From Pseudomonadota bacterium (GTDB taxonomy: Bacteria > Desulfobacterota > Desulfobacteria > Desulfobacterales > Desulfolunaceae), in NCBI GenBank assembly GCA_018818835.1, contig JAHIRD010000135.1, positions 1 through 62,930 of the forward strand: a stretch of 62,930 nucleotides of DNA. The letters are read 5' to 3'. Every line of letters begins with the position of its first letter. Position 1 is the first letter of the stretch. The notes beneath the pieces are model-generated. The model had not been told where the DNA came from, did not search any database, and saw nothing but the letters and a program-made list of their open reading frames with translations. Below, one piece after another: positions 1 to 62,930 of the stretch. The translations under genes and the position numbers were made by a program.

Positions 1-3000
1 CCCAACTTAAGGATTCTGTCCTATGAACTTTACACCAACAGTTTTGAACTGCCCACAGCCGAGCCCATTGCCGATGTTGTGCCCGAGCAGTACGACCTCA
101 GTTTGAATCTGGAGGTCGAGTCCATGGCCAAGGATACCACCCTGCCCGTGGACATCACCTTTGATCTGGTCATCGGAGGAACCACCTATCCCATGACCTT
201 TTCTGAGCCCAATGAATACAACCTGCTCCGGAAAAAGGACAAACAGACCTATGAGGTCACATGCCGGTCCGAGGACAGGGACGGCTATCCTGCAGGCGAC
301 CATTGCGCGTCCCTGTATCGTCAGGAACAAACCGGTAAAACCTACAGCCTGCTCATGAATGCTGACGCCTACAATGCATTAAAAGATATGACCACGGACA
401 CGGTGTGTTCCCTGGTGGTTAAAATGGACCCGGACCTGACTGTTGAGGAGTACAACGACAACCTGGCCGACAACACCGTGACCCTTACGGTGATGTTTTT
501 GGCACCGGAACCTGAGTCCAAATCATCGAAAATGAGCGTTCAACCGGGATACACAGAAAAAAACATTTTTAATAAAAAAGGCGGACAATCATTCGGCAAT
601 GATGACTTCGGGATCGGTTATGAAATTGGCCCAAAAATGGATTACAGGTATGTCATGTCTGACGGATATGAATCGCCTTATGCCGTTAACTTTGAAGGTA
701 CCGGCAAAGTCACGGGGAAAATTTTCAGCATTGACGTCACACCCCTCGAAGTGGGGCCGAAATTCGATTTTGATTTCAGCACCGGAGGCTTGGAACAATC
801 CTATTTTGATTACGGGCTGTGGACCTTCGGGCTTCGGATTTGGGGCCAAAAATACACCATGCCCAGCGATTTCAGAACGAAAGGTTATGTCATTCTCTGG
901 GAGAGTAAAGACGAAGAAGGCAATGAAAAATACGCCAAACGAAAGGAATATACAAAAAAGAGAACCTTTATACTCGGAGTGGTTCCTGTCACGGTGGAGG
1001 GCGGTATTGTGGGTGAAATCGGCATCCGGGGAGCCATTATATTTGAAACGGGCAACACGTTGTCCTTGGAAGCGGGACCCTATGCATCCCTCACGGGCAT
1101 GCTTGAAGGCAGCCTGGGTGTGTCCGGATTCAATGTGGGAGTCGGGGTCGAGTTGACTCTCATCGATATCGGTCTGAAGTTCAATCCCAACCTGATGATA
1201 AAACCCGAGGTTCCCATCGCAATTCTTGAGTTGAAGGTTCCCATCACCATTTCAACCTTGAACGGCAGCGCCTACGTGTTTGCCCGGGCTTTATTCTGGG
1301 ATGAAAAATACGAAATCATCTCATGGCCCGGTTACACATACGAAATCAATTTCTTTCCTCTCTGGTACAAGGGCTATGGCGCCACCGATCTTTATAATGT
1401 GAGTTATTATCCCTCCGTCGATTTTACCGGTACGCCCGTTGCCGGAGGACGGGACGGATTCCTGTCCAGTGACTGGGAGTATGGCGGCCCCCCCGAACTG
1501 AACGGACAGGTGGATTATTTTTCCGCCATCTATGAAGGATACTTTGAATTTTCCGGAACGGACGAATACATCTGGGGAGACTCCAGCGCGGCTTATGGCA
1601 GTACGTACACCTTTTATGCGAACAGCGACGATTATCTGACTGTCAAGCTGGACGACGAGGATATTCTGACCAATAACTTCGGCCAGACCCAGTTTACGTC
1701 GGCCATCCCGTCCGGTTTCCATAAACTTACCGTGAATTACAAGGAACTTCACTCACCGGCCTTTGTGGAACTTTACTGGGCATCGCCAAACCAGTTCGCC
1801 ACCTTCTACTACAACAACATGGACTTTTCCGGAGATCCGGTCCTGTTTGAAACCAATGATAAAATCGATGAAAAATGGGGATCATCAAGTCCGAAACCCG
1901 GCGTGGTGAACGCGGATTATTTCAGCGTCCGATATGAAGGGGATTTCACCTTCCCCGTTTCAACGGACTATCTATTCAACGGCTATGGAGATGACCAGGT
2001 GCGTATCTACGTAGACAATGAGCTGATCCTTGACAACAACGGTCACTGGTGGGAATCGTTCTCAGTGTCCAAATCTATGACGGCCGGAACCCACCATGTC
2101 AAGGTCGAATATATGGAATCCTGGGGAGGAGCCGCTGTCAAGGTTAATTGGGCTCCCAAGGACACCTTTGTGGGTGTCTATTACAACAACCGCACCTTTT
2201 CCGGTTCACCGGTTCGAATCAGTAACGATGGCGGTTACCTCAAGGCTGATCCGGGATTGTGGGAACATTATTTCAAGACAAATTTCGGTTTTGGCAGGCC
2301 TGCGAATGATGCCAATGTGGCCAGCGATAACTTTTCCGCCCGGTGGCAAGGCGCTTTTTATTTCGACGGTGGAACATACGAATTTGTCACAGCCAATGAT
2401 GATGAAATGTCCGTATGGATTGATGATACCTTGGTCGGGTCCTACACAGCCTGGGGCCTGGCCCATCTTGAAACCATGGATGTCTCTCCGGGATGGCATA
2501 TCATCCGTATTAATTACGTGGAATACGCAGGAAATACCATGGCCTCGCTCAAATGGGGGAAAAAGCAAAAAAATATCGTCACCGAATCCTACGGACGAAG
2601 TTTTGATGAGTTCGGCAACATGATCTGCAATGCCATCAACCGCCGCACCACGATGGACTCTAACTGGGGCGGTGGAGCCCCTGAGGGTGAATGGCCTCTC
2701 GGGGGAAATGATTATCAGGTGACCTGGGAAGGGGATTTTGATTTCGACGGGGCTCCCTACCGATTCAAGTCCGGAGGCGATGATGTGGTCAAGGTCTACC
2801 TGGATAACGTCAAAGTCGTCGAGGCGGCCTGGCAAGATTGGAATACCCATGATTACAGTATGATTCCCATGAATCAAGGGACCCATCATGTCAAAGTCGT
2901 GATCACTGAATATGGCGGCGGATGCTGGGCCAAGGTGGCATGGGAAAAGCTCGAACCTGAAAAATTTTATGCCCAGAAATTTGAATGTGGGGCCTGTGAT

Positions 3001-3318
3001 GTGGGATATTCTTTCGATACGGTCGGGAAAATCGTTGATTACGATTGGGGAGGCGGATCCTACGCCGGCAACACGGATAATTACCTGATCGTCTTTAACG
3101 GTGTTTTCAATTTTGATTCCGATGGCACCTATCGTTTTTTCGGATCCGTGGATGATGATCTCCATGTGTACATCGATAATGTCCATGTTCATCATCGTGG
3201 AAGTTGGGGAACATACTCGTTCAAACAAACCTTGAAAAAAGGCTACCACTCAATTAAACTCCGCTACTCGGAAGGCGGGGGGAACAGCCATGTAAAATTC
3301 CAGTGGGTGAAAGAATAA
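1..3318 (+). CDS. Giant PA14-repeat surface protein, C-terminal part (5' end outside window)
   Basis: The reading frame is open from base 1, so this is the 1,105-residue C-terminal part of a larger protein. It is collinear with residues 2332-3428 of the giant lipoprotein at 5896-16182 along its whole length, so the two genes are tandem paralogs. Visible order: a CARDB-like beta domain (codons 1-175), a conserved glycine-rich beta module (about 180-460) and five PA14-like modules (starting near 1387, 1801, 2167, 2580 and 2960) with the recurring pattern F-YYNN, W-G, DNFS, YEGDF, DDxxxxYxDN and GxHxxxVxYxE. PA14 modules in other proteins bind glycans or mediate adhesion. Whether the missing N-terminus also carries protease domains cannot be seen. 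Export is inferred from the paralog's lipobox. Confidence 0.85.
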   Translation, partial: PNLRILSYELYTNSFELPTAEPIADVVPEQYDLSLNLEVESMAKDTTLPVDITFDLVIGGTTYPMTFSEPNEYNLLRKKDKQTYEVTCRSEDRDGYPAGDHCASLYRQEQTGKTYSLLMNADAYNALKDMTTDTVCSLVVKMDPDLTVEEYNDNLADNTVTLTVMFLAPEPESKSSKMSVQPGYTEKNIFNKKGGQSFGNDDFGIGYEIGPKMDYRYVMSDGYESPYAVNFEGTGKVTGKIFSIDVTPLEVGPKFDFDFSTGGLEQSYFDYGLWTFGLRIWGQKYTMPSDFRTKGYVILWESKDEEGNEKYAKRKEYTKKRTFILGVVPVTVEGGIVGEIGIRGAIIFETGNTLSLEAGPYASLTGMLEGSLGVSGFNVGVGVELTLIDIGLKFNPNLMIKPEVPIAILELKVPITISTLNGSAYVFARALFWDEKYEIISWPGYTYEINFFPLWYKGYGATDLYNVSYYPSVDFTGTPVAGGRDGFLSSDWEYGGPPELNGQVDYFSAIYEGYFEFSGTDEYIWGDSSAAYGSTYTFYANSDDYLTVKLDDEDILTNNFGQTQFTSAIPSGFHKLTVNYKELHSPAFVELYWASPNQFATFYYNNMDFSGDPVLFETNDKIDEKWGSSSPKPGVVNADYFSVRYEGDFTFPVSTDYLFNGYGDDQVRIYVDNELILDNNGHWWESFSVSKSMTAGTHHVKVEYMESWGGAAVKVNWAPKDTFVGVYYNNRTFSGSPVRISNDGGYLKADPGLWEHYFKTNFGFGRPANDANVASDNFSARWQGAFYFDGGTYEFVTANDDEMSVWIDDTLVGSYTAWGLAHLETMDVSPGWHIIRINYVEYAGNTMASLKWGKKQKNIVTESYGRSFDEFGNMICNAINRRTTMDSNWGGGAPEGEWPLGGNDYQVTWEGDFDFDGAPYRFKSGGDDVVKVYLDNVKVVEAAWQDWNTHDYSMIPMNQGTHHVKVVITEYGGGCWAKVAWEKLEPEKFYAQKFECGACDVGYSFDTVGKIVDYDWGGGSYAGNTDNYLIVFNGVFNFDSDGTYRFFGSVDDDLHVYIDNVHVHHRGSWGTYSFKQTLKKGYHSIKLRYSEGGGNSHVKFQWVKE

Positions 3319-3323
3319 ATCGT

Positions 3324-3367
3324 CTGTGGGTTTGGGTCCGGGATTATTTACGAACCCAGACCCACAG
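3324..3367 (+). terminator. Hairpin after the first giant gene
   Basis: Arms at 3324-3337 and 3354-3367 are complementary over 14 positions with one mismatch, with a 16-base loop, starting 6 bases after the stop codon. No T run follows, so it may act as an mRNA end-protecting or Rho-assisted structure rather than a classical intrinsic terminator. Confidence 0.5.
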
Positions 3368-3505
3368 CTATTGACATCAGCTATGTTTACACGCAAAATA
3401 ACAGTTATGGAATTCATGGGTAGGACTTCGTGTCTGTCCGTCTAACGTGTCCGCAACACCGTTCATAATCTGCACACATTCGATGATATAAGGATGATAC
3501 CGAAC

Positions 3506-5491
3506 ATGAAAAAACGAACATTTATCACCGTTGTTTCCGGACTTGTGACCGTCACCCTGTTTATCTGGATTTTCAGTTATCTTGGGATATTCAAAACAAA
3601 CGGGTTAACGGGTCCGGCACCTGAAAAAAACATCCATGAAGAGGAACCGGTTCCGTCACCCCCCCTTCAGGATGATCTGACGTTGACCTTTTCCCCGGAC
3701 CAGGGAGAAATCCTATCCTATCATGTGGCCATGTCGTCTGATGCGGAGCTTCCTTCAGCTCTTTTTTCGGTGGATGATTCAAAGGCCCCTCCAGCACAGG
3801 CTGACCCAGCCACCCATCTTATTTTAAAAACATCCGGTGACCTTTTTCTGAAATATTATCATCCGGATCAACCCGGGCATGATATCAACGTAGCCGGGGT
3901 TATCGAGGGACTGAGTCTGACGCTGAACGACAAGGTCCCCAACTATACCAAAGGAATGTCGTATCCCTTTGCCTTTGAGATGGATACCAAGGGCTATCTG
4001 AACGATTTCACCTTCACGGCCGGGGTCCCTGATGAGGCTCAGCTTCTGATCAAAACCGTCCTCTATGCCATGCAGACCGTGTATCCCAAGGACCGCAAAC
4101 GCACATGGCAGACCCGGGAGATCGACGCCACCGGACAGTATCAGGCCGACTACCACATTGCGGAACAGAAAAATACAAAAAACGGTTTTTCACTGACAAA
4201 AACCAAGCGGGCCTACCTGATGCTCCATGGCGATTCGTCCCAGATGGCCGAAGGCCTTGCACCCTCCGAAGTGAGAATTGAAACAAGCCGTATTGAAACC
4301 CTGATCCCGTCCAAAGGGGCCTGGATTGTTTCCACGGATCAGAATGAAACCTCGGACATCATGTCCGGTACAAAAAAACTGGGCCGGAGCATCACCCACT
4401 TCTCAGCCGTGCGTCAGGACAAACAGCCCTCCGTGGCCTTTGCCGGTCAGTATACGGATGTGCTCACAGCCCTTCAATCATCCGCCTGGCTCAAGGAAAA
4501 ATACACCGTCACCGATCCGGGATTGAACGCCCTGAGTGCCAATCTGGATTTGGATGCCGCTCTTAAGGCCTTCCTGCTTATGCATTCCTCCCAGACCACG
4601 GCCGAGCGGCAACAGGCGGAAAAATTCATGATCAACTATCTTCGGCAGCATCCCCAGGCCTGCTACGATTTGATTGGGCTTCTGGATAAGGATGCAAAAA
4701 AAGAACGATTCAGTCACGAGGATCAGCTCGAACTTTGGTACCTGATCACCAAAACCGGTCATGAAGACGCCCAGAAGTCCGTGCTTGAGGCGATAAAAAA
4801 TCAAAATTACAGCAACCTGACTCACATTCGGGCCCTGGCCTACATCAACGATTTTGAATATCCCGAACCCTTTGTGGTCGAAGGCTTGTGGAGTTTTTAC
4901 AACGATTTGGACCTGGTAAGCGGCGATGAAAAATCCAGGGAGCTTGGAACCATGGCCCTTTATGCCATCGGCACCATGGGCAGTGATGAAAAACTGAACC
5001 AGTCCCTCAAGCCCGAGATTGGAAAAGGTCTCACGGACTCCCTTCAAAAAGCCCAGGACCCTGAGATTCAAACGCTGACCCTCCAAGCCATTGGAAACTA
5101 TGGCGGCACCGACGTACTCAGCCAGGTCGACCCCTTTTTCACCAGCGACAGCGAGCGGGTCCGCGTGGCCGCCTACGAAGCCATTCGCCGGATGCAGGGT
5201 GACGAAGCCTTCGACACCTTTAAAAAACATTATTCCTCGGAATCGTCCCAGAAGGTCCGAACGTCCGCCCTTAAGATCCTTGAGTCCATGCCCGTCACCC
5301 AGACAAGCATCACCTGGGCCGGACAAGAGGCACTCAAGGTCGACAACAGCGCGGACCAGGAATCCCTGGTCAAGGTTCTGGGGCAAAATCTGAAAGACTA
5401 CCCCCAGTCCGAGCAGGCCCTGCGCCAGCTTCTGGATAAAAAACCGTCAAACATCGTCAAGAAAACCGTGTACCGCTACATCACTCCCTGA
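3506..5491 (+). CDS. Membrane-anchored HEAT-repeat protein with vitellogenin-N-like region
   Basis: A 661-residue protein. The start at 3506 (MKKRTF) is preferred over an ATG at 3494 because AAGGA at 3490-3494 is 11 bases from 3506 and touches 3494. Residues about 6-27 form one N-terminal membrane segment followed by a proline-rich linker, so the bulk is predicted periplasmic. The first half has a beta-rich region ending in a segment of the form YPFAFEMDTKGYL followed by a helix of about 20 residues. This resembles the corresponding part of the vitellogenin/MTP lipoprotein N-terminal domain. The second half is alpha-helical with HEAT-like units (for example LTLQAIGNYGG and VRVAAYEAIRRM). It lies between two paralogous giant surface-protein genes on the same strand, suggesting a shared job such as lipid or lipoprotein handling. 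That role is inference. Confidence 0.7.
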   Translation: MKKRTFITVVSGLVTVTLFIWIFSYLGIFKTNGLTGPAPEKNIHEEEPVPSPPLQDDLTLTFSPDQGEILSYHVAMSSDAELPSALFSVDDSKAPPAQADPATHLILKTSGDLFLKYYHPDQPGHDINVAGVIEGLSLTLNDKVPNYTKGMSYPFAFEMDTKGYLNDFTFTAGVPDEAQLLIKTVLYAMQTVYPKDRKRTWQTREIDATGQYQADYHIAEQKNTKNGFSLTKTKRAYLMLHGDSSQMAEGLAPSEVRIETSRIETLIPSKGAWIVSTDQNETSDIMSGTKKLGRSITHFSAVRQDKQPSVAFAGQYTDVLTALQSSAWLKEKYTVTDPGLNALSANLDLDAALKAFLLMHSSQTTAERQQAEKFMINYLRQHPQACYDLIGLLDKDAKKERFSHEDQLELWYLITKTGHEDAQKSVLEAIKNQNYSNLTHIRALAYINDFEYPEPFVVEGLWSFYNDLDLVSGDEKSRELGTMALYAIGTMGSDEKLNQSLKPEIGKGLTDSLQKAQDPEIQTLTLQAIGNYGGTDVLSQVDPFFTSDSERVRVAAYEAIRRMQGDEAFDTFKKHYSSESSQKVRTSALKILESMPVTQTSITWAGQEALKVDNSADQESLVKVLGQNLKDYPQSEQALRQLLDKKPSNIVKKTVYRYITP

Positions 5492-5895
5492 TTTGGTTGA
5501 AGGGGATAAAGCCATGGGACGGACCCGTGTGTCCGCACTGATGGTATCACGACAGCACACGATCGACAATGATGTGAAGCTTCAATTGAATGCCCACCTT
5601 CGAGAATTGAAACGAATCTGCCGGATGAAAAAACTATTTTAGTTTCAACGAAACATTCCGATATTATAAAAATTAACCATGACGTGTTTGCGTCAACTGT
5701 GCCCGACTGGTGAGTATCGCATAAAGCGTTTTGTCAGAGCGGGCCATTTTTATGTGGTATTGCAACGCATCGTATTCATGTATTTTACTGCTCGCCCATG
5801 GTTTGCCCGGTGGCCGTCACGATACGGAGATGCCTGGTTTTTTTCATACTATTATTATCCGGTTTTTTTATTCAAGAAATAATTTGGGGGGAATT
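5492..5895. other. 404-bp leader region upstream of the giant lipoprotein gene
   Basis: No convincing gene is seen. The frame of the giant gene stays open back to an ATG at 5731, but that extension lacks a ribosome site and would bury the lipoprotein signal, so I treat it as untranslated. The last 60 bases are T-rich and end in a GGGGGG ribosome site at 5886-5891. No riboswitch class was recognised. Confidence 0.5.
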
Positions 5896-8800
5896 ATGAG
5901 GGGATATCTATCATTGGGCTTGTTGGCCACTGTATTTGCATCGTTTATCCATTTGACCGGATGCAGTGGGGGCGGAGGCAGCGCTCCTCCCCCGGCAACA
6001 GTGATTGTATCGGGAGCTGTCAATGACCAGGATATTCCCGGTGCCACCGTGTCCCTGAAAAGCCTTGTCGGTGATGAAACCCTGGCAAGCACCACCTGTG
6101 AGGCTGACGGCACTTACCTCTTGAATGTGACGCGAGGCGATATTGAGACTGCCGACTACCTGTTGACGGCAACCCACCCGGTCAATGGGCGCAGCCTCCG
6201 ATCCCTTGTGGCCGGAGCCGATATCAAGGCCACGGCCACGTTGTTTTCCTCCCGGCTCACCGTAATCAGCGCCTATACCGAAGCTGCCTTTCTTGATTCA
6301 AAAACCCGGAACAGCTCGGACAGTCCCTTATCCTTCTTGAACCAGTCCATCCGGATCACCGATACAAAATTCCCCCTGTCCACGGGGGTTGATTCCGTGG
6401 ATGCCCTGGCGAATTGGATCAAGGGACGGTTCACGGCAGCATCCGGGGAATCCGGCACCCTTTACACACTCAACCTGATCGCTGAAATTCTTGGAACCCA
6501 CTGGCCGGTATTTTTTGTGAACGGTTCCGATGTTTCCATCACCGTGGCCCCGGAACTGATTGAAGGGGGGGCTGTCCTTTCCGTGGTGTCCTTTGACGGC
6601 GCGGACAGCGTGACCGTGGATGGCGGCACCGTGACCGTCACACCGGCTGTCGCCGGGAGTCAGGGACAGGTTGTATTGCAGATATCCCTGGGGGAAACAG
6701 ATAAAACCGTGACCCTGCCCATTAACACCGCAGGTACATCCGCCTCAACCCAACAGACTCTCCAAGCCTTTGATAACACAATTATATCCTTCGGGAACCT
6801 GATTCTTCAACCCGACCGTCTGTCGTTTACCCGGAATACGGATCTGACGCTGACCGAGCTGGACCTGAGTGCCCTTGCCGACACGTCCATGGGGGACATC
6901 ACCCTGGTGGCAGCCTTTGACGTCCACGTCTCCATTGAGCCCAGCGCTCCGGTGACCCTGATTTATCAGGCCGAAGGGGACCAGGACCCCGACAAAACAG
7001 TACTGATTCACATCAATTCCGCCACCAAAAGGGAAACCTATGTGTATCCGGACAGCTACGATGCGGTCACCCACCGGTTCATCTTCACCCTTTCCAGTTT
7101 TTCACCGATCCTCATCGGGACTCTGGCCTATACCCCTGCATACACGATGGGCTCCACCATCACAGCCACGGATCTGTCCGGTAACAGCGCCAAGGTGTTC
7201 GGATTCATCCGTAACCTGTCAGATACCCTGGGCGATGAAGCCCGTCTCGAAGCCCTTGGAACCGTCAGCGGTAACGAGGACAAAATCATTGATTATCTGA
7301 CCCGTCTTTCAAGCAAGGCCCTGGCCTCGTTCATGGCACTTCCGGTCAGTGATGCCAGTGGCCTAAACCGCTTGAAGGACATCACGTTCAAACCCCAGTG
7401 GCTCAGCCTGTCCACGGTCAGAGCCTATGACGAATACTGGCGGCTCCGGACCCGTCTTATGCAGGCCCTGTACCGGGTGACCAATACGCGTATCAACGGC
7501 ATCGGCCGAACCCTGCTCAATGAATACAACACGGCCCATGGGGTGGAGCTTGAAACGGACATCAGTCCTGCCATTCTGGGCCAGGCCGATGCGGACGGAT
7601 ATTATTACCTGTCCATGATGGCCTACCGTGTCCTGAGACGCGGCCTTCAGCCTGCCGATGCGTTTTTTGAAAACACCATGGAGACCATCACGTCCGAGGG
7701 GCTGGACGAATCGGCGTTTCTCACCCGGTATGAAGCCATGGCCGAATGGTTGCAAGGCTATATCGCTTATAAGCTGTTCGTCTCCCCCAAGGTGTACGAA
7801 TCGACCCGTGTTGCCACCGATCAAGGCGTTCTTGTTTTATCCGCACGGAGTTTTTTCAGTGATTCGTCCCGGGCGGCGTATGCCGGACTCTGGCTGGGGG
7901 GCTCTTATCCTTATGCATCGGACAACGATGTCACCGGGGCGGCTGAAGGATTTGCCGGAATCAACGATACCTTGAACGATCTTTCGGTGTTTCAGAGTGA
8001 TCTTGCAACCATCAGGACCAAGGTTCAAAACGACAGCCAGTATCCTCTGGGATCAGCCCTGAACGGGCGAAACTGGGTCGACAGGGGAGCTTATTATATC
8101 CCCCCTGAAATCAATGATGAAATCACCAATCTCACCAACTGGTTGGCCTATCTCAGGAGCCTGTTGCCCGAGGTCTCCACCTGGTATCGTGACTCGGACG
8201 GTGACGGCTACGGAGACCCGGAAACATCCACGGAAGCATCCTTGAGGCCGGACGGCTATGTGGCCGACAACACCGATCCCAACGACGCCAATGCCACCAT
8301 CTATCCAGATTCCCGTGAAATCTGCGGCGATTCCGTTGACAACGACCTGAACGGACTGATTGATGAAGGGTGCAGCAGCCATTACAAGGGCACCGAGACC
8401 ACCGTTCCCCTTCAGCGCAAAAGCAACAACCAGTTTTTGATCCCCGTGGACGTGGGCAATCAGACCCTGAACCTTCTGGTGGATACCGGCTCGGACGCCC
8501 TTTTGGTGTTTGCAGACAAACTGGCCGTGGATACAACGGTCCTGGTGTCGGCCACCCCCTTTACCAAGAGTTATGCCAGCACCACGCGTTCCGGATTCCT
8601 GGCCCAGGCTGCCGTGCAGATCGGGGCCTACTCGGATCCGGACATGACCATCATGGTGGTGACCTCTCCCACGTCGGATAACGATCCATCCCTGACCGCC
8701 AAACAAGCCGACGGCATTATCGGCCTTAGGCGCACCCAGGGCATGTCCATCAGCAACGGCACGGCCTATCCCGATGCGCCGCTCAACACACTGGAGCCCA

Positions 8801-11800
8801 CCATCAATATTTTTGAACTGAACCTGCCACCCACGGGGCCGGCTTCGATTTCCTTCGGCCACATGACCACCCTGGACCGGGCCAAACCCCAGTATGTGTT
8901 CAAGGCCAAGACCTACACGTTCCTGGACCCCGAGCATCCTGCCGATGCCAGCTACGCCGATCTCCAGGTGCCCTTCCGGGCCAAAAGCAAATACGGCGAA
9001 GCCAACACCGGCGAACTGGATGTTCTTTTAGACAGCGGCGCGGTGAGCAAACTGGTGCTCGACACCGAGGTGGCCAAGTCATTGGGCTACGATTCGTTCA
9101 CCAACACCTGGAACCTTAACGACGATGACGAAATCGAGTTCAATTTGGTAGGAGCCGGTGACACCATCACGATTTATCCCAAGTTCAAGGTCTCAGAAAT
9201 CAGCGTGGCGCCCTTGAGTCAGTTGGGCGTGACCTACGAGGCCGTACTGGGTATCGACAGGTGGCAGCATTACGTGGTGGGATTTTCCTACCTGGATTAC
9301 CAGAGCGGCGGACCGGACGGCACCATCCTCATGCTGTTCCGGCCCAACATGGCGGAAGCTTACAGACAGAAGAAGCCCGGTGATCCGCTTAACTACGAAG
9401 ACCTGACCGGACTCAACTCCCTGGGCGACGATCGGTTCCCCACAGCCGACGAGACCGGTGACCTGATCGCCTTCCAGTCCAACCGGCCAGGCGGCATGGG
9501 CGGCTGGGACATCTATCTGTGGCGGAAAGGGGAGGGCCTCCTCACCTATCCCAACCTGAACAGTACGGGCGACGATGCCGATCCGTCCCTTTCGGGTGAC
9601 GGACGTTATCTGGTGTTTTATTCCAACCGCGACGGGGGCGTTGGCGGCTGGGATATCTATCTGTATGATATTGAAAACCGAGTCTTTGTCGACACACCGG
9701 GCCTCAACTCCACGGCACTGGACCGGACACCCACCCTCAGTACCGACGGCAGGTACATCGCGTTCCGTTCCGAAAGGGATGGCGGTGAAGGCGGCTCGGA
9801 TATCTATTTGTACGACCGGCAGACCGAATCGTTGGTCGCCCTGCCCGGGCTCAATACCGCTGATGGGGAATTCGATCCTGTCCTCAATCAAGACGGCAGC
9901 CTCATCGCCTTTGACCGGGACACCTATGTTGACGATGCCTATGATTCCAGCGTCTATCTTTACAATGTCGCCACCCACACTCTGGACACCTTGTCCGACA
10001 TCAACGGGGAGTCCTGGGACATGGATGCGGTGGTAAGCCCCACCGGCACCTATCTGACCTGCCACACCAATCGCCACAACCCGGCCATGGAACTCTATGA
10101 CCGGAACTTCCTGATTTACAACCGTGAGACCGCCCGCTTCGAGCTGCTCTCCGGCCTCAATACCGATTTCGACGAGGAAGGCCTCTGCTTTACCGGCAAT
10201 GAACAAAGCATTCTGTTCCATTCCAGCCGCCCCGGCGGCATGGGCGGCTCGGATATCTATGTCTACAATCTTGCGGCAGAAACAAACGCTGCGGTTGAAG
10301 AAAGCGACGAGGATCTGCCCGGACAAACCATCCCTGTGATCCGTGATGAGGAGTCGGGGGCCGACACCCTGACTGTGACCACCGGCGACGGCACTGATCT
10401 GATTCTGCTTCTGGACACGGGTGTGTCCGGCATCCTTCTGTTCGCGGATCGTGCACCAACCGGCAACCGCTGCAACGGACCGGTTTCTGTCAACCTGCCC
10501 TATGGAACCCTCAACGCTTCCGAGCAGATCTGCCTGGCTGTCACCGTGGGCGGAGAGACCGCCGAAACAGAAATACCCGTCATTGGAAGCCAGAGCGAAT
10601 ACAACACCCTGGTCCATCGCTCCGACCTGCCCGCCGTGGACGGGGTCATTGGGTTCCGGGGCAATTTCCAGAACGAATTCGACCCCAAGATGCTGTTTAT
10701 CGAGTACAGCTTCATTGACAGTGAACCCGGCCTGACCATCGGCACGACTCCCATGACCTCCCTGGCGCGAGGCCAGGGCGAATACGTGTTCGACACCTGG
10801 CTGGACGGGGTGATCGACCCGATAGACCCCGTAAACAAGAGCTACACCAACATGGACCTGACCTTCATCGCCCGGTCCAACACGGGAGAAGAAAGCGAAG
10901 ACGGCAACCTGGCCATGCTCAGCACCATGTTGAAGGATGCTCTGATTCTGGACTTTGAAACGGCCCGAAGTCTGGGTTATTCGGAAATCACCGGCTGGGG
11001 CGTGACCTCCGAGGTCAGCCTGTTCTTTGCCAACGATGTTTACATCCTCCCGGTCGAGATGGGGGCCTATGCGGTCGAAAAAATCGTTGTTGCCGATCTT
11101 TCGGAACAGCACTGCCAGGCGGTGCTTTCTGCCGACCGCTGGATGGACAGCTTTATCGTGGGATTCGCCACCATCGATTACCAGTTCGGCGGTCCCTGGG
11201 GAACGGTGTCCCTGCTTCACGTGAAGGACCTTCCGGCACTTCAGGGTGACACCCTGTCCAAGGGCCGAAACTATATTTCCCTGCCGGGCCTCAACAGCGC
11301 AAGTGACGATGATTATCCCACAGTCAGCATCGACGGCCAGACCATCGCCTTCCAGAGTTCGCGGAACGGTGACAAGGATATTTTTGTTTACAAAATCGGC
11401 CAGGGGCTTGTGTATCTTCCCGGCCTGAACAGCGGGGGCGACGACGAGCATCCATGCATCAGCGGGGACGGTCGACTGGTGGTCTTCCATTCGAATCGGT
11501 CCGGCACCTCAGATGTTTATCTATACGATATCGAGGCCGGTGACTTCATCGACCTGCCCGGCCTCAACACCGAATACGAGGAACGGCAGCCCAGCATCAG
11601 CGCCGATGGCGCCATGCTCGCGTTTCGCAGTCAGCGGCCGGACAGCGTGGGTGGGAGCTGGGATATCTATTTGTACAGTGTCACCAACCTGGCCATGGCC
11701 GACATCAACGGGGCCTGGGTTAACACCGAGGCGGACGAAGAGGCGCCTGTCCTTTCCCAGGATGCCACTCTACTCTCGTTTGTGGCCTATGACCGGCCGG

Positions 11801-14800
11801 ATTCTTTTGGCGACTCCGACGTGTTCGTGTATGACCTGCTCAGGGGCGAGCTTCTCGATCTCCCGGAGGGAACAAACGAAACCTACTGGAACGACGGAGT
11901 GATTGGCGTGGACGGTAAATTCGTTTTGTGCACCTACTACGAGGATACCACCGACTATATCAAACTCATGGAACTCAGTTCGGGCGAGTTTATCTACCTG
12001 CCCGGCCTGAATACTCCATACAATGACTGGGGCCTCCAGGCCACACCCAACGCCCAGTACATCGTGTTCGAATCCGACCGCCCCGGCGGCGAGGGCGGCT
12101 GGGACATCTATGTGTATCAGAGAGACGAAACCGACACCAACACCTACACGGTGACCACCGCCTACAACCAGAGCGGATATGTGACCGATGCCGATGGCAA
12201 CCGGGTTGCGGACGAGGAAATCCGCGCCTACGACAAGACCGGCACCCTGATCGGCGCTACCACAACCGACGGGGACGGAAACTTTACCCTCACGGTTCCC
12301 CAAGGGTCCCAGCTGGGCATCACCTTTGAATCGGTCACCGCCGATCTTTCCATTATCACCGATGATGTGGGAGACGATACCTACGTGCCGGATTTTGAAG
12401 CGGGGAACCTGAAGTTCACCGAGGTCTGGATCGAAGACACGGCCCAGGCTGGCATGACCTCCTCCATTCATTTCGATATCGAGGCCACGGTGCCCAAGTA
12501 CAATACCTATGTCACGGTTTACCTTAAAGCCGGGAATCCGGGAGACATTGTTGTGGATGACGCTTTTGTTCCTGATTACGAACTGACCTCCCTGCTCATT
12601 GATAAACTGGGATTCCGGGGCACAGCTACGGACCCGGTGGTCAAGGAGCAAAAAGATATGACCACATCGGTGACCTATTATCCGGACACCGACAACAAAA
12701 AAGCCTATGTGGAGCACACGTTCATCGTGCCCCAGGGCATTGCCGATGGCATTTACACGGCCGTGTTCGCCATCAACACCTACGATGTATCTCGTGAAGA
12801 CGACGCCCTCCAGGGAGAATCCGACGAGGATCTGGCCGACAACTACATGGTGGCTTCAGCATCCACCATTATCGGAAACCCGACCCTGCCCAACGTTCGG
12901 ATTCTGTCGTATGAACTCTACACCAACAGCTTTGACCTGCCTGCGGAATCTCCGGATCCCGATGTGGTTCCCGAGCAGTACGATCTCAGCTTGAATCTGG
13001 AAGTCGAGTCCATGGGCCAGGACGTGACTGATCCTGTGGACATCACTTTTGAACTGGCCATCGGAGGCACCTCCTATCCCATGACCTTTGCAGAGCCCAA
13101 CGAGTCCAACGTGCTTCGGAAAAAGGACAAGCAGACCTACGAGGTCACCTGCCGGCCCGAAGAACGCGAAGGCTATCCTGAAGGCGACCGTTGCGCATCC
13201 CTGTTTCGTCAGGAGCAAACCGGCAAGACCTATAGTTTGTTCATGAGCGCCGCAGCCTATGACGCCTTGAACAGCATGACCGAAGACACCCTGGCCTATC
13301 TGACGATTAAAATGGATCCCGATCTGATCATCGAGGAGTACAACGACAACAAGGCAGATAACACGGTGACCCTTCCGGTGATGTTTCTGGCACCGGAATC
13401 AGAGGCCAAGAGCTCGAAAATGATCAACCAGCCAGGATCCACCGCAGGGAATCTGTTCAATTTAAAGGGCGGTAATTTTTACGGTAACGATGATTTCGGG
13501 ATTGGATATGAAATCGGACCGAAAATGGATTACAGGCAGATCACCTATGACGGGTTCAACATGCCCTATGCCGTGAATTTTAACGGTACGGCAAGTTTCA
13601 ATGCCACACTTTTCGGGATGTCTGTGACACCGTTAGAAGCCGGTCCGAAATTCGATTTCGACTTCAGCAACGGAGGCCTTGAACAGTCCTACCTGGAATA
13701 CGGCGTATGGGCGTTCGGCCTCCGAATCTGGGGTCCAAGAGTCATGATGCCCAGCGATTTCAGAGCAAAGGGCAGCTTTACCATCTGGGATACGAAGGAT
13801 GATAACGGCAATGAAATGTACGCCAAGCGAAAGGAAAAGAAAAAATCCAAAACATTTATGGTCGGCCCGGTCCCTGTCACCGTTGAAGGAGGCATCGTTG
13901 GTGAAATCGGCATCCGTGGATCGCTCAACTTTCTGGTGGGTAACAAGCTCTCCATGGAAGCCGGACCTTTTCTCTCGTTGTATGGATTTCTTGAAGGTGG
14001 AGTCGGCGTGCCCGGTTTCAAGGTGGGCATCGGTATTGAACTTGTTCTCATGGATGTTGCACTCAAGTTCAACCCCAGTCTGATGGTCAGGCCGGAAGTG
14101 CCCATCGCGATTTTTGAACTCAAGGTGCCCATCACGCTAAATACCATGAGCGGAAGTGCCTACCTGTTCGCCAGGGCTTTTTTGTGGTCGTACAAGTATT
14201 ATATCATCGGCTGGAGCGGCTACACCTATGAAATCAACCTGTTTCCCCTGTGGTACAAGGGATATGGCGCCACGGATTTGTACAATGTGAGTTATTATCC
14301 CTCAAACAATTATACGGGCACCTCTGTGGCCGGATCACGGGAAGGCATTCTGGCCCACGACTGGGGAGCCGGAGGGCCTTCGGAACTGGGAGGCCGGACA
14401 GACAATTTCTCTGCGGTCTACAGTGGCTTCTTTGAATTTTCAGCTGTGGATAAATACATCTGGGGGAATACCAACGCGGGCTTTGGCAGTAATTACACGT
14501 TCTATGTGATCAGCGACGATAGTCTAACCATCACGGTGGATGATAGTCCCATCCTTTCCAATTTCTTCGGTACGACTCAGTTCACGGAATCCATTACTGC
14601 CGGCTTCCACGAACTCAAGGTGAATTTTGCTGAATACGGAGGTCTGGCCAGAGCGCAGGTTTACTGGACCGCGCCCAATCAGTTTGCCACATTCTACTAT
14701 AATAATACGACCCTCACCGGTGATCCGGTGCTGTTCGAAACAACGAACGAGATCAATGAACGCTGGGGCGGGGAAAGCCCCAAACCGGGAATCGTCAATG

Positions 14801-16182
14801 CCGACAACTTTAGTGTCAAATACGAAGGCGATTTCACCTTTCCGGTGACGGGAGACTATTTGTTCACGGCCCTTGCCGATGATGTGGTCCGGATCTATGT
14901 GGATAATGCGATTGTACTCAATAACAATTCGGTCTGGTATGAACCGGCCTCATCCACCGTCGCTGTGACCGCCGGAATCCACAAGGTCCGTGTGGAATAT
15001 GTCGAGTATGGCGGAGCCGCCAATATCCGCGTGGGCTGGGCACCTAAGAACACCTATGCGGCGGTCTACTACAACACCCGAGTCCCAGCGGGTAATCCTG
15101 CACTGATAAGGGACGACGGCGGGTTCATCAGTGCCACCCCCGGCTTGTGGGACCATGTGTTCCTGGCCAATTTCGGTAACGACAGGCCCGCAACCCAGGT
15201 GGCCTATGACAATTTCTCGGTGATCTGGGAAGGCGCCTTCTATTTTGACGGCGGTGACTACGATTTCGTCATGACCCGTGATGACGAGATGACGGTATGG
15301 GTGGACGACATGCTGATCGGCTCCTACACCAACGTCAGGGCCGATCTGGTCACCAAGAAGATTGCCCAGGGGTGGCATATTGTGCGAATATCTTATGTGG
15401 ATCACGATTGGAGAGCCCTGGCCTCGCTCAAATGGGGGAAAAAGAAAAAAAATATCGTCACCGAGTACTTCTGTGACCATTGGAAGACGCCGTTTGCTAT
15501 TAACCGCAGAAACGACATGGTTGCCAACTGGGGCCATGGCGCGCCTCCGGGTGAATTTGCCCTTTGGGGGGATGACTATCACGTGATCTGGGAAGGCGAC
15601 TTTGATTTTGATGGTGCACCCTACAGATTCAAAGCCGGAGCAGACGATGTCATGACCCTGTGGCTGGACAACATCCGGCTTCTCGACGCTGCCTGGCGCG
15701 ATTGGGAAACCTATGATTACGAAGTCCTTCCCATGAACAAGGGGACGCACCATATCAAGGTAGTCTTTTTTGAAAACCATGGCGGGGCCTGGGCCCATGT
15801 CAGCTGGCAGAAAATCGACCCCGAAGAATTCATCGGTTTGAAATTTGACTCAGGAAATACCGATTATGCCCTGGCTATCGATACCAACGCCAGCAACTTC
15901 AACTATGACTGGTCACTTGGCTCTCCGGGTGGAACCGTGGACCATTTCCTGATCAAATGGCTGGGAGTCTTCACCTTCCCAACCGATGGGACGTACCGTT
16001 TTTATGGAACATCCGATGACGACATCTACTTCTATATTGATAACGAGTTTGTCTATAGCCGGGGCTGTTGCGGCGGATATTCCTTCGAAAAATACATGAA
16101 GGCGGGCCAGCATTCCATCCATGCCGACTACTGGGAACACTCCGGAGGGGCTTCGGTGGGAATTAATTGGGAAAGACAATAG
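5896..16182 (+). CDS. Giant lipoprotein: two pepsin-like domains, two propellers, five PA14 modules
   Basis: A 3,428-residue protein. The start at 5896 follows a G-rich ribosome site and gives a lipoprotein signal with lipobox LTGC (C23). Order: a carboxypeptidase-regulatory-like domain (~36-100); a long unrecognised region; a MopE-like motif (DSDGDGYGDP at 766 to C826); pepsin-like module 1 (~828-1148) with D863-T-G, DGIIGL, D1046-S-G and a VLGIDRW segment; six PD40/TolB-type repeats (~1170-1459, DIYLYD motifs); pepsin-like module 2 (~1474-1780) with D1507-T-G but S1676 where the C-lobe Asp should be; six more propeller repeats (~1790-2076); a second regulatory-like domain (~2087-2150); CARDB-like domains; a beta-rich module (~2516-2782); five PA14-like modules (~2796-3428). 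I infer an outer-membrane-anchored, surface-exposed protease or adhesin. Pepsin-like proteases are rare in bacteria (shewasins are known), and their substrate here is unknown. Confidence 0.85.
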   Translation: MRGYLSLGLLATVFASFIHLTGCSGGGGSAPPPATVIVSGAVNDQDIPGATVSLKSLVGDETLASTTCEADGTYLLNVTRGDIETADYLLTATHPVNGRSLRSLVAGADIKATATLFSSRLTVISAYTEAAFLDSKTRNSSDSPLSFLNQSIRITDTKFPLSTGVDSVDALANWIKGRFTAASGESGTLYTLNLIAEILGTHWPVFFVNGSDVSITVAPELIEGGAVLSVVSFDGADSVTVDGGTVTVTPAVAGSQGQVVLQISLGETDKTVTLPINTAGTSASTQQTLQAFDNTIISFGNLILQPDRLSFTRNTDLTLTELDLSALADTSMGDITLVAAFDVHVSIEPSAPVTLIYQAEGDQDPDKTVLIHINSATKRETYVYPDSYDAVTHRFIFTLSSFSPILIGTLAYTPAYTMGSTITATDLSGNSAKVFGFIRNLSDTLGDEARLEALGTVSGNEDKIIDYLTRLSSKALASFMALPVSDASGLNRLKDITFKPQWLSLSTVRAYDEYWRLRTRLMQALYRVTNTRINGIGRTLLNEYNTAHGVELETDISPAILGQADADGYYYLSMMAYRVLRRGLQPADAFFENTMETITSEGLDESAFLTRYEAMAEWLQGYIAYKLFVSPKVYESTRVATDQGVLVLSARSFFSDSSRAAYAGLWLGGSYPYASDNDVTGAAEGFAGINDTLNDLSVFQSDLATIRTKVQNDSQYPLGSALNGRNWVDRGAYYIPPEINDEITNLTNWLAYLRSLLPEVSTWYRDSDGDGYGDPETSTEASLRPDGYVADNTDPNDANATIYPDSREICGDSVDNDLNGLIDEGCSSHYKGTETTVPLQRKSNNQFLIPVDVGNQTLNLLVDTGSDALLVFADKLAVDTTVLVSATPFTKSYASTTRSGFLAQAAVQIGAYSDPDMTIMVVTSPTSDNDPSLTAKQADGIIGLRRTQGMSISNGTAYPDAPLNTLEPTINIFELNLPPTGPASISFGHMTTLDRAKPQYVFKAKTYTFLDPEHPADASYADLQVPFRAKSKYGEANTGELDVLLDSGAVSKLVLDTEVAKSLGYDSFTNTWNLNDDDEIEFNLVGAGDTITIYPKFKVSEISVAPLSQLGVTYEAVLGIDRWQHYVVGFSYLDYQSGGPDGTILMLFRPNMAEAYRQKKPGDPLNYEDLTGLNSLGDDRFPTADETGDLIAFQSNRPGGMGGWDIYLWRKGEGLLTYPNLNSTGDDADPSLSGDGRYLVFYSNRDGGVGGWDIYLYDIENRVFVDTPGLNSTALDRTPTLSTDGRYIAFRSERDGGEGGSDIYLYDRQTESLVALPGLNTADGEFDPVLNQDGSLIAFDRDTYVDDAYDSSVYLYNVATHTLDTLSDINGESWDMDAVVSPTGTYLTCHTNRHNPAMELYDRNFLIYNRETARFELLSGLNTDFDEEGLCFTGNEQSILFHSSRPGGMGGSDIYVYNLAAETNAAVEESDEDLPGQTIPVIRDEESGADTLTVTTGDGTDLILLLDTGVSGILLFADRAPTGNRCNGPVSVNLPYGTLNASEQICLAVTVGGETAETEIPVIGSQSEYNTLVHRSDLPAVDGVIGFRGNFQNEFDPKMLFIEYSFIDSEPGLTIGTTPMTSLARGQGEYVFDTWLDGVIDPIDPVNKSYTNMDLTFIARSNTGEESEDGNLAMLSTMLKDALILDFETARSLGYSEITGWGVTSEVSLFFANDVYILPVEMGAYAVEKIVVADLSEQHCQAVLSADRWMDSFIVGFATIDYQFGGPWGTVSLLHVKDLPALQGDTLSKGRNYISLPGLNSASDDDYPTVSIDGQTIAFQSSRNGDKDIFVYKIGQGLVYLPGLNSGGDDEHPCISGDGRLVVFHSNRSGTSDVYLYDIEAGDFIDLPGLNTEYEERQPSISADGAMLAFRSQRPDSVGGSWDIYLYSVTNLAMADINGAWVNTEADEEAPVLSQDATLLSFVAYDRPDSFGDSDVFVYDLLRGELLDLPEGTNETYWNDGVIGVDGKFVLCTYYEDTTDYIKLMELSSGEFIYLPGLNTPYNDWGLQATPNAQYIVFESDRPGGEGGWDIYVYQRDETDTNTYTVTTAYNQSGYVTDADGNRVADEEIRAYDKTGTLIGATTTDGDGNFTLTVPQGSQLGITFESVTADLSIITDDVGDDTYVPDFEAGNLKFTEVWIEDTAQAGMTSSIHFDIEATVPKYNTYVTVYLKAGNPGDIVVDDAFVPDYELTSLLIDKLGFRGTATDPVVKEQKDMTTSVTYYPDTDNKKAYVEHTFIVPQGIADGIYTAVFAINTYDVSREDDALQGESDEDLADNYMVASASTIIGNPTLPNVRILSYELYTNSFDLPAESPDPDVVPEQYDLSLNLEVESMGQDVTDPVDITFELAIGGTSYPMTFAEPNESNVLRKKDKQTYEVTCRPEEREGYPEGDRCASLFRQEQTGKTYSLFMSAAAYDALNSMTEDTLAYLTIKMDPDLIIEEYNDNKADNTVTLPVMFLAPESEAKSSKMINQPGSTAGNLFNLKGGNFYGNDDFGIGYEIGPKMDYRQITYDGFNMPYAVNFNGTASFNATLFGMSVTPLEAGPKFDFDFSNGGLEQSYLEYGVWAFGLRIWGPRVMMPSDFRAKGSFTIWDTKDDNGNEMYAKRKEKKKSKTFMVGPVPVTVEGGIVGEIGIRGSLNFLVGNKLSMEAGPFLSLYGFLEGGVGVPGFKVGIGIELVLMDVALKFNPSLMVRPEVPIAIFELKVPITLNTMSGSAYLFARAFLWSYKYYIIGWSGYTYEINLFPLWYKGYGATDLYNVSYYPSNNYTGTSVAGSREGILAHDWGAGGPSELGGRTDNFSAVYSGFFEFSAVDKYIWGNTNAGFGSNYTFYVISDDSLTITVDDSPILSNFFGTTQFTESITAGFHELKVNFAEYGGLARAQVYWTAPNQFATFYYNNTTLTGDPVLFETTNEINERWGGESPKPGIVNADNFSVKYEGDFTFPVTGDYLFTALADDVVRIYVDNAIVLNNNSVWYEPASSTVAVTAGIHKVRVEYVEYGGAANIRVGWAPKNTYAAVYYNTRVPAGNPALIRDDGGFISATPGLWDHVFLANFGNDRPATQVAYDNFSVIWEGAFYFDGGDYDFVMTRDDEMTVWVDDMLIGSYTNVRADLVTKKIAQGWHIVRISYVDHDWRALASLKWGKKKKNIVTEYFCDHWKTPFAINRRNDMVANWGHGAPPGEFALWGDDYHVIWEGDFDFDGAPYRFKAGADDVMTLWLDNIRLLDAAWRDWETYDYEVLPMNKGTHHIKVVFFENHGGAWAHVSWQKIDPEEFIGLKFDSGNTDYALAIDTNASNFNYDWSLGSPGGTVDHFLIKWLGVFTFPTDGTYRFYGTSDDDIYFYIDNEFVYSRGCCGGYSFEKYMKAGQHSIHADYWEHSGGASVGINWERQ

Positions 16183-16193
16183 GCTTTTAACGG

Positions 16194-16225
16194 TCATGGG
16201 CCTTCGTGAAAACCAAGGCCCATGA
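16194..16225. terminator. Hairpin between convergent giant lipoprotein and rel genes
   Basis: Perfect 11-bp arms at 16194-16204 and 16215-16225 with a 10-base loop, just after the giant gene's stop and between convergent genes. It has no long T run on either side. It is a likely bidirectional terminator or transcript-end structure. Confidence 0.55.
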
Positions 16226-16312
16226 TCCTGCTTATTTGCCAGTGTTTCTTGGGGACATTTTCTCAGAAAACAGCGTATTTATGTCAACGCCAAGCGTTTC
16301 ACCATCGCATGT

Positions 16313-18454
16313 TTAATTCGTAATTCTCAAAACCGACTGAACAAATTTCAGCTTTTTCAATGATGTAATCACACGGCGTAAATGATCCTTGTCCTGAACA
16401 CCTATGGTAAACTGACTATCGTACATCTGGTCATCGCGCACGTGGGTATTTGCAGTCATGATATTAGCGCCGTTTTTACTGATGTTTGTGGTGATCTCTG
16501 CCAGAAGACCCATCTGATCTTGGGACCGGACAAGAATTTCAACGGGGAAGGTGTCTTTCTGCTGGGTGTCCCAGACCACGGAAACGTTTCTCTCGGGGTT
16601 CATGTTCAGGGCATTGGGACACCCTGCTCTGTGAATGGTCACCCCCTGCCCCTGGGTGATGTAGCCCACAATGGGGTCCCCCGGAACAGGCTGACAACAT
16701 TTGCCGAACTTGATCAACACATCATCAATGCCCCTTACAATCACACCATCGGTGGTTTTTTTCTTTTTAGACCGGCCCATCAGGCGGTTGATGATGGATT
16801 CGTCTTTTTCTTTTTCCGGCTCCTTGAATTTGTGAACAAGCTGGGTGGGGGTGAGCTTTCCATAACCCACATTGATGATCAGTTCATCCACCGTTTTCAG
16901 GCCAAAGGCCTTTGCGGCGTCTTCCATTTCAGGGCTTGTGTAAAGTTTATTGAAATTCAGGCTTTGCCGTCTGAATGCTTTTTCGCACAGTTCTTTACCC
17001 AGGGAAAGACTCCGTTCGTGTTCCTGGGACTTGATCCAGTGCCTGATCCTGGATCTGGCCCTGACGGTTTTGACATGGGACAACCAGTCCTGGCTGGGTG
17101 TATGGCCCTTGGTGATAATGACCTCCACCGTGTCCCCGGTTTTCAGGTCATAGGTCAGGGGCACCAGCTTACCGTTGACCTTGGCCCCGGTGCACTGGTT
17201 GCCGATTTCCGTATGAATGGCATAGGCGAAATCAAGGGGGGTGGCTCCCTTGGGCAAGGACTTGACGTCCCCCTTGGGCGTAAACACATAGACCTCATCC
17301 GGGAAAAGATCAATACGCACATTTTCCATGAACTCTTCGGGTGTATTGGAATTGGCCTGGTTTTCTACAAGATTTTGAATCCAGGAATAGGTTTCTCCGG
17401 CATTCTGATCATAAGACTTGCCCTCCTTGTACGACCAGTGGGCCGCAATTCCGGATTTAGCCACCTTGTCCATATCATGGGTCCGGATCTGGATTTCGAT
17501 ACGCTCCCCGTCCGGGCCGATCACGGTGGTATGGAGACTCTGGTAACGGTTGGGCTTGGGAACGCCGATGTAATCCTTGAATTTCTTGGGAATGGGCTGC
17601 CAGGTATTATGAACAACTCCCAGAGCTGTATAGCATTCGGGAATGGTGCCAAGAATGATCCTGAAAGCGATGATATCGTAGACCTCCTCGAAGCTCAGTC
17701 CTTGCTTGACCATTTTGGTATAGATACTGTAAAACTGCTTGTACCGGCCCAGAACCTCCCCATTGATCCCCGCCTCCTTGATTTTCTCAAGGATGGTGTT
17801 GCGGATACGATCAACGGACTTTTCACGTTCGTCCTGATCCTTGGACACCATGGTTTTGATGCGTTCATAGTCCTCGGGCTGAAGATATTTGAAGGAGGTG
17901 TCTTCCAGTTCTTTCTTGATCCAGTAGATCCCGAGCCGTGATGCAATGGGAACATAAATGTCAAAGGTTTCCTGGGCAATATCCAGTTTCTTCTGTTCTT
18001 TTTTATGAAAATGCAGGGTCCGCATATTGTGAACACGGTCGGCCAGCTTGATCAAAACCACACGGATATCATCGGCCATGGCCAGAATCATCTTCCGTAT
18101 ACTTTCGGCCTGGCGTTCTTCGGAGCGTTGAAAGGTCAGCTTGCTCAGCTTGGTCACCCCTGAAACAATGTGCTGAATATTGGCCCCGAACATGTTTTTG
18201 ATTTCTTCATCCGTGGCGTGGGTATCTTCAATCACGTCATGAAGGAGGCCTGCTGCAATACTTTCCACATCCAGTTTCAATTCGGTGAGGATGCCAGCGA
18301 CTTCCAGGGGGTGTGTCAGATAGGGCTCTCCTGACAAACGGATCTGTCCGTCATGAACCCGGGCTGAATAAATATATGCCCGTTCCACCACATCCAGTTC
18401 CGCCTCAGGATTATAATCAAGAATCCTATCAAGAATATCGTTAATTCGAATCAT
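16313..18454 (-). CDS. Bifunctional (p)ppGpp synthetase/hydrolase, Rel/SpoT family
   Basis: A 713-residue protein of standard Rel length with an ATG start. It makes and degrades the stringent-response alarmone (p)ppGpp. The N-terminal HD hydrolase domain keeps H72-D73 and E76-D77 (LLHDVIEDT), which indicates a working hydrolase. The synthetase domain follows, with the conserved KFKDYIGVPKPNRYQSLHT segment and the EIQIRT strand. Then come a TGS domain (VYVFTPKGDVKSLPKGATPLDFAYAIH region), a helical/CC region with the KCCQPVPGD motif and a C-terminal ACT domain. Both catalytic halves look intact. It is the last gene of a minus-strand ispG-proS-rel run, 96 bases after proS. As the only Rel homolog in the window it is probably the bifunctional Rel, but this cannot be confirmed from one window, so no symbol is given. 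Confidence 0.95.
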   Translation of the reverse strand: MIRINDILDRILDYNPEAELDVVERAYIYSARVHDGQIRLSGEPYLTHPLEVAGILTELKLDVESIAAGLLHDVIEDTHATDEEIKNMFGANIQHIVSGVTKLSKLTFQRSEERQAESIRKMILAMADDIRVVLIKLADRVHNMRTLHFHKKEQKKLDIAQETFDIYVPIASRLGIYWIKKELEDTSFKYLQPEDYERIKTMVSKDQDEREKSVDRIRNTILEKIKEAGINGEVLGRYKQFYSIYTKMVKQGLSFEEVYDIIAFRIILGTIPECYTALGVVHNTWQPIPKKFKDYIGVPKPNRYQSLHTTVIGPDGERIEIQIRTHDMDKVAKSGIAAHWSYKEGKSYDQNAGETYSWIQNLVENQANSNTPEEFMENVRIDLFPDEVYVFTPKGDVKSLPKGATPLDFAYAIHTEIGNQCTGAKVNGKLVPLTYDLKTGDTVEVIITKGHTPSQDWLSHVKTVRARSRIRHWIKSQEHERSLSLGKELCEKAFRRQSLNFNKLYTSPEMEDAAKAFGLKTVDELIINVGYGKLTPTQLVHKFKEPEKEKDESIINRLMGRSKKKKTTDGVIVRGIDDVLIKFGKCCQPVPGDPIVGYITQGQGVTIHRAGCPNALNMNPERNVSVVWDTQQKDTFPVEILVRSQDQMGLLAEITTNISKNGANIMTANTHVRDDQMYDSQFTIGVQDKDHLRRVITSLKKLKFVQSVLRITN

Positions 18455-18550
18455 CTATGTGTTCCTGAACCAAGGCCTTGGGGTTGTTATTTCAAACAGA
18501 ATGAACACCCCATTATACCATGAATATTTCAATCCACCTATGGATTTTAA

Positions 18551-20071
18551 TCAATAGGATTTCGCAAACACCACCCGCCTGGCACTTGGTTTTCCACAAT
18601 ACACACAGGCCCCATCCTCTTTGGGCGCATCCATGGGGATGCAACGTATGGTTACGCTCAGATCACTTTTGATATCTTTTTCACAATCGGCTGAGCCGCA
18701 CCAGTGGGACATGGCAAAGCCCCCATGGATTTCAGGTTTTTCTTTGTTTGCAGGGGTAAAAAACGCATAAAAATCATCACGGGTGTCCATGGGAACCGTG
18801 TTGGCAAGGAGATGGGACTGTGCCCTCTCGAACAGGTTATTCTGGATTTCATCAAGAATCCCTGTGATTTTTGACAAGAAATCATCCCGTTTCAAGGACG
18901 TTTTTTCCCGATGTGGCAGATCACGCCGGGCAACAAAAACCGAATTCTGCTCAATATCCCTGGGCCCGATTTCAACGCGTAAGGGAATGCCTTTTTTGAT
19001 CCAGTCCCAGCCTCTGGCACCACCGATGTCCCTGGCATCGATTTCCACGGTCACAGGCCGCCCGTAATAGGTTATAGCCTTGAGATCACTGGCCAGGTCC
19101 TTTGTAAAAGCCATGACCTTTTCATGCTCTTCGGGCTTTCGAGAAATGGGCAGGAGAACCACATGGGCCGAGGCCACCCTGGGCGGCATGATGATACCGT
19201 CATCGTCTCCGTGGGACATGATTACCCCGCCGATCAGACGGGTGGATACGCCCCAGGAGGTTGTCCAGGCAAATTCTTCGCTTTCCCCCTGGGTTTGGAA
19301 TTTAATATTGGAGCCCTTGGCAAAATTCTGGCCCAGAAAATGGGAGGTTCCGGCCTGGAGGGCTTTCCTGTCCTGCATCATGGCTTCGATGCACAGGGTG
19401 TCCACGGCTCCGGGAAAACGTTCCGACGGGGATTTCGTGCCTTTGATCACCGGCATGGCCAGGTACTCCTGGGCAAAGCGGGCATAAACCTCCAGCATCA
19501 TCCGGGTTCGCTCTTCGGCTTCCTCCCGGCTGGCATGGGCCGTGTGCCCTTCCTGCCAGAGGAATTCACTGGTTCGCAGAAAGGTCCGGGTCCGCATTTC
19601 CCACCGGACCACATTGGCCCACTGGTTTATAAGCACGGGAAGGTCCCTGTAACTGCTGATCCATTTGGAAAAGGAATCTCCGATAATGGTTTCCGAGGTC
19701 GGCCGGACAATCAGGGGTTCTGCCAGGGGGCCCGCGGGTACAAGTCCACCATTGGGACCTGCTTCAAGTTTATGATGGGTCACCACCGCACATTCCTTGG
19801 CAAATCCTTCCACATGCTCGGCTTCTTTTTCAAAAAAACTCAAGGGAATGAACAGAGGAAAATAGGCGTTTTTAACATCTGTTTCCTTGAACATGCCATC
19901 AAGAACCCGGCTGATATTTTCCCAGAGGGCATAGCCCCAGGGTTTGATGACCATGCATCCCCGGACAGGCGAATTTTCAGCCATTTCAGAGGCTTTGACC
20001 ACCTGCTGGTACCACTGGGGGTAGTCCTCTTCACGGGTGGGTTCAATTGCGGTTTTAACCTGTTTTGTCAT
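18551..20071 (-). CDS. proS: Prolyl-tRNA synthetase, eukaryotic/archaeal-type
   Basis: A 506-residue class II synthetase that attaches proline to tRNA-Pro. It is the short form lacking the bacterial INS editing insertion. It begins with the ProS-type block VRGCMVIKPWGYALWE, has the class II segment VRPTSETIIGDSFSKW, and ends in a cysteine-bearing C-terminal domain (CGSADCE, CVYCGK) ending in a terminal tyrosine, typical of the archaeal/eukaryotic-like form also found in some bacteria. The ATG overlaps the ispG stop by 4 bases (ATGA at 20068-20071), implying translational coupling. Confidence 0.95.
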   Translation of the reverse strand: MTKQVKTAIEPTREEDYPQWYQQVVKASEMAENSPVRGCMVIKPWGYALWENISRVLDGMFKETDVKNAYFPLFIPLSFFEKEAEHVEGFAKECAVVTHHKLEAGPNGGLVPAGPLAEPLIVRPTSETIIGDSFSKWISSYRDLPVLINQWANVVRWEMRTRTFLRTSEFLWQEGHTAHASREEAEERTRMMLEVYARFAQEYLAMPVIKGTKSPSERFPGAVDTLCIEAMMQDRKALQAGTSHFLGQNFAKGSNIKFQTQGESEEFAWTTSWGVSTRLIGGVIMSHGDDDGIIMPPRVASAHVVLLPISRKPEEHEKVMAFTKDLASDLKAITYYGRPVTVEIDARDIGGARGWDWIKKGIPLRVEIGPRDIEQNSVFVARRDLPHREKTSLKRDDFLSKITGILDEIQNNLFERAQSHLLANTVPMDTRDDFYAFFTPANKEKPEIHGGFAMSHWCGSADCEKDIKSDLSVTIRCIPMDAPKEDGACVYCGKPSARRVVFAKSY

Positions 20072-21156
20072 AAGATTCCCTTTCTATGATTTTTTTCAAA
20101 TGATGCAATTTCGTTAAGCAGCACGTCCACCAGTTCAGACTCATGGAATTTTTTGATCACCTGCCCTTTGGAAAAAAGAATGCCGATGCCCTTGCCTCCG
20201 GCAACGCCGATGTCAGCCTCCCTGGCCTCTCCCGGTCCGTTGACCACACAGCCCATGATGGCAATTTTTATGGGAACCCTGCTGTTTTTAAGGGCATCTT
20301 CCACCTTTTCCACAATGGAAAAAAGATCAATGCTGCACCGGCCGCAGGTGGGGCAGGATATAATTTCCGGACCACGCCTCCTCAGGTTCAGGGCACTTAA
20401 AATCTCATAGGCCACCCTTATTTCATCCACGGGGTCTCGGGTGAGGGACACGCGGATGGTGTCACCGATGCCCTCGGAAAGAAGCATGCCGATGCCCAGA
20501 GAGGATTTGACGATGCCCGGATAAAGGGAGCCTGCTTCGGTGACGCCCACATGAAGTGGAAAGTCCACTTTTGAAGACAAAAGCCGGTAGGCAGTCAAGG
20601 TCCGATAGACATCCGATGCTTTGAGGGAAATCTTGATATTGTGGAAATCCAGATCCGTCAGAAGCTCGATATGACGCATGCCGCTTTCCACCATGGCTTC
20701 CGGAGTGACGCCGTTGTACTTGTCCAGAATATCCTGTTCCAGGGATCCGGAGTTAACTCCGATCCGTATGGGAAGCCCATAGTCTTTGGCACAGTCCACA
20801 ACCTCCTTGATCCGGTCCTTGCTTCCTATGTTACCGGGATTGATTCGAAGGCCGTCAGCCCCTGACTGGGCCGCAAGAATGGCAAGTTTGTAGTCAAAGT
20901 GGATATCGGCGATCAGGGGAATGTGGATGCCTTTTTTGATGGCCGTGATGGCCCTTGCCGCCTCGAGACTGGGTACGGCGACCCGCACGATTTCACATCC
21001 CGCTTCCTCAAGGTCGTTGATCTGATGAACCGTTTTGAGAATGTCTTCGGTGCGGGTATTGGTCATGGACTGGACCGAAATGGGTGCCATACCGCCCACC
21101 GGGACATCGCCCACGCGGATCTGCCGGGTCATTTTTCGATTTTGTAAAAATGGCAT
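20068..21156 (-). CDS. ispG: 4-hydroxy-3-methylbut-2-enyl diphosphate synthase
   Basis: A 362-residue protein from the ATG at 21156. A longer frame reaches a TTG at 21258, but the shorter form matches the family's usual length and starts just before the conserved RQIRVGDVPVGG segment. IspG catalyses the penultimate step of the MEP isoprenoid pathway, reducing MEcPP to HMBPP with a [4Fe-4S] cluster. Cluster cysteines are visible in SCPTCGRC and MGCVVNGPGEA. It is first in the ispG-proS-rel run. The polyprenyl synthetase at 32301-33281 uses downstream products of the same pathway. Confidence 0.95.
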   Translation of the reverse strand: MPFLQNRKMTRQIRVGDVPVGGMAPISVQSMTNTRTEDILKTVHQINDLEEAGCEIVRVAVPSLEAARAITAIKKGIHIPLIADIHFDYKLAILAAQSGADGLRINPGNIGSKDRIKEVVDCAKDYGLPIRIGVNSGSLEQDILDKYNGVTPEAMVESGMRHIELLTDLDFHNIKISLKASDVYRTLTAYRLLSSKVDFPLHVGVTEAGSLYPGIVKSSLGIGMLLSEGIGDTIRVSLTRDPVDEIRVAYEILSALNLRRRGPEIISCPTCGRCSIDLFSIVEKVEDALKNSRVPIKIAIMGCVVNGPGEAREADIGVAGGKGIGILFSKGQVIKKFHESELVDVLLNEIASFEKNHRKGIL

Positions 21157-21330
21157 GGAGTGTCGCTCTTTCTCTAACGGCTCGGTCAAGAGCCTTTGAT
21201 TGATTCGATAGCTGCACGTCTCCTTTACGTTTTCATCGGGCGAAATATCTTTTGCCAAAACGGAAAGGACATGACAGAATATCAGACCGGTTTATATTGT
21301 TCAAGGTGAAATAATTCACAAAAATTTTGG

Positions 21331-21768
21331 ATGGCAAAAGCAAAAAATATGTCACGATTTAAAAACAAACTACCGATGGATTTCATCCCCGACAAAACTA
21401 TCTGCATACAGATCAGAACACGTCTGAACTCGGGGAAATTGCCCTGTGCCACCGCATTCCGGTTGGCCGAAGAATTGGGAATAAACGAAAATGAATTGGG
21501 TTATTACGCGGATCATCTGGATATCCGGCTGGAAAAATGCCAGATCGGCCTGTTTGGCCATGATAAAAACACCAAGCTGATCAAACACCTGGATGTTCTG
21601 GATAATGCCCTGGAACAAGCTGTTCTTACCGCAGCGACAAACGGTGTAATCCGTTGTGAGCAGGTCTTTGACATGGCCAAACGCTTTGGCTTGAGCCTTG
21701 TCATGGTAGGCAGTGCCTGCGAAACCCTGGGCATTAAGATCAAACACTGCCGTTTCGGTGCCTTTTGA
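21331..21768 (+). CDS. Conserved small protein with paired helical repeats, function unknown
   Basis: A 145-residue protein, divergent from ispG. I do not recognise the family. It appears to contain two related winged-helix-like halves, each ending in a similar pattern: LDIRLEKCQIGLFGH in the first and LGIKIKHCRFGAF at the C-terminus, preceded by helices of the form RLAEELGI and DMAKRFGL. Both halves place a Cys before an aromatic-Gly motif. There is no signal peptide and no membrane segment. An ATG at 21349 (MSRFKN) could be the true start. The halved structure suggests an internal duplication. Confidence 0.6.
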   Translation: MAKAKNMSRFKNKLPMDFIPDKTICIQIRTRLNSGKLPCATAFRLAEELGINENELGYYADHLDIRLEKCQIGLFGHDKNTKLIKHLDVLDNALEQAVLTAATNGVIRCEQVFDMAKRFGLSLVMVGSACETLGIKIKHCRFGAF

Positions 21769-22310
21769 CAACGGGTTTTACCATGGCATACCTGAAGGCC
21801 ATGAAAAAAACGATTAAATAGTGTCCATCCAGAAATGGTAGATCGTCCCTTTGGACGCTCAAGAACACGGAGAAGGGCTGAAAGCATGCCTCCAGCGGCC
21901 AGATTTAAGAAATCCGGATTGGTCTTTGCCAAGGCTTCGCCCCGATACGCGAATGGGTTAGATAAGAACGGGCAAGAATCAAGCTTACCCGTGAGGCGGT
22001 CATTCTTGACTCATCACAAAATGCATGTTTGGAGCCCCCGGCAGGGATAATCGTTTGCCCTTCTTCGTGCTCTTCGTGTCTTCGTGGTTAAACCGTTTTT
22101 TCTTTTTTTAAACCACCCGTTCGCCTAGCTCACTGAAGGACACGAAGAGCACGAAGAGCACGAAGAAAAAACTTTTATTTACTTGTTTTTAGCCCTTCTC
22201 CGTGTTCTTTGTGCCTCCGTGGTAAACCTGCTTTTTGGTTGCGGCTATGCCGTACTCTGTCATTGGCGGCTTTTTGGAATAATTTGACCCAAAAATCTAA
22301 TGGAGGATGA
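21769..22310. other. Gene-free region rich in dispersed repeat copies, upstream of the PKS gene
   Basis: No gene is supported. The stretch carries several copies, in both orientations, of the CTTCGTG-type dispersed repeat (around 21861-21880, 22061-22089, 22111-22167 and 22190-22226). Copies 22061-22089 and 22111-22167 face each other and could form a large hairpin. The region ends in a GGAGG ribosome site (22302-22306) for the gene at 22311. Confidence 0.6.
22057..22230. repeat. Dispersed intergenic repeat, copy 1 (multiple units, inverted)
   Basis: Contains the unit TTCTTCGTGCTCTTCGTG and, on the opposite strand, a fuller unit beginning ACCACCCGTTCGC with CACGAAGAGCACGAAGA tandem 9-mers, followed by a related CTTCTCCGTGTTCTTTGTG unit. 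The same family occurs at 28486-28584, 29943-29994 and 48298-48354. Confidence 0.75.
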
Positions 22311-25250
22311 ATGAGGAAAACCCTATTTCTATATTCAGGCGAGGGAACCAGCCACCTGGAAAGTTCGTTCAAGTTGATTCAACACTCGTCCCTGTGGTCG
22401 GCAATTCAGAGTATTTTAAAATCAAAACTCAATCTCAATCTGGAAGATATCTGGGAACATCATATCGGCAGACATACCTGCCCCCACAGCCCCTTATTAA
22501 CCCTGGTCACTCAGATCTGTTTATCCGATCTTTGGATTCACTGGGGCTATAAACCCCATGTGGTCATGGGCCACAGTACCGGTGAGTTGGCCGCATCGTA
22601 CCAGGCAGGATTTTACACCCTGGAAGAGGTTCTCCTGCTGGCAGCTAAAATTGGCGATGCGGCATCCAATCTCACCGGCTGCATGCTGCATGGTTTTTTG
22701 GGCGAGCAGGAGATCCGGCAGTTGACCGTGAATGTTTCGTCAAAAAATTTTACAGATCAATCAAACACTCATGTCACACTCAGCGGGTATGAGGATGAGC
22801 TGGGGGCATTTGAGCAAGATCATAAAACGTTTATAAAAATGAAACCGCCCCATCCCTGGCATCATAAAGATTATAATAAATTTTCAGGGCCACTGAATCA
22901 TATTCATTCTAATAAGAGCTCTGAGGTAGAATTTGTTTCAGGAATCACAGGGGGATTCGAACAAAGGCTTTCAGAGAATTATTGGGCGGACTGGTTGACA
23001 AGGCCCGTTGATTTTATACGTTCCATGCAGTCGATTCATGAAAGATACGGGGAACATAACCTTGATATCATAGAAATCGGCTTTCACCCGGTTCTTGATC
23101 GATGTTGCGACATATTTAAGACGTTTACGTATGTGCCTTCCATGTTCAGGGGTGAAGATGAGATCCCATGGATATTGAACCAGAGACGCAAGCTTGACCC
23201 TGATGTATTCGCAGAAGCATTGAGTGATGCTGTTTCTATATTCAGACCCCGTCTGGATTTTGACGAATCTCTTGCATACCAGGGTTTGACATCAATCAAG
23301 TTTGTGGAACTATCAGGCCTGATTCAACGGTTCTTTCCATCCTTATCACCCCAGGATTTTTACCGGTATAAAACCATAAGACAGCTGATCCAGGGCTTTG
23401 GGATTGACAGGAACCGTGATGTTTCTGAACGGCTGACCCCAAGAAAAAATGAAGTGGTCATCTGTGGCATGAGCTGCACCTTTCCGTCATCTGTGGAAAA
23501 CCCGTCCCAATTCTGGGAAGCCCTGATCCTTAAAGAAGATCAGATCACCAGGAACCCTGGGCGGGGAGAATTCGAAGCCGGGTTCCTAAATGACGATATT
23601 TCCCGGTTTGATCACAGCTACTTTAAAATTTCCAACGCTGAAGCCAGCACCATGGACCCCCAGCAAATTCTGGCCCTGGAACTCACCGAGCTTTTATGGA
23701 AAGATGCAGGGCTTGATCCCTCAGCCATGGACAGAAAACGGATTGGGGTCTACCTCGGCGTATGGAACCAGGAATACACCGGAGACAACCGGTCCGTGTA
23801 CTTCCCCACCGGGACAAATCCCAGTATAATTGCATCCAGAATAAGCTACCACTATGATTTAAGGGGGCCAAGCTGGGTGACCAATACGGCCTGTTCCTCG
23901 TCTCTTGTGGCCGTGCATTACGCAGCCAAAGACATTGAAGACGGACGGGTGGATTTTGCCATTGCCGGCGGCGTCAATATGATTCTGGGAACTAAGTTTA
24001 CAGATATCATGAAAAATTCCGGTTTTTTATCCAAGGACAACCGATGTAAAACCTTTGACAATGCAGCTGACGGGTATGTCCGGGCAGAAGGCGGCGGTTT
24101 GATTTTGCTTGGGAATAAACATCTGGCAGCCCAATACTACGGGGAACTGATAGGCTCTGCAATCAATCAAAACGGCGGCCGGTCCCAGGTGATTACAGCG
24201 CCCCATCCCGAAGCCCAGGAAGAGTTGATCATGGATGCCTGTCAGGACGCAGGAATCGACCCCGCAGATATTGCCTATGTGGAATGCCACGGAACCGGAA
24301 CCAAAATTGGAGACCCCATAGAAATAACAGCCCTTCAGAACACCATTGCCAGAAACAGGAAAACCCCGTGCTACCTGGGGTCAGTCAAGTCAAATGTCGG
24401 TCATCTGGAATCTGCGGCCGGCATTGCCGGGATCATCAAGTCCCTGTTGATCCTCAACCATGGCAGCATCCCCCCCAATCTTCATTTTGTCACCCCCAAT
24501 CAGTATATCGATTTTGAGTCATTCAATTTAAAAGTCGTTTCCCAGCAGACCGATCTAAGCAAACAGGCAATTATCGGTATCAGCAGCTTTGGCTTTGGCG
24601 GGGCCAATGCCCATATCATTATCAAAGGGGCAGATGAACCCCATAGAAAAAAGATCCAAACCATAGAGAGCCCCTTTGATAAAAAACGCGCATCCCCCCT
24701 TCAAGCCGAGCTCACGCCCGACAAAACAGATGAACCCGTTGCGGATAATGAGGCAACCGGCCATCGTCAGACAGATGATGTGGCTGCCTTTGTTATGCAA
24801 TTGTTCTTGAATTTAACCGACGCCCAAACCATAGACCCCCAGACAGAGCTATTTGAACAGGGACTGGATTCCATGAGCGCCGCTGAATTGATCAACCTGT
24901 TGGAAACAGAATACGCCATTGATCTTGATCCGGATCTGCTTTTTGATTTTCCTCTTATGGATCAGTTTGTTCAGGCCGTGGAAGATAAACGACGGGAGTC
25001 GGACAAGGCCGGTGATAAAATATCTCGGAGCGATGTTGCGGAAAAAGTAAAACACCTGTTTACCTATTTAACCTCCATTGAGTCCATTGACCCGGACATC
25101 GAACTGACCGAGCAGGGTTTGAATTCCCTGAGTGTGACCGAGCTTATTTCCCAGCTGGAATCCGAGTATGGACTATCCATTGATCCGGATATTATTTTTG
25201 ACTATCCCCTTTTTGATCAACTGGTCAGCAAACTTTATTCCATGCTATAA
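22311..25250 (+). CDS. Mini type I polyketide synthase, AT-ACP-KS-ACP-ACP
   Basis: A 979-residue protein with a GGAGG ribosome site. The N-terminal acyltransferase has the nucleophile motif GHSTGE (S89) and a variant opening LFLYSGEGT. A first carrier domain carries its phosphopantetheine serine at S328 (GLTSI). A ketosynthase (~385-795) keeps the full Cys-His-His triad: C528 in TACSSS, H660 in ECHGTGT and H698 in NVGHLES. Two further carrier domains have S854 (GLDSMS) and S939 (GLNSLS). There is no ketoreductase, dehydratase, enoylreductase or thioesterase. The order, with AT first and a carrier before the KS, is not the usual KS-AT-ACP. Product release and reduction would need other proteins. 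The downstream flavin monooxygenase is a candidate tailoring enzyme (inference). The 3' end overlaps the convergent neighbour by 6 bases. Confidence 0.9.
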   Translation: MRKTLFLYSGEGTSHLESSFKLIQHSSLWSAIQSILKSKLNLNLEDIWEHHIGRHTCPHSPLLTLVTQICLSDLWIHWGYKPHVVMGHSTGELAASYQAGFYTLEEVLLLAAKIGDAASNLTGCMLHGFLGEQEIRQLTVNVSSKNFTDQSNTHVTLSGYEDELGAFEQDHKTFIKMKPPHPWHHKDYNKFSGPLNHIHSNKSSEVEFVSGITGGFEQRLSENYWADWLTRPVDFIRSMQSIHERYGEHNLDIIEIGFHPVLDRCCDIFKTFTYVPSMFRGEDEIPWILNQRRKLDPDVFAEALSDAVSIFRPRLDFDESLAYQGLTSIKFVELSGLIQRFFPSLSPQDFYRYKTIRQLIQGFGIDRNRDVSERLTPRKNEVVICGMSCTFPSSVENPSQFWEALILKEDQITRNPGRGEFEAGFLNDDISRFDHSYFKISNAEASTMDPQQILALELTELLWKDAGLDPSAMDRKRIGVYLGVWNQEYTGDNRSVYFPTGTNPSIIASRISYHYDLRGPSWVTNTACSSSLVAVHYAAKDIEDGRVDFAIAGGVNMILGTKFTDIMKNSGFLSKDNRCKTFDNAADGYVRAEGGGLILLGNKHLAAQYYGELIGSAINQNGGRSQVITAPHPEAQEELIMDACQDAGIDPADIAYVECHGTGTKIGDPIEITALQNTIARNRKTPCYLGSVKSNVGHLESAAGIAGIIKSLLILNHGSIPPNLHFVTPNQYIDFESFNLKVVSQQTDLSKQAIIGISSFGFGGANAHIIIKGADEPHRKKIQTIESPFDKKRASPLQAELTPDKTDEPVADNEATGHRQTDDVAAFVMQLFLNLTDAQTIDPQTELFEQGLDSMSAAELINLLETEYAIDLDPDLLFDFPLMDQFVQAVEDKRRESDKAGDKISRSDVAEKVKHLFTYLTSIESIDPDIELTEQGLNSLSVTELISQLESEYGLSIDPDIIFDYPLFDQLVSKLYSML

Positions 25251-26384
25251 TTTCCGACTTGCAATTTCAGCACCCTGAACCAGTGATTTCAATTTTAACC
25301 AGGCCACCTCGCCGGATACGCTCATGGCCGATGCCGTGGACGCGAATCCGCAGTCTGTTGATCCAATGACCCGTTCCGGGCCAAGAATCGCCGCAAAATT
25401 TAGAATCCTCTGGGCCACAAGATCGGGGTGTTCGATGTTGTTTGTGGTCGTATCAATGACACCGGGCATGAGGATCTTGTCTTCGGGGAAATTAAGATCC
25501 TTGAAGACCTCCCATTCATGCCCATGTCGGTGGTTACTTGATTCAATGGATATATATCTGGCAGGCACCTCCATGATGTGTTTGACAATTTTATGCAAAT
25601 CAATATCGCAGTGGTGGGTGCCAGGATAATTGCCCCAGCAGATATGGGCCCGGCATGTGTTATAATCAACATCGGCGAGGGATTGTTTCAATACGCGGAT
25701 GTTGGTCTCCATAATGGCCAGAAACTGGTCATCGGTCAGGTGCTTAAACCGGGTGTGTCTTCCCATGGCCAGATCCGGGCAGTCAATCTGAAGATGAACA
25801 CCAAAGCTGCTGATAATATCGTACTCCTTTTTGAGAATACCGCCCAGCTTTTCCATGTATGTTTCATAATTCGGATAATATTTGTTTTCAAGAAACAATG
25901 CCACAGTCCCCGGTGAGGGAGCCGTGAAAAAAAGCTCAGAACCGGAGTCGCCTCCCGCTTCTTGGAGGGTTCCGAACAAATCCGTCACCATCTCAAGTTC
26001 ATGGCGCAATGTCTCCTCACCCTGGTAAGCCAGCTCACCGGAGCAGGCCGGAAGAGACACCGGTGCTTTGGGATTGAGGGTGATCAAGCCATTTCTGCCA
26101 CCAAATCGTCTCGAAAATTCAGGCAGTTCTTCCAGGTCCTTAGGTATGGGGGCGATCCCAGTTTCAAAAAAACCGGATATCCTGTTGATGGTGGAATGGA
26201 TATAATCGGTCCTGGGCAATTCTCCGTTGTTGATATACGTGATACCCAAGCCCATCTGCTGTTTGAGTATCTCCCTCAAATACCCCCTTAAGTCCTCATC
26301 CGTGATCGGCTGATTTTTTATTTTTTTTGTAGTCATGTCCTGGGGCCGGGGTAAGGAACCCACGTGCGTCGTTTTGATTTTCAT
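25245..26384 (-). CDS. MetE-like (cobalamin-independent methionine synthase C-terminal family) protein
   Basis: A 379-residue single-barrel member of the MetE C-terminal/epoxyalkane:coenzyme M transferase family, about half the length of true MetE. The family uses a zinc site to activate a thiol nucleophile. Likely ligands are visible as His and Cys in AHICWGN and Cys in STDCGF. The N-terminal THVGSLPRP opening is also characteristic. The substrate cannot be read from sequence; methyl transfer to a thiol or alkyl-CoM-type chemistry are both possible. It sits between the PKS and monooxygenase genes on the opposite strand, with a shared divergent promoter region toward the monooxygenase. This suggests, but does not prove, a common pathway. 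Confidence 0.8.
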   Translation of the reverse strand: MKIKTTHVGSLPRPQDMTTKKIKNQPITDEDLRGYLREILKQQMGLGITYINNGELPRTDYIHSTINRISGFFETGIAPIPKDLEELPEFSRRFGGRNGLITLNPKAPVSLPACSGELAYQGEETLRHELEMVTDLFGTLQEAGGDSGSELFFTAPSPGTVALFLENKYYPNYETYMEKLGGILKKEYDIISSFGVHLQIDCPDLAMGRHTRFKHLTDDQFLAIMETNIRVLKQSLADVDYNTCRAHICWGNYPGTHHCDIDLHKIVKHIMEVPARYISIESSNHRHGHEWEVFKDLNFPEDKILMPGVIDTTTNNIEHPDLVAQRILNFAAILGPERVIGSTDCGFASTASAMSVSGEVAWLKLKSLVQGAEIASRKL

Positions 26385-26609
26385 AGGGAAAACCCCCTTA
26401 TATTAGGGTGATGATGCTATTTATGGATGGGCACTATTTACAATTTCAAGAACATGTACTAATTATATAAGACGTCTTTAAATAAAATCTCTTCTCAAAC
26501 GTATCACCCCCGGATCCTGGGGTATGACTCTTTTAAGGCCCGTTTGGCGGCAGGAGAAATCATCCTCTCCAATCCGTGTAACGCTCACTGTAAACATGGA
26601 GATTCAGTT
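26385..26609. promoter_or_regulatory. Divergent promoter region with AAGACGTCTT palindrome
   Basis: The 225-bp gap between divergent genes holds a perfect 10-bp palindrome AAGACGTCTT at 26469-26478 in an AT-rich setting and a CCCC/GGGG inverted pair near 26507-26523. Either could be a regulator site controlling both genes. No family is assigned. Confidence 0.35.
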
Positions 26610-28466
26610 ATGACGTATTTCTCGGAAAATAAACAAATACCTGATATACGAGTGGCCGATTTTTCCGGCTTAACCATGTCCTTTCCTTATAATTTAAAAT
26701 TCAAAACAGATAATGTCCAGAAGATTGTCACGGAAATCAGACGATACACGGATCTGCCCTATGTCTATGTGTGTTCAATGGAGCAGATAGGGTTCATCAC
26801 CGATATCCTCGCCCTATTGAAATCACAGCGTTCATCCTGTTATCCTTATGCCCTGTTTGTCGCAAGCGAGGAGGCAGTTGGCCTGGATGACGTGAAAATG
26901 GGTCATCCGGATGTGGATATCATCATTTGCAAAACAAAGGATACAGATTCAATCCGGAAAAAAATCGTCGCCTATGCTGAAAAACGATGTGTCTTTGACT
27001 ACGATTCATTGAAAATTACCAGCAACACCCTGCCTGAATCTGTCGATGTCCTTATTGTCGGTGCCGGCATCACAGGCTTGTATGCCGCAAAAACCCTGGC
27101 TGATAAACATATTTCCGTCTGTGTTGTGGATAAGCGTGATCATGTGGGCGGGATATGGGCCATGTATGCCAATGCCACATCCCAGGTAAACACATCCGAG
27201 CCGGCATACCGCCTGATTGAGAACAAGACCCGGGCGAACAGGGACCATTCCTATACACGGGAAATTCTTGAAGACATTCTACACATATCCACATCCGTGT
27301 CCCGGAACCTGTTTCTGGGTACCCAGGCTGAGCAGATTGAAAAAACAAATGGCACCTATCTCACCAGGGTCAAACACGGACATAACCCTGTTACCATAAA
27401 ATCCAAAGGCGTCATTTTAGCGATAAATGATCGTGTGGGTGAACCCAGGCTGGTTCAGTGGAACAATCAAAACAGCTTCAAAGGGGAGGTCATATCAGGG
27501 ATATCCAATGGGGCAGGCACATACGACTGGACAAATAAGCGTGTGGTGGTCATCGGCATGGGCGCCTTTGCCGTGGAAAATGTCAGGACGGCCCTGGAAC
27601 ATGGCGCTAAACACGTTACCGTCGTATGCCGACGGCATGGTACCGTCTGCCCGAAGATCATCGATTATTTGAATTTTGCCTCTCCCTATGATGAGCATTT
27701 CCAGCATGATAAAAAAAGCAACATGCGAAACATGCTCCTTTGGAAAAAACTGTATGATTTAAGCGGTGCCACCCAGCCCGAATGCTGGATGGGAAAAATC
27801 AAACACACCGGCCATACGATCAGTGTATCCGATATCTGGTTCATCGCTCACTATTTAAAGAAAATAACCACCGTAACCGGTGCTGTGACAGATATGGATG
27901 AAACAGGTGTCATGATCAACGGAAACCAACACATTAATGCGGACATTGTGGTGAACTGTGTGGGATTTCATCGAAATGCCTCCATTGTCAAAGAGCTCTG
28001 CGATTATTATGACATCTATAATGCCAATTACCTGGACAAGGATTTCATGTATCTGGCCGATGCCTTTATCGATGACGATGTGTTCAACTCGTTTTTCGGG
28101 TCAAGTGTCCTGGAAATGACCAAATTTTATATGAATGTTTATGCCCGTTTTTTTGATAACCCGGACTTTGAAGACATGATACGCAAGGACGGCATTGAAC
28201 AAATTGACATCGAAAACCGGAGTTGGTCACATTATATCACAGGTGCAACCGCATTAATCCAAGCCTATCCGGATCTTCGTGACATAGCTGCGGATCAGGT
28301 GGCAAAAAGATCAGAAATATTTAATAAAAACTATGATTTGGAATCTTATATCGCTGCAAACAAACGGGAATGGATCGATACCCATTCCCTACTTTCCGGT
28401 AAAACCATGAACGAAGACGAGTGCCTGCCCTATATGTTTGAAAAGTTGATAAAAAAAGGGGTATAA
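26610..28466 (+). CDS. Flavin-dependent monooxygenase with extra N-terminal domain
   Basis: A 618-residue protein from the ATG at 26610, preceded by GGAGAT. A TTG-started extension to 26544 is possible but less likely. After an N-terminal domain of about 145 residues with alternating strands and helices (VYVCSMEQIGF, DVDIIICKTK), a FAD-binding Rossmann motif appears (VGAGITGLYAAKTL, then E/D-loop VVDKRDHVGGIW). This is followed by a second dinucleotide-binding motif (VVVIGMGAFAVENV) for NADPH, as in flavin-containing and Baeyer-Villiger-like monooxygenases. GIW after the first motif is also typical. The N-terminal domain is not one I recognise; it looks receiver-like in secondary structure but lacks clear phospho-acceptor residues. 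Its position after the mini PKS makes it a candidate tailoring oxygenase. An O2-dependent enzyme in an apparent anaerobe is odd, so its real chemistry may differ. Confidence 0.8.
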   Translation: MTYFSENKQIPDIRVADFSGLTMSFPYNLKFKTDNVQKIVTEIRRYTDLPYVYVCSMEQIGFITDILALLKSQRSSCYPYALFVASEEAVGLDDVKMGHPDVDIIICKTKDTDSIRKKIVAYAEKRCVFDYDSLKITSNTLPESVDVLIVGAGITGLYAAKTLADKHISVCVVDKRDHVGGIWAMYANATSQVNTSEPAYRLIENKTRANRDHSYTREILEDILHISTSVSRNLFLGTQAEQIEKTNGTYLTRVKHGHNPVTIKSKGVILAINDRVGEPRLVQWNNQNSFKGEVISGISNGAGTYDWTNKRVVVIGMGAFAVENVRTALEHGAKHVTVVCRRHGTVCPKIIDYLNFASPYDEHFQHDKKSNMRNMLLWKKLYDLSGATQPECWMGKIKHTGHTISVSDIWFIAHYLKKITTVTGAVTDMDETGVMINGNQHINADIVVNCVGFHRNASIVKELCDYYDIYNANYLDKDFMYLADAFIDDDVFNSFFGSSVLEMTKFYMNVYARFFDNPDFEDMIRKDGIEQIDIENRSWSHYITGATALIQAYPDLRDIAADQVAKRSEIFNKNYDLESYIAANKREWIDTHSLLSGKTMNEDECLPYMFEKLIKKGV

Positions 28467-28485
28467 CTGCAAGTTCATGATTTAT

Positions 28486-28584
28486 AACCACCCGTTCGCG
28501 TGGCTCACTGAAGAACACAGCGCGGCAAAGCCACAACCAAAAAGCCTCGTCTCTCACGGAGGCACAAAGAACACGGAGAAGGGC
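28486..28584. repeat. Dispersed intergenic repeat, copy 2
   Basis: Starts ACCACCCGTTCGCGTGGCTC, runs into CACTGAAGAACACAG, and ends in a GGCACAAAGAACACGGAGAA unit like the one at 21861-21880. It lies between convergent genes at the right edge of the PKS island. Confidence 0.75.
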
Positions 28585-28601
28585 AAATAATAAGGCGGTC
28601 C

Positions 28602-29639
28602 TTAAAGCATCAGATTCATGTTCGGGCTTTTTGAAAGTTCAGGGGGAAGCTCATAGAGTTTCCGGATATTTTCCCGAACCTGATCCGGATGGTCCGCTTT
28701 GATCAGACGGGTCCATATGGCATGGCCGTATGTGTAGTTGGCCGCATAGTAGATGGCGCTTTTTTTAAACAGCCTCAGGGCTGTTTTTGCTTCGAAATGT
28801 GACTCCAGGCAATCGATGAAATCAAAAAGATGTCTCTGGTATAATGCCTCATCGGGCACAAACCCCTTGGTGATCACAGAGAAAATCCAGGGTTTCACTA
28901 CGGCGATCCGGCCCAGGGCCACACCGTCGCAATGGGTCATGTCGATCATTTTCCTGCAATCCTCCTGATCAAACACATTGCCGTTGCCAAACACAGGAAT
29001 GGACACGGCCTCCTTGACCAGGCGGATGTGATCCCAGCGGGGAGCACGGCCCCGTCGGTCCGGGGCCACCCTGGGATGAAAAGTCAGGGCATCGGCTCCT
29101 GCATTTTCAAATCCTTTGGCCAGGGCAACAGCAGGTCCGGGATCCGGGCTCCATCCGGTTCGAAATTTTGCAAAAACAGGTATGGATACAGCTTTTCTCA
29201 CGGCATCGACAATGGCAAGGGCCTGGTCCGGGTCTTTTAAAAGAGCTGCCCCGCAGTTCTTTTTGCAGATGGCAGACACCGAACATCCGAAATTGATATC
29301 CACCCCAAAAAACCCTTCCTGCTCAATGCGAACAGCCGCCTTTGCCATGATCCCGGGTTCGGATCCGAACAACTGGCAGACCAGTTTATTCAGCTCTTCA
29401 TCCCGCCATTTGAAGGTCATGGACATCTGGCGGTTTTCATGGGGAACAAGCCGGGCATTGCACATCTCCATAAACATGAGACCGCATCCGCCATAACGCG
29501 CAATCATCTCTCTGTGGGCCACATTGCCTAAAACCGCCATGGGTGCAAGGGTCAGCCTGTTTTCTATGGTTCTGTTCCCGATGGTCAGGGGCTGATTGAG
29601 ATAATCATGTACATTCACTGTGGGGCTTGTTCTTTCCAT
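28602..29639 (-). CDS. tRNA-dihydrouridine synthase family protein
   Basis: A 345-residue TIM-barrel flavoprotein of the Dus family, which reduces uridine to dihydrouridine in the tRNA D-loop. Visible family features are the opening LTLAPMAVLGN, the QLFGSEP strand, the catalytic-loop region NFGCSVSAICKKNCGAALL with the conserved Cys, and the phosphate-binding end GNGNVF and DGVALGRIAV. The loop differs from the common NxGCPxxxV form (NFGCSVSAI), so it may be a divergent subfamily. It is transcribed toward the repeat copy at 28486-28584. The start ATG at 29639 has no strong ribosome site. Confidence 0.85.
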   Translation of the reverse strand: MERTSPTVNVHDYLNQPLTIGNRTIENRLTLAPMAVLGNVAHREMIARYGGCGLMFMEMCNARLVPHENRQMSMTFKWRDEELNKLVCQLFGSEPGIMAKAAVRIEQEGFFGVDINFGCSVSAICKKNCGAALLKDPDQALAIVDAVRKAVSIPVFAKFRTGWSPDPGPAVALAKGFENAGADALTFHPRVAPDRRGRAPRWDHIRLVKEAVSIPVFGNGNVFDQEDCRKMIDMTHCDGVALGRIAVVKPWIFSVITKGFVPDEALYQRHLFDFIDCLESHFEAKTALRLFKKSAIYYAANYTYGHAIWTRLIKADHPDQVRENIRKLYELPPELSKSPNMNLML

Positions 29640-30150
29640 GCTTTTCCTGATTTGTGGGTCATCATTGATAAACTCTTAAAAAGTTGACGGATGACCATGA
29701 AAAAATTCGAATACTATCCCCTTGGGACCAAATCAGGCAAGAAGAATCTGACAAATATTAAGGGTATTTATTCCAGATCTGATTGATAGGCACGCGTTGC
29801 TTTGCCCCATCATAGGATGGGGTGAAAATTTTGCGGGGTTTCTTGGGCTTTGACGTATCCTTACACATCAATCCCCACAACCCATTTGCTTGTCGGGGCG
29901 AAGCCTTGGGGAAGCTGGCCCTCGGAGAGCTGCCGGAGGCATTTTTCTTCGTGCTCTTCGTGTTCTTCAGGAAGCGAAGCGACCGGGTGGTGGATATAAA
30001 GCTGGAAGTCTGGGAACGTGTAGATTTACCCCGTGAACGCATACATATGCGGCACTTAACTGATTGCCTTCTCAGGCCCCCTGTATTATAGTAACTTTTG
30101 TTTTTTATTTTTGATCTGAGCTCAACACATACATTATTAAGGATACTCTT
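29640..30150. other. Gene-poor stretch between dus and crotonase genes
   Basis: Contains a dispersed repeat copy (29943-29994). A 29-residue plus-strand frame at 29697-29786 (MKKFEYYPLG...) may be a gene fragment, but nothing supports its expression. A minus-strand frame at 29758-30162 runs through the repeat and the next gene's start and looks spurious. No clear promoter was seen. Confidence 0.4.
29943..29994. repeat. Dispersed intergenic repeat, copy 3
   Basis: Carries TTCTTCGTGCTCTTCGTG followed by TTCTTCAGGAAGCGAAGCGA and CCGGGTGGTGGAT. It matches copy 4 at 48298-48354 nearly base for base. Confidence 0.75.
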
Positions 30151-30972
30151 ATGAACGATCATACATTTTATCTGGTAGAAAAAAAAGCACCTTTAGCCTG
30201 GGTCTGGCTGAACCGTCCGGAAAAGAAAAATGCCATGAACCCGCCTGCCTGGAAGGAGCTTCCCGCCATTTTTGAGGATTTGAGCAATGACCCGGATATT
30301 CGTGTGGTGATCATTGCCGGTAAGGGCCCCAGTTTTTCTGCAGGCATTGATCTCATGAGCATGATCGGTGAACTCCCGGAGCTCATGGACAATGAGCAAA
30401 AGGGCGGGGTCAAATGGCAACTGCTCAAAAAGATTTATCCCCTCCAGGACACCATGACCTGCATCGAGAAATGCCGCAAGCCCGTTATCGCTGCCGTGCA
30501 TGGCCATTGCATCGGAGCCGGTCTTGACATGATCACGGCCTGTGATATACGCCTGTGTTCCAAAGATGCCACCTTTTCCCTTCGGGAAGCGGCCGTGGGA
30601 TTTGTTGCGGACGTGGGGGTTCTCCAGCGGATTCCCCTGATTGTTGGCCAGGGCATTGCCCGTGAGCTGGCGTATACAGCCAAAAATATTTCGGCTGAAA
30701 GAGCCAAAAATATCCTGCTTGTCAACGAGGTCTACGATGATGTGGACAGCCTTTTGGCTGAAGCTGAAAAAATGGCCATTGAAATTGCCGAAAATTCGCC
30801 CCTGGCAGTCCAGGCATCCAAGGATGTTTTGAACTATGGCGTGGGTAAATCCGTGGATGATGGCCTGAAATATGTGGCGGTCATGAGTTCCAATATCATC
30901 CCCTCCCACGATCTCATGGAAGCGGTCACGGCCTTTACCCAGAAAAGAAAACCTCAATTTACAGGGAAGTAA
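30151..30972 (+). CDS. Crotonase family; dienoyl-CoA isomerase-like
   Basis: A 273-residue enoyl-CoA hydratase/isomerase. The oxyanion-hole segments are present (FSAGIDLMSM and HGHCIGAGLD). The segment FSLREAAVGFVADVGVLQR places Glu146 and Asp154 eight residues apart, as in mammalian ECH1 (delta3,5-delta2,4-dienoyl-CoA isomerase), where the equivalent Glu and Asp are catalytic. This makes a dienoyl-CoA isomerase a better guess than a simple hydratase. It acts on CoA thioesters in fatty or aromatic acid breakdown. It is followed 9 bases later by rimO on the same strand, so the two are probably cotranscribed although functionally unrelated. Confidence 0.85.
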   Translation: MNDHTFYLVEKKAPLAWVWLNRPEKKNAMNPPAWKELPAIFEDLSNDPDIRVVIIAGKGPSFSAGIDLMSMIGELPELMDNEQKGGVKWQLLKKIYPLQDTMTCIEKCRKPVIAAVHGHCIGAGLDMITACDIRLCSKDATFSLREAAVGFVADVGVLQRIPLIVGQGIARELAYTAKNISAERAKNILLVNEVYDDVDSLLAEAEKMAIEIAENSPLAVQASKDVLNYGVGKSVDDGLKYVAVMSSNIIPSHDLMEAVTAFTQKRKPQFTGK

Positions 30973-30981
30973 ACGCCAGAC

Positions 30982-32304
30982 ATGAAGGTTTATTTAGAAA
31001 GCCTGGGTTGCGCAAGGAATCTGGTGGACAGCGAGAACATATTGGGTCAACTGGTCAAGGACCACTGGGACATTGTCCTGCTGCCCGAAGAGGCTGATCT
31101 TATCGTGGTCAATACCTGCAGTTTCATTGCATCGGCTGCGGACGAGTCCATTGACACCATCCTTGCACTGGCTGAACACAAGAAAAACGGAACCTGCAAA
31201 AAACTGGTGGTGGCGGGTTGTCTGCCCGAGCGGTATGGCAAGGACATTGCCAAAGCTCTTCCAGAGGTTGACCTGTTTCTGGGAACGGCGGCCGGGCTAA
31301 AAATCGAAGAACAATTAAATGTGATTGGGGATAGGGTCACGGATAAATGCGTCTTTCCTGATCCCAATTCCGTATCACCGGAAAAATCAGACCTCCCCCG
31401 AGTGCGTACCCAATCCCACATGGCCTATATCAAAATTGCTGAAGGCTGCAGCCGCCATTGCAGTTACTGCATCATCCCCAAACTAAGGGGGCAATTCAGG
31501 AGCCGTTCTGAAAACGATATCCTCATTGAAGCCCGGGCCCTTATCGAGCAAGGAACCCGGGAATTGATTCTGGTGGCCGAGAGTACAACGGATTACGGCA
31601 GGGATCTTGACCCGCCCCTGGGACTTGAATCGGTTCTTGAGAAGCTCTCGGCATTGCCGGGAAATTTCAGAATACGTCTTCTTTATGCGTTTCCGGATAC
31701 ACTTTCCGATGCCATCATAGAGGCTGTGGGATGTCTGGACAAGGTCTGTTGCTATTTTGATGTCCCCATTCAGCATGGGGTTGATTCCGTCTTGAAAAAA
31801 ATGGGACGGCACTACACCCGGGAAGATCTTAGGCTCTTGTTTGAACGCATCCGGAACAGGTTTCCCCATGCGGCCCTTCGGACCACATTGATTACCGGAT
31901 TTCCGGGGGAAAGCGACAAAGACTTCAAGGACCTCATGGCCTTTGTGGAAGATATTCGTTTTGACCACCTTGGGGTGTTCACCTATTCGGACTCGGATGA
32001 TCTGCCGTCACACAATCTTACCGGTCATGTTTCAGCCAAGCGTTCCGACACGCGAAAAGATCATATCATGGAGGCCCAGGCCGCCATTTCCCATGAAATC
32101 AACCTGGCCCACGTGGGTCAGACCTACAGGGTTCTCATCGAAGAAAACCCGGAAGAGGGGCTTTATCTGGGGCGGACCGATTTTCAAGCCCCGGATGTGG
32201 ATGGGCTGACCTTTGTTTATGGTGACAAACTCACCCTAGGTGAATTTGCCCTGGTCACCATCACAGATGCCCACGAATATGACCTTTCAGGAGACGCCCT
32301 ATGA
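30982..32304 (+). CDS. rimO: Ribosomal protein S12 methylthiotransferase
   Basis: A 440-residue radical-SAM enzyme that adds a methylthio group to Asp of ribosomal protein S12. It has the N-terminal UPF0004 domain (SLGCARNLVDSE) with cluster cysteines, the radical SAM motif CSRHCSYC preceded by AYIKIAEG, and a C-terminal TRAM-like domain. SLGCxxNLVDSE distinguishes RimO from the tRNA enzyme MiaB. The stop overlaps the next gene's ATG by 4 bases (32301-32304). Confidence 0.95.
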   Translation: MKVYLESLGCARNLVDSENILGQLVKDHWDIVLLPEEADLIVVNTCSFIASAADESIDTILALAEHKKNGTCKKLVVAGCLPERYGKDIAKALPEVDLFLGTAAGLKIEEQLNVIGDRVTDKCVFPDPNSVSPEKSDLPRVRTQSHMAYIKIAEGCSRHCSYCIIPKLRGQFRSRSENDILIEARALIEQGTRELILVAESTTDYGRDLDPPLGLESVLEKLSALPGNFRIRLLYAFPDTLSDAIIEAVGCLDKVCCYFDVPIQHGVDSVLKKMGRHYTREDLRLLFERIRNRFPHAALRTTLITGFPGESDKDFKDLMAFVEDIRFDHLGVFTYSDSDDLPSHNLTGHVSAKRSDTRKDHIMEAQAAISHEINLAHVGQTYRVLIEENPEEGLYLGRTDFQAPDVDGLTFVYGDKLTLGEFALVTITDAHEYDLSGDAL

Positions 32305-33281
32305 CTGACCTGAAAGATCGCATTAAATCCCTTGTCGGAGAGGATCTTCGTAGCATAGAAGAGGCTTTGGAGAAAAATCTGAACCCCTATTATGATCTTG
32401 TGTCAGCCATTGCAGGACATATTCTTTTTGCCGGGGGGAAACGACTGAGACCCCTTCTGATGGTTCTTTCCTCACGTATTTGTGGGTATAAAGGGAATTA
32501 CGATAAAACCTTTTCCGTTCTATTTGAATATCTCCACGCCGCCACACTGATCCATGATGATCTGGTGGATGGGGCTGACAAGCGCCGAGGCAAACCGGCC
32601 GCCCATACCACTTATGGCAATCCCCAGGCTGTACTTACAGGGGATTTTCTTCTGGCACGGGCCCTGTCTCTGGCAGCAAGGACCGGTTTACCCAAGGTCA
32701 TTTCCATCATTGCCGGCATCACGGAGGATATGTCCCAGGGGGAAATACAACAGCTCGAAAACAAAGGCCGTCTGGATCTCAGCGAAGCGGAATACATGGA
32801 TGTCATTTTTCGTAAAACAGCGGTGCTTATCCGTGGTGCCTGCCAGTCCGGTGCACTGATCGCCGGTGCCAATCCGGAGCAGGAACAGGCCCTTGCCTCT
32901 TACGGACAGGCCATGGGTATTGCCTTTCAGATGGCCGATGATCTTCTGGATTACACGGCCGATTCGATGTCCCTGGGCAAGGACATCGGGGCAGATCTTC
33001 GGGAAGGAAAGTTAACCCTGCCCATTATCCATGCTCTCTTTCAGGCAAACGACGACGATCGCCTCTGGATGGAGACACTGATCCGCAAACAAAGCTTTGA
33101 TGACGAAGAATTCCGTCGTTTCACAACCATGATCGATCACTATGGCGGACTTTCTTATACCCGGAGCCTGGCGGTTGAGCACGTCCGACGTGCAAAACAA
33201 TCCCTTTGCATATTCCCTGAATCAGAAACACGACAGATTTTAGATATGCTGGCAGACTATGCTCTGGTCAGAAAAGCATAA
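32301..33281 (+). CDS. Polyprenyl (probably octaprenyl/heptaprenyl) diphosphate synthase
   Basis: A 326-residue trans-prenyltransferase that elongates isoprenoid diphosphates with IPP to make the quinone side chain. The first aspartate-rich motif is HDDLVDGADKRRG and the second is MADDLLDY. The residues before the first motif are small to medium (YLHAATLIHDD), which fits a long-chain rather than C15 product, but chain length cannot be set from sequence. It overlaps rimO by 4 bases. Confidence 0.9.
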   Translation: MTDLKDRIKSLVGEDLRSIEEALEKNLNPYYDLVSAIAGHILFAGGKRLRPLLMVLSSRICGYKGNYDKTFSVLFEYLHAATLIHDDLVDGADKRRGKPAAHTTYGNPQAVLTGDFLLARALSLAARTGLPKVISIIAGITEDMSQGEIQQLENKGRLDLSEAEYMDVIFRKTAVLIRGACQSGALIAGANPEQEQALASYGQAMGIAFQMADDLLDYTADSMSLGKDIGADLREGKLTLPIIHALFQANDDDRLWMETLIRKQSFDDEEFRRFTTMIDHYGGLSYTRSLAVEHVRRAKQSLCIFPESETRQILDMLADYALVRKA

Positions 33282-33384
33282 TATCGTCTATGTACACTAT
33301 CATTATAATGCATCTCATTGTCCATGCCTTAAATTTCGGCGCTCTGGAATTCATGGATAAACACGAATCAGGAGGCAATAAGCC

Positions 33385-34614
33385 ATGACCTTTATTTCAA
33401 CCCACATCAAAATGACCTGTCTTTGTTTAATCGTATTGATGTTTACATCGCATCGATTCCCTGCCATGGCCGGTGAGGTGAAAGCCATCCGTGTGATCCG
33501 TGTTCTGGGCACCGGAGATATCTATAACGAAGACACATCCAGCGCCAAGGACAAGGCCATTTCCAATGCCCTGGTTTCTGCACTGGGAGCTGTTTTGATT
33601 GAGGATATTCCCAATAAAATTGTGATCGCAAATTTTCAGGCCGTCAACACGATGATCCACGCAAGTACGGACAGCTTTATTCAGGGTTACAAAGTGCTTG
33701 CCGAAGCCCGAATGGGAAAAAAATACAAGGTCATGATCGAGGCCACCGTGTCCACGGCTAAAATTCGCTCCAGCCTGGTTCAGTCTGGTATTGTGCTGGA
33801 TCCTGCCAATAAATATAAAATCCTTCTTTTGATCTCTGAAAATAATCTTGAGGATCTGGCTCCCCAGTTCTGGTGGGGCAAAGGCAAGTCCTATGTCAAA
33901 ACAATATCGGATTCCACCATCAGCCAGGTGATGCGGAATAAAGGATTTGAGGTAATCAAGCACCGGCTGATCCATAAAGAGCTTATGAAGACCCAGATGG
34001 ATGAAAACAATCTGAGTGACGTTCTTTCAAGGGATCTGGCTCTTGCCATCGGCCGTTCTTTTGAGGCTGATATCATTATCACAGGATCGGCCACCGCAGA
34101 GCAGGCCCTGAACACCATGGGAGAAGATCGCGCATACACAGGTTCGCTCTCCCTTGCCATCTACAAGACAGACAGTGGTGAACGCATCGGATCCGTCATA
34201 CAGAAAGCGGTAAAAGTGAATACTGATGAAGCCACTGGAAGCCGGGAAGCCCTTAGCGAAGCTGCCGGACTTGCCGGGAATGATCTGGCCGCAACCATCA
34301 ACATGGCCATGAAGGTCGAAGAGAACAAGCCCACCATGATTGAAGTGGAGATCGAAGGGACTGATTTTTTTATCAATTACACCAAGCTTAGCCAGAAAAT
34401 CAGCACCCTTCCCGGCGTAAAACGTGTCAAGCAACGGGAAAAACAGAAAGCTTCCGCCATTATTATCATCGACTTTATCGGGAATGGAAAAAGTCTGGCC
34501 AAAGCATTGATGGCTGAAACCTTTGAGAACTTCGGACTAAACATATCTGAAGTGTCCCGGAATCATTTGCGGCTTGAAATGGTTCCGCTGAGCAGTAATA
34601 TATTTGTCCGTTAG
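33385..34614 (+). CDS. Secreted protein with FlgT-like N-terminal domain
   Basis: A 409-residue protein with a good AGGAGG site (33371-33376). Residues 1-29 form a signal peptide ending near AMA, so it is predicted periplasmic. The next ~100 residues (RVLGTGDIYNEDTSSAKDKA, then a helix, then a strand-rich VMIEATVS) resemble the flagellar assembly T/LPP20-type domain. The middle has a second alpha/beta unit (YKILLLISENN ... ADIIITGSATAEQ), as in other FlgT-like proteins, and a third small unit follows. Flagellar genes are not nearby, so a flagellar role is not supported. It may be a generic envelope protein. Confidence 0.6.
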   Translation: MTFISTHIKMTCLCLIVLMFTSHRFPAMAGEVKAIRVIRVLGTGDIYNEDTSSAKDKAISNALVSALGAVLIEDIPNKIVIANFQAVNTMIHASTDSFIQGYKVLAEARMGKKYKVMIEATVSTAKIRSSLVQSGIVLDPANKYKILLLISENNLEDLAPQFWWGKGKSYVKTISDSTISQVMRNKGFEVIKHRLIHKELMKTQMDENNLSDVLSRDLALAIGRSFEADIIITGSATAEQALNTMGEDRAYTGSLSLAIYKTDSGERIGSVIQKAVKVNTDEATGSREALSEAAGLAGNDLAATINMAMKVEENKPTMIEVEIEGTDFFINYTKLSQKISTLPGVKRVKQREKQKASAIIIIDFIGNGKSLAKALMAETFENFGLNISEVSRNHLRLEMVPLSSNIFVR

Positions 34615-34623
34615 TCATTTTCC

Positions 34624-34652
34624 TTGACAGGTCCTGCCCTGTTTGCTATTTG
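34624..34652 (+). promoter_or_regulatory. Candidate promoter of the tRNA-Val gene
   Basis: TTGACA at 34624-34629, a 17-base spacer and TATTTG at 34647-34652, placed so that transcription would start about 10 bases before the tRNA. Confidence 0.5.
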
Positions 34653-34668
34653 TTTTTCTACATTTTTT

Positions 34669-34744
34669 AGGCGCGTAGCTCAGTTGGTAGAGCGCTACCC
34701 CGACACGGTAGAAGTCATCAGTTCGAGTCTGATCGTGCCTACCA
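34669..34744 (+). tRNA. tRNA-Val (anticodon GAC), CCA encoded
   Basis: Full cloverleaf: acceptor stem AGGCGCG (34669-34675) pairs with CGTGCCT (34734-34740), discriminator A at 34741 and encoded CCA at 34742-34744. D-stem GCTC/GAGC, anticodon stem CTACC (34695-34699) with GGTAG (34707-34711), anticodon GAC at 34702-34704, and T-stem ATCAG/CTGAT. Position 33 (34701) is C instead of the near-universal U. Confidence 0.92.
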
Positions 34745-34757
34745 TAAATAAATAAAG

Positions 34758-34793
34758 AGGGCCTGGGATTTAATCATCACAGGCCCTTTTTTT
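34758..34793 (+). terminator. Rho-independent terminator of the tRNA
   Basis: AGGGCCTG (34758-34765) pairs with CAGGCCCT (34780-34787), followed by a run of seven T bases. Confidence 0.9.
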
Positions 34794-35204
34794 ATTCTTC
34801 GTGTTTCCTTATCCATAGGGGCAACGTTATCCCACCGTACGTGTTCGATTATGCCAAAAACAAGACTGCCCCCTGAATTGTCCTGGGCATTTCAGGTCAT
34901 TTTTAGATACTCCCGGAATATGGCCAGACAAACGAAAACAAACTCAATTAAATGGAATCATGATTTTTCGAAATAGTGTTCCTAAGCCTCTGGGGACAGT
35001 TTATTGAAATGTTCGAAAAACCATTTGTTGGGTTGTCTTCTGAGTTAATCAATGCTGTTTTCCCCCAAATTAAATGGCACGTGATTCCCCCCAATTAACT
35101 CAGAATGACAACCCATTTTTTATGGTTTTTTCAGTGGATATTTGAATGTTTGATGGGACTTATGAGACCCATGGGACCTATGAATACGGGTTGGGAAAAT
35201 TCGT
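34794..35204. other. Gene-free region with long inverted repeat
   Basis: No gene is seen. It contains a 20-bp inverted repeat (35030-35049 with 35094-35114, one indel) around a 44-bp spacer, a TGGGGACAG motif near 34991, and a short imperfect tandem of ATGGGAC-type units at 35151-35185. It may be a remnant of a mobile or REP-like element. Confidence 0.5.
35030..35114. repeat. Imperfect inverted repeat, possible MITE or element remnant
   Basis: Left arm 35030-35049 and right arm 35094-35114 are complementary apart from one inserted base. Inside are two CCCCCAAATTA/CCCCCCAATTA direct copies. No transposase gene is present. Confidence 0.5.
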
Positions 35205-36908
35205 CTAATCACTATCCTTACGGTAGAGTCTTCGGTAGTTGTTGGGTGTGGTCTGCATGAATTTTGGAAATATTCTGTTGAATGTTCGAACGCTTTCAAA
35301 TCCCACATCAAATGCAATGTCAATGATATTGGTATCCTCTTCCCGGAGCCTCCGGGCCGCTTCATTCACACGGAGTTCATAAATGTAATCGCCCAGTTTG
35401 TGGCCGGTGTATTTCTTGAACTGCTTGCCAAGACTGTCCGGATGCACCCCCACGGAATTGGCCAGATCTTCCCGTGAAATATCGTCCAGATAATTATCAT
35501 TGATATATTTTATGACATTTTTAAGTTTTTCCTCGGCCAGGTTGGAAATGGACACGGCGGGACGTTTATTCAGGGTTTTTTCAAGCTTTTCACTCAACAT
35601 GCTGTTTTCAATTATGAAATTCTCAAGGGATTCATTGAGATTTTCCACTTCGTCGGTCACATCGATGAACCGGGTGACCAGAATAAGGGCGGTACCTGTG
35701 TAGAGCAGAATGGCCCCCACATGAAAAATCATGATCGTGGGCTCATAGCTGAAAATACGCATGGGATAACCGGAGAATTTGGAAAAATAGACAAATCCAT
35801 CATGAATGGCGCACAAAACCACCGTGACGCCAAAAAAGCTGAAGGTTTTGGCATAGGGGCTCTTTTTAACCAGTGCAGACACATGACAGGAAAAATTATA
35901 AAAACCAACACTCACCGCCGAAATGATTAAAATAATGCCATGGAGCCGCACCTGAGACTTGTCGGTGAAAAAGACACCGATAAAAATGACAAGTGCCAGA
36001 TAGAACCAGAGTATTCTCTCTACCCAGACGCGTTCAAGATTATAAATGCGGTGAAGAAAAATGGGGTGCGCCACATTCAGGGCGACCCAGGCAAAGCCCA
36101 AAATAGTGAACCTCATCTTATTGTCCACAAAGATGGGCCAGTAATTACATAGCTCCAGAACAACAGGCAAGCCAAAACACAGTTGCAGGCAATAAAATAG
36201 ATACTCTCCGTTTTCCGTTCTCTTAAGATAGAAAAACAGGAAAATCATCAATAAAGCGCAACCCATGGCAATGGTGATATAGCCCATGGTGATCTGGGTG
36301 AATGTCAGGGCCACGCTGTAACGGGACCATCCATCCAGGTTTGAAATAAACATGCGCCCCAGAACCTCACCGATTCCAAAATAGGAGACCCGGATGGCAA
36401 TGGTGTTTTCCTGTTCAAAATGAATGATCCCTTCAGGAATCAGATAGTTCCGTGGATGATTCCACATGGAAAATTCATGGGGGGGGAATTGACCCATCCC
36501 GCCTATGCGCACACCATTGAAGTAGACCTCATCGGCATTCCCGATCCGCCCCAGGCAAATTCCCAGGTTCCCCTTTACCATATCGGGTCCCAGAACAACT
36601 TTTTTCCGAAGCCAGCACGCGCCCTCAACGGAATTTATATTCAGAGCCTTGAGAATAAAGTTTCCGGGCAATGTAAATGACTCCCAGTCTGCGTCGTTGA
36701 ATTCGGCATTCTTGAAGATACCCTGATCATCCAGTGATATTTTCCACTGGCCCTCAAGGTCAACGCGGGGGTCGGGAAGAGTCATTTTCAAATAGGGGAA
36801 TGAAAAAAGCAGGGCCAGGGCGAGAATGGAACCCACAACAAAGGAAATCTTCACGGCGTAAACAACTGTTTCCCGATCAAATGTTTCAAGCCATTTGTTA
36901 GGCATCAT
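35205..36908 (-). CDS. Membrane-bound AraC-family regulator with 7TM-DISM-like sensor
   Basis: A 567-residue protein; the ATG at 36908 is preferred to a TTG at 36917 on ribosome-site spacing. Order: one membrane segment (~residues 15-35), an extracytoplasmic jelly-roll domain like the sugar-binding domain of family 2 glycosidases (GQWKIS, WLRKKVVL, DEVYFNGVRIGG), about seven membrane helices (~200-420), a coiled coil (VENLNESLENFIIENSMLSEKLEK), and a C-terminal AraC-type double helix-turn-helix (NIIDIAFDVGFESVRTFNRIF). It therefore appears to sense an external ligand and bind DNA directly from the membrane with no kinase step. The target genes are unknown, and no partner gene is adjacent. Confidence 0.85.
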   Translation of the reverse strand: MMPNKWLETFDRETVVYAVKISFVVGSILALALLFSFPYLKMTLPDPRVDLEGQWKISLDDQGIFKNAEFNDADWESFTLPGNFILKALNINSVEGACWLRKKVVLGPDMVKGNLGICLGRIGNADEVYFNGVRIGGMGQFPPHEFSMWNHPRNYLIPEGIIHFEQENTIAIRVSYFGIGEVLGRMFISNLDGWSRYSVALTFTQITMGYITIAMGCALLMIFLFFYLKRTENGEYLFYCLQLCFGLPVVLELCNYWPIFVDNKMRFTILGFAWVALNVAHPIFLHRIYNLERVWVERILWFYLALVIFIGVFFTDKSQVRLHGIILIISAVSVGFYNFSCHVSALVKKSPYAKTFSFFGVTVVLCAIHDGFVYFSKFSGYPMRIFSYEPTIMIFHVGAILLYTGTALILVTRFIDVTDEVENLNESLENFIIENSMLSEKLEKTLNKRPAVSISNLAEEKLKNVIKYINDNYLDDISREDLANSVGVHPDSLGKQFKKYTGHKLGDYIYELRVNEAARRLREEDTNIIDIAFDVGFESVRTFNRIFPKFMQTTPNNYRRLYRKDSD

Positions 36909-37300
36909 ACCACTCAAAACCTCGTCAATAATAGATGAGAACCACAGAATTCGTCTGAACTAACATATACAAATTATAAAAAAAAGATCAAGACTCTTTA
37001 TGAAAAATTTATCTGGCGATGCACGTTGATCCTCTGAAAAATATCTTTTCAGAAGACATACCAGTGGGAACATTGATCGTTAAGGCACTAAATAAAACGC
37101 ATGAGGAGCAAAAACAAGTAAAATCACGAATGTGAATTTTATATCAAAAATGGAGACAATGACGCTGAGAAACAAGGCCGACAGAGGTGTCGGCCCTTTG
37201 AATTCAATGGGATAATCGAAATCGAAGGAACTATATCCCATCAAACGGATGCACTTGACGCTCATTCTTCGCGACAGTGATCCTTGGCGATTAACGCAAC
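36909..37300. other. Region between the AraC-type regulator and gltX
   Basis: Nothing supported as a gene. A perfect 8-bp hairpin at 37176-37195 with a 4-base loop (GGCCGACA/TGTCGGCC), about 105 bases past gltX, may be the gltX terminator. The part nearest 36908 is AT-rich and should hold the regulator's promoter. Confidence 0.5.
37176..37195 (-). terminator. Candidate terminator hairpin downstream of gltX
   Basis: Arms 37176-37183 and 37188-37195 are perfectly complementary. On the minus strand only a short T-rich tract follows, so this is a moderate prediction. Confidence 0.45.
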
Positions 37301-38704
37301 TTATATACCGGCGTCGATAAATGCCTTTGCCCGTTTCAAACGGTCCAAGGCCAGAGCCTTTCCAAGAACACCCATCATTTCGAACATTCCCGGACTGACA
37401 TTTTTTCCGGAAAGGGCCACACGGACCGGATTGGCCACCTTGCCAAAGCCAATCCCCATATCATCCATAACGCCTTTGAAGGCATGCTCAAGATCGGCTT
37501 CCGCAAAGGATTCCAAGGGTTCCAATGCCTGGATAAGTCGGCCGAGGATATCGGAGGCAGGGGATTGAAAGCATTTTTGTACCGCTTTTTCATCATAAGA
37601 AGCAATATCCGTGAAGTAGAATTCCGCTCCTTCGGCCATCTCAACCAGAGTCTTACTTCGGGGAAGAAGTGTGCCAATGGCTTTCTCAAGGGTGTCAAGG
37701 TCCTGGGGATCATACCCTCTCTGGTTCATGAACGGCCGCAGCGGTTTTATAAGATCCCTGGGGTTTGATGCTTTGATGTGTTCCCCATTCAAGGCCAGAA
37801 GTTTGTTCTGGTCAAAAACGCCTGCAGAACGTCCGATATTTTTCAGATTGAATTTTTCAATCAATTCATTTCGTGTAAAAAATTCCTGATCCCCGAAGGA
37901 CCAACCCAGGCGCACCAGATAGTTGAGCATGGCATCGGGCAGAATACCCATATCCCGGAATTCGGAAACGGACATGGCTCCATGGCGTTTGCTCAGGCGT
38001 GCTTTGTCACTGCCCAGAACCATGGGGAGATGGCCATAAACCGGAAGGTCAATGCCCAGGGCCTGATAAATCATCATCTGTTTCGGGGTGTTGTTTACAT
38101 GATCATCCCCCCTTAGAACCACATTCACACCCATGGTGATGTCATCCACAGCCACAGCCAGGTTGTAGGTTGGTGATCCGTCACTGCGCTGGATAATGTA
38201 ATCATCCAACTCCGAATTCTGAAAAACAATGGTCCCCTTGACCACATCCTCAATCACGGTGGTCCCTGAAGGAGGCGCTTTTAAACGAACCACTGCGTGA
38301 TCACTGGGCGGAAGGTTCTTATCACGGCATCGACCGTCGTAACGGGGCTTTCCCCCTTCGGCCTTGGCCTTTTCCCGCATGGCATCAATTTCTTCAGGGG
38401 TACAGGTACAGTAATAGGCATGGCCCAGATCCACCAGGTTTTGAATATATTCTTTGTACAGATCATAGCGTTTGGTCTGAAAATAAGGGCCATCATCCCA
38501 ATCAATTTCCAGCCATTTCAGGGATTCGAAGATGGCATCCACGGATTCCTGGGTTGATCGTACCGCATCGGTATCCTCGATTCGTAAAATAAATTTCCCC
38601 CCAGTGTTCCGGGCATAAAGCCAGTTGAAAAGGGCCGTCCGTGCCCCCCCGACATGGAGGTAGCCTGTGGGACTGGGAGGGAAGCGAGTGATAATCTGAT
38701 CCAT
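37301..38704 (-). CDS. gltX: Glutamyl-tRNA synthetase
   Basis: A 467-residue class I synthetase that charges tRNA-Glu. The start at 38704 (MDQIITRFPPSPTG) is preferred because AAAGG lies about 10 bases upstream; an ATG at 38722 is in frame but lacks a site. The HIGH motif is the HVGG form (PSPTGYLHVGGARTA) and the KMSKS motif is ARLSKRHG. A C-terminal anticodon-binding helical domain is present at normal length. It is divergent from rpmF. Whether it is discriminating or also charges tRNA-Gln cannot be told here. Confidence 0.95.
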   Translation of the reverse strand: MDQIITRFPPSPTGYLHVGGARTALFNWLYARNTGGKFILRIEDTDAVRSTQESVDAIFESLKWLEIDWDDGPYFQTKRYDLYKEYIQNLVDLGHAYYCTCTPEEIDAMREKAKAEGGKPRYDGRCRDKNLPPSDHAVVRLKAPPSGTTVIEDVVKGTIVFQNSELDDYIIQRSDGSPTYNLAVAVDDITMGVNVVLRGDDHVNNTPKQMMIYQALGIDLPVYGHLPMVLGSDKARLSKRHGAMSVSEFRDMGILPDAMLNYLVRLGWSFGDQEFFTRNELIEKFNLKNIGRSAGVFDQNKLLALNGEHIKASNPRDLIKPLRPFMNQRGYDPQDLDTLEKAIGTLLPRSKTLVEMAEGAEFYFTDIASYDEKAVQKCFQSPASDILGRLIQALEPLESFAEADLEHAFKGVMDDMGIGFGKVANPVRVALSGKNVSPGMFEMMGVLGKALALDRLKRAKAFIDAGI

Positions 38705-38889
38705 GGTGATTTTACCTTTCATTTTTCGTTTTTTTTAACATCAAAAGGGCGCGTTTTCAAAAAAGATAATGAATTTTAAGCTCAATTTTCCGGACCTTAA
38801 ACACGCCAACATCCCTTTCGAATGTCGGTCTCAAATACCATATCGGGTTATGAATCACAAGAGAACAAAATACAAACCTGTGAATATTC

Positions 38890-38918
38890 TTGACATTCAT
38901 TTTTAAATAAAATAAATA
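38890..38918 (+). promoter_or_regulatory. Candidate sigma-70 promoter of the rpmF operon
   Basis: TTGACA at 38890-38895, a 17-base spacer and TAAATA at 38913-38918 in an AT-rich tract 70 bases before rpmF. Confidence 0.55.
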
Positions 38919-38987
38919 AGTACGGTTAATACTACTATTTGAACGTATTAAAATTATTAGAAATTTAGAATAGTTAGGAGATATTTC

Positions 38988-39170
38988 ATGCCAGTACCAA
39001 AGAGGAAGACATCCAAATCAGTTGGCCGAAAGAGACGAACCCACCAGAAAACGAGCGCACCCAACGTGTCCACGTGCTCTGAGTGCGGGGAACCCAAAGA
39101 GATGCATCGTGCCTGCAAGGCATGCGGCACTTATAAAGGACGAAAAGTAATCCAGATCGACGAAGATTAG
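38988..39170 (+). CDS. rpmF: 50S ribosomal protein L32
   Basis: A 60-residue basic protein starting [11 protein letters not shown], with four cysteines in two CxxC pairs (CSEC and CKAC), the zinc-binding form of L32. It heads the plus-strand housekeeping block. Confidence 0.97.
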
Positions 39171-39281
39171 AAACGGAACGCTACTGTTTTGTCAAGGTCT
39201 CGCTTAATGCCTTTCGTTTCAGGGTGATAGCGATGGCCCATTCTCTGTCTTTATCATACAAAGATGGCAACAGGAAAACAG

Positions 39282-40028
39282 ATGCCGGATCAGGTCGAGC
39301 GAACTGTTGTTGTAACCGGGGGGTCACGAGGAATCGGGAAAGCCGTGTGTCTTGCTTTTGCCGATCCTCATACATCGATATGGTTTAATTATTCTTCGGA
39401 TGTCAGCGCAGCTGTTGAAACAGAAAAAATTCTTAGAGAAAAAGGTGCCCGGGCCCATGGGGTAAAGGTTGATGTCAGGTCCGAGGATCAGGTCAAAGCC
39501 TTTTTTAAAACCCTTGTGGCTGAATATGGGCGCTTGGATGTTCTGGTCAACAACGCGGGTATTACCCGTGACAACCTTCTTGTTCGTATGAAGGAAGCGG
39601 ACTGGGATGGGGTGATGGACATCAACCTGAAAGGCGCGTTTCTGTGTTCCAAGGTTGCAGCCAGGACCATGATACAGCAGCATTCCGGAAGAATAATTAA
39701 CATCACATCCCTTGTTGGGGTCACAGGCAATGCGGGGCAGTCCAATTACGTGGCTGCCAAGGCCGGTTTGATCGGCCTGACAAAAGCCCTTGCCCGGGAG
39801 CTTGCTCAAAGGAATATCACAGTGAATGCCGTTGCACCGGGGTTTATCGATACCGGGATGACCGGAATTCTGGATGAGACGGCCCGAGAACATATCCTTT
39901 CACAGATTCCCCTGGGGCGTGCGGGTTCCGCAGCTGAGGTGGCTGGAGTCGTGGAATTTTTGGCGTCGGACAAAGCAGCATACATGACCGGGCAAGTTAT
40001 CCATGTCAGCGGTGGCATGTACATATAA
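39282..40028 (+). CDS. fabG: 3-oxoacyl-[ACP] reductase
   Basis: A 248-residue short-chain dehydrogenase that reduces beta-ketoacyl-ACP with NADPH in fatty acid elongation. It has the cofactor motif TGGSRGIG, NNAGITRDN, the catalytic SLVGVTGNAGQSNYVAAK (Ser-Tyr-Lys) and the PGFIDTGMT segment. The ATG at 39282 is preferred over 39264 because AGGAAA lies just upstream. It is followed by acpP, as in many bacteria, but the usual plsX, fabH and fabF are absent from the locus. In principle it might also serve the KR-lacking mini PKS at 22311, which is speculation. Confidence 0.92.
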   Translation: MPDQVERTVVVTGGSRGIGKAVCLAFADPHTSIWFNYSSDVSAAVETEKILREKGARAHGVKVDVRSEDQVKAFFKTLVAEYGRLDVLVNNAGITRDNLLVRMKEADWDGVMDINLKGAFLCSKVAARTMIQQHSGRIINITSLVGVTGNAGQSNYVAAKAGLIGLTKALARELAQRNITVNAVAPGFIDTGMTGILDETAREHILSQIPLGRAGSAAEVAGVVEFLASDKAAYMTGQVIHVSGGMYI

Positions 40029-40046
40029 CATTGAAGGAGATCGTCC

Positions 40047-40277
40047 ATGTCTATTGAAGACAAAATTAAGAAAATTATCGCCGAAAAATTAAAAGTCGGC
40101 ATTGAAGATGTTGTACCTGAGGCCCATTTCATCAAGGATCTCGGTGCCAACTCCCTGGACATTGTGGAACTTATCATGTCCATGGAAGATATGTTCGATA
40201 TTGAAATCGAAGATGATCAGGCTGAAAAACTCATGACCGTTAAAGATGTTCTGGATTTTATCGAAACACGGGCCTGA
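40047..40277 (+). CDS. acpP: Acyl carrier protein
   Basis: A 76-residue acidic protein with the phosphopantetheine site [12 protein letters not shown]. The usual DSL is NSL here, but the serine is kept. It carries growing acyl chains for fatty acid synthesis. A good GGAGA ribosome site precedes it, 18 bases after fabG. Confidence 0.95.
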
Positions 40278-40312
40278 TTCGGCCGTGGGTTGCGGGACAT
40301 AGATATTTTTTT

Positions 40313-40343
40313 CAGGGTGGGGCTTTCCCGCCCTGTGTTTTAT
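40313..40343 (+). terminator. Hairpin with T-rich tail between acpP and rpiB
   Basis: Arms 40313-40321 and 40327-40335 (nine pairs, one G-U), loop GCTTT, then TGTTTTATT. It may partly terminate transcription after acpP, giving rpmF-fabG-acpP higher expression than the genes beyond. Confidence 0.6.
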
Positions 40344-40387
40344 TGGCAGACCGGACACATGTCTTTATGCCGAATTGGAGAGTACCC

Positions 40388-40846
40388 ATGGCAGACAATA
40401 ACCCTGAAACAGACAGCCCCATTATCATCGGATGTGATCATGCCGCCTATGCCCTCAAGGATAAGGTGGTGGAATACCTCCAAAGTATAGGACGTTCTGT
40501 GGAGGACGTGGGGACCCATGGTCCTTCCTCGGTTAATTATACCGATTACGGCATGAAGGTTGCCTCGGCAATATCCTCTGGAAAAAATAAATGCGGTATT
40601 CTGATTTGCGGCACTGGCCTTGGCATGTCCATGATTGCCAATCGCTATCCCAATGTTCGGGCGGCACTTTGCAGCGAATCATTTTCAGCCCGGATGAGCC
40701 GGCTCCATAATAACGCAAATATCCTTGTCATGGGTGCCAGAGTGATCGGTGAGTCCCTGGCCCTTGATATGGTAAGGATCTGGCTTGAAACACCCTTTGA
40801 GGGAGGGCGGCACCTTGAACGAATTCAGATGTTTGAAACCCTTTGA
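40388..40846 (+). CDS. rpiB: Ribose 5-phosphate isomerase B
   Basis: A 152-residue RpiB/LacA-type isomerase interconverting ribose 5-phosphate and ribulose 5-phosphate, the latter also being the RibBA substrate encoded downstream. It has the opening IIIGCDHAAYALKDKV, the active-site Cys loop CGTGLGMSMIANR, and HNNANILVMGARVIG. The start at 40388 has GGAG 8 bases upstream. Confidence 0.93.
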   Translation: MADNNPETDSPIIIGCDHAAYALKDKVVEYLQSIGRSVEDVGTHGPSSVNYTDYGMKVASAISSGKNKCGILICGTGLGMSMIANRYPNVRAALCSESFSARMSRLHNNANILVMGARVIGESLALDMVRIWLETPFEGGRHLERIQMFETL

Positions 40847-40990
40847 TCCTATTCGTTCAAAACGTGTTTATACCCTTTACATCATGAACCAAAAGGCATA
40901 AGAGATCATCCAAAAAAGGAATAAACCACTCGGGTTGTTTATTCTTCGTTTTTGGTGATCCGTAAAATCATATTTTTAAGGAATATCATA

Positions 40991-42244
40991 GTGAATTCAG
41001 AACATATCAGAAAAGTTGACCCTGAAATAGCGGCGGCAATAGACGGTGAAATTGCGCGACAACAGAACAACCTCGAACTGATTGCATCGGAAAATGTCAT
41101 CAGCCCGGCTGTCATGGAAGCCATGGGGTCTGTCCTTTCAAACAAATATGCAGAAGGATATCCGGGCAAACGGTTTTATGGCGGCTGCCATTTTGTGGAT
41201 GACGTTGAAACCATTGCCATTCAAAGGGCCAATGAGGTTTACGGGTCGGTCTATGCCAATGTGCAGGCCCATTCGGGTTCCCAGGCGAACATGGCAGCCC
41301 TTTTCGGATTTCTTGAACCTGGCGACACCGTGCTGGGAATGGACCTGAACCATGGCGGGCACCTGACCCATGGAAGTCCTGCCAATTTTTCAGGGAAACT
41401 ATTCAATTTCAAACACTATGGCGTGAACCCCGATACAAAAATGATCGATTTTGATATCGTGCGTGCCCTGGCCGAAGAACACAAACCCAAAATGATTGTT
41501 GTGGGGGCCAGTTCTTATCCCCGTATTCTTGATTTTAAATCATTTTCAGAGATTGCCAAATCCGTGGATGCCCTTTTGATGGTGGATATGGCCCACATTG
41601 CGGGTCTGATTGCAGGGGGTGCACACCCCAATCCCGTGCCCTATGCAGATATTGTCACCACCACCACCCATAAAACCCTGAGGGGGCCAAGGGGCGGTCT
41701 GATCGTTTCAGGGCGTGACCTGACATCCATCATGAACAAACAGATTTTTCCCGGAATCCAGGGTGGCCCTCTGATGCATGTGATTGCGGCCAAGGCCATT
41801 GCCCTCAAAGAAGCCTCAACACCTGAATTCAAAGTCTATCAGGCCAATATTGTCAAGAATGCCAAAACCCTGTCCCTGGCCCTGATGGACAAAGGCTTTG
41901 AACTTGTTTCCGGCGGAACGGACAACCACCTGATGCTTATTGACCTGTCCAACCGGAGAATCACCGGAAAAGAAGCCGAAACCGTGCTGGACCTTGCGGG
42001 AATCACAGCGAACAAAAACGTGATCCCCTATGACAAGAGAGGCCCTGTGACCACCAGCGGTGTGCGTGTGGGAACCCCGGTTCTCACCACCCGGGGTATG
42101 GGTGAAAATGAAATGCATCTGGTGGCGGATCTGATCCACGACACAATCAAATTCAGAGACAAGCCCGAAACCATTTCAAAAATCAGGGAAAAAGTCCGTG
42201 AACTCTGTGCGGCATTCCCGCTTTTCACCGACATGAAAGGATAA
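40991..42244 (+). CDS. glyA: Serine hydroxymethyltransferase
   Basis: A 417-residue PLP enzyme interconverting serine and glycine with transfer of a one-carbon unit to tetrahydrofolate. A GTG start at 40991 is chosen: AAGGA at 40978-40982 is 8 bases away and the product then begins close to the conserved [10 protein letters not shown] segment. The PLP lysine is in [14 protein letters not shown]. All expected blocks are present, including [14 protein letters not shown]. Confidence 0.95.
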
Positions 42245-42247
42245 GCC

Positions 42248-42706
42248 ATGACCCAAAAAGCCGAACGTCCGTCCTTTATCACCTATTTCATGGATATTAC
42301 GGAATTGGTTGCCAAGCGCTCCACATGTACCCGGCGGGCTGTGGGGGCTGTGTTGGTCAAGGACAAACGGCTTTTGTCAACAGGTTACAACGGCGCTCCG
42401 TCCGGAATTACCCATTGTTCCGAAACCGGGTGCCTTCGGGAAAAGATGAATGTGCCCTCCGGGGAGCGGCATGAACTCTGCCGGGGTATCCATGCAGAAC
42501 AGAACGCAATCATCCAGGCGGCTTATTACGGGGTATCCATCAAAGGGTCTACCCTTTTCTGTACCAATCTCCCTTGCTCTATCTGTGCCAAAATGCTGAT
42601 CAACTCAGGCATTAAAACCATATATTACAAATCCGGCTACGCCGATCCTCTGTCCAGTGAAATGATGAAGGAAGCCGGACTTGAGGTGATCAGAGTTAAC
42701 GATTAA
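42248..42706 (+). CDS. Deoxycytidylate (dCMP) deaminase
   Basis: A 152-residue zinc deaminase of the ComEB/dCMP deaminase family converting dCMP to dUMP for dTMP synthesis. Zinc and catalytic residues are visible in HAEQNAI and PCSICAK, with extra cysteines ([10 protein letters not shown]) characteristic of dCMP deaminases. It starts 3 bases after glyA, whose folate product supports the next dTMP step. Confidence 0.93.
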
Positions 42707-42720
42707 TCAGGGGGAATGCC

Positions 42721-43176
42721 ATGAAATGTCCATACTGTTCAGAGCTTGATAACAAGGTGATTGATTCCAGACTCAGTAAAGACGGGCATGTGATAAGACG
42801 GCGCCGGGAATGTCTTGATTGTGCCCAGCGTTTCACAACCTATGAGCATGTTGAAAAAATATCCGTCATGATCGTCAAAAAAGACGGACGGCGGGAGGAG
42901 TTCAACAGAGATAAGGTCAAGGCAGGTATTTTCAGGGCCTGTGAAAAACTGGATATCAGCGTTAACGTGATTGAAGAATTTCTGGATGATCTGGAAAAGG
43001 ATTTGAGGGAGACCGGTGAAAAAGAGATTTCCTCCCAGGTGATCGGAGAGCGGGTGATGAAAAAACTGCACAAGCTCAACGACATAGCCTATGTCCGTTT
43101 TGCCTCGGTCTACAGGGAATTCAAAGATGTCAACGACTTCGTGCAGGAGCTTAAAAGTCTTCTGACCACCAAATAA
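42721..43176 (+). CDS. nrdR: Transcriptional repressor NrdR
   Basis: A 151-residue nucleotide-sensing repressor of ribonucleotide reductase genes. The N-terminal zinc ribbon has CPYC and CLDC, the basic RRRREC patch binds DNA, and the ATP-cone domain follows (VKKDGRREEFNRDKV). Length and motifs are canonical. No NrdR box search was possible by eye for distant targets. Confidence 0.96.
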   Translation: MKCPYCSELDNKVIDSRLSKDGHVIRRRRECLDCAQRFTTYEHVEKISVMIVKKDGRREEFNRDKVKAGIFRACEKLDISVNVIEEFLDDLEKDLRETGEKEISSQVIGERVMKKLHKLNDIAYVRFASVYREFKDVNDFVQELKSLLTTK

Positions 43177-43198
43177 ATTCAGAAGAACCGGAGTCCCC

Positions 43199-44332
43199 AT
43201 GGATGACACATTTTATATGGAGATGGCCCTTTCTCTGGCTGAAAAGGGAAAAGGATTCACATCACCCAACCCCATGGTCGGAGCTGTTGTGGTCAAGGAC
43301 GGCACCATTGTGGGCAAGGGCTTTCATGAAGTTTACGGAGGCCCCCACGCCGAGGTCCACGCCATTGACCATGCCGGTTCCCAGGCCCGGGGAGCCACCT
43401 TGTATGTCACACTGGAACCCTGCAATCATACCGGAAAAACCCCGCCCTGCACCCATAAGATTCTCGAAGCCGGCATCACTGAGGTCGTCATGGCCATGGC
43501 CGATCCCAATCCCTTAGCCTCCGGAGGTGCAGATTTTTTACGGCAGAAGGGTGTCCGGGTACGGCAAGGGGTGTGTGAGGATCAGTCACGTCGACTCAAC
43601 GAAATTTTTATCACCTATGCCACCACAAAAAAACCCTTTGTCATTCTGAAATACGCATCCACCCTTGATGGCCGCATCGCAACCCGCACGGGGGATTCTA
43701 AATGGATATCCGGTCCGGTGTCCCGGGCCTACACCCACGAGATCCGTCATCTGGTGGACGGGATCATGGTGGGCATGGGAACGATTCTGGCCGATGACCC
43801 CAGCCTGACCACCCGCATCGCGGGTTTTAAAGGCAGAGACCCCAGGCGTATCATCCTGGATACGGGTCTTCGAATTCCGGAAAACGCCAAGATCTTGCAC
43901 CTTGAATCCGATTCTGATACGATACTCGTTTCCGGTCTTCAAGCCCAGGAGGACCCGCATCGCCTGGACAAGAAGAGACGCCTTGAGAAAAGGGGTGTCA
44001 CGGTTCTTGAGGTCCCCATGAAAAACGGGCTGATCGACCTGGATAAGCTGATGGGCATTCTGGGGTCCATGGGTATTTCCAGTCTGTTGATCGAGGGGGG
44101 CAGTCGGGTCCTGTCCGAGGCACTTCAGGCAGGCATTGTGAACAAAGTCATGTTGTTTTACGCACCAAAACTTCTGGGCGGAGATGACGGAGCTCCGGTT
44201 TGCAAAGGAAAAGGCCCGGAAATGATGAAAGATGCCATCGGTCTTGAGCATATGACGTTTCGCCCCATGGGTGAAGATCTTATGATTGAGGCCTATGTGA
44301 CACCGTCCGTATCCAAGGACACAGTGTATTGA
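43199..44332 (+). CDS. ribD: Riboflavin biosynthesis deaminase/reductase
   Basis: A 377-residue bifunctional enzyme. The N-terminal deaminase has zinc ligands in PHAEVHAI and EPCNHTGKTPPC. The C-terminal reductase has KYASTLDGRIAT, a substrate/NADPH region GIMVGMGTILADDP, and LLIEGGSRVL. It carries out the second and third steps from GTP toward riboflavin. It is first of the contiguous ribD-ribE-ribBA-ribH set. No FMN riboswitch is seen before it; the set is embedded in a longer operon. Confidence 0.95.
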   Translation: MDDTFYMEMALSLAEKGKGFTSPNPMVGAVVVKDGTIVGKGFHEVYGGPHAEVHAIDHAGSQARGATLYVTLEPCNHTGKTPPCTHKILEAGITEVVMAMADPNPLASGGADFLRQKGVRVRQGVCEDQSRRLNEIFITYATTKKPFVILKYASTLDGRIATRTGDSKWISGPVSRAYTHEIRHLVDGIMVGMGTILADDPSLTTRIAGFKGRDPRRIILDTGLRIPENAKILHLESDSDTILVSGLQAQEDPHRLDKKRRLEKRGVTVLEVPMKNGLIDLDKLMGILGSMGISSLLIEGGSRVLSEALQAGIVNKVMLFYAPKLLGGDDGAPVCKGKGPEMMKDAIGLEHMTFRPMGEDLMIEAYVTPSVSKDTVY

Positions 44333-44358
44333 CCAGTGAGGGGGCTTAGTAGAAAACG

Positions 44359-45030
44359 ATGTTTACAGGTATCATAGAAGGTTTCGGAACATTTCGATCC
44401 ATCCGTCCAGCCGGGCTGGGTACCCGTTTTGCAATCGAATCGGATTTCCCACTGGACCAGACGAAAATCGGAGACAGCATCGCCGTCAATGGTGCCTGTC
44501 TGACCGCTGTGACATTGAACGGCCGGCGGTTCGAGGTGGACGTGGCTCCTGAAACACTCGCCAAAACAACCTTTTCCCAGGCACGTGTGGGCGACCGGGT
44601 TAATCTGGAACGTGCCTTAAGACTATCGGACAGACTGGACGGCCATCTTGTGTCCGGACACATAGACGGAACAGGCGTCATGACCGCCAAAGAGACCTTG
44701 AGCAATGCCGTCATCGTTACAGTCAGCCTGCCGCCCGAACTTCTCCGTTACATGATTCTTAAAGGGTCTGTTGCCATTGACGGAATCAGTCTTACTATAA
44801 ACAAACTGAATACGGATTCCATTGAGTTGAGCATCATTCCGCATACAGCCAAGATAACCAGCATCGGTTTTAAAAAACCCGGGGACAGAGTGAACATCGA
44901 AACCGATGTGATCGGTAAATATGTTGAAATATTCGTGACCGGAAAAAACCAGGGTCCAGGTAGGTCAGATTCCAAGGGATCGATATCGGGCCTGGATAAA
45001 TCATTTTTATTAAAAACAGGGTTTCTCTGA
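44359..45030 (+). CDS. ribE: Riboflavin synthase, alpha chain
   Basis: A 223-residue protein with two homologous lumazine-binding barrels: MFTGIIEGFGTF with DSIAVNGACLTAV in the first, and VSGHIDGTG with GSVAIDGISLTIN in the second. It dismutates two lumazine molecules into riboflavin and the pyrimidinedione. It lies in the ribD-ribE-ribBA-ribH order. Confidence 0.95.
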   Translation: MFTGIIEGFGTFRSIRPAGLGTRFAIESDFPLDQTKIGDSIAVNGACLTAVTLNGRRFEVDVAPETLAKTTFSQARVGDRVNLERALRLSDRLDGHLVSGHIDGTGVMTAKETLSNAVIVTVSLPPELLRYMILKGSVAIDGISLTINKLNTDSIELSIIPHTAKITSIGFKKPGDRVNIETDVIGKYVEIFVTGKNQGPGRSDSKGSISGLDKSFLLKTGFL

Positions 45031-45107
45031 TCAGTCTGATCAGCAGGAGTTCGTGTTTGTCTGCCGGATATACCGGCACGTTAAAGGATTAAAGGAGTTT
45101 GCACGTC

Positions 45108-46322
45108 ATGCCAATTATAACCATAGAACAGGCGATCAAAGACATCAAAGAAGGACGCATGGTGATCCTTGTGGATGATGAAGACAGGGAGAACGAAGGG
45201 GATCTGACCATGGCGGCCGAAGCCGTGACACCCGATGCCATCAATTTCATGGCCCGATTCGGCAGGGGCCTGATCTGCCTGCCCATGTCCGGCGATATGT
45301 GTGATGCCCTTGACCTGCCCATGATGGTCAGCGATAACACATCCCAGTTCGGAACCGGTTTCACCGTATCCATCGAAGCCAAAAAAGGTGTCACCACCGG
45401 TATTTCCGCCGCTGACCGTTCCACCACCATCCATGCCGCCATTGCTGACAACGCCAAACCCTCGGATCTGGCACGGCCTGGGCATATCTTTCCTTTACGG
45501 GCACGAAGCGGCGGTGTCATGGTTCGTGTGGGACAGACCGAAGGCTCCGTGGATCTGGCACGCCTGGCCGGATTGAAACCGGCTGCTGTGATCTGTGAAG
45601 TCATGGATGATGACGGCACCATGGCCCGCATTCCTTCCCTGGAAAAATTCAGCGAAACCCACAACATCGGCATCTGCACCGTGGCTGATCTTGTGGAATA
45701 CCGCATGAAAAAAGAATCCTTTGTCCGTGTGGCTGCCGAGACTGTCATTCCCACCAAATTCGGAGGGGATGTCCGGGTTATTGCCTATGAAAACGATCTT
45801 GACAATCTCACCCATGTTGCCCTTGTCAAAGGTGAAATTGATCCTGAAAAACCCATCCTGGTCAGGGTTCATTCCGAATGCATGACCGGTGATATTTTCG
45901 GCTCGTTGAAATGCGATTGCAGGGACCAGCTTCACAAAGCCCTGGAGATGATCGACAAAGAGGGCTCGGGCGTACTTCTCTATCTCCGTCAGGAAGGACG
46001 GGGTATCGGCCTTGTCAACAAGCTCAAGGCCTATGAACTCCAGCGCCAGGGCTATGACACGGTGGAAGCCAATGAAAAGCTTGGTTTTGATGCCGACATG
46101 AGGGATTACGGTGTGGGTGCCCAGATGCTTGTGGACCTGGGTGTTAAAAAAATGCGGCTGATGACCAACAACCCGAAAAAAATGATCGGGCTTGAAGGTT
46201 ACGGACTTTCTGTGGTCGAACAATGCCCCATCGAAGTTGCGACCAACAAGCATAATATCGGTTATCTTGAATGCAAGAGATTGAAAATGGGTCACCTTTT
46301 AAAAGTTGAAAAAACCAAATAA
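45108..46322 (+). CDS. ribBA: Bifunctional DHBP synthase / GTP cyclohydrolase II
   Basis: A 404-residue fusion. The N-terminal half makes 3,4-dihydroxy-2-butanone 4-phosphate from ribulose 5-phosphate (DDEDRENEGDL acidic loop, RSGGVMVR region). The C-terminal half opens GTP, with the zinc site CMTGDIFGSLKCDC and the motif LRQEGRGIGL. The ATG at 45108 is used, with AAAGGAG at 45091-45097; a TTG at 45099 is in frame. Both catalytic halves look complete. A 6-bp hairpin lies just upstream (45062-45078). Confidence 0.95.
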   Translation: MPIITIEQAIKDIKEGRMVILVDDEDRENEGDLTMAAEAVTPDAINFMARFGRGLICLPMSGDMCDALDLPMMVSDNTSQFGTGFTVSIEAKKGVTTGISAADRSTTIHAAIADNAKPSDLARPGHIFPLRARSGGVMVRVGQTEGSVDLARLAGLKPAAVICEVMDDDGTMARIPSLEKFSETHNIGICTVADLVEYRMKKESFVRVAAETVIPTKFGGDVRVIAYENDLDNLTHVALVKGEIDPEKPILVRVHSECMTGDIFGSLKCDCRDQLHKALEMIDKEGSGVLLYLRQEGRGIGLVNKLKAYELQRQGYDTVEANEKLGFDADMRDYGVGAQMLVDLGVKKMRLMTNNPKKMIGLEGYGLSVVEQCPIEVATNKHNIGYLECKRLKMGHLLKVEKTK

Positions 46323-46367
46323 AGGCCCTTTTTAGTTTTTGTTAATCCTGAAAAAAGAGGAAACGTT

Positions 46368-46832
46368 ATGCCCAATATCATTGAGGCCTCCCTGAATGCC
46401 CAAGGGAAAAAATTTGCCATTGTTGTCAGCCGTTTTAACGACTTTATTACGGATCGACTTACCGGTGGGGCGGTTGATGCCCTTGTCCGGAGCGGAGCGG
46501 CCGATACAAACATCGACATTATCAAGGTGCCCGGGGCCTTTGAAATTCCCCTTCTGGCAAAAAAAGCAGCCGTATCGAACAAATACGATGCTGTGATCTG
46601 TCTGGGAGCAGTGATCCGTGGGGCTACCCCCCATTTTGATTACGTGTGTTCCGAAGTCACCAAGGGCGTGGCCATGGTCAGCATGGAATCGTCTATTCCC
46701 GTCATTTACGGTGTGGTAACCACGGATACCATCGAACAAGCCATTGAACGAGCCGGAACAAAGGCTGGGAACAAGGGCTGGGATGCTGCAATTTCAGCCA
46801 TTGAAATGGCAAACCTGATGGCACTTGTTTAA
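46368..46832 (+). CDS. ribH: 6,7-dimethyl-8-ribityllumazine synthase
   Basis: A 154-residue protein that condenses the RibD and RibB products. Landmarks are [20 protein letters not shown], and [21 protein letters not shown] with the catalytic His. A RGGAAA-type ribosome site precedes it. Confidence 0.96.
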
Positions 46833-46850
46833 GTAAGGGAGTCACGATTT

Positions 46851-47270
46851 ATGGGATATCGGCGCAGTTCTCGTGAACTAGCCATGCAGGCTCTTTACTA
46901 TATTGATATGGGAAAAAATGATCAGGAACGTGCATTTCGTCTTTTCTGCATCAATTTCGAGCCCTCGGATGATGTTATGCCTTTTTTTCAGCAGCTGGTC
47001 AAAGGCACCCTGGAACACAGAGACAAAATCGACAGGAAGATTGAAACCTTTTCCAGCAACTGGAAATTGTCCCGGATGTCCGGGGTTGATCGAAACGTGA
47101 TTCGTATTGCCGTGTATGAACTGATGTTCTGCCACGACATACCCTCAAAGGTCTCCATCAACGAGGCCATTGATATCGGAAAAAAATACGGCACCGCTGA
47201 TTCCGGAGCCTTCATCAACGGAATCCTCGACGCCATATCCATTGATATTGATAAAGCGGTTTTAAGTTAA
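46851..47270 (+). CDS. nusB: Transcription antitermination factor NusB
   Basis: A 139-residue all-helical RNA-binding protein needed for antitermination in rRNA operons. It has the opening RRSSRELAMQALYYID and the C-terminal DIPSKVSINEAIDIGKKYG and FINGILD segments. It follows ribH closely, a widely conserved pairing. Confidence 0.94.
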   Translation: MGYRRSSRELAMQALYYIDMGKNDQERAFRLFCINFEPSDDVMPFFQQLVKGTLEHRDKIDRKIETFSSNWKLSRMSGVDRNVIRIAVYELMFCHDIPSKVSINEAIDIGKKYGTADSGAFINGILDAISIDIDKAVLS

Positions 47271-47294
47271 CACGGAACCAGACAGGAGGCTCTT

Positions 47295-47915
47295 GTGATT
47301 GTAAAGGTACTCGTCGTTGGACCCATCGGTGCAAATTGTATCATTCTTGGATGTGAAAAAACCCGAAAAGCCGTTGTTGTGGACCCGGGAGATGAAGGAG
47401 ACGTGATTCTTTCGGTCCTGGCCAAGGACAAACTGACTGTTGAGCACATCATTAACACCCATGGGCATTTCGACCATGTGGGGGCCAATAAACGGCTCAA
47501 AGAGGTGACAGGTGCGGATATCCTCATCCATGCCAAGGACGCCCCCATGCTGGGTCATCTCAAGGAAATGGCCATGGCATTCGGCATGAGAATGGAAAAC
47601 TCTCCCCCGGCTGACAAGCTCCTTTCAGATGGAGACATAATAAACTTTGGCGAGGCCAAACTAAAGGTTCTGCATACCCCCGGACATTCCGAAGGCGGTA
47701 TCTCCCTTCTGGCCGATGATTTTGTCATCGCCGGAGATACGCTTTTCCAGGGATCCATCGGCAGAACCGATCTCCCCGGAGGCGATTACAAAACCCTGAT
47801 AAAAAGTATCAAAACCAAACTTTTAAGCCTGGGTGATAACATAAAGGTCTACACCGGCCATGGACCGTCCACCCTCATTGGCGGGGAGAAACGGTTCAAT
47901 CCGTTTTTACAATAG
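47295..47915 (+). CDS. Metallo-beta-lactamase-fold hydrolase (glyoxalase II-like)
   Basis: A 206-residue hydrolase with a GTG start and AGGAGG site. The zinc motif is THGHFDHVG, with further ligands in HTPGHSEGG, AGDTLF and TGHGP. This short form is common in bacteria and close to glyoxalase II or persulfide dioxygenase-type proteins, but lacks the C-terminal glutathione-binding helices of classical GloB, so the substrate is uncertain. It is last in the plus-strand block. Confidence 0.88.
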   Translation: MIVKVLVVGPIGANCIILGCEKTRKAVVVDPGDEGDVILSVLAKDKLTVEHIINTHGHFDHVGANKRLKEVTGADILIHAKDAPMLGHLKEMAMAFGMRMENSPPADKLLSDGDIINFGEAKLKVLHTPGHSEGGISLLADDFVIAGDTLFQGSIGRTDLPGGDYKTLIKSIKTKLLSLGDNIKVYTGHGPSTLIGGEKRFNPFLQ

Positions 47916-47922
47916 TGATACG

Positions 47923-47955
47923 GGACATATAGGTCCTATGTTGACCTATATGTCC
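47923..47955. terminator. Perfect 11-bp hairpin after the riboflavin/nusB block
   Basis: GGACATATAGG (47923-47933) and CCTATATGTCC (47945-47955) are perfect complements with an 11-base loop, just after the last gene's stop. There is no T run; the structure may act as a transcript end or be part of an ATGGGAC/ATATAGGTCC intergenic repeat. Confidence 0.45.
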
Positions 47956-48015
47956 TATTACCATCCATCTATCGACTTATTACAAGCTCATCAACCTTCA
48001 TTCCCTATAAAAATA

Positions 48016-48150
48016 TTAATCTTCATTTTTACTTAGAGCATCTCTAAATTGGGCATTAATCCTGCCGGCCGAAACCGCCATCACGATGGATTGAGCCGCT
48101 CCAATTTCCTCATCAGTAATCCCCTCTTCCTTAGCCACGCTAAGGTATTG
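48016..48150 (-). pseudogene. C-terminal relic of a carboxymuconolactone decarboxylase/AhpD-like gene
   Basis: Reading the minus strand gives YLSVAKEEGITDEEIGAA, then a helix (SIVMAVSAG) and QFRDALSK before a stop at 48016-48018. This matches the C-terminal helices of small AhpD/CMD-family proteins. The N-terminal part with the active-site CxxC is missing, so the gene is broken. Confidence 0.55.
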
Positions 48151-48297
48151 AGGCCTGGAATTACGAATTTGAGAACAACACCCACAACGACGATTTCAAG
48201 GCCTTCACCGAATACGTCACAGAATAAAATTGGGGACAGGCAAAAAAATGTTACTGGAAGTTAATGCATAAACAAATGACTTTCTAAAATTATTTGT

Positions 48298-48354
48298 TTT
48301 TCTTCGTGCTCTTCGTGTCCTTCAGTGAAGCGTAGCGAACGGGTGGTGGATAAA
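48298..48354. repeat. Dispersed intergenic repeat, copy 4
   Basis: TTCTTCGTGCTCTTCGTGTC, then CTTCAGTGAAGCGTAGCGAA and CGGGTGGTGGAT. It is nearly identical to copy 3 at 29943-29994 and to the complement of copy 1. Confidence 0.75.
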
Positions 48355-48482
48355 AGTTTCAATCCCAGGCCCAAGATTGGCGCGAGTATGTTGGGGACCG
48401 TGTTTACGGATATGTATGTGCACTGTGGCCTCATGAGGCATTGTTGAATGCCGGGATCTGTGGTCATAAACATTAGGTTGCA

Positions 48483-50399
48483 TTAAACGGCGGTCATGAG
48501 CATCCGGTAACAGCGCAAACAGCGGGATGCTTCCATTCGGGCCTGAACCGGGGAAAACCCTTTTTCCACTTCCCCGAAATCCTGAATCCGTGTGTCCGGA
48601 TCGATGATCTCGGGTTCCATACGTGTGGAGATTCCCGGAAAAAGAAACGGCTCATCGTCTTCAAACATCTGGCCCGAGGTAACCAGAGTTTCCAGGACAT
48701 CCTTGGGCTGGGGGGTGCATTGGCCCGTTTGAAGATACTGGTCGATAAACCGGGCGGCGTTTTTTCCGGCGGCAAGGGAGGCAATGAGGGTGGCCGGTCC
48801 CGTGACACAGTCCCCTCCGCCGAAAATGAGCTTTTTACCGGTTTGGAACGTGGTCTCATCCACCACCAGGGTTTTCCATGCTGTCAATACGTCTTCATCC
48901 GATACAATACGGTCCACCACGCATTTCTGTCCCACGGCCGGTATAATGGCATCACAGTCCATGACATAGTCCGAATCCGGGACGGGAACCGGTCGTCGAC
49001 GCCCGCTTGCATCCGGTTCTCCCAGCTCCATCCGGCGGCACATGAGTCCGGTGACCCGTCCGTCTTTGGCCAGGATCTCCACCGGAGCCACCAGAAAATG
49101 AAACACAACGCCTTCTTCTTTGGCTTCCTCGATTTCATGATGATCCGCGGGCATTTCGGCTTCTGTTCGCCGATACAGAAGATTCACATCCTTAAAACCC
49201 AGTCGAAGGAGTGAGCGAACGCAGTCCATGGCCACATTTCCGCCGCCGATTACCACGGCCCGTCGGCCATCCAGGGGTTTTTGGCCCCGGGCGGCCTGGG
49301 CCAGAAAATGAACGCCCGGCATAAATCCCATATAACCTTTATCCTCACCTTCACATCGCATGGGAGATGATTCAGGCGCGCCCATGGCAAGAAAAACAGC
49401 CCGATACCCTTGGTCGGAAAGATCATCCACGGTGATATCCCTGCCCACATGGACACCATAGCGAATTTCCGCACCCAGGTGTTCGATGATCCCCACTTCA
49501 TGAGCAATCACATCCTTGGGCAGCCGGTAAGAGGGAATACCGTATGCCGCCATGCCTCCCGGTCCTTCCTGGGCTTCGAACACCGTGCTTGGATAGCCGA
49601 GCCGTCCCAGATAATATGAACAGGACAGACCGGCAGGACCTCCACCCACAATGGCGATTTTTTCGGCTTGAGGATGTGGCATGGGTTCTTCAGATCTCAT
49701 GCCGTGAAATTGCTCCTGATCGGATAAAAACCGCTTGATGGCGCGTATGGCTAAGGGGGAGTCCAGATCTTTACGCCTGCAGTTCTCCTCGCAGGGGCGC
49801 ACACAGACCCGTCCGATGGTGCCCGGCATGGGGCAGCCCTGCCTGACCACGGCCATGGCTTCGGGCCAGTGGCCCATGCGGACATGTTCCAGATACGCCG
49901 GGATATCCACATGGGAGGGGCAGGCGTTGATACAGGGCGCCGTCACCATGCTATTATAGCGGCCGGGTTCTACGAAACGCTGTCTGTGAATCACCTCGAT
50001 GAAATCATCGTTGAAACAATCGAGAAGATCCAAGACGGGCTTGGCCAGGCCGAGTCCGATATTACAGCGTGACGTCAGGCTGATGATGGTCACCAGAGAC
50101 CGGATGGTCTCGATATCCTCCTCGGAGCCTTCACACCGGCACATGGCGCCCATGATTCGAGTCAACTGGTGTGTGCCCTCTCTGCAGGGTGTGCATTGTC
50201 CGCAACTTTCGGCCGCCACGCGATCAAGGTAAGCCTTGAGCATGGCCACGGCATCCACATTGCGATCCCAGATCATGATTCCTTTCCAACCCATCAGGGC
50301 TTTGGGCTCCTGGCCCGGAAACTGTTTGCCCATGACCTGATTCGCCACCTCAGCAAAGGTCTCGCCGTTTGTCCATGTATTGATCTCTGGTAAATTCAT
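48483..50399 (-). CDS. Fused NuoF-type 4Fe-4S domain and GltD-type FAD oxidoreductase
   Basis: A 638-residue protein; the ATG at 50399 has AGGA 5 bases upstream. The N-terminal ~130 residues match the C-terminal 4Fe-4S part of NuoF/HoxF (ESCGQCTPCREGT plus a fourth Cys in SRCNIG). The rest is a GltD/NfnB-like module. It has N-terminal 4Fe-4S cysteines (CINACP, GCPMPGTIGRVCVRPCEENC), a FAD motif (VGGGPAGLSCSYYLGRLG), an NADPH motif (VIGGGNVAMDCVRSLLRLG) and a C-terminal FAD-contact GGGDCVTGPATLI. It should pass electrons between NAD(P)H and iron-sulfur partners, perhaps ferredoxin or a hydrogenase/dehydrogenase. No partner subunit is adjacent. It lacks the FMN-binding part of NuoF. Confidence 0.88.
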   Translation of the reverse strand: MNLPEINTWTNGETFAEVANQVMGKQFPGQEPKALMGWKGIMIWDRNVDAVAMLKAYLDRVAAESCGQCTPCREGTHQLTRIMGAMCRCEGSEEDIETIRSLVTIISLTSRCNIGLGLAKPVLDLLDCFNDDFIEVIHRQRFVEPGRYNSMVTAPCINACPSHVDIPAYLEHVRMGHWPEAMAVVRQGCPMPGTIGRVCVRPCEENCRRKDLDSPLAIRAIKRFLSDQEQFHGMRSEEPMPHPQAEKIAIVGGGPAGLSCSYYLGRLGYPSTVFEAQEGPGGMAAYGIPSYRLPKDVIAHEVGIIEHLGAEIRYGVHVGRDITVDDLSDQGYRAVFLAMGAPESSPMRCEGEDKGYMGFMPGVHFLAQAARGQKPLDGRRAVVIGGGNVAMDCVRSLLRLGFKDVNLLYRRTEAEMPADHHEIEEAKEEGVVFHFLVAPVEILAKDGRVTGLMCRRMELGEPDASGRRRPVPVPDSDYVMDCDAIIPAVGQKCVVDRIVSDEDVLTAWKTLVVDETTFQTGKKLIFGGGDCVTGPATLIASLAAGKNAARFIDQYLQTGQCTPQPKDVLETLVTSGQMFEDDEPFLFPGISTRMEPEIIDPDTRIQDFGEVEKGFSPVQARMEASRCLRCYRMLMTAV

Positions 50400-50628
50400 A
50401 TATCCTATTCCATTTTTTCCATTAAAAAATATCTGTGTCATGCAGCCGGATGTTCTCGAAAAAAAGCTCACGGCCGCTATAAAATAAAATCAAACCTTGT
50501 CAAACCGAAATCGTTGGCCAATCACCTTTTATCATTCTCTCATCATTGCCGGTTTTGATGGAATAGATTAAGATGTGAACAGTGAAACCCTCACACGTCA
50601 CACGTAAAGCAGACGAAAGGAAATGTTC

Positions 50629-53226
50629 ATGGCTTACAACGACAATGATCATGTCACCACAGGCTGGGAAAGCCTTGACACCATCATCGACCACCTCCGA
50701 CAGGGAGACAACGTGGTCTGGCAGGTCGACAACATCGACGACTACCAGCGCATGGTTATTCCGTTTGTGAGCAGTGCCACGGCCAGAAACGAGCGTGTGG
50801 TTTACATCCGGTTCGGTCGTCATACGGCGCTGCTGGAGGAACGGGCGAACGTCACCGTCTACCGGTTGAAGACCGAGGACAGCTTTGAATCCTTTTCGGC
50901 CGAAATCCACCGCATCATCACCCGTGAGGGTCGGGATGTGCTCTATGTGTTCGACTCCCTGTCGGACCTTCTCCATGTCTGGGCCACGGACCTGATGATC
51001 GGGGACTTTTTTTTCATCACCTGCCCCTACCTGTTTCAGTTGAACACCATCGCCTACTTCGCCCTTCTCAGAAACAACCACTCGTTCAAATCCATCGCGA
51101 GAATTCGGGAAACCACCCAGGTTTTGATCGATATCCACAATGTGGAAGGGAAGCTGTGCATCCATCCTCTCAAGGTCCAGCACCGGTATTCCTCCACGAT
51201 GTTTTTTCCCCATATCAAGGAAAAGGACCGGCTTGTCCCGGTGATCGACAGCGTGGATGCGACCCAGCTTTTTTCCCATCTGTCCCGCCATGGCGGAACC
51301 GGCGCCCAACGGCAACTGGACTACTGGGACCGTTTGTTCATGGAGGCGCGGCAGCTTCTCGAATCCGATGCGGGTGAGGAAGAGAGAAAGGATATGGTTT
51401 ACCGGTTGAGCCGACTGATGCTGACCCGTGACAAACGGCTCCTTGCCATGATCCGAGACTACTTTACTCTGGAGGACCTGCTTGGAATCAAGGAACGCCT
51501 TATTGGGACGGGGTTCATCGGCGGGAAATCCGTGGGCATGCTTCTGGCCAGGAAAATTTTGATGAATGAGCGGTCCCGTGATTGGCAAAATGTTTTGGAA
51601 CACCACGATTCGTTTTATATCGGATCGGATGTGTTTTATTCCTTTATGGTCCAAAATGGCTGGTGGCAGACCTTTATGGCCCATAAAACCAGGGAGGGGT
51701 ATTTCCCCAAGGCCCTTGAACTCAAAGAAAAAATGGAGTCCGGCGTCTTTCCAGGAGAAATCGTGGAACGTTTCAAGCTGATGCTGGAGTACTTCGGTCA
51801 GTCGCCCATTATCGTTCGTTCCAGCAGTCTTTTGGAAGACGCCTTTGGCGGGGCCTTTGCCGGAAAATACGACAGCTACTTCTGTGTGAATCAGGAAAAC
51901 CCGGAAAAACGCTACGAGTATTTCGAAAAAGCCGTGTTGAAGATTTTCGCCTGCACCATGAGCGAGGATGCTCTTTCCTACCGCTTGCAACGGGGACTGG
52001 CAGAAACGGATGAACAGATGGCGCTGCTTGTCATGCGCGTCTCCGGATCGCACCGGCCCTACGGATTTTTCCCTGATCTTGCCGGGGTGGGGCTCTCCAG
52101 AAACCCCTTTGTGTGGAAAAAAGGCATGAATCCGAAAGAAGGGATGCTCCGCCTCGTTTTCGGACTGGGGACACGTGCAGTCAACCGGGTTGAAAACGAT
52201 TACCCGAGAATCGTCGCCTTGGATGATCCCCTTGCAAAACCTCTTTTCGGTCTGAACGATATCCGGAAATTCTCCCAACACAAGGTGGATCTTCTGAACC
52301 TTGAGGACAACCGGGCCGAGACCGTTCTTCTTTCGGATCTTCTCGAAAAAGAGACACCCAGGAACTTTGATCTTTTGGGCATAAGAGATACAGAGGCGAT
52401 CCAGACCATGGCGGATCTGGGGCGACCCGTCAAAGACTACCGAATTCTTACCCTGGACCCTTTTCTCTCCCAAACCCCTTTTGTGGGCATGATGAAAGCG
52501 ATGCTCGCAACCCTTGAGCGTACATACGATAATTCGGTTGAAGTCGAATTCACGGTAAATTTTGATCAAAAGGATGATCTTCATATCAATTTGCTTCAAT
52601 GTAGGCCCATTAAAACCATTGGGCTGTCTCCGGATGAACCGTCCATGGACAGGTCGACAATCTCCAAAACCATTCTTAAGATGGAGGGGAATTCCATGGG
52701 GGATTCCATTTCAAAACATATTTCCCGAATCATTTTTATCGACCCCGAGCACTATTCCGGTTTGTCCGTTCAGGACAAATACGCCATTGCACGGCTGGTG
52801 GGTAGGCTCAACAAAACCATCACGAGCCGTGATAAGCAGCCCACGCTTCTGATGGGTCCTGGACGATGGGGAACCCACACCCCCGCCATGGGCATTCCCG
52901 TCACATTTTCCGAAATCAGCCAGGTGACCGCCCTCGCGGAAATCAGCCATCAGACCGGCAGCCTGATCCCCGATCTGTCGTTCGGCACCCATTTTTTCCA
53001 TGACCTTGTGGAAACGGGGATTGTCTATCTGGCGATTTACCCTGAAAACAAGGAGGTGGAATGTGATCTCGACTGGATTCGGTCCCGTCCCAACATCCTT
53101 ACGACTCTTGTTCCCGAGGCCGAGCGGTTTGAACAGGTCGTCCGGGTCGCGGATACCAAAAACGACAGATTGAGAATCCAATCCGATGTGGAAAATCAGA
53201 CCGTCCTCTGTTATCTGTCCTCATGA
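50629..53226 (+). CDS. KaiC-like domain fused to PEP-synthase-type ATP-grasp domain
   Basis: An 865-residue protein; the ATG at 50629 (AAAGGA 7 bases upstream) is preferred to 50623. Residues ~1-230 look like a RecA/KaiC fold (TTGWESLDTIIDHLRQGDNV, a DVLYVFDSLSDLL Walker-B-like strand), but the Walker A loop is degenerate. Residues ~290-660 match the PEP synthase/PPDK nucleotide-binding domain (GTGFIGGKSVGMLLARKI, SPIIVRSSSLLEDAFGGAFAGKY, ending LLQCRPI). The swivelling phospho-histidine and PEP-binding domains of true PEP synthase are missing. Residues ~690-865 form a further domain (GPGRWGTHTPAMGIPV, GTHFFHDLVE). It is probably not a PEP synthase; a kinase- or phosphotransfer-like regulatory role is inference. 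Confidence 0.8.
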   Translation: MAYNDNDHVTTGWESLDTIIDHLRQGDNVVWQVDNIDDYQRMVIPFVSSATARNERVVYIRFGRHTALLEERANVTVYRLKTEDSFESFSAEIHRIITREGRDVLYVFDSLSDLLHVWATDLMIGDFFFITCPYLFQLNTIAYFALLRNNHSFKSIARIRETTQVLIDIHNVEGKLCIHPLKVQHRYSSTMFFPHIKEKDRLVPVIDSVDATQLFSHLSRHGGTGAQRQLDYWDRLFMEARQLLESDAGEEERKDMVYRLSRLMLTRDKRLLAMIRDYFTLEDLLGIKERLIGTGFIGGKSVGMLLARKILMNERSRDWQNVLEHHDSFYIGSDVFYSFMVQNGWWQTFMAHKTREGYFPKALELKEKMESGVFPGEIVERFKLMLEYFGQSPIIVRSSSLLEDAFGGAFAGKYDSYFCVNQENPEKRYEYFEKAVLKIFACTMSEDALSYRLQRGLAETDEQMALLVMRVSGSHRPYGFFPDLAGVGLSRNPFVWKKGMNPKEGMLRLVFGLGTRAVNRVENDYPRIVALDDPLAKPLFGLNDIRKFSQHKVDLLNLEDNRAETVLLSDLLEKETPRNFDLLGIRDTEAIQTMADLGRPVKDYRILTLDPFLSQTPFVGMMKAMLATLERTYDNSVEVEFTVNFDQKDDLHINLLQCRPIKTIGLSPDEPSMDRSTISKTILKMEGNSMGDSISKHISRIIFIDPEHYSGLSVQDKYAIARLVGRLNKTITSRDKQPTLLMGPGRWGTHTPAMGIPVTFSEISQVTALAEISHQTGSLIPDLSFGTHFFHDLVETGIVYLAIYPENKEVECDLDWIRSRPNILTTLVPEAERFEQVVRVADTKNDRLRIQSDVENQTVLCYLSS

Positions 53227-53246
53227 TCCATGATGTGCGTGTGACC

Positions 53247-53274
53247 ATAAAGGCACGGCAAGCCGTGCCTTTAT
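53247..53274. terminator. Perfect 12-bp terminator hairpin between convergent genes
   Basis: ATAAAGGCACGG (53247-53258) and CCGTGCCTTTAT (53263-53274) pair perfectly with loop CAAG. The A/T ends on both sides suit bidirectional termination of the PEP-synthase-like gene and gdhA. Confidence 0.75.
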
Positions 53275-53327
53275 AACCTGTTTGGCAACCTTTTCAAAAG
53301 AGCCTGCCCCAGCGAAGTGAGGGGTTG

Positions 53328-53351
53328 GCCCCCGGCAGGGCTGCCGGGGGC
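53328..53351 (-). terminator. GC-rich hairpin just after gdhA
   Basis: GCCCCCGGCA (53328-53337) and TGCCGGGGGC (53342-53351) pair perfectly with a 4-base loop, about 20 bases past the gdhA stop. No T run follows, so it may be a processing barrier rather than an intrinsic terminator. Confidence 0.5.
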
Positions 53352-53371
53352 AACGCCGCACAACAACCTTA

Positions 53372-54772
<1,401 letters not shown>

Positions 54773-54802
54773 TTAAAAGGCGGTGCCAGATTCGGGCCTG
54801 GC

Positions 54803-55351
54803 TTAGTTGCATGTGCTTTTGTAAAAGTGGAAATCCTCTTTGCCGATGCCGTCGATCCCCAGAAATTCGTTCTTCAGCTCAGCCAGAGTGTCAAAACCCG
54901 CGCCGAAAAACGGCAATTTGGAAAAATAGGGTCTTTGGCTTTGTTGGTTGGCCACCACGGCAAAATGACGGGGGTAAAGGGGATCACCCACCACAAGGAG
55001 GTAGGTGACGGCATTCGCGGTGATGTGGTAGCCAAGAGGTATGTCGTCTTGGGATATTTCCGTGAAATGTTCGTAAAGAATACGTGCGGCACCTTCCTGG
55101 TCCACATCGCCAAAGGACAGAAAATCCGGGCAATCAAACGGACCACCGTCCGTTATGCCAAGCGTGTAAAGGACTACACTGAAACTGCTGAACTGTTCGT
55201 AAACCGGATGATTTCGATGGCACATGGACATGATTTCCTCCATGCGTTCTAAGATTCCGAGACGTTTACGATTCATGACAAGGCCCATATGGACCAGGTC
55301 GAGAGTGGTTGAAAAAAAGGTGCCAATTTCATATATGGAATGTTGTTTCAT
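54803..55351 (-). CDS. Soluble protein of unknown function
   Basis: A 182-residue protein from the ATG at 55351 (GAGG about 9 bases upstream); a longer frame runs to 55396. I do not recognise it. The N-terminal half is helical (IGTFFSTTLDLVHMGLVMNR, LGILERMEEIMSMC) and the C-terminal half mixes strands and helices, with no signal peptide, membrane segment or known motif. It contains four cysteines that do not form a clear metal site. It precedes gdhA on the same strand and may be coexpressed. A sigma-54-like promoter match lies about 80 bases upstream. Confidence 0.55.
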   Translation of the reverse strand: MKQHSIYEIGTFFSTTLDLVHMGLVMNRKRLGILERMEEIMSMCHRNHPVYEQFSSFSVVLYTLGITDGGPFDCPDFLSFGDVDQEGAARILYEHFTEISQDDIPLGYHITANAVTYLLVVGDPLYPRHFAVVANQQSQRPYFSKLPFFGAGFDTLAELKNEFLGIDGIGKEDFHFYKSTCN

Positions 55352-55670
55352 AACATTGAACCTCACTTTGTTTGAGATTACGTGACATACATTCAAAAAA
55401 TGCCCCTGCTCGATCCGACGTTCTCTCCATGTTCAAAACGCGTGCCATAAAAAACAAGGAGATGCGATGTCTTTTAACAGCTTGATTTGTTTAAATAAAT
55501 ATGCAGCAAACCCATTCGAAACGAGTTGTGGGATAAGAGGGAAAGATTAAAAAAAGAACAGATGATGAAGGGGTGTATTCGGGGAAGGGATTACAACAGA
55601 CTGAATTTTAATTGGGAATGCTTATTTTTTCTCGGATGCTCAAAATATGAACAGCTTGAATGGATTTTGA
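55352..55670. other. Intergenic region upstream of the unknown gene and downstream of the response regulator
   Basis: No gene is supported; a 61-codon plus-strand frame at 55526-55711 runs into the regulator gene and lacks homology. The region contains the sigma-54-like match at 55432-55447 (minus strand). Confidence 0.5.
55432..55447 (-). promoter_or_regulatory. Weak sigma-54-like -24/-12 match
   Basis: Minus strand reads TGGCACG, four bases, then TTGAA. The -24 element is perfect, while the -12 element has GA where GC is expected. It lies about 80 bases upstream of the gene starting at 55351, near a sigma-54 activator gene. Tentative. Confidence 0.3.
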
Positions 55671-57128
55671 TCAATCGAAAGATGGGGCAAGATCGTCAAG
55701 GCTTTTTTTGAGCCTCTGACGAAGGGTATTCCGGCTGATGCCGAGCATCTTTGCCGCTTTGACCTGATTCCCGTCACAGGAGTCCAGTGCTTTCTGAATC
55801 AATCGCATTTCCACCAGATCCATGATGTTGGCGTGGATATCCTGTTCAAAGAAGCGGCAGATATCCGGAAAGACTCGGTCTATCTTATTTTGCAGTCGCT
55901 CGACCAGTTGTTCACGGGTTAAGGTCTTGCCATTGTCCCGGTCATTTCCGTCACCAATCATGAGATTGTTTTCGTGGATAACATCACCGGGACTTAAAAG
56001 CACGGCCCTTCGGATGCAGTTTTCCAGTTCCCGGACGTTGCCGGGCCATGAATAGGTGGTGAGTGTGTCCAAGGCGGCCCGGGACAGACAGGCGGTGCTT
56101 TGTTTGTATTCGTCGCTGAAGCGGGCCAGAAAATAATCACACAGATCGGGGATGTCTTTTTTTCGTTCCCTTAACGGCGGAAGATCAATGGAAATGACTT
56201 TGAGCCGCCAGTAGAGATCCTCCCTGAAATGGGCGGCTTGGATTTCCTCGTCTAATTTTTTGTTGGTGGCTGCGATGATTCGGACATCCACCTTTATGGT
56301 TTCGCTTCCCCCAACCCGCTCGATTTCCCCTTCCTGGAGCGCCCGCAGGATTTTTCCCTGGAGGGAGGGTAGAAGTTCGCTGATCTCGTCTAAAAAAAGA
56401 GTTCCTTTGTCGCAGCGTTCCATTTTCCCGATAACGGTTCTGTTGGCCCCTGTAAACGCGCCCTGTTCATGGCCGAACAATTCGCTTTCAAAAAGATTTT
56501 CAGGAATGGCGGCACAGTTCACGGCGATAAAGGGATTGTCCTTCCTCCGGCTGTGGTGGTAGATGGCCCGTGCGACAAGTTCCTTGCCTGTGCCGCTTTC
56601 ACCCGTGATCAGGACAGAGATGTCTTTTTCCGCAATTTGTCCGATGAGTTTGAATATATCCTTCATCTTCTTGCTGTTGCCGATAAGGCGGGTTTCGTTT
56701 TTCGAAGCCTTGTCCGTTGACGGCTGGGCTGGAAGATGGACAATTTCATTCATCTGGCGATTGACCACAAGGGCCTCGTCCACGATGCGTGACAAGTCGC
56801 TGCTGTCAAAGGGTTTGGTCAGGTAATCGTAGGCGCCCCGTTTCATGGTTTCAATGGCAAGGTCAGTGGTGCCATAGGCTGACATAACAATCACGGGAGT
56901 TTTGACCTTGATGGCCTTGATCCTGGATAGGGTGTCAAGACCGTTGATGCCCGGCATTTTGTAGTCCAAAAGGATCAGGTCAAACCGGTTCTGTTCGATT
57001 TCCAGAAGCGCGTCCGACCCTTTTAGACAGCAGGTGACGTCGTATCCCTTTCGTTTGAAGTAACGCTTCAAAAAATGAACCAGGCCTTCATCGTCATCGA
57101 TGATCAGTATTTTTTCCATCGTCTTCAT
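55671..57128 (-). CDS. Sigma-54-dependent response regulator, NtrC family
   Basis: A 485-residue regulator: a receiver domain (IDDDEG acidic pocket, phospho-acceptor D55 in LLDYKMPG, conserved Lys in YLTKPFD), an AAA+ domain with Walker A GESGTGKE and the sigma-54-contacting GAFTGA loop, and a C-terminal Fis-type helix-turn-helix (NQVKAAKMLGISRNTLRQRL). It activates sigma-54 promoters on phosphorylation by the sensor kinase encoded just upstream. The two genes overlap by 4 bases (ATGA at 57125-57128). Targets are unknown. Confidence 0.95.
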   Translation of the reverse strand: MKTMEKILIIDDDEGLVHFLKRYFKRKGYDVTCCLKGSDALLEIEQNRFDLILLDYKMPGINGLDTLSRIKAIKVKTPVIVMSAYGTTDLAIETMKRGAYDYLTKPFDSSDLSRIVDEALVVNRQMNEIVHLPAQPSTDKASKNETRLIGNSKKMKDIFKLIGQIAEKDISVLITGESGTGKELVARAIYHHSRRKDNPFIAVNCAAIPENLFESELFGHEQGAFTGANRTVIGKMERCDKGTLFLDEISELLPSLQGKILRALQEGEIERVGGSETIKVDVRIIAATNKKLDEEIQAAHFREDLYWRLKVISIDLPPLRERKKDIPDLCDYFLARFSDEYKQSTACLSRAALDTLTTYSWPGNVRELENCIRRAVLLSPGDVIHENNLMIGDGNDRDNGKTLTREQLVERLQNKIDRVFPDICRFFEQDIHANIMDLVEMRLIQKALDSCDGNQVKAAKMLGISRNTLRQRLKKSLDDLAPSFD

Positions 57129-58999
57129 TGTTGTTTATCCGCTGAATCTGAAACGTTTATCGGAATGTTGAGGGAAAACGTCGTTCCTTTCTGGACAACA
57201 CTCTTCACCGTCAGGGTTCCGCCGTGGCTTTTGACGGTTTGTAACACAAGGGAGAGGCCCAGTCCAGTCCCCGACGCCTTGGTGGTGAAAAAGGGTTCGA
57301 AAATATTATCGATTCGATCCTCGGATATCCCTGGGCCCGTATCCGTGATGTCGATTCGTATGGATGGGCCGGAAGATTCCTGGACAAGAAACGTTGAAAG
57401 AATCACCTCCCCATGGTTCTCGATGGACTCAATGGCGTTCACCACAAGGTTGATCAGCGCCTCGGACAGCCGTTTCCTGTCGCCTTCGAACATGGGCAGC
57501 TCATCAACCATGACGACGGATAAGGCGCATTCGTTCCGGTTCGCAAGGGGTTTCACCATAAGAAGCACATCATCGAGAAGGCCGTGGACATCCATCATGG
57601 AGAAGACCAGATCACGGGGTTTGGCGTAATCGAGAAACCGGTTGATCGTGCCTTCCATCCGTTGGATCTGGCCCATGGCGATACGGTAGTCCTCTATATC
57701 GTCGAGGGTCCGGTCAATCTGGCTTTTCACGGATTCCAGGTAGAGCTTGAGTGAGGTGAGAGGCGTCCGGATTTCATGGGCGACCGAGGCACCCATGCGG
57801 CCCAGGGCCGCGAATTTTTCGGACTGTTCGGCAATGTCCTGTGTTTTTTTCAACATGCTGCCTGTCTCTTTGAGTTCGGCTTCCTTGCTTTCCACTTTCT
57901 GCTCCAGGTCGTTCTGACGTTCCTTGAGTTTTTGAAACATATGGTAGAAGGACCGGGAGAGACTATCGATTTCATCCGTTCGTCCCTTTTTCAGGAAGGT
58001 GCTGTCGAACCGAAATTCATCGAACCGTGATTCAGCGATGGCAGCGGCATAGCGACTGAGAGTCCGTATGGGTTTGACGATATGCCGGGAAATTATCCAG
58101 ATGAGCATCATGGCGCTGGCGATTCCAAGACAAATCGTCAGGTACACGATGAGTTTCAGCCTGTTCGAACTCTCAAACGCCTCATCCTGATCCTGCTCGA
58201 CCACGATATACCAGGGAGTTCCCTTGAGGTTCAGCGACGTTCCCAGAACCATGATCCCACGATAATCGCGGTAAGCCTTTTTCAGGCCTCCTTTTTTAAG
58301 GCTCCGATCTTCAAGCAATGATTTAAAACTGCCGGTTTGGGTGATATTTTGTGAAAGGATTCGTGATGGGTCCTTGTGGGCCAAAAACCGTCCGGAATCA
58401 TCAACAAGGTAACATTCCCCTGTTTTCCCCAGAGAAACGTTGAGGATGATAAAAACGATCCTGTTCGTTCCCACCCGACCTGAAACGTTTCCCAAAAGGG
58501 TGTTGTCCCCAGTGAAAATGGGAACAGAAATGGTGAACGAAGATTCTTTTTCATCATTCATATAGCTGATGTCGGAGATGGATAAGGTTCGGTTGTCACC
58601 AATGATTTCAACAGGGTTGACCATGTTCGTGGTGAAAACCAAGTCACCCGACGCGGAAAATACACTGAAATCCTTGTAGACCCCATATTGATGTCGCATC
58701 AGCTCAAGGTAGGGCTCGATCAGGCCGGTATCCATGGATTTTAGAATGGAGGTTTTCGAAATGACGGTCAGATCGGCTTTACGTTCGTTTAACCAGTGTT
58801 CCAGAAGGGATATTTTGTCCACGGCCACGTTGTAGAGCTGGCGGTGGACCATGCCCGCAATAAGATCTTCCGTTATTTTGATGGAAAACCAACCGATGAC
58901 GACAAGGGGGATCAGCACGAGAACGAGAAAAATCAGCATCAGCTTTGTTCTCAGGTTGAATTTGAAATTGACTCGTCGATGTATTTCAGCTTCGGACAT
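57125..58999 (-). CDS. Membrane sensor histidine kinase with Cache-type domain
   Basis: A 624-residue kinase. It has membrane segments at about 18-40 and 282-304, with a periplasmic double-Cache-like sensor domain between them (SVFSASGDLVFTT, KTGECYLVDDSGRFLAHKD). A HAMP domain follows (RHIVKPIRTLSRYAAAIAE), then a coiled coil (~355-395), a dimerisation domain with phospho-histidine H408 (VAHEIRTPL) and an ATPase domain (TDTGPGISEDRI, SGTGLGLSLV). It is the cognate partner of the overlapping NtrC-type regulator. The ligand is unknown; Cache domains usually bind small extracellular metabolites. Confidence 0.93.
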   Translation of the reverse strand: MSEAEIHRRVNFKFNLRTKLMLIFLVLVLIPLVVIGWFSIKITEDLIAGMVHRQLYNVAVDKISLLEHWLNERKADLTVISKTSILKSMDTGLIEPYLELMRHQYGVYKDFSVFSASGDLVFTTNMVNPVEIIGDNRTLSISDISYMNDEKESSFTISVPIFTGDNTLLGNVSGRVGTNRIVFIILNVSLGKTGECYLVDDSGRFLAHKDPSRILSQNITQTGSFKSLLEDRSLKKGGLKKAYRDYRGIMVLGTSLNLKGTPWYIVVEQDQDEAFESSNRLKLIVYLTICLGIASAMMLIWIISRHIVKPIRTLSRYAAAIAESRFDEFRFDSTFLKKGRTDEIDSLSRSFYHMFQKLKERQNDLEQKVESKEAELKETGSMLKKTQDIAEQSEKFAALGRMGASVAHEIRTPLTSLKLYLESVKSQIDRTLDDIEDYRIAMGQIQRMEGTINRFLDYAKPRDLVFSMMDVHGLLDDVLLMVKPLANRNECALSVVMVDELPMFEGDRKRLSEALINLVVNAIESIENHGEVILSTFLVQESSGPSIRIDITDTGPGISEDRIDNIFEPFFTTKASGTGLGLSLVLQTVKSHGGTLTVKSVVQKGTTFSLNIPINVSDSADKQQ

Positions 59000-59082
59000 A
59001 TGACCCTATAAAAGTTTTTTCCCCTTTGTATAAATCACATTGTCCGGGCGGGTCAATGTACAAAATAGAGTTGGGGCAGAAA

Positions 59083-59112
59083 CCGGACGGAATCGACCCG
59101 GACGGAATCGAC
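59083..59112. repeat. Two tandem 15-bp units
   Basis: CCGGACGGAATCGAC occurs twice head to tail (59083-59097 and 59098-59112) in the gene-free region upstream of the kinase gene. Function unknown. Confidence 0.6.
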
Positions 59113-59231
59113 ATAGAGAAGGTGTCTTAAAATCATCTCATTTGTCAAGACAAAAGGTTTGACCCCAGATTTCAGATTATATTTTGTATCACGTATATGT
59201 CTGCCTATTCTTTGATATAAAATAACTTCTG

Positions 59232-59541
59232 CTACAAAAGCATTTCCATAACGCGCTCAACATGAATTCTGGTCGTGTCAAGAAAAGGAATGCCGATACT
59301 ATCTGTTTCTTTCAGTATCAGGGGAAGTTCTGTCCCCCCCCAAAATCAAGGCCTCAATGCCTTTGCGTTCTTTAAGGCCATGTGCGATTTTTAGCAACTC
59401 TTTCTTTGTATCATCGCGGATGATGCCTTTAACCAACTCTCCCATGTACTTTTCATGCTGAAGAAAGGATACAATGATAAGCCGATAATATTCTATTGTC
59501 GATTCCGGACCAATCCCACCAATAATACCGACTGTTTTCAT
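59232..59541 (-). pseudogene. Aspartate/glutamate racemase, decayed
   Basis: Start ATG at 59541 with a strong AAGGAGG site. The N-terminal MKTVGIIGGIGPESTIEYY is typical of aspartate racemases. The frame then jumps straight to a C-terminal segment (HEKYMGELVKGI), so roughly 100 internal residues, including the first catalytic Cys, are missing. After ALILGG, a run of eight G (59334-59341 as C on the plus strand) shifts the frame; with seven G it would read GGTELPLIL through to a stop at 59232-59234. The gene is therefore broken twice. Confidence 0.85.
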
Positions 59542-59703
59542 AGTCACCTCCTTAAGGCCACTCTTAGTATGAGGAACACAACTCTGCCTTCACCCCGCAG
59601 GCGGCGAATAACGAAAACCACCGAAGAAACGAGAAAGGTCGATAAAAAGTTTAAATACATAATTGGCCTGTCCCCGAAAAATAGTTTCATGACAGACGTT
59701 TCG

Positions 59704-60015
59704 CTAACGGCATGCGTCAAAAGCCATATCAAAATGTTTAGACAATTCTATATATTGACTCCCCCAACCATTATCAATTGCAATTTCTTGCAAAGAGGCA
59801 GTTGGTAGAAACATATTCACCATTAATTCAGGATTCGATAAACGACCCGAAATTTGAACAGACTTGAGATTAGTGTTTGCAACTTTAAGTAAGTCTTTGG
59901 GAGATTCATTCGCATAGATTGATTCTTGAGAATCTTCAAGAAAATTGACAATATGCAATAGCACCTTCTCCATTTTTTGCTGCAGTTCTTTTTCCCTCAT
60001 AGTTTCAATAGACAT
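59704..60015 (-). CDS. Small protein of unknown function
   Basis: A 103-residue protein I do not recognise. It has helices at the N-terminus (MREKELQQKMEKVLLHIVNFL) and a C-terminal part with FLPTASLQEIAIDNGWG. There is no signal peptide. The weak start context (no clear ribosome site) and its place among broken genes leave open that it is a remnant or one partner of a two-gene unit with the frame just upstream. Confidence 0.5.
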   Translation of the reverse strand: MSIETMREKELQQKMEKVLLHIVNFLEDSQESIYANESPKDLLKVANTNLKSVQISGRLSNPELMVNMFLPTASLQEIAIDNGWGSQYIELSKHFDMAFDACR

Positions 60016-60114
60016 CCAACGATTCTGTAGAAAAACCCCTTTTTAAAATGAACGTCATCTCTGCCTGTAAATCTATTTACCCAAACGATAACATCGCCAG
60101 GTTTAAGATCAGAT

Positions 60115-60570
60115 TTATTTAATAAGCTCTATCCCTTTCTCTGTAATCTTAATTTTATGCTCTTTATAGAGTTTTCCGATTGCTTGCTTAAAAACTTTTT
60201 TACTTATTTGAAACTCATTTTTTATATCTTCAGGGGAACTTTCATCGTTAAACTGACATTTTCCACCCGCTGCCTTAAGATGTTCCAGAATTTTGTCAGT
60301 CGTTGACTGAACATGCCGACCTTGCTCTGGCTGCAAGGAAACATCTATCTTTCCATCTTCTCTAACTAATTTTATATATGCTTTGAGTTTTTGGCCTTCT
60401 TTGTAATCGTCATACATCTGATTTCCATAAACCAATCCTGTATACTCATTATTTATCGCTACCTTTGCCCCCAAATCAGTAATGGCATATATCTCCACAT
60501 CTACTTCCTGCCATTGGGTAAACACTCCCGGACCAACTGTTGCTTTTAAATGCTCATAATTTTTTTTCAT
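60115..60570 (-). CDS. Short S1/CvfB-like RNA-binding protein
   Basis: A 151-residue protein with one S1-like OB fold (LGAKVAINNEYTGLVYGNQ, then KLKAYIKLVREDGKIDVSLQ) and a C-terminal winged helix (DIKNEFQISKKVFKQAIGKLYKEHKIKIT). This is the end architecture of CvfB/YitL proteins, which are normally nearly twice as long with more S1-like domains. It seems a natural short form or a truncated copy rather than a fragment, since start and stop are clean. It may bind RNA; the target is unknown. Confidence 0.75.
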   Translation of the reverse strand: MKKNYEHLKATVGPGVFTQWQEVDVEIYAITDLGAKVAINNEYTGLVYGNQMYDDYKEGQKLKAYIKLVREDGKIDVSLQPEQGRHVQSTTDKILEHLKAAGGKCQFNDESSPEDIKNEFQISKKVFKQAIGKLYKEHKIKITEKGIELIK

Positions 60571-60708
60571 TTTTCTACCTTAAACTATTGTATGCCCAAA
60601 TTATATCGAGTTGCCATTTAACAATCTTTACCGTAATACATAACACAACTTATTATAAAAATTGGGAAAAAATTGGGGACAGTCAAAAAAAATTGTTACC
60701 CTAATAAA

Positions 60709-60749
60709 AAAACGGGGCAGCTCATCTATTGATCGAACTGCCCCGTTTT
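60709..60749 (-). terminator. Rho-independent terminator of hcp
   Basis: AAAACGGGGCAG-type arms (60709-60720 and 60738-60749) pair over 12 bases. On the minus strand the stem is followed by a T-rich tract, placing it just after the hcp stop at 60775. Confidence 0.85.
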
Positions 60750-60774
60750 AAGTAGAATCATTGATATGTGTGGT

Positions 60775-62538
60775 TTACCCCAGAATTTTTTTCAAATCCC
60801 CCTCGGCTGTTCCAATGGGGGTCAGGTTATAATTTTTAACCAGGACATTCAGTATGTTGGGTGTCACAAAGGCTGGCAATGACGGTCCTATGTGGATATC
60901 TTTAATACCAAGGTGGAGTAGGCTAAAAAGAATGGCAACTGCTTTTTGTTCATACCAGGAAATGATAAATGACAAGGGCAGTCCATTGACATCTGTATCA
61001 AAGGCTTTGGTCAGGGCAATTGCGATCTGCACGGCTGAATGAGCGTCGTTACACTGGCCAACATCCAGGAGTCTCGGTATTCCGTTAATCTCTCCCAACT
61101 GATGTTTGAAAAACTTGAACTTGCCACAGGCAAGGGTAAGAACGATGCTGTTGTCCGGTGTTTGCTCAACAAACTCAGTATAATAATTTCTGGATTTTTT
61201 TACACCGTCACACCCTCCGACCAGGAAGAAATGACCAATGGAACCATCTTTTACACCAGCTACGATTTTGTCAGCCACGCCAAGAACGGCCTTGTGCCCA
61301 AAGCCCACCAGGATGTCCATGTCTTTTTTGTCTTGGGTAAAGCCAGGCAGTGCAAGCGCCCTGTCGACCAGAGGTTTCAGGTTGTTTTTGTTTAAATGAG
61401 TCAGACCTGGCATTCCAACGGTACCCGATGTGAAAATATTTTTCTTATAGTCCTGTTTAGGTTTCTGAATGCAATTTGAGGTCATAAGAATAGCACCCGG
61501 AAAGTTGGTGAATTCTTTTTTCTGGTTCTGCCAGGCCGTTCCGTAATGCCCATAAAAATGGGGAAACCGTTCTTTTAATTTCGGATACCCGTGAGCCGGA
61601 AGCATTTCACCATGAGTATAAACAGTGATGCCTTTGCCGGCACTCGCTTTCAGAACTGCTTCCAGGTCAATAAAGTCATGGCCGGAGACCAGAATGGCCT
61701 TTCCTTTTTTCATACCAAGGGGTACTTTTGTGGGTATAGGATCGCCATAAGCATTGCTGTTGCCAAGGCTGAGAAGCTCCATGGCCCGAAGGTTTTTTTC
61801 ACCGCATTCAAGGACTAATCCAAGATAGGCGTTCGTATCCAGACTTTTGTCTTCGAGGGCGGCGAGACCCCGGTGAACAAATTCATAATTGCCCTCATCT
61901 TCCTGACCATGTTCTGCGGCATGATCGGTATAAGCGGCCATGCCTTTGATGCCAAAAAGAAGCATATGGTGCAGAGATCTTAAATCCGGGTCCATACCCT
62001 GATTTGCCATAAGGCCGTATTGTTTGCCTTGTTTGACCATTCCTTCCAGGGAAGGTTTAAGTTTCAAGGTCAGCGAGTCGCTGTTCGATGAAATGGTACC
62101 ACCCGCAGCTTTCACACGCGTGATCATCTTGTCTCTCAACGTGACCGATTCATGGAGAAGATCTTCAAAACGGTAGGGATCGAATTCAACGTTGGTCAGG
62201 GTTGCGAACATGGCCATACATGTAAATTGATTGGTTTCCGAGTCAGAGATATTCACCTTTCTTCCGGCAACGGCTGCGATGGAAATCCCTTTAAGGGTAT
62301 GAATTAAAAAGTCCTGGAGAGCTGCAACCTCAGGGGTTTTACCGCATACACCCATACGGGTGCAACCTTTGCCACCCAGAGTTTGTTCACACTGGTAGCA
62401 AAACATTGTGTTTTTTGTATCTTCTTTTGAAGCGGCAAAGGCTTTACTGGAATTCAGAAATGAAGGCAGTAGGGCAGATGCTGCAAGCCCCAGGGTCCCT
62501 TTTTTTATGAAATTTCTTCTTGAGACAATTTTTTTCAT
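60775..62538 (-). CDS. hcp: Hybrid cluster protein with twin-arginine signal
   Basis: A 587-residue hydroxylamine/NO-reactive hybrid cluster protein. The N-terminal cluster spacing is CxxC-x8-C-x5-C (CYQCEQTLGGKGCTRMGVCGK), as in the class I Hcp of strict anaerobes. Downstream ligand segments include VSGHDFIDLE, THGEMLPAHGYP, LMTSNCIQKP, GGCDG and DVGQCNDAHSA. Unlike the usual cytoplasmic Hcp, it starts with a signal carrying SRRNFIKKG, a hydrophobic stretch (LGLAASALLPSFL) and AFA before the mature part, a Tat-type signal suited to export of a folded iron-sulfur protein. A strong AGGAG ribosome site is present. It is monocistronic, with a terminator after it and a candidate HcpR site before it. 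Confidence 0.94.
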   Translation of the reverse strand: MKKIVSRRNFIKKGTLGLAASALLPSFLNSSKAFAASKEDTKNTMFCYQCEQTLGGKGCTRMGVCGKTPEVAALQDFLIHTLKGISIAAVAGRKVNISDSETNQFTCMAMFATLTNVEFDPYRFEDLLHESVTLRDKMITRVKAAGGTISSNSDSLTLKLKPSLEGMVKQGKQYGLMANQGMDPDLRSLHHMLLFGIKGMAAYTDHAAEHGQEDEGNYEFVHRGLAALEDKSLDTNAYLGLVLECGEKNLRAMELLSLGNSNAYGDPIPTKVPLGMKKGKAILVSGHDFIDLEAVLKASAGKGITVYTHGEMLPAHGYPKLKERFPHFYGHYGTAWQNQKKEFTNFPGAILMTSNCIQKPKQDYKKNIFTSGTVGMPGLTHLNKNNLKPLVDRALALPGFTQDKKDMDILVGFGHKAVLGVADKIVAGVKDGSIGHFFLVGGCDGVKKSRNYYTEFVEQTPDNSIVLTLACGKFKFFKHQLGEINGIPRLLDVGQCNDAHSAVQIAIALTKAFDTDVNGLPLSFIISWYEQKAVAILFSLLHLGIKDIHIGPSLPAFVTPNILNVLVKNYNLTPIGTAEGDLKKILG

Positions 62539-62652
62539 GGAAAATCTCCTTTTTTCAATTGTATAACTATGTTTCTATCAATCATGTCAGAATCAATCTT
62601 GCAGGATAAACCAGAACAAAATCTATACTGAAGGAAACACCAGAGATTATCC

Positions 62653-62666
62653 TTGACCTATGTCAA
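62653..62666 (-). promoter_or_regulatory. Candidate HcpR operator of hcp
   Basis: TTGAC-CTAT-GTCAA palindrome, matching the TTGACnnnnGTCAA consensus reported for HcpR (Crp/Fnr family) in deltaproteobacteria. It is centred about 32 bases before a TATAGA hexamer on the minus strand, i.e. near -44, the usual class II activator position. Confidence 0.7.
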
Positions 62667-62713
62667 GTTCTCAACTTTTTTTAAATCTGGTGGGACGCCT
62701 TATTCAGCTTTAC

Positions 62714-62827
62714 CCTCGTTCCCAGGCGGAGCCTCGGAACGAGAGCATCCGAGCCTGTGACGTTCCACCGCCCCTCGTTCCCAGGCTCTGCCTGGGAATG
62801 CCGTCCTCAAGGCTCTGCCTTGAATGA
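62714..62827. repeat. Hairpin repeats of the CTCGTTCCCAGGC family
   Basis: Three related units: 62714-62742 (CTCGTTCC ... GGAACGAG), 62773-62800 (CCCAGGCTCTGCCTGGG) and 62801-62827 (TCAAGGCTCTGCCTTGA). Each is self-complementary. The first two share the CCTCGTTCCCAGGC core. Short palindromic intergenic repeats of this kind are widespread in bacteria. Confidence 0.75.
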
Positions 62828-62930
62828 TCGCAGGGAAACAATCGATGGCACAGGGGATAAGACCTGGAGCTGCTTGCACTCAGGGGCAGCATGTGAATAT
62901 AAACAGTCTGGTACTTGCGGATAGCAGAGG

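Follow-up and report, generated by a model that had tools for sequence, protein, structure and literature searches.

A giant bacterial lipoprotein with a pepsin-like domain retaining both catalytic aspartates and a predicted pseudopeptidase twin

The window analyzed here, 62,930 nucleotides of a Desulfobacterales genome, encodes a giant lipoprotein in which a pepsin-like domain with both catalytic aspartates (module 1) is accompanied by a homologous domain that lost the second of them (module 2). The reading that we favor, and consider rather probable, is that of an outer-membrane-anchored protease of the A1 type with its own pseudoprotease twin and a lipid-transfer-like partner. The modelled fold of module 2, the homology of module 1, the conservation of the motifs, the loss in module 2 and the linkage of the genes are directly supported, and around them we infer catalysis, location and roles. 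The features of the window that enter the argument are the following:

1..3318 (+): second giant copy, C-terminal part, cut by the contig end (identity to the giant)
3494..5491 (+): partner gene, HEAT repeats and Vitellogenin_N-like, with an N-terminal hydrophobic segment seen by eye (PF13646 2.9e-12, PF01347 2.6e-11)
5896..16182 (+): giant lipoprotein gene, 3428 aa (intact open reading frame, ATG, ribosome-binding-like GGGGGGA, lipobox)
5896..5964 (+): signal peptide with lipobox LTGC, Cys codon at 5962-5964 (translation judged by eye)
8281..8367 (+): MopE-like putative metal-binding motif (PF11617 1.5e-5, 25.6 bits, slightly below the cut-off of 27)
8380..9330 (+): module 1, pepsin-like domain, probably bilobal, in which both Asp are present (PF00026, PF13650, hhalign to pepsins)
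8482..8490 (+): first catalytic motif DTG, Asp863 (motif scan, module-1 alignment)
8572..8574 (+): flap Tyr, equivalent of pepsin Tyr75 (hhalign register with TYGTGSMTG; 8/8 rows of the module-1 alignment)
8710..8727 (+): DGIIGL, hydrophobic-hydrophobic-Gly psi-loop motif of the N-lobe (module-1 alignment)
9031..9039 (+): DSG, the second catalytic motif, with Asp1046 and, directly after it, Ala in the place of pepsin residue 218 (alignment)
9244..9264 (+): VLGIDRW, hydrophobic-hydrophobic-Gly motif of the C-lobe (module-1 alignment)
9340..10305 (+): beta-propeller 1, PD40 repeats (PF07676 3.8e-25)
10315..11229 (+): module 2, predicted pepsin-fold pseudopeptidase (AlphaFold2 pLDDT 78.7, pTM 0.81; Foldseek)
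10414..10422 (+): first motif DTG of module 2, retained here (motif scan, module-2 alignment)
10921..10929 (+): second-motif position of module 2, Ser-Thr-Met, Asp lost (module-2 alignment)
11230..12163 (+): beta-propeller 2, PD40 repeats (PF07676 1.5e-29)
12172..12309 (+): CarboxypepD_reg-like beta domain (PF13620 4e-5, under its cut-off)
14248..16182 (+): PA14 array, at least 4 domains (PF07691 above cut-off in 4/4 slices)

In translation, the frame of the giant gene is uninterrupted from the ATG at 5896 to the stop at 16182, and GGGGGGA lies immediately 5' of the ATG. Its N-terminus reads by eye as a signal peptide ending in the lipobox Cys (MRGYLSLGLLATVFASFIHLTGC), with residue 23 as the last residue of LTGC, and the protein is probably anchored in the outer membrane and faces outward. 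Two relatives (L018 and L019) have an ordinary-looking signal peptide in place of the lipobox type. The first-pass annotation had described a surface protease within a lipoprotein, fused to propellers and PA14 modules, in an architecture unfamiliar to it. Lipobox, PD40 propellers and PA14 array are all present according to translation and Pfam, and no comparable architecture occurs among the literature matches listed, including those on bacterial pepsins. The giant contains four instances of D[TS]G, at residues 863 (8482), 1046 (9031), 1507 (10414) and 3318, and all but the last are preceded by three hydrophobic residues. The complete pattern hhhD[TS]G - DGhhG - hhhD[TS]G (h, hydrophobic) with pepsin-like spacing occurs once, in module 1, and in 0/2000 shuffled versions of the protein.

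Module 1 bears one D[TS]G per lobe (LVDTG and LLDSG), the two-motif arrangement of family A1, and each lobe has a hydrophobic-hydrophobic-Gly motif (IIG at 8716, VLG at 9244) that is invariant in the 8-row module-1 alignment. All the elements from which a pepsin had first been proposed, DTG at 8482-8490, DGIIGL, DSG at 9031-9039 and VLGIDRW, stand in pepsin order and roughly with pepsin spacing. The Pfam search suggested at that stage depended on the query: as a slice, module 1 matches PF00026 with 25.2 bits (cut-off 19.9, in the N-lobe only) and PF13650 with 30.3 bits (cut-off 24.3), while the whole giant protein reaches 24.8 bits for PF13650 (cut-off 24.3) and remains below the cut-off for PF00026 (17.3 bits against 19.9). 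A six-frame search returned 22.2 bits for PF00026 at module 1. At E 0.01, two of the eight aligned members have no PF00026 match, and DUF3443 matches the N-lobe of 5/8. In hhalign, the profile of the N-lobe aligned with five pepsins at E 8.4e-9, and the flap Tyr fell into register; in the controls, the reversed profile gave E 0.24 and the top of 100 column shuffles scored 25.8, compared to 67. All ten A1 hallmark positions, which we selected from the published definition while viewing the alignment, are invariant, compared to 103 out of 317 positions overall (P 1e-5, uncorrected for kinship). The structure prediction of module 1 was of low confidence (pLDDT 41), probably because its 8 alignment rows are too alike; 50 of the 294 matches to this model are listed, with 12-20% identity, and every one is a pepsin-family protease.

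Module 2 was modelled confidently as a two-lobed pepsin (AlphaFold2, pLDDT 78.7, pTM 0.81), which bears out the bilobal pepsin fold expected from the first-pass annotation. The model matches plasmepsin II with a Foldseek E of 4e-12 and 6r5h_A with a VIA Z of 19.6 (rmsd 4.2, 267 residues aligned), and the 50 listed of its 541 matches at E <= 0.001 are all pepsin-family, with 10-14% identity. The bilobal fold of module 1 may be argued from its full-length homology to this model and from its motifs. A single retropepsin-like lobe, the structure that would have spoken against the proposal, is excluded for module 2 by model and fold match and contradicted for module 1 by the two motif-bearing lobes. 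One chain here has two lobes with one motif each, which also sets it apart from the single-lobe class of the PF13650 type, whose chains contribute a single lobe and act as dimers.

The catalytic residues of the two modules have fared differently. Both Asp are kept in 10/10 module-1 copies and both motif Gly in 9/10, with DTA and DSS replacing DTG and DSG in one genome (G028). The second Asp is instead absent in 8/8 complete module-2 copies (7/7 rows of the module-2 alignment and the copy in genome G261), and the first DTG is kept in three. Since the second Asp is missing from every complete copy, module 2 should be a conserved pseudopeptidase, with a pepsin fold but incapable of catalysis. The first-pass annotation had seen two protease modules, and this result rules out two equal proteases: only module 1 has both Asp. 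The second copy that it had reported does exist as a homologous repeat with 32% identity (query residues 34-346 of 351, E 5e-21), but it has Ser-Thr-Met at 10921 and no DSG.

Judging from their sequences, both modules descend from one old duplication. In the tree a 100/100 branch separates module-1 from module-2 sequences, although the tool warns of long branches; the tree includes the paralogue L007 and not the G261 copy, both of which are outside the module-1 and module-2 alignments. We found the giant family in 8 genomes, from Desulfobacterales, Halobeggiatoa and one MAG labelled Hyphomicrobiales, while two other genomes (G143, G230) gave weak matches without a clear module. A plasmid search gave no match. 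When regions with fewer than 100 aligned columns are set aside, module 1 shows the highest similarity in 7/7 comparisons of giants; two small stretches exceed it (one in L017, with 67% over 3 columns, and one in L021, with 60% over 62).

Both modules could be non-catalytic binding domains of pepsin fold, with the module-1 motifs kept for structural reasons. The cockroach protein Bla g 2, an inactive pepsin-fold protein, does appear in the list of 50 structural matches to the module-2 model. The DTA/DSS copy in G028 agrees with this explanation, as do the inactive members of family A1 recorded in the part of the survey of Rawlings and Bateman available to us (PMC2761423). However, the Asp pair, the flap Tyr and both hydrophobic-hydrophobic-Gly motifs of module 1 are invariant in all 8 aligned rows, and module 2 of the same proteins, where the second Asp is gone and the first motif partly so, offers a built-in contrast. 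We consider binding domains alone unlikely, and proteolysis by module 1, as suggested by homology and kept motifs, the better reading.

The C-lobes appear to resemble bacterial single-lobe aspartic proteases more than the C-lobes of pepsins, a likeness that bears on the origin of pepsin. For this comparison we used 17 of 23 single-lobe matches, 12 of which entered the lobe tree, from which the L019 copies were omitted. PF13650 matches 5/6 module-1 C-lobes (E 0.015 to 2.5e-6, one above cut-off) and PF00026 0/6, while eukaryotic C-lobes show the reverse (PF00026, a model made for such proteins, 4/4; PF13650 0/4). The C-lobe profile aligns with the 17 single-lobe proteins across 30 columns that surround the motif (E 1.1e-6, compared to E 0.03 with pepsin C-lobes), although the single-lobe profile is deeper (17 rows against 5) and greater depth favors such matches. 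With pepsin C-lobes, module 1 scores 18.6 and the top of 200 shuffles 19.7 (elsewhere 1/40 shuffles), and the best alignment sets its DSG on the pepsin DTG with a score no higher than the top shuffles. When the N-lobe is compared with the C-lobe of the same protein, 10/300 shuffles score as high for module 1 and 68/300 for pepsins. The N-lobes of module 2 score 59.4 with single-lobe proteins and 43.8 with pepsin N-lobes, and the module C-lobes lie, weakly, beside single-lobe proteins in the lobe tree (65/74). These figures speak for a two-lobed enzyme that arose in bacteria in parallel to pepsin, with either the whole of it or the C-lobe built from single-lobe Asp_protease_2 (retropepsin-like) units. 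On the other hand, the module N-lobes group with pepsin N-lobes (97/86), and the module-1 N-lobe scores 67.8 with that of pepsin, far above the 17.9 with its own C-lobe; both results fit one shared two-lobed ancestor, and we hold the parallel assembly to be doubtful. That the bacterium recently acquired its pepsin gene from a eukaryote, which would agree with the mostly eukaryotic distribution of A1 enzymes in the available part of the survey (PMC2761423), is very improbable given the low identity to the 50 matches listed for either module, the presence of the modules in both Desulfobacterales and Halobeggiatoa with an internal duplication that is older still, and the scores against bacterial single-lobe proteins, which for 3/4 module lobes exceed that of the corresponding pepsin lobe.

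As far as the accessible parts of the sources report, A1-family proteases have a sparse and scattered distribution among bacteria (Rawlings and Bateman 2009, PMC2761423), where the pepsin homologues are 368-561 aa long without a predicted signal peptide and shewasin D is mainly cytoplasmic (PMC2761423, PMC4814920). Like shewasins A and D as described there, module 1 is probably two-lobed, with two D[TS]G, a flap Tyr, two hydrophobic-hydrophobic-Gly motifs and Ala218; unlike them, it forms part of a lipoprotein of 3428 aa that also carries a predicted dead copy and whose gene is linked to that of a partner. Ala at 218 was expected to raise the pH optimum, but the working pH of module 1 is not predictable because shewasins that carry it are acid-active. 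Each module-1 lobe matches PF13650 in several members, as do single-lobe Asp_protease_2 or clan AA proteins (PF13650, TIGR02281), while module 1 has two unlike lobes in one chain. Module 2 lacks the full catalytic pair, as do other inactive pepsin-fold proteins (Bla g 2, pregnancy-associated glycoproteins, xylanase inhibitors), and differs from them in sharing its chain with a module that is apparently active. Module 1 has a sub-threshold match to PF20729 (1.7e-4), a point of likeness to PecA / PE_PGRS35, for which we know of no pseudoprotease twin. In the part of its description available to us (PMC6819658), this mycobacterial surface aspartic protease is also bacterial with DTG and DSG, and it differs in bacterial group, domain context and its route by type VII secretion.

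The first-pass annotation had overlooked both the second giant copy and the linked HEAT/Vitellogenin_N-like gene, whose product resembles yolk and lipid-carrier proteins of animals. The gene occurs in 7/8 giant-bearing genomes and lies nearby in 6; the search did not find it in the Hyphomicrobiales-labelled MAG, and in G216 it is on a different contig from the giant. One further genome (G018, 83% complete) has the partner gene without a detected giant. The partner alignment matched 17 PDB sequences, nearly all alphaRep or HEAT-type, with lipovitellin and MTP absent among them, and nothing like the giant with its partner is among the literature matches listed for bacterial Vitellogenin_N. The second giant copy is 62% identical to the C-terminal third of the giant over 1105 aa, and its N-terminal part is probably the one found on another contig (G000:C194).

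In the working that we propose, the giant lipoprotein would display module 1 outward from the outer membrane as a pepsin-type aspartic protease, in which each lobe would give one Asp to activate a water molecule and the Tyr-bearing flap would close over the cleft. Module 2, an ancient duplicate that kept the fold, should not cut and most likely binds peptides or proteins, whereby it would serve module 1 as scaffold, regulator or recognition site. Propellers and PA14 domains may position the protein or bind glycans or partners, and the HEAT/Vitellogenin_N-like protein would be a functional partner, perhaps a substrate or lipid carrier. More speculatively, and with little probability in our view, the family may be close to the transition from single-lobe enzymes to pepsin, or represent an independent assembly of this design out of bacterial single-lobe units, and form a surface machine of an active pepsin, a substrate-selecting dead pepsin and a dedicated vitellogenin/MTP-like lipid-transfer partner that is processed or loaded.

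The architecture, the probable membrane anchoring, the predicted pair of active and dead modules and the linked partner are new relative to the literature matches listed. All bacterial pepsin homologues found in the 2009 survey lacked predicted signal peptides, and the origin of the two-lobed pepsin was discussed there and left unsettled, in the part available to us (PMC2761423). Here, a putative bacterial enzyme, probably two-lobed, has the appearance of an exported, membrane-anchored protein, and the same chain carries a twin that appears naturally inactivated. This enzyme, its twin and their single-lobe-like lobes make the origin of pepsin by duplication and fusion testable with new sequences. 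The link to a bacterial Vitellogenin_N-like gene suggests an unknown protein or lipid surface system in sulfur-cycle bacteria.

The giant lipoprotein gene is a single unbroken frame encoding 3,428 residues, with N-terminus MRGYLSLGLLATVFASFIHLTGC. It lies among the following features:

1-3318, + strand: C-terminal part of a second giant
3494-5491, + strand: HEAT/Vitellogenin_N-like partner gene
5896-16182, + strand: giant lipoprotein gene
8380-9330, + strand: pepsin-like module 1, within the giant
10315-11229, + strand: pepsin-like module 2, within the giant

From N- to C-terminus, the giant comprises a lipobox, about 740 residues without Pfam match, a MopE-like metal-binding motif, module 1, a propeller, module 2, a propeller, beta domains and a PA14 array. 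Pfam detects seven stretches of PD40 propeller repeats and four of PA14, bearing out the first-pass annotation that pepsin-like modules are fused to propellers and PA14 modules. The MopE-like motif and a CarboxypepD_reg-like domain each score below their own cut-offs.

That annotation had also read module 1 as pepsin-like, and the profile searches agree. The slice 8380-9330 exceeds the cut-offs of both PF00026 (25.2 bits, cut-off 19.9) and PF13650 (30.3, cut-off 24.3); scanning the whole protein gives 17.3, below cut-off, and 24.8. The PF00026 match is limited to the N-lobe. At E 0.01, six of the eight module-1 copies in our alignment match PF00026 and all eight match PF13650. The module-1 profile aligns with five pepsins at E 8.4e-9 over 118 columns, as compared with E 0.24 for the reversed profile, and scores 67.0 against 25.8 for the top of 100 column shuffles. 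It sets SYASTTRSG on TYGTGSMTG of pepsin, which brings the flap Tyr into register. D35, T36, Y65, D111, G112, I114, G115, D218, L290 and G291 are invariant across the eight copies; A1 hallmarks, chosen with the alignment in view, are invariant at 10 of 10 positions versus 103 of 317 overall (hypergeometric P 1e-5, ignoring relatedness). Both Asp are retained in 10 of 10 copies, adding to the eight the paralogue on G000:C194 and the copy in genome G261; the G028 copy carries DTA and DSS. The AlphaFold2 model of module 1 is poor (pLDDT 41) and carries little weight for the fold; of its 294 Foldseek matches at E <= 0.001, the best 50 all belong to pepsin-family proteases, led by chymosin (E 6.5e-7).

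DUF3443 (PF11925) also matches the module-1 N-lobes of L020, L018 and L017, with 3.9e-7 as the best value and the cut-off exceeded in L020; this is a hint that the fold of DUF3443 proteins may be pepsin-like or retropepsin-like. A 337-aa frame from another member of the phylum (L044, G648:C432:2172-2432) weakly matches the module N-lobe (1.6e-5) and is possibly a stand-alone relative.

Module 2 of the window has no Pfam match; sequence comparison shows its homology to module 1 (E 5e-21). Its AlphaFold2 model, built on a 14-row alignment, reaches pLDDT 78.7 and pTM 0.81. Foldseek returns 541 PDB chains at E <= 0.001, of which the best 50 are all pepsin-family and the first is plasmepsin II (4.1e-12); the aspartyl peptidase of C. 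neoformans, 6r5h, aligns over 267 residues (Z 19.6, rmsd 4.2). Because of the model confidence and these matches, the predicted fold is a two-lobed pepsin, and not the single lobe or unrelated beta fold that would have spoken against the annotation. The second catalytic Asp is missing in all eight complete copies (seven aligned rows and G261), being replaced by Ser-Thr-Met in the window and by other non-Asp residues in the rest. The first motif, DTG in three copies and ETG, DTT or DPA in five, is by its sequence also decaying. The proposed pair of pepsin-like modules therefore stands as two domains, the second modelled as two-lobed, but not as two proteases. Module 2 is present in every giant except that of G028, whose one module is of module-1 type, and this retention of a dead copy suggests a functional pseudopeptidase rather than mere decay. 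In a tree for which the tool flagged meeting long branches, a 100/100 branch separates nine module-1 from seven module-2 rows, so the duplication looks earlier than the divergence of the lineages.

Module 1 is the most similar region in all seven comparisons of the giant with its relatives, counting regions of at least 100 aligned columns: for example, its identity is 72% with G001 and 63% with both L016 and L017, comparisons in which other such regions span 27 to 70%. Shorter stretches exceed it in L017 (67% over 3 columns) and in L021, the single-module G028 protein (60% over 62 columns), the latter probably due to only one propeller being available for alignment. For module 2, identity reaches 61% with G001 and, over 118 columns, 67% with the paralogue; with the remaining relatives it is 30-34%.

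In a lobe tree, module-1 and module-2 N-lobes alike fall with those of pepsins (97/86), and the module-1 N-lobe scores 67.8 against pepsin N-lobes versus 17.9 against its own C-lobe, which favours a two-lobed ancestor shared with pepsin and thus A1 membership. Pulling against this ancestor is a likeness to bacterial single-lobe proteins. Module-2 N-lobes score 59.4 against 17 such proteins from related genomes versus 43.8 against pepsin N-lobes; module-1 C-lobes match the single-lobe bacterial family PF13650 in five of six cases and PF00026 in none, with four eukaryotic C-lobes giving the reverse; and the module-1 C-lobe profile reaches E 1.1e-6 against the single-lobe proteins (30 columns) versus 0.03 against pepsin C-lobes. 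We treat this likeness as a lead only, since profile depth is unequal (17 versus 5 rows), and retain the shared two-lobed ancestor as the favoured reading.

In the cited parts of their survey (PMC2761423), Rawlings and Bateman describe A1 homologues from seven bacterial genomes; no signal peptide was predicted for any of them, and six of the seven have Ala218. According to the cited sections, shewasin D (PMC4814920) is an active, mainly cytoplasmic enzyme working at acid pH, and PecA (PMC6819658) is a mycobacterial surface aspartic protease bearing DTG and DSG. Surface location and A1-type domains are thus separately known in bacteria, as far as these sources go. Among the papers listed by our literature searches, none describes an exported lipoprotein of this architecture, a single chain that joins an apparently active pepsin to a dead one, or the Vitellogenin_N-like partner.

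Module 1 is matched in 6 of 389 genomes of the class sample and in 2 of 297 of the phylum sample, namely the source genome and another that matches weakly in the N-lobe. A pattern-based scan of a species-level collection, sensitive only to fairly close relatives, found seven loci: one in a Desulforapulum MAG, two in Desulfatirhabdium MAGs, one in a Desulfobacteraceae MAG, two in Candidatus Halobeggiatoa and one in a MAG labelled Hyphomicrobiales, a label that we do not trust because its module copies group with Halobeggiatoa. The Halobeggiatoa loci (L018/L019) are closely similar tandem giants about 13 kb apart; by eye, they have LamG-like in addition to PA14-like repeats and an ordinary-looking signal peptide with no lipobox. 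Overall, eight genomes bear a giant (G000, G001, G028, G038, G216, G261, G390 and G391), G216 and G392 being counted once as the same genome by coordinates. The source genome has two, the second seen as pieces at contig ends: its C-terminal part occupies 1-3318, and G000:C194:1-4848 (L014) is an N-terminal part ending at the contig edge. The two pieces, compared separately, likely belong to one gene, which suggests a tandem pair of giants flanking the partner gene.

The partner encodes 665 residues and has, by eye, a hydrophobic N-terminal segment. It matches HEAT repeats (2.9e-12) and, over cut-off, Vitellogenin_N (2.6e-11), the latter at profile positions 355-524 of 590 only; its PDB sequence matches are nearly all HEAT-type designs. 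At E <= 1e-20 it occurs in 6 of 6 class-sample genomes with a giant versus 3 of 383 others (G018 strong; G143 and G230 weak; Fisher P 1.8e-11, uncorrected for relatedness). The G018 gene (L064, G018:C365:7232-9118) is a close relative of the partner, in an 83% complete genome with no giant detected. Seven of the eight giant-bearing genomes have the partner, and in six of them it shares a contig with the giant and lies no more than about 5 kb away, the G038 partner being only a fragment at the contig end; a search of G391 did not find it. The Halobeggiatoa partner lies 4.6 kb past the second tandem giant, with at least one low-complexity ORF intervening; the low-complexity ORF ahead of it has at least 749 codons. 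About 25 bp separate the two frames in G028, assuming the first ATG, and in G261 (L063, 1659-12275, - strand) they abut, the best candidate for co-transcription.

Judging from the lipobox, the giant would be anchored by lipid. Module 1, with two Asp and the flap Tyr in place, probably cleaves substrates; going by Ala218, its pH optimum should be raised, but the cited part of PMC4814920 has shewasins with this residue active at acid pH, so Ala218 is no guide to its working pH. Module 2, having lost its Asp, would on balance act as a binding or regulatory pseudopeptidase, and the PA14 modules and propellers may, from their families, bind glycan or protein. Because the genes are linked and co-occur, which we rate the best functional clue, the giant and its partner probably work together.
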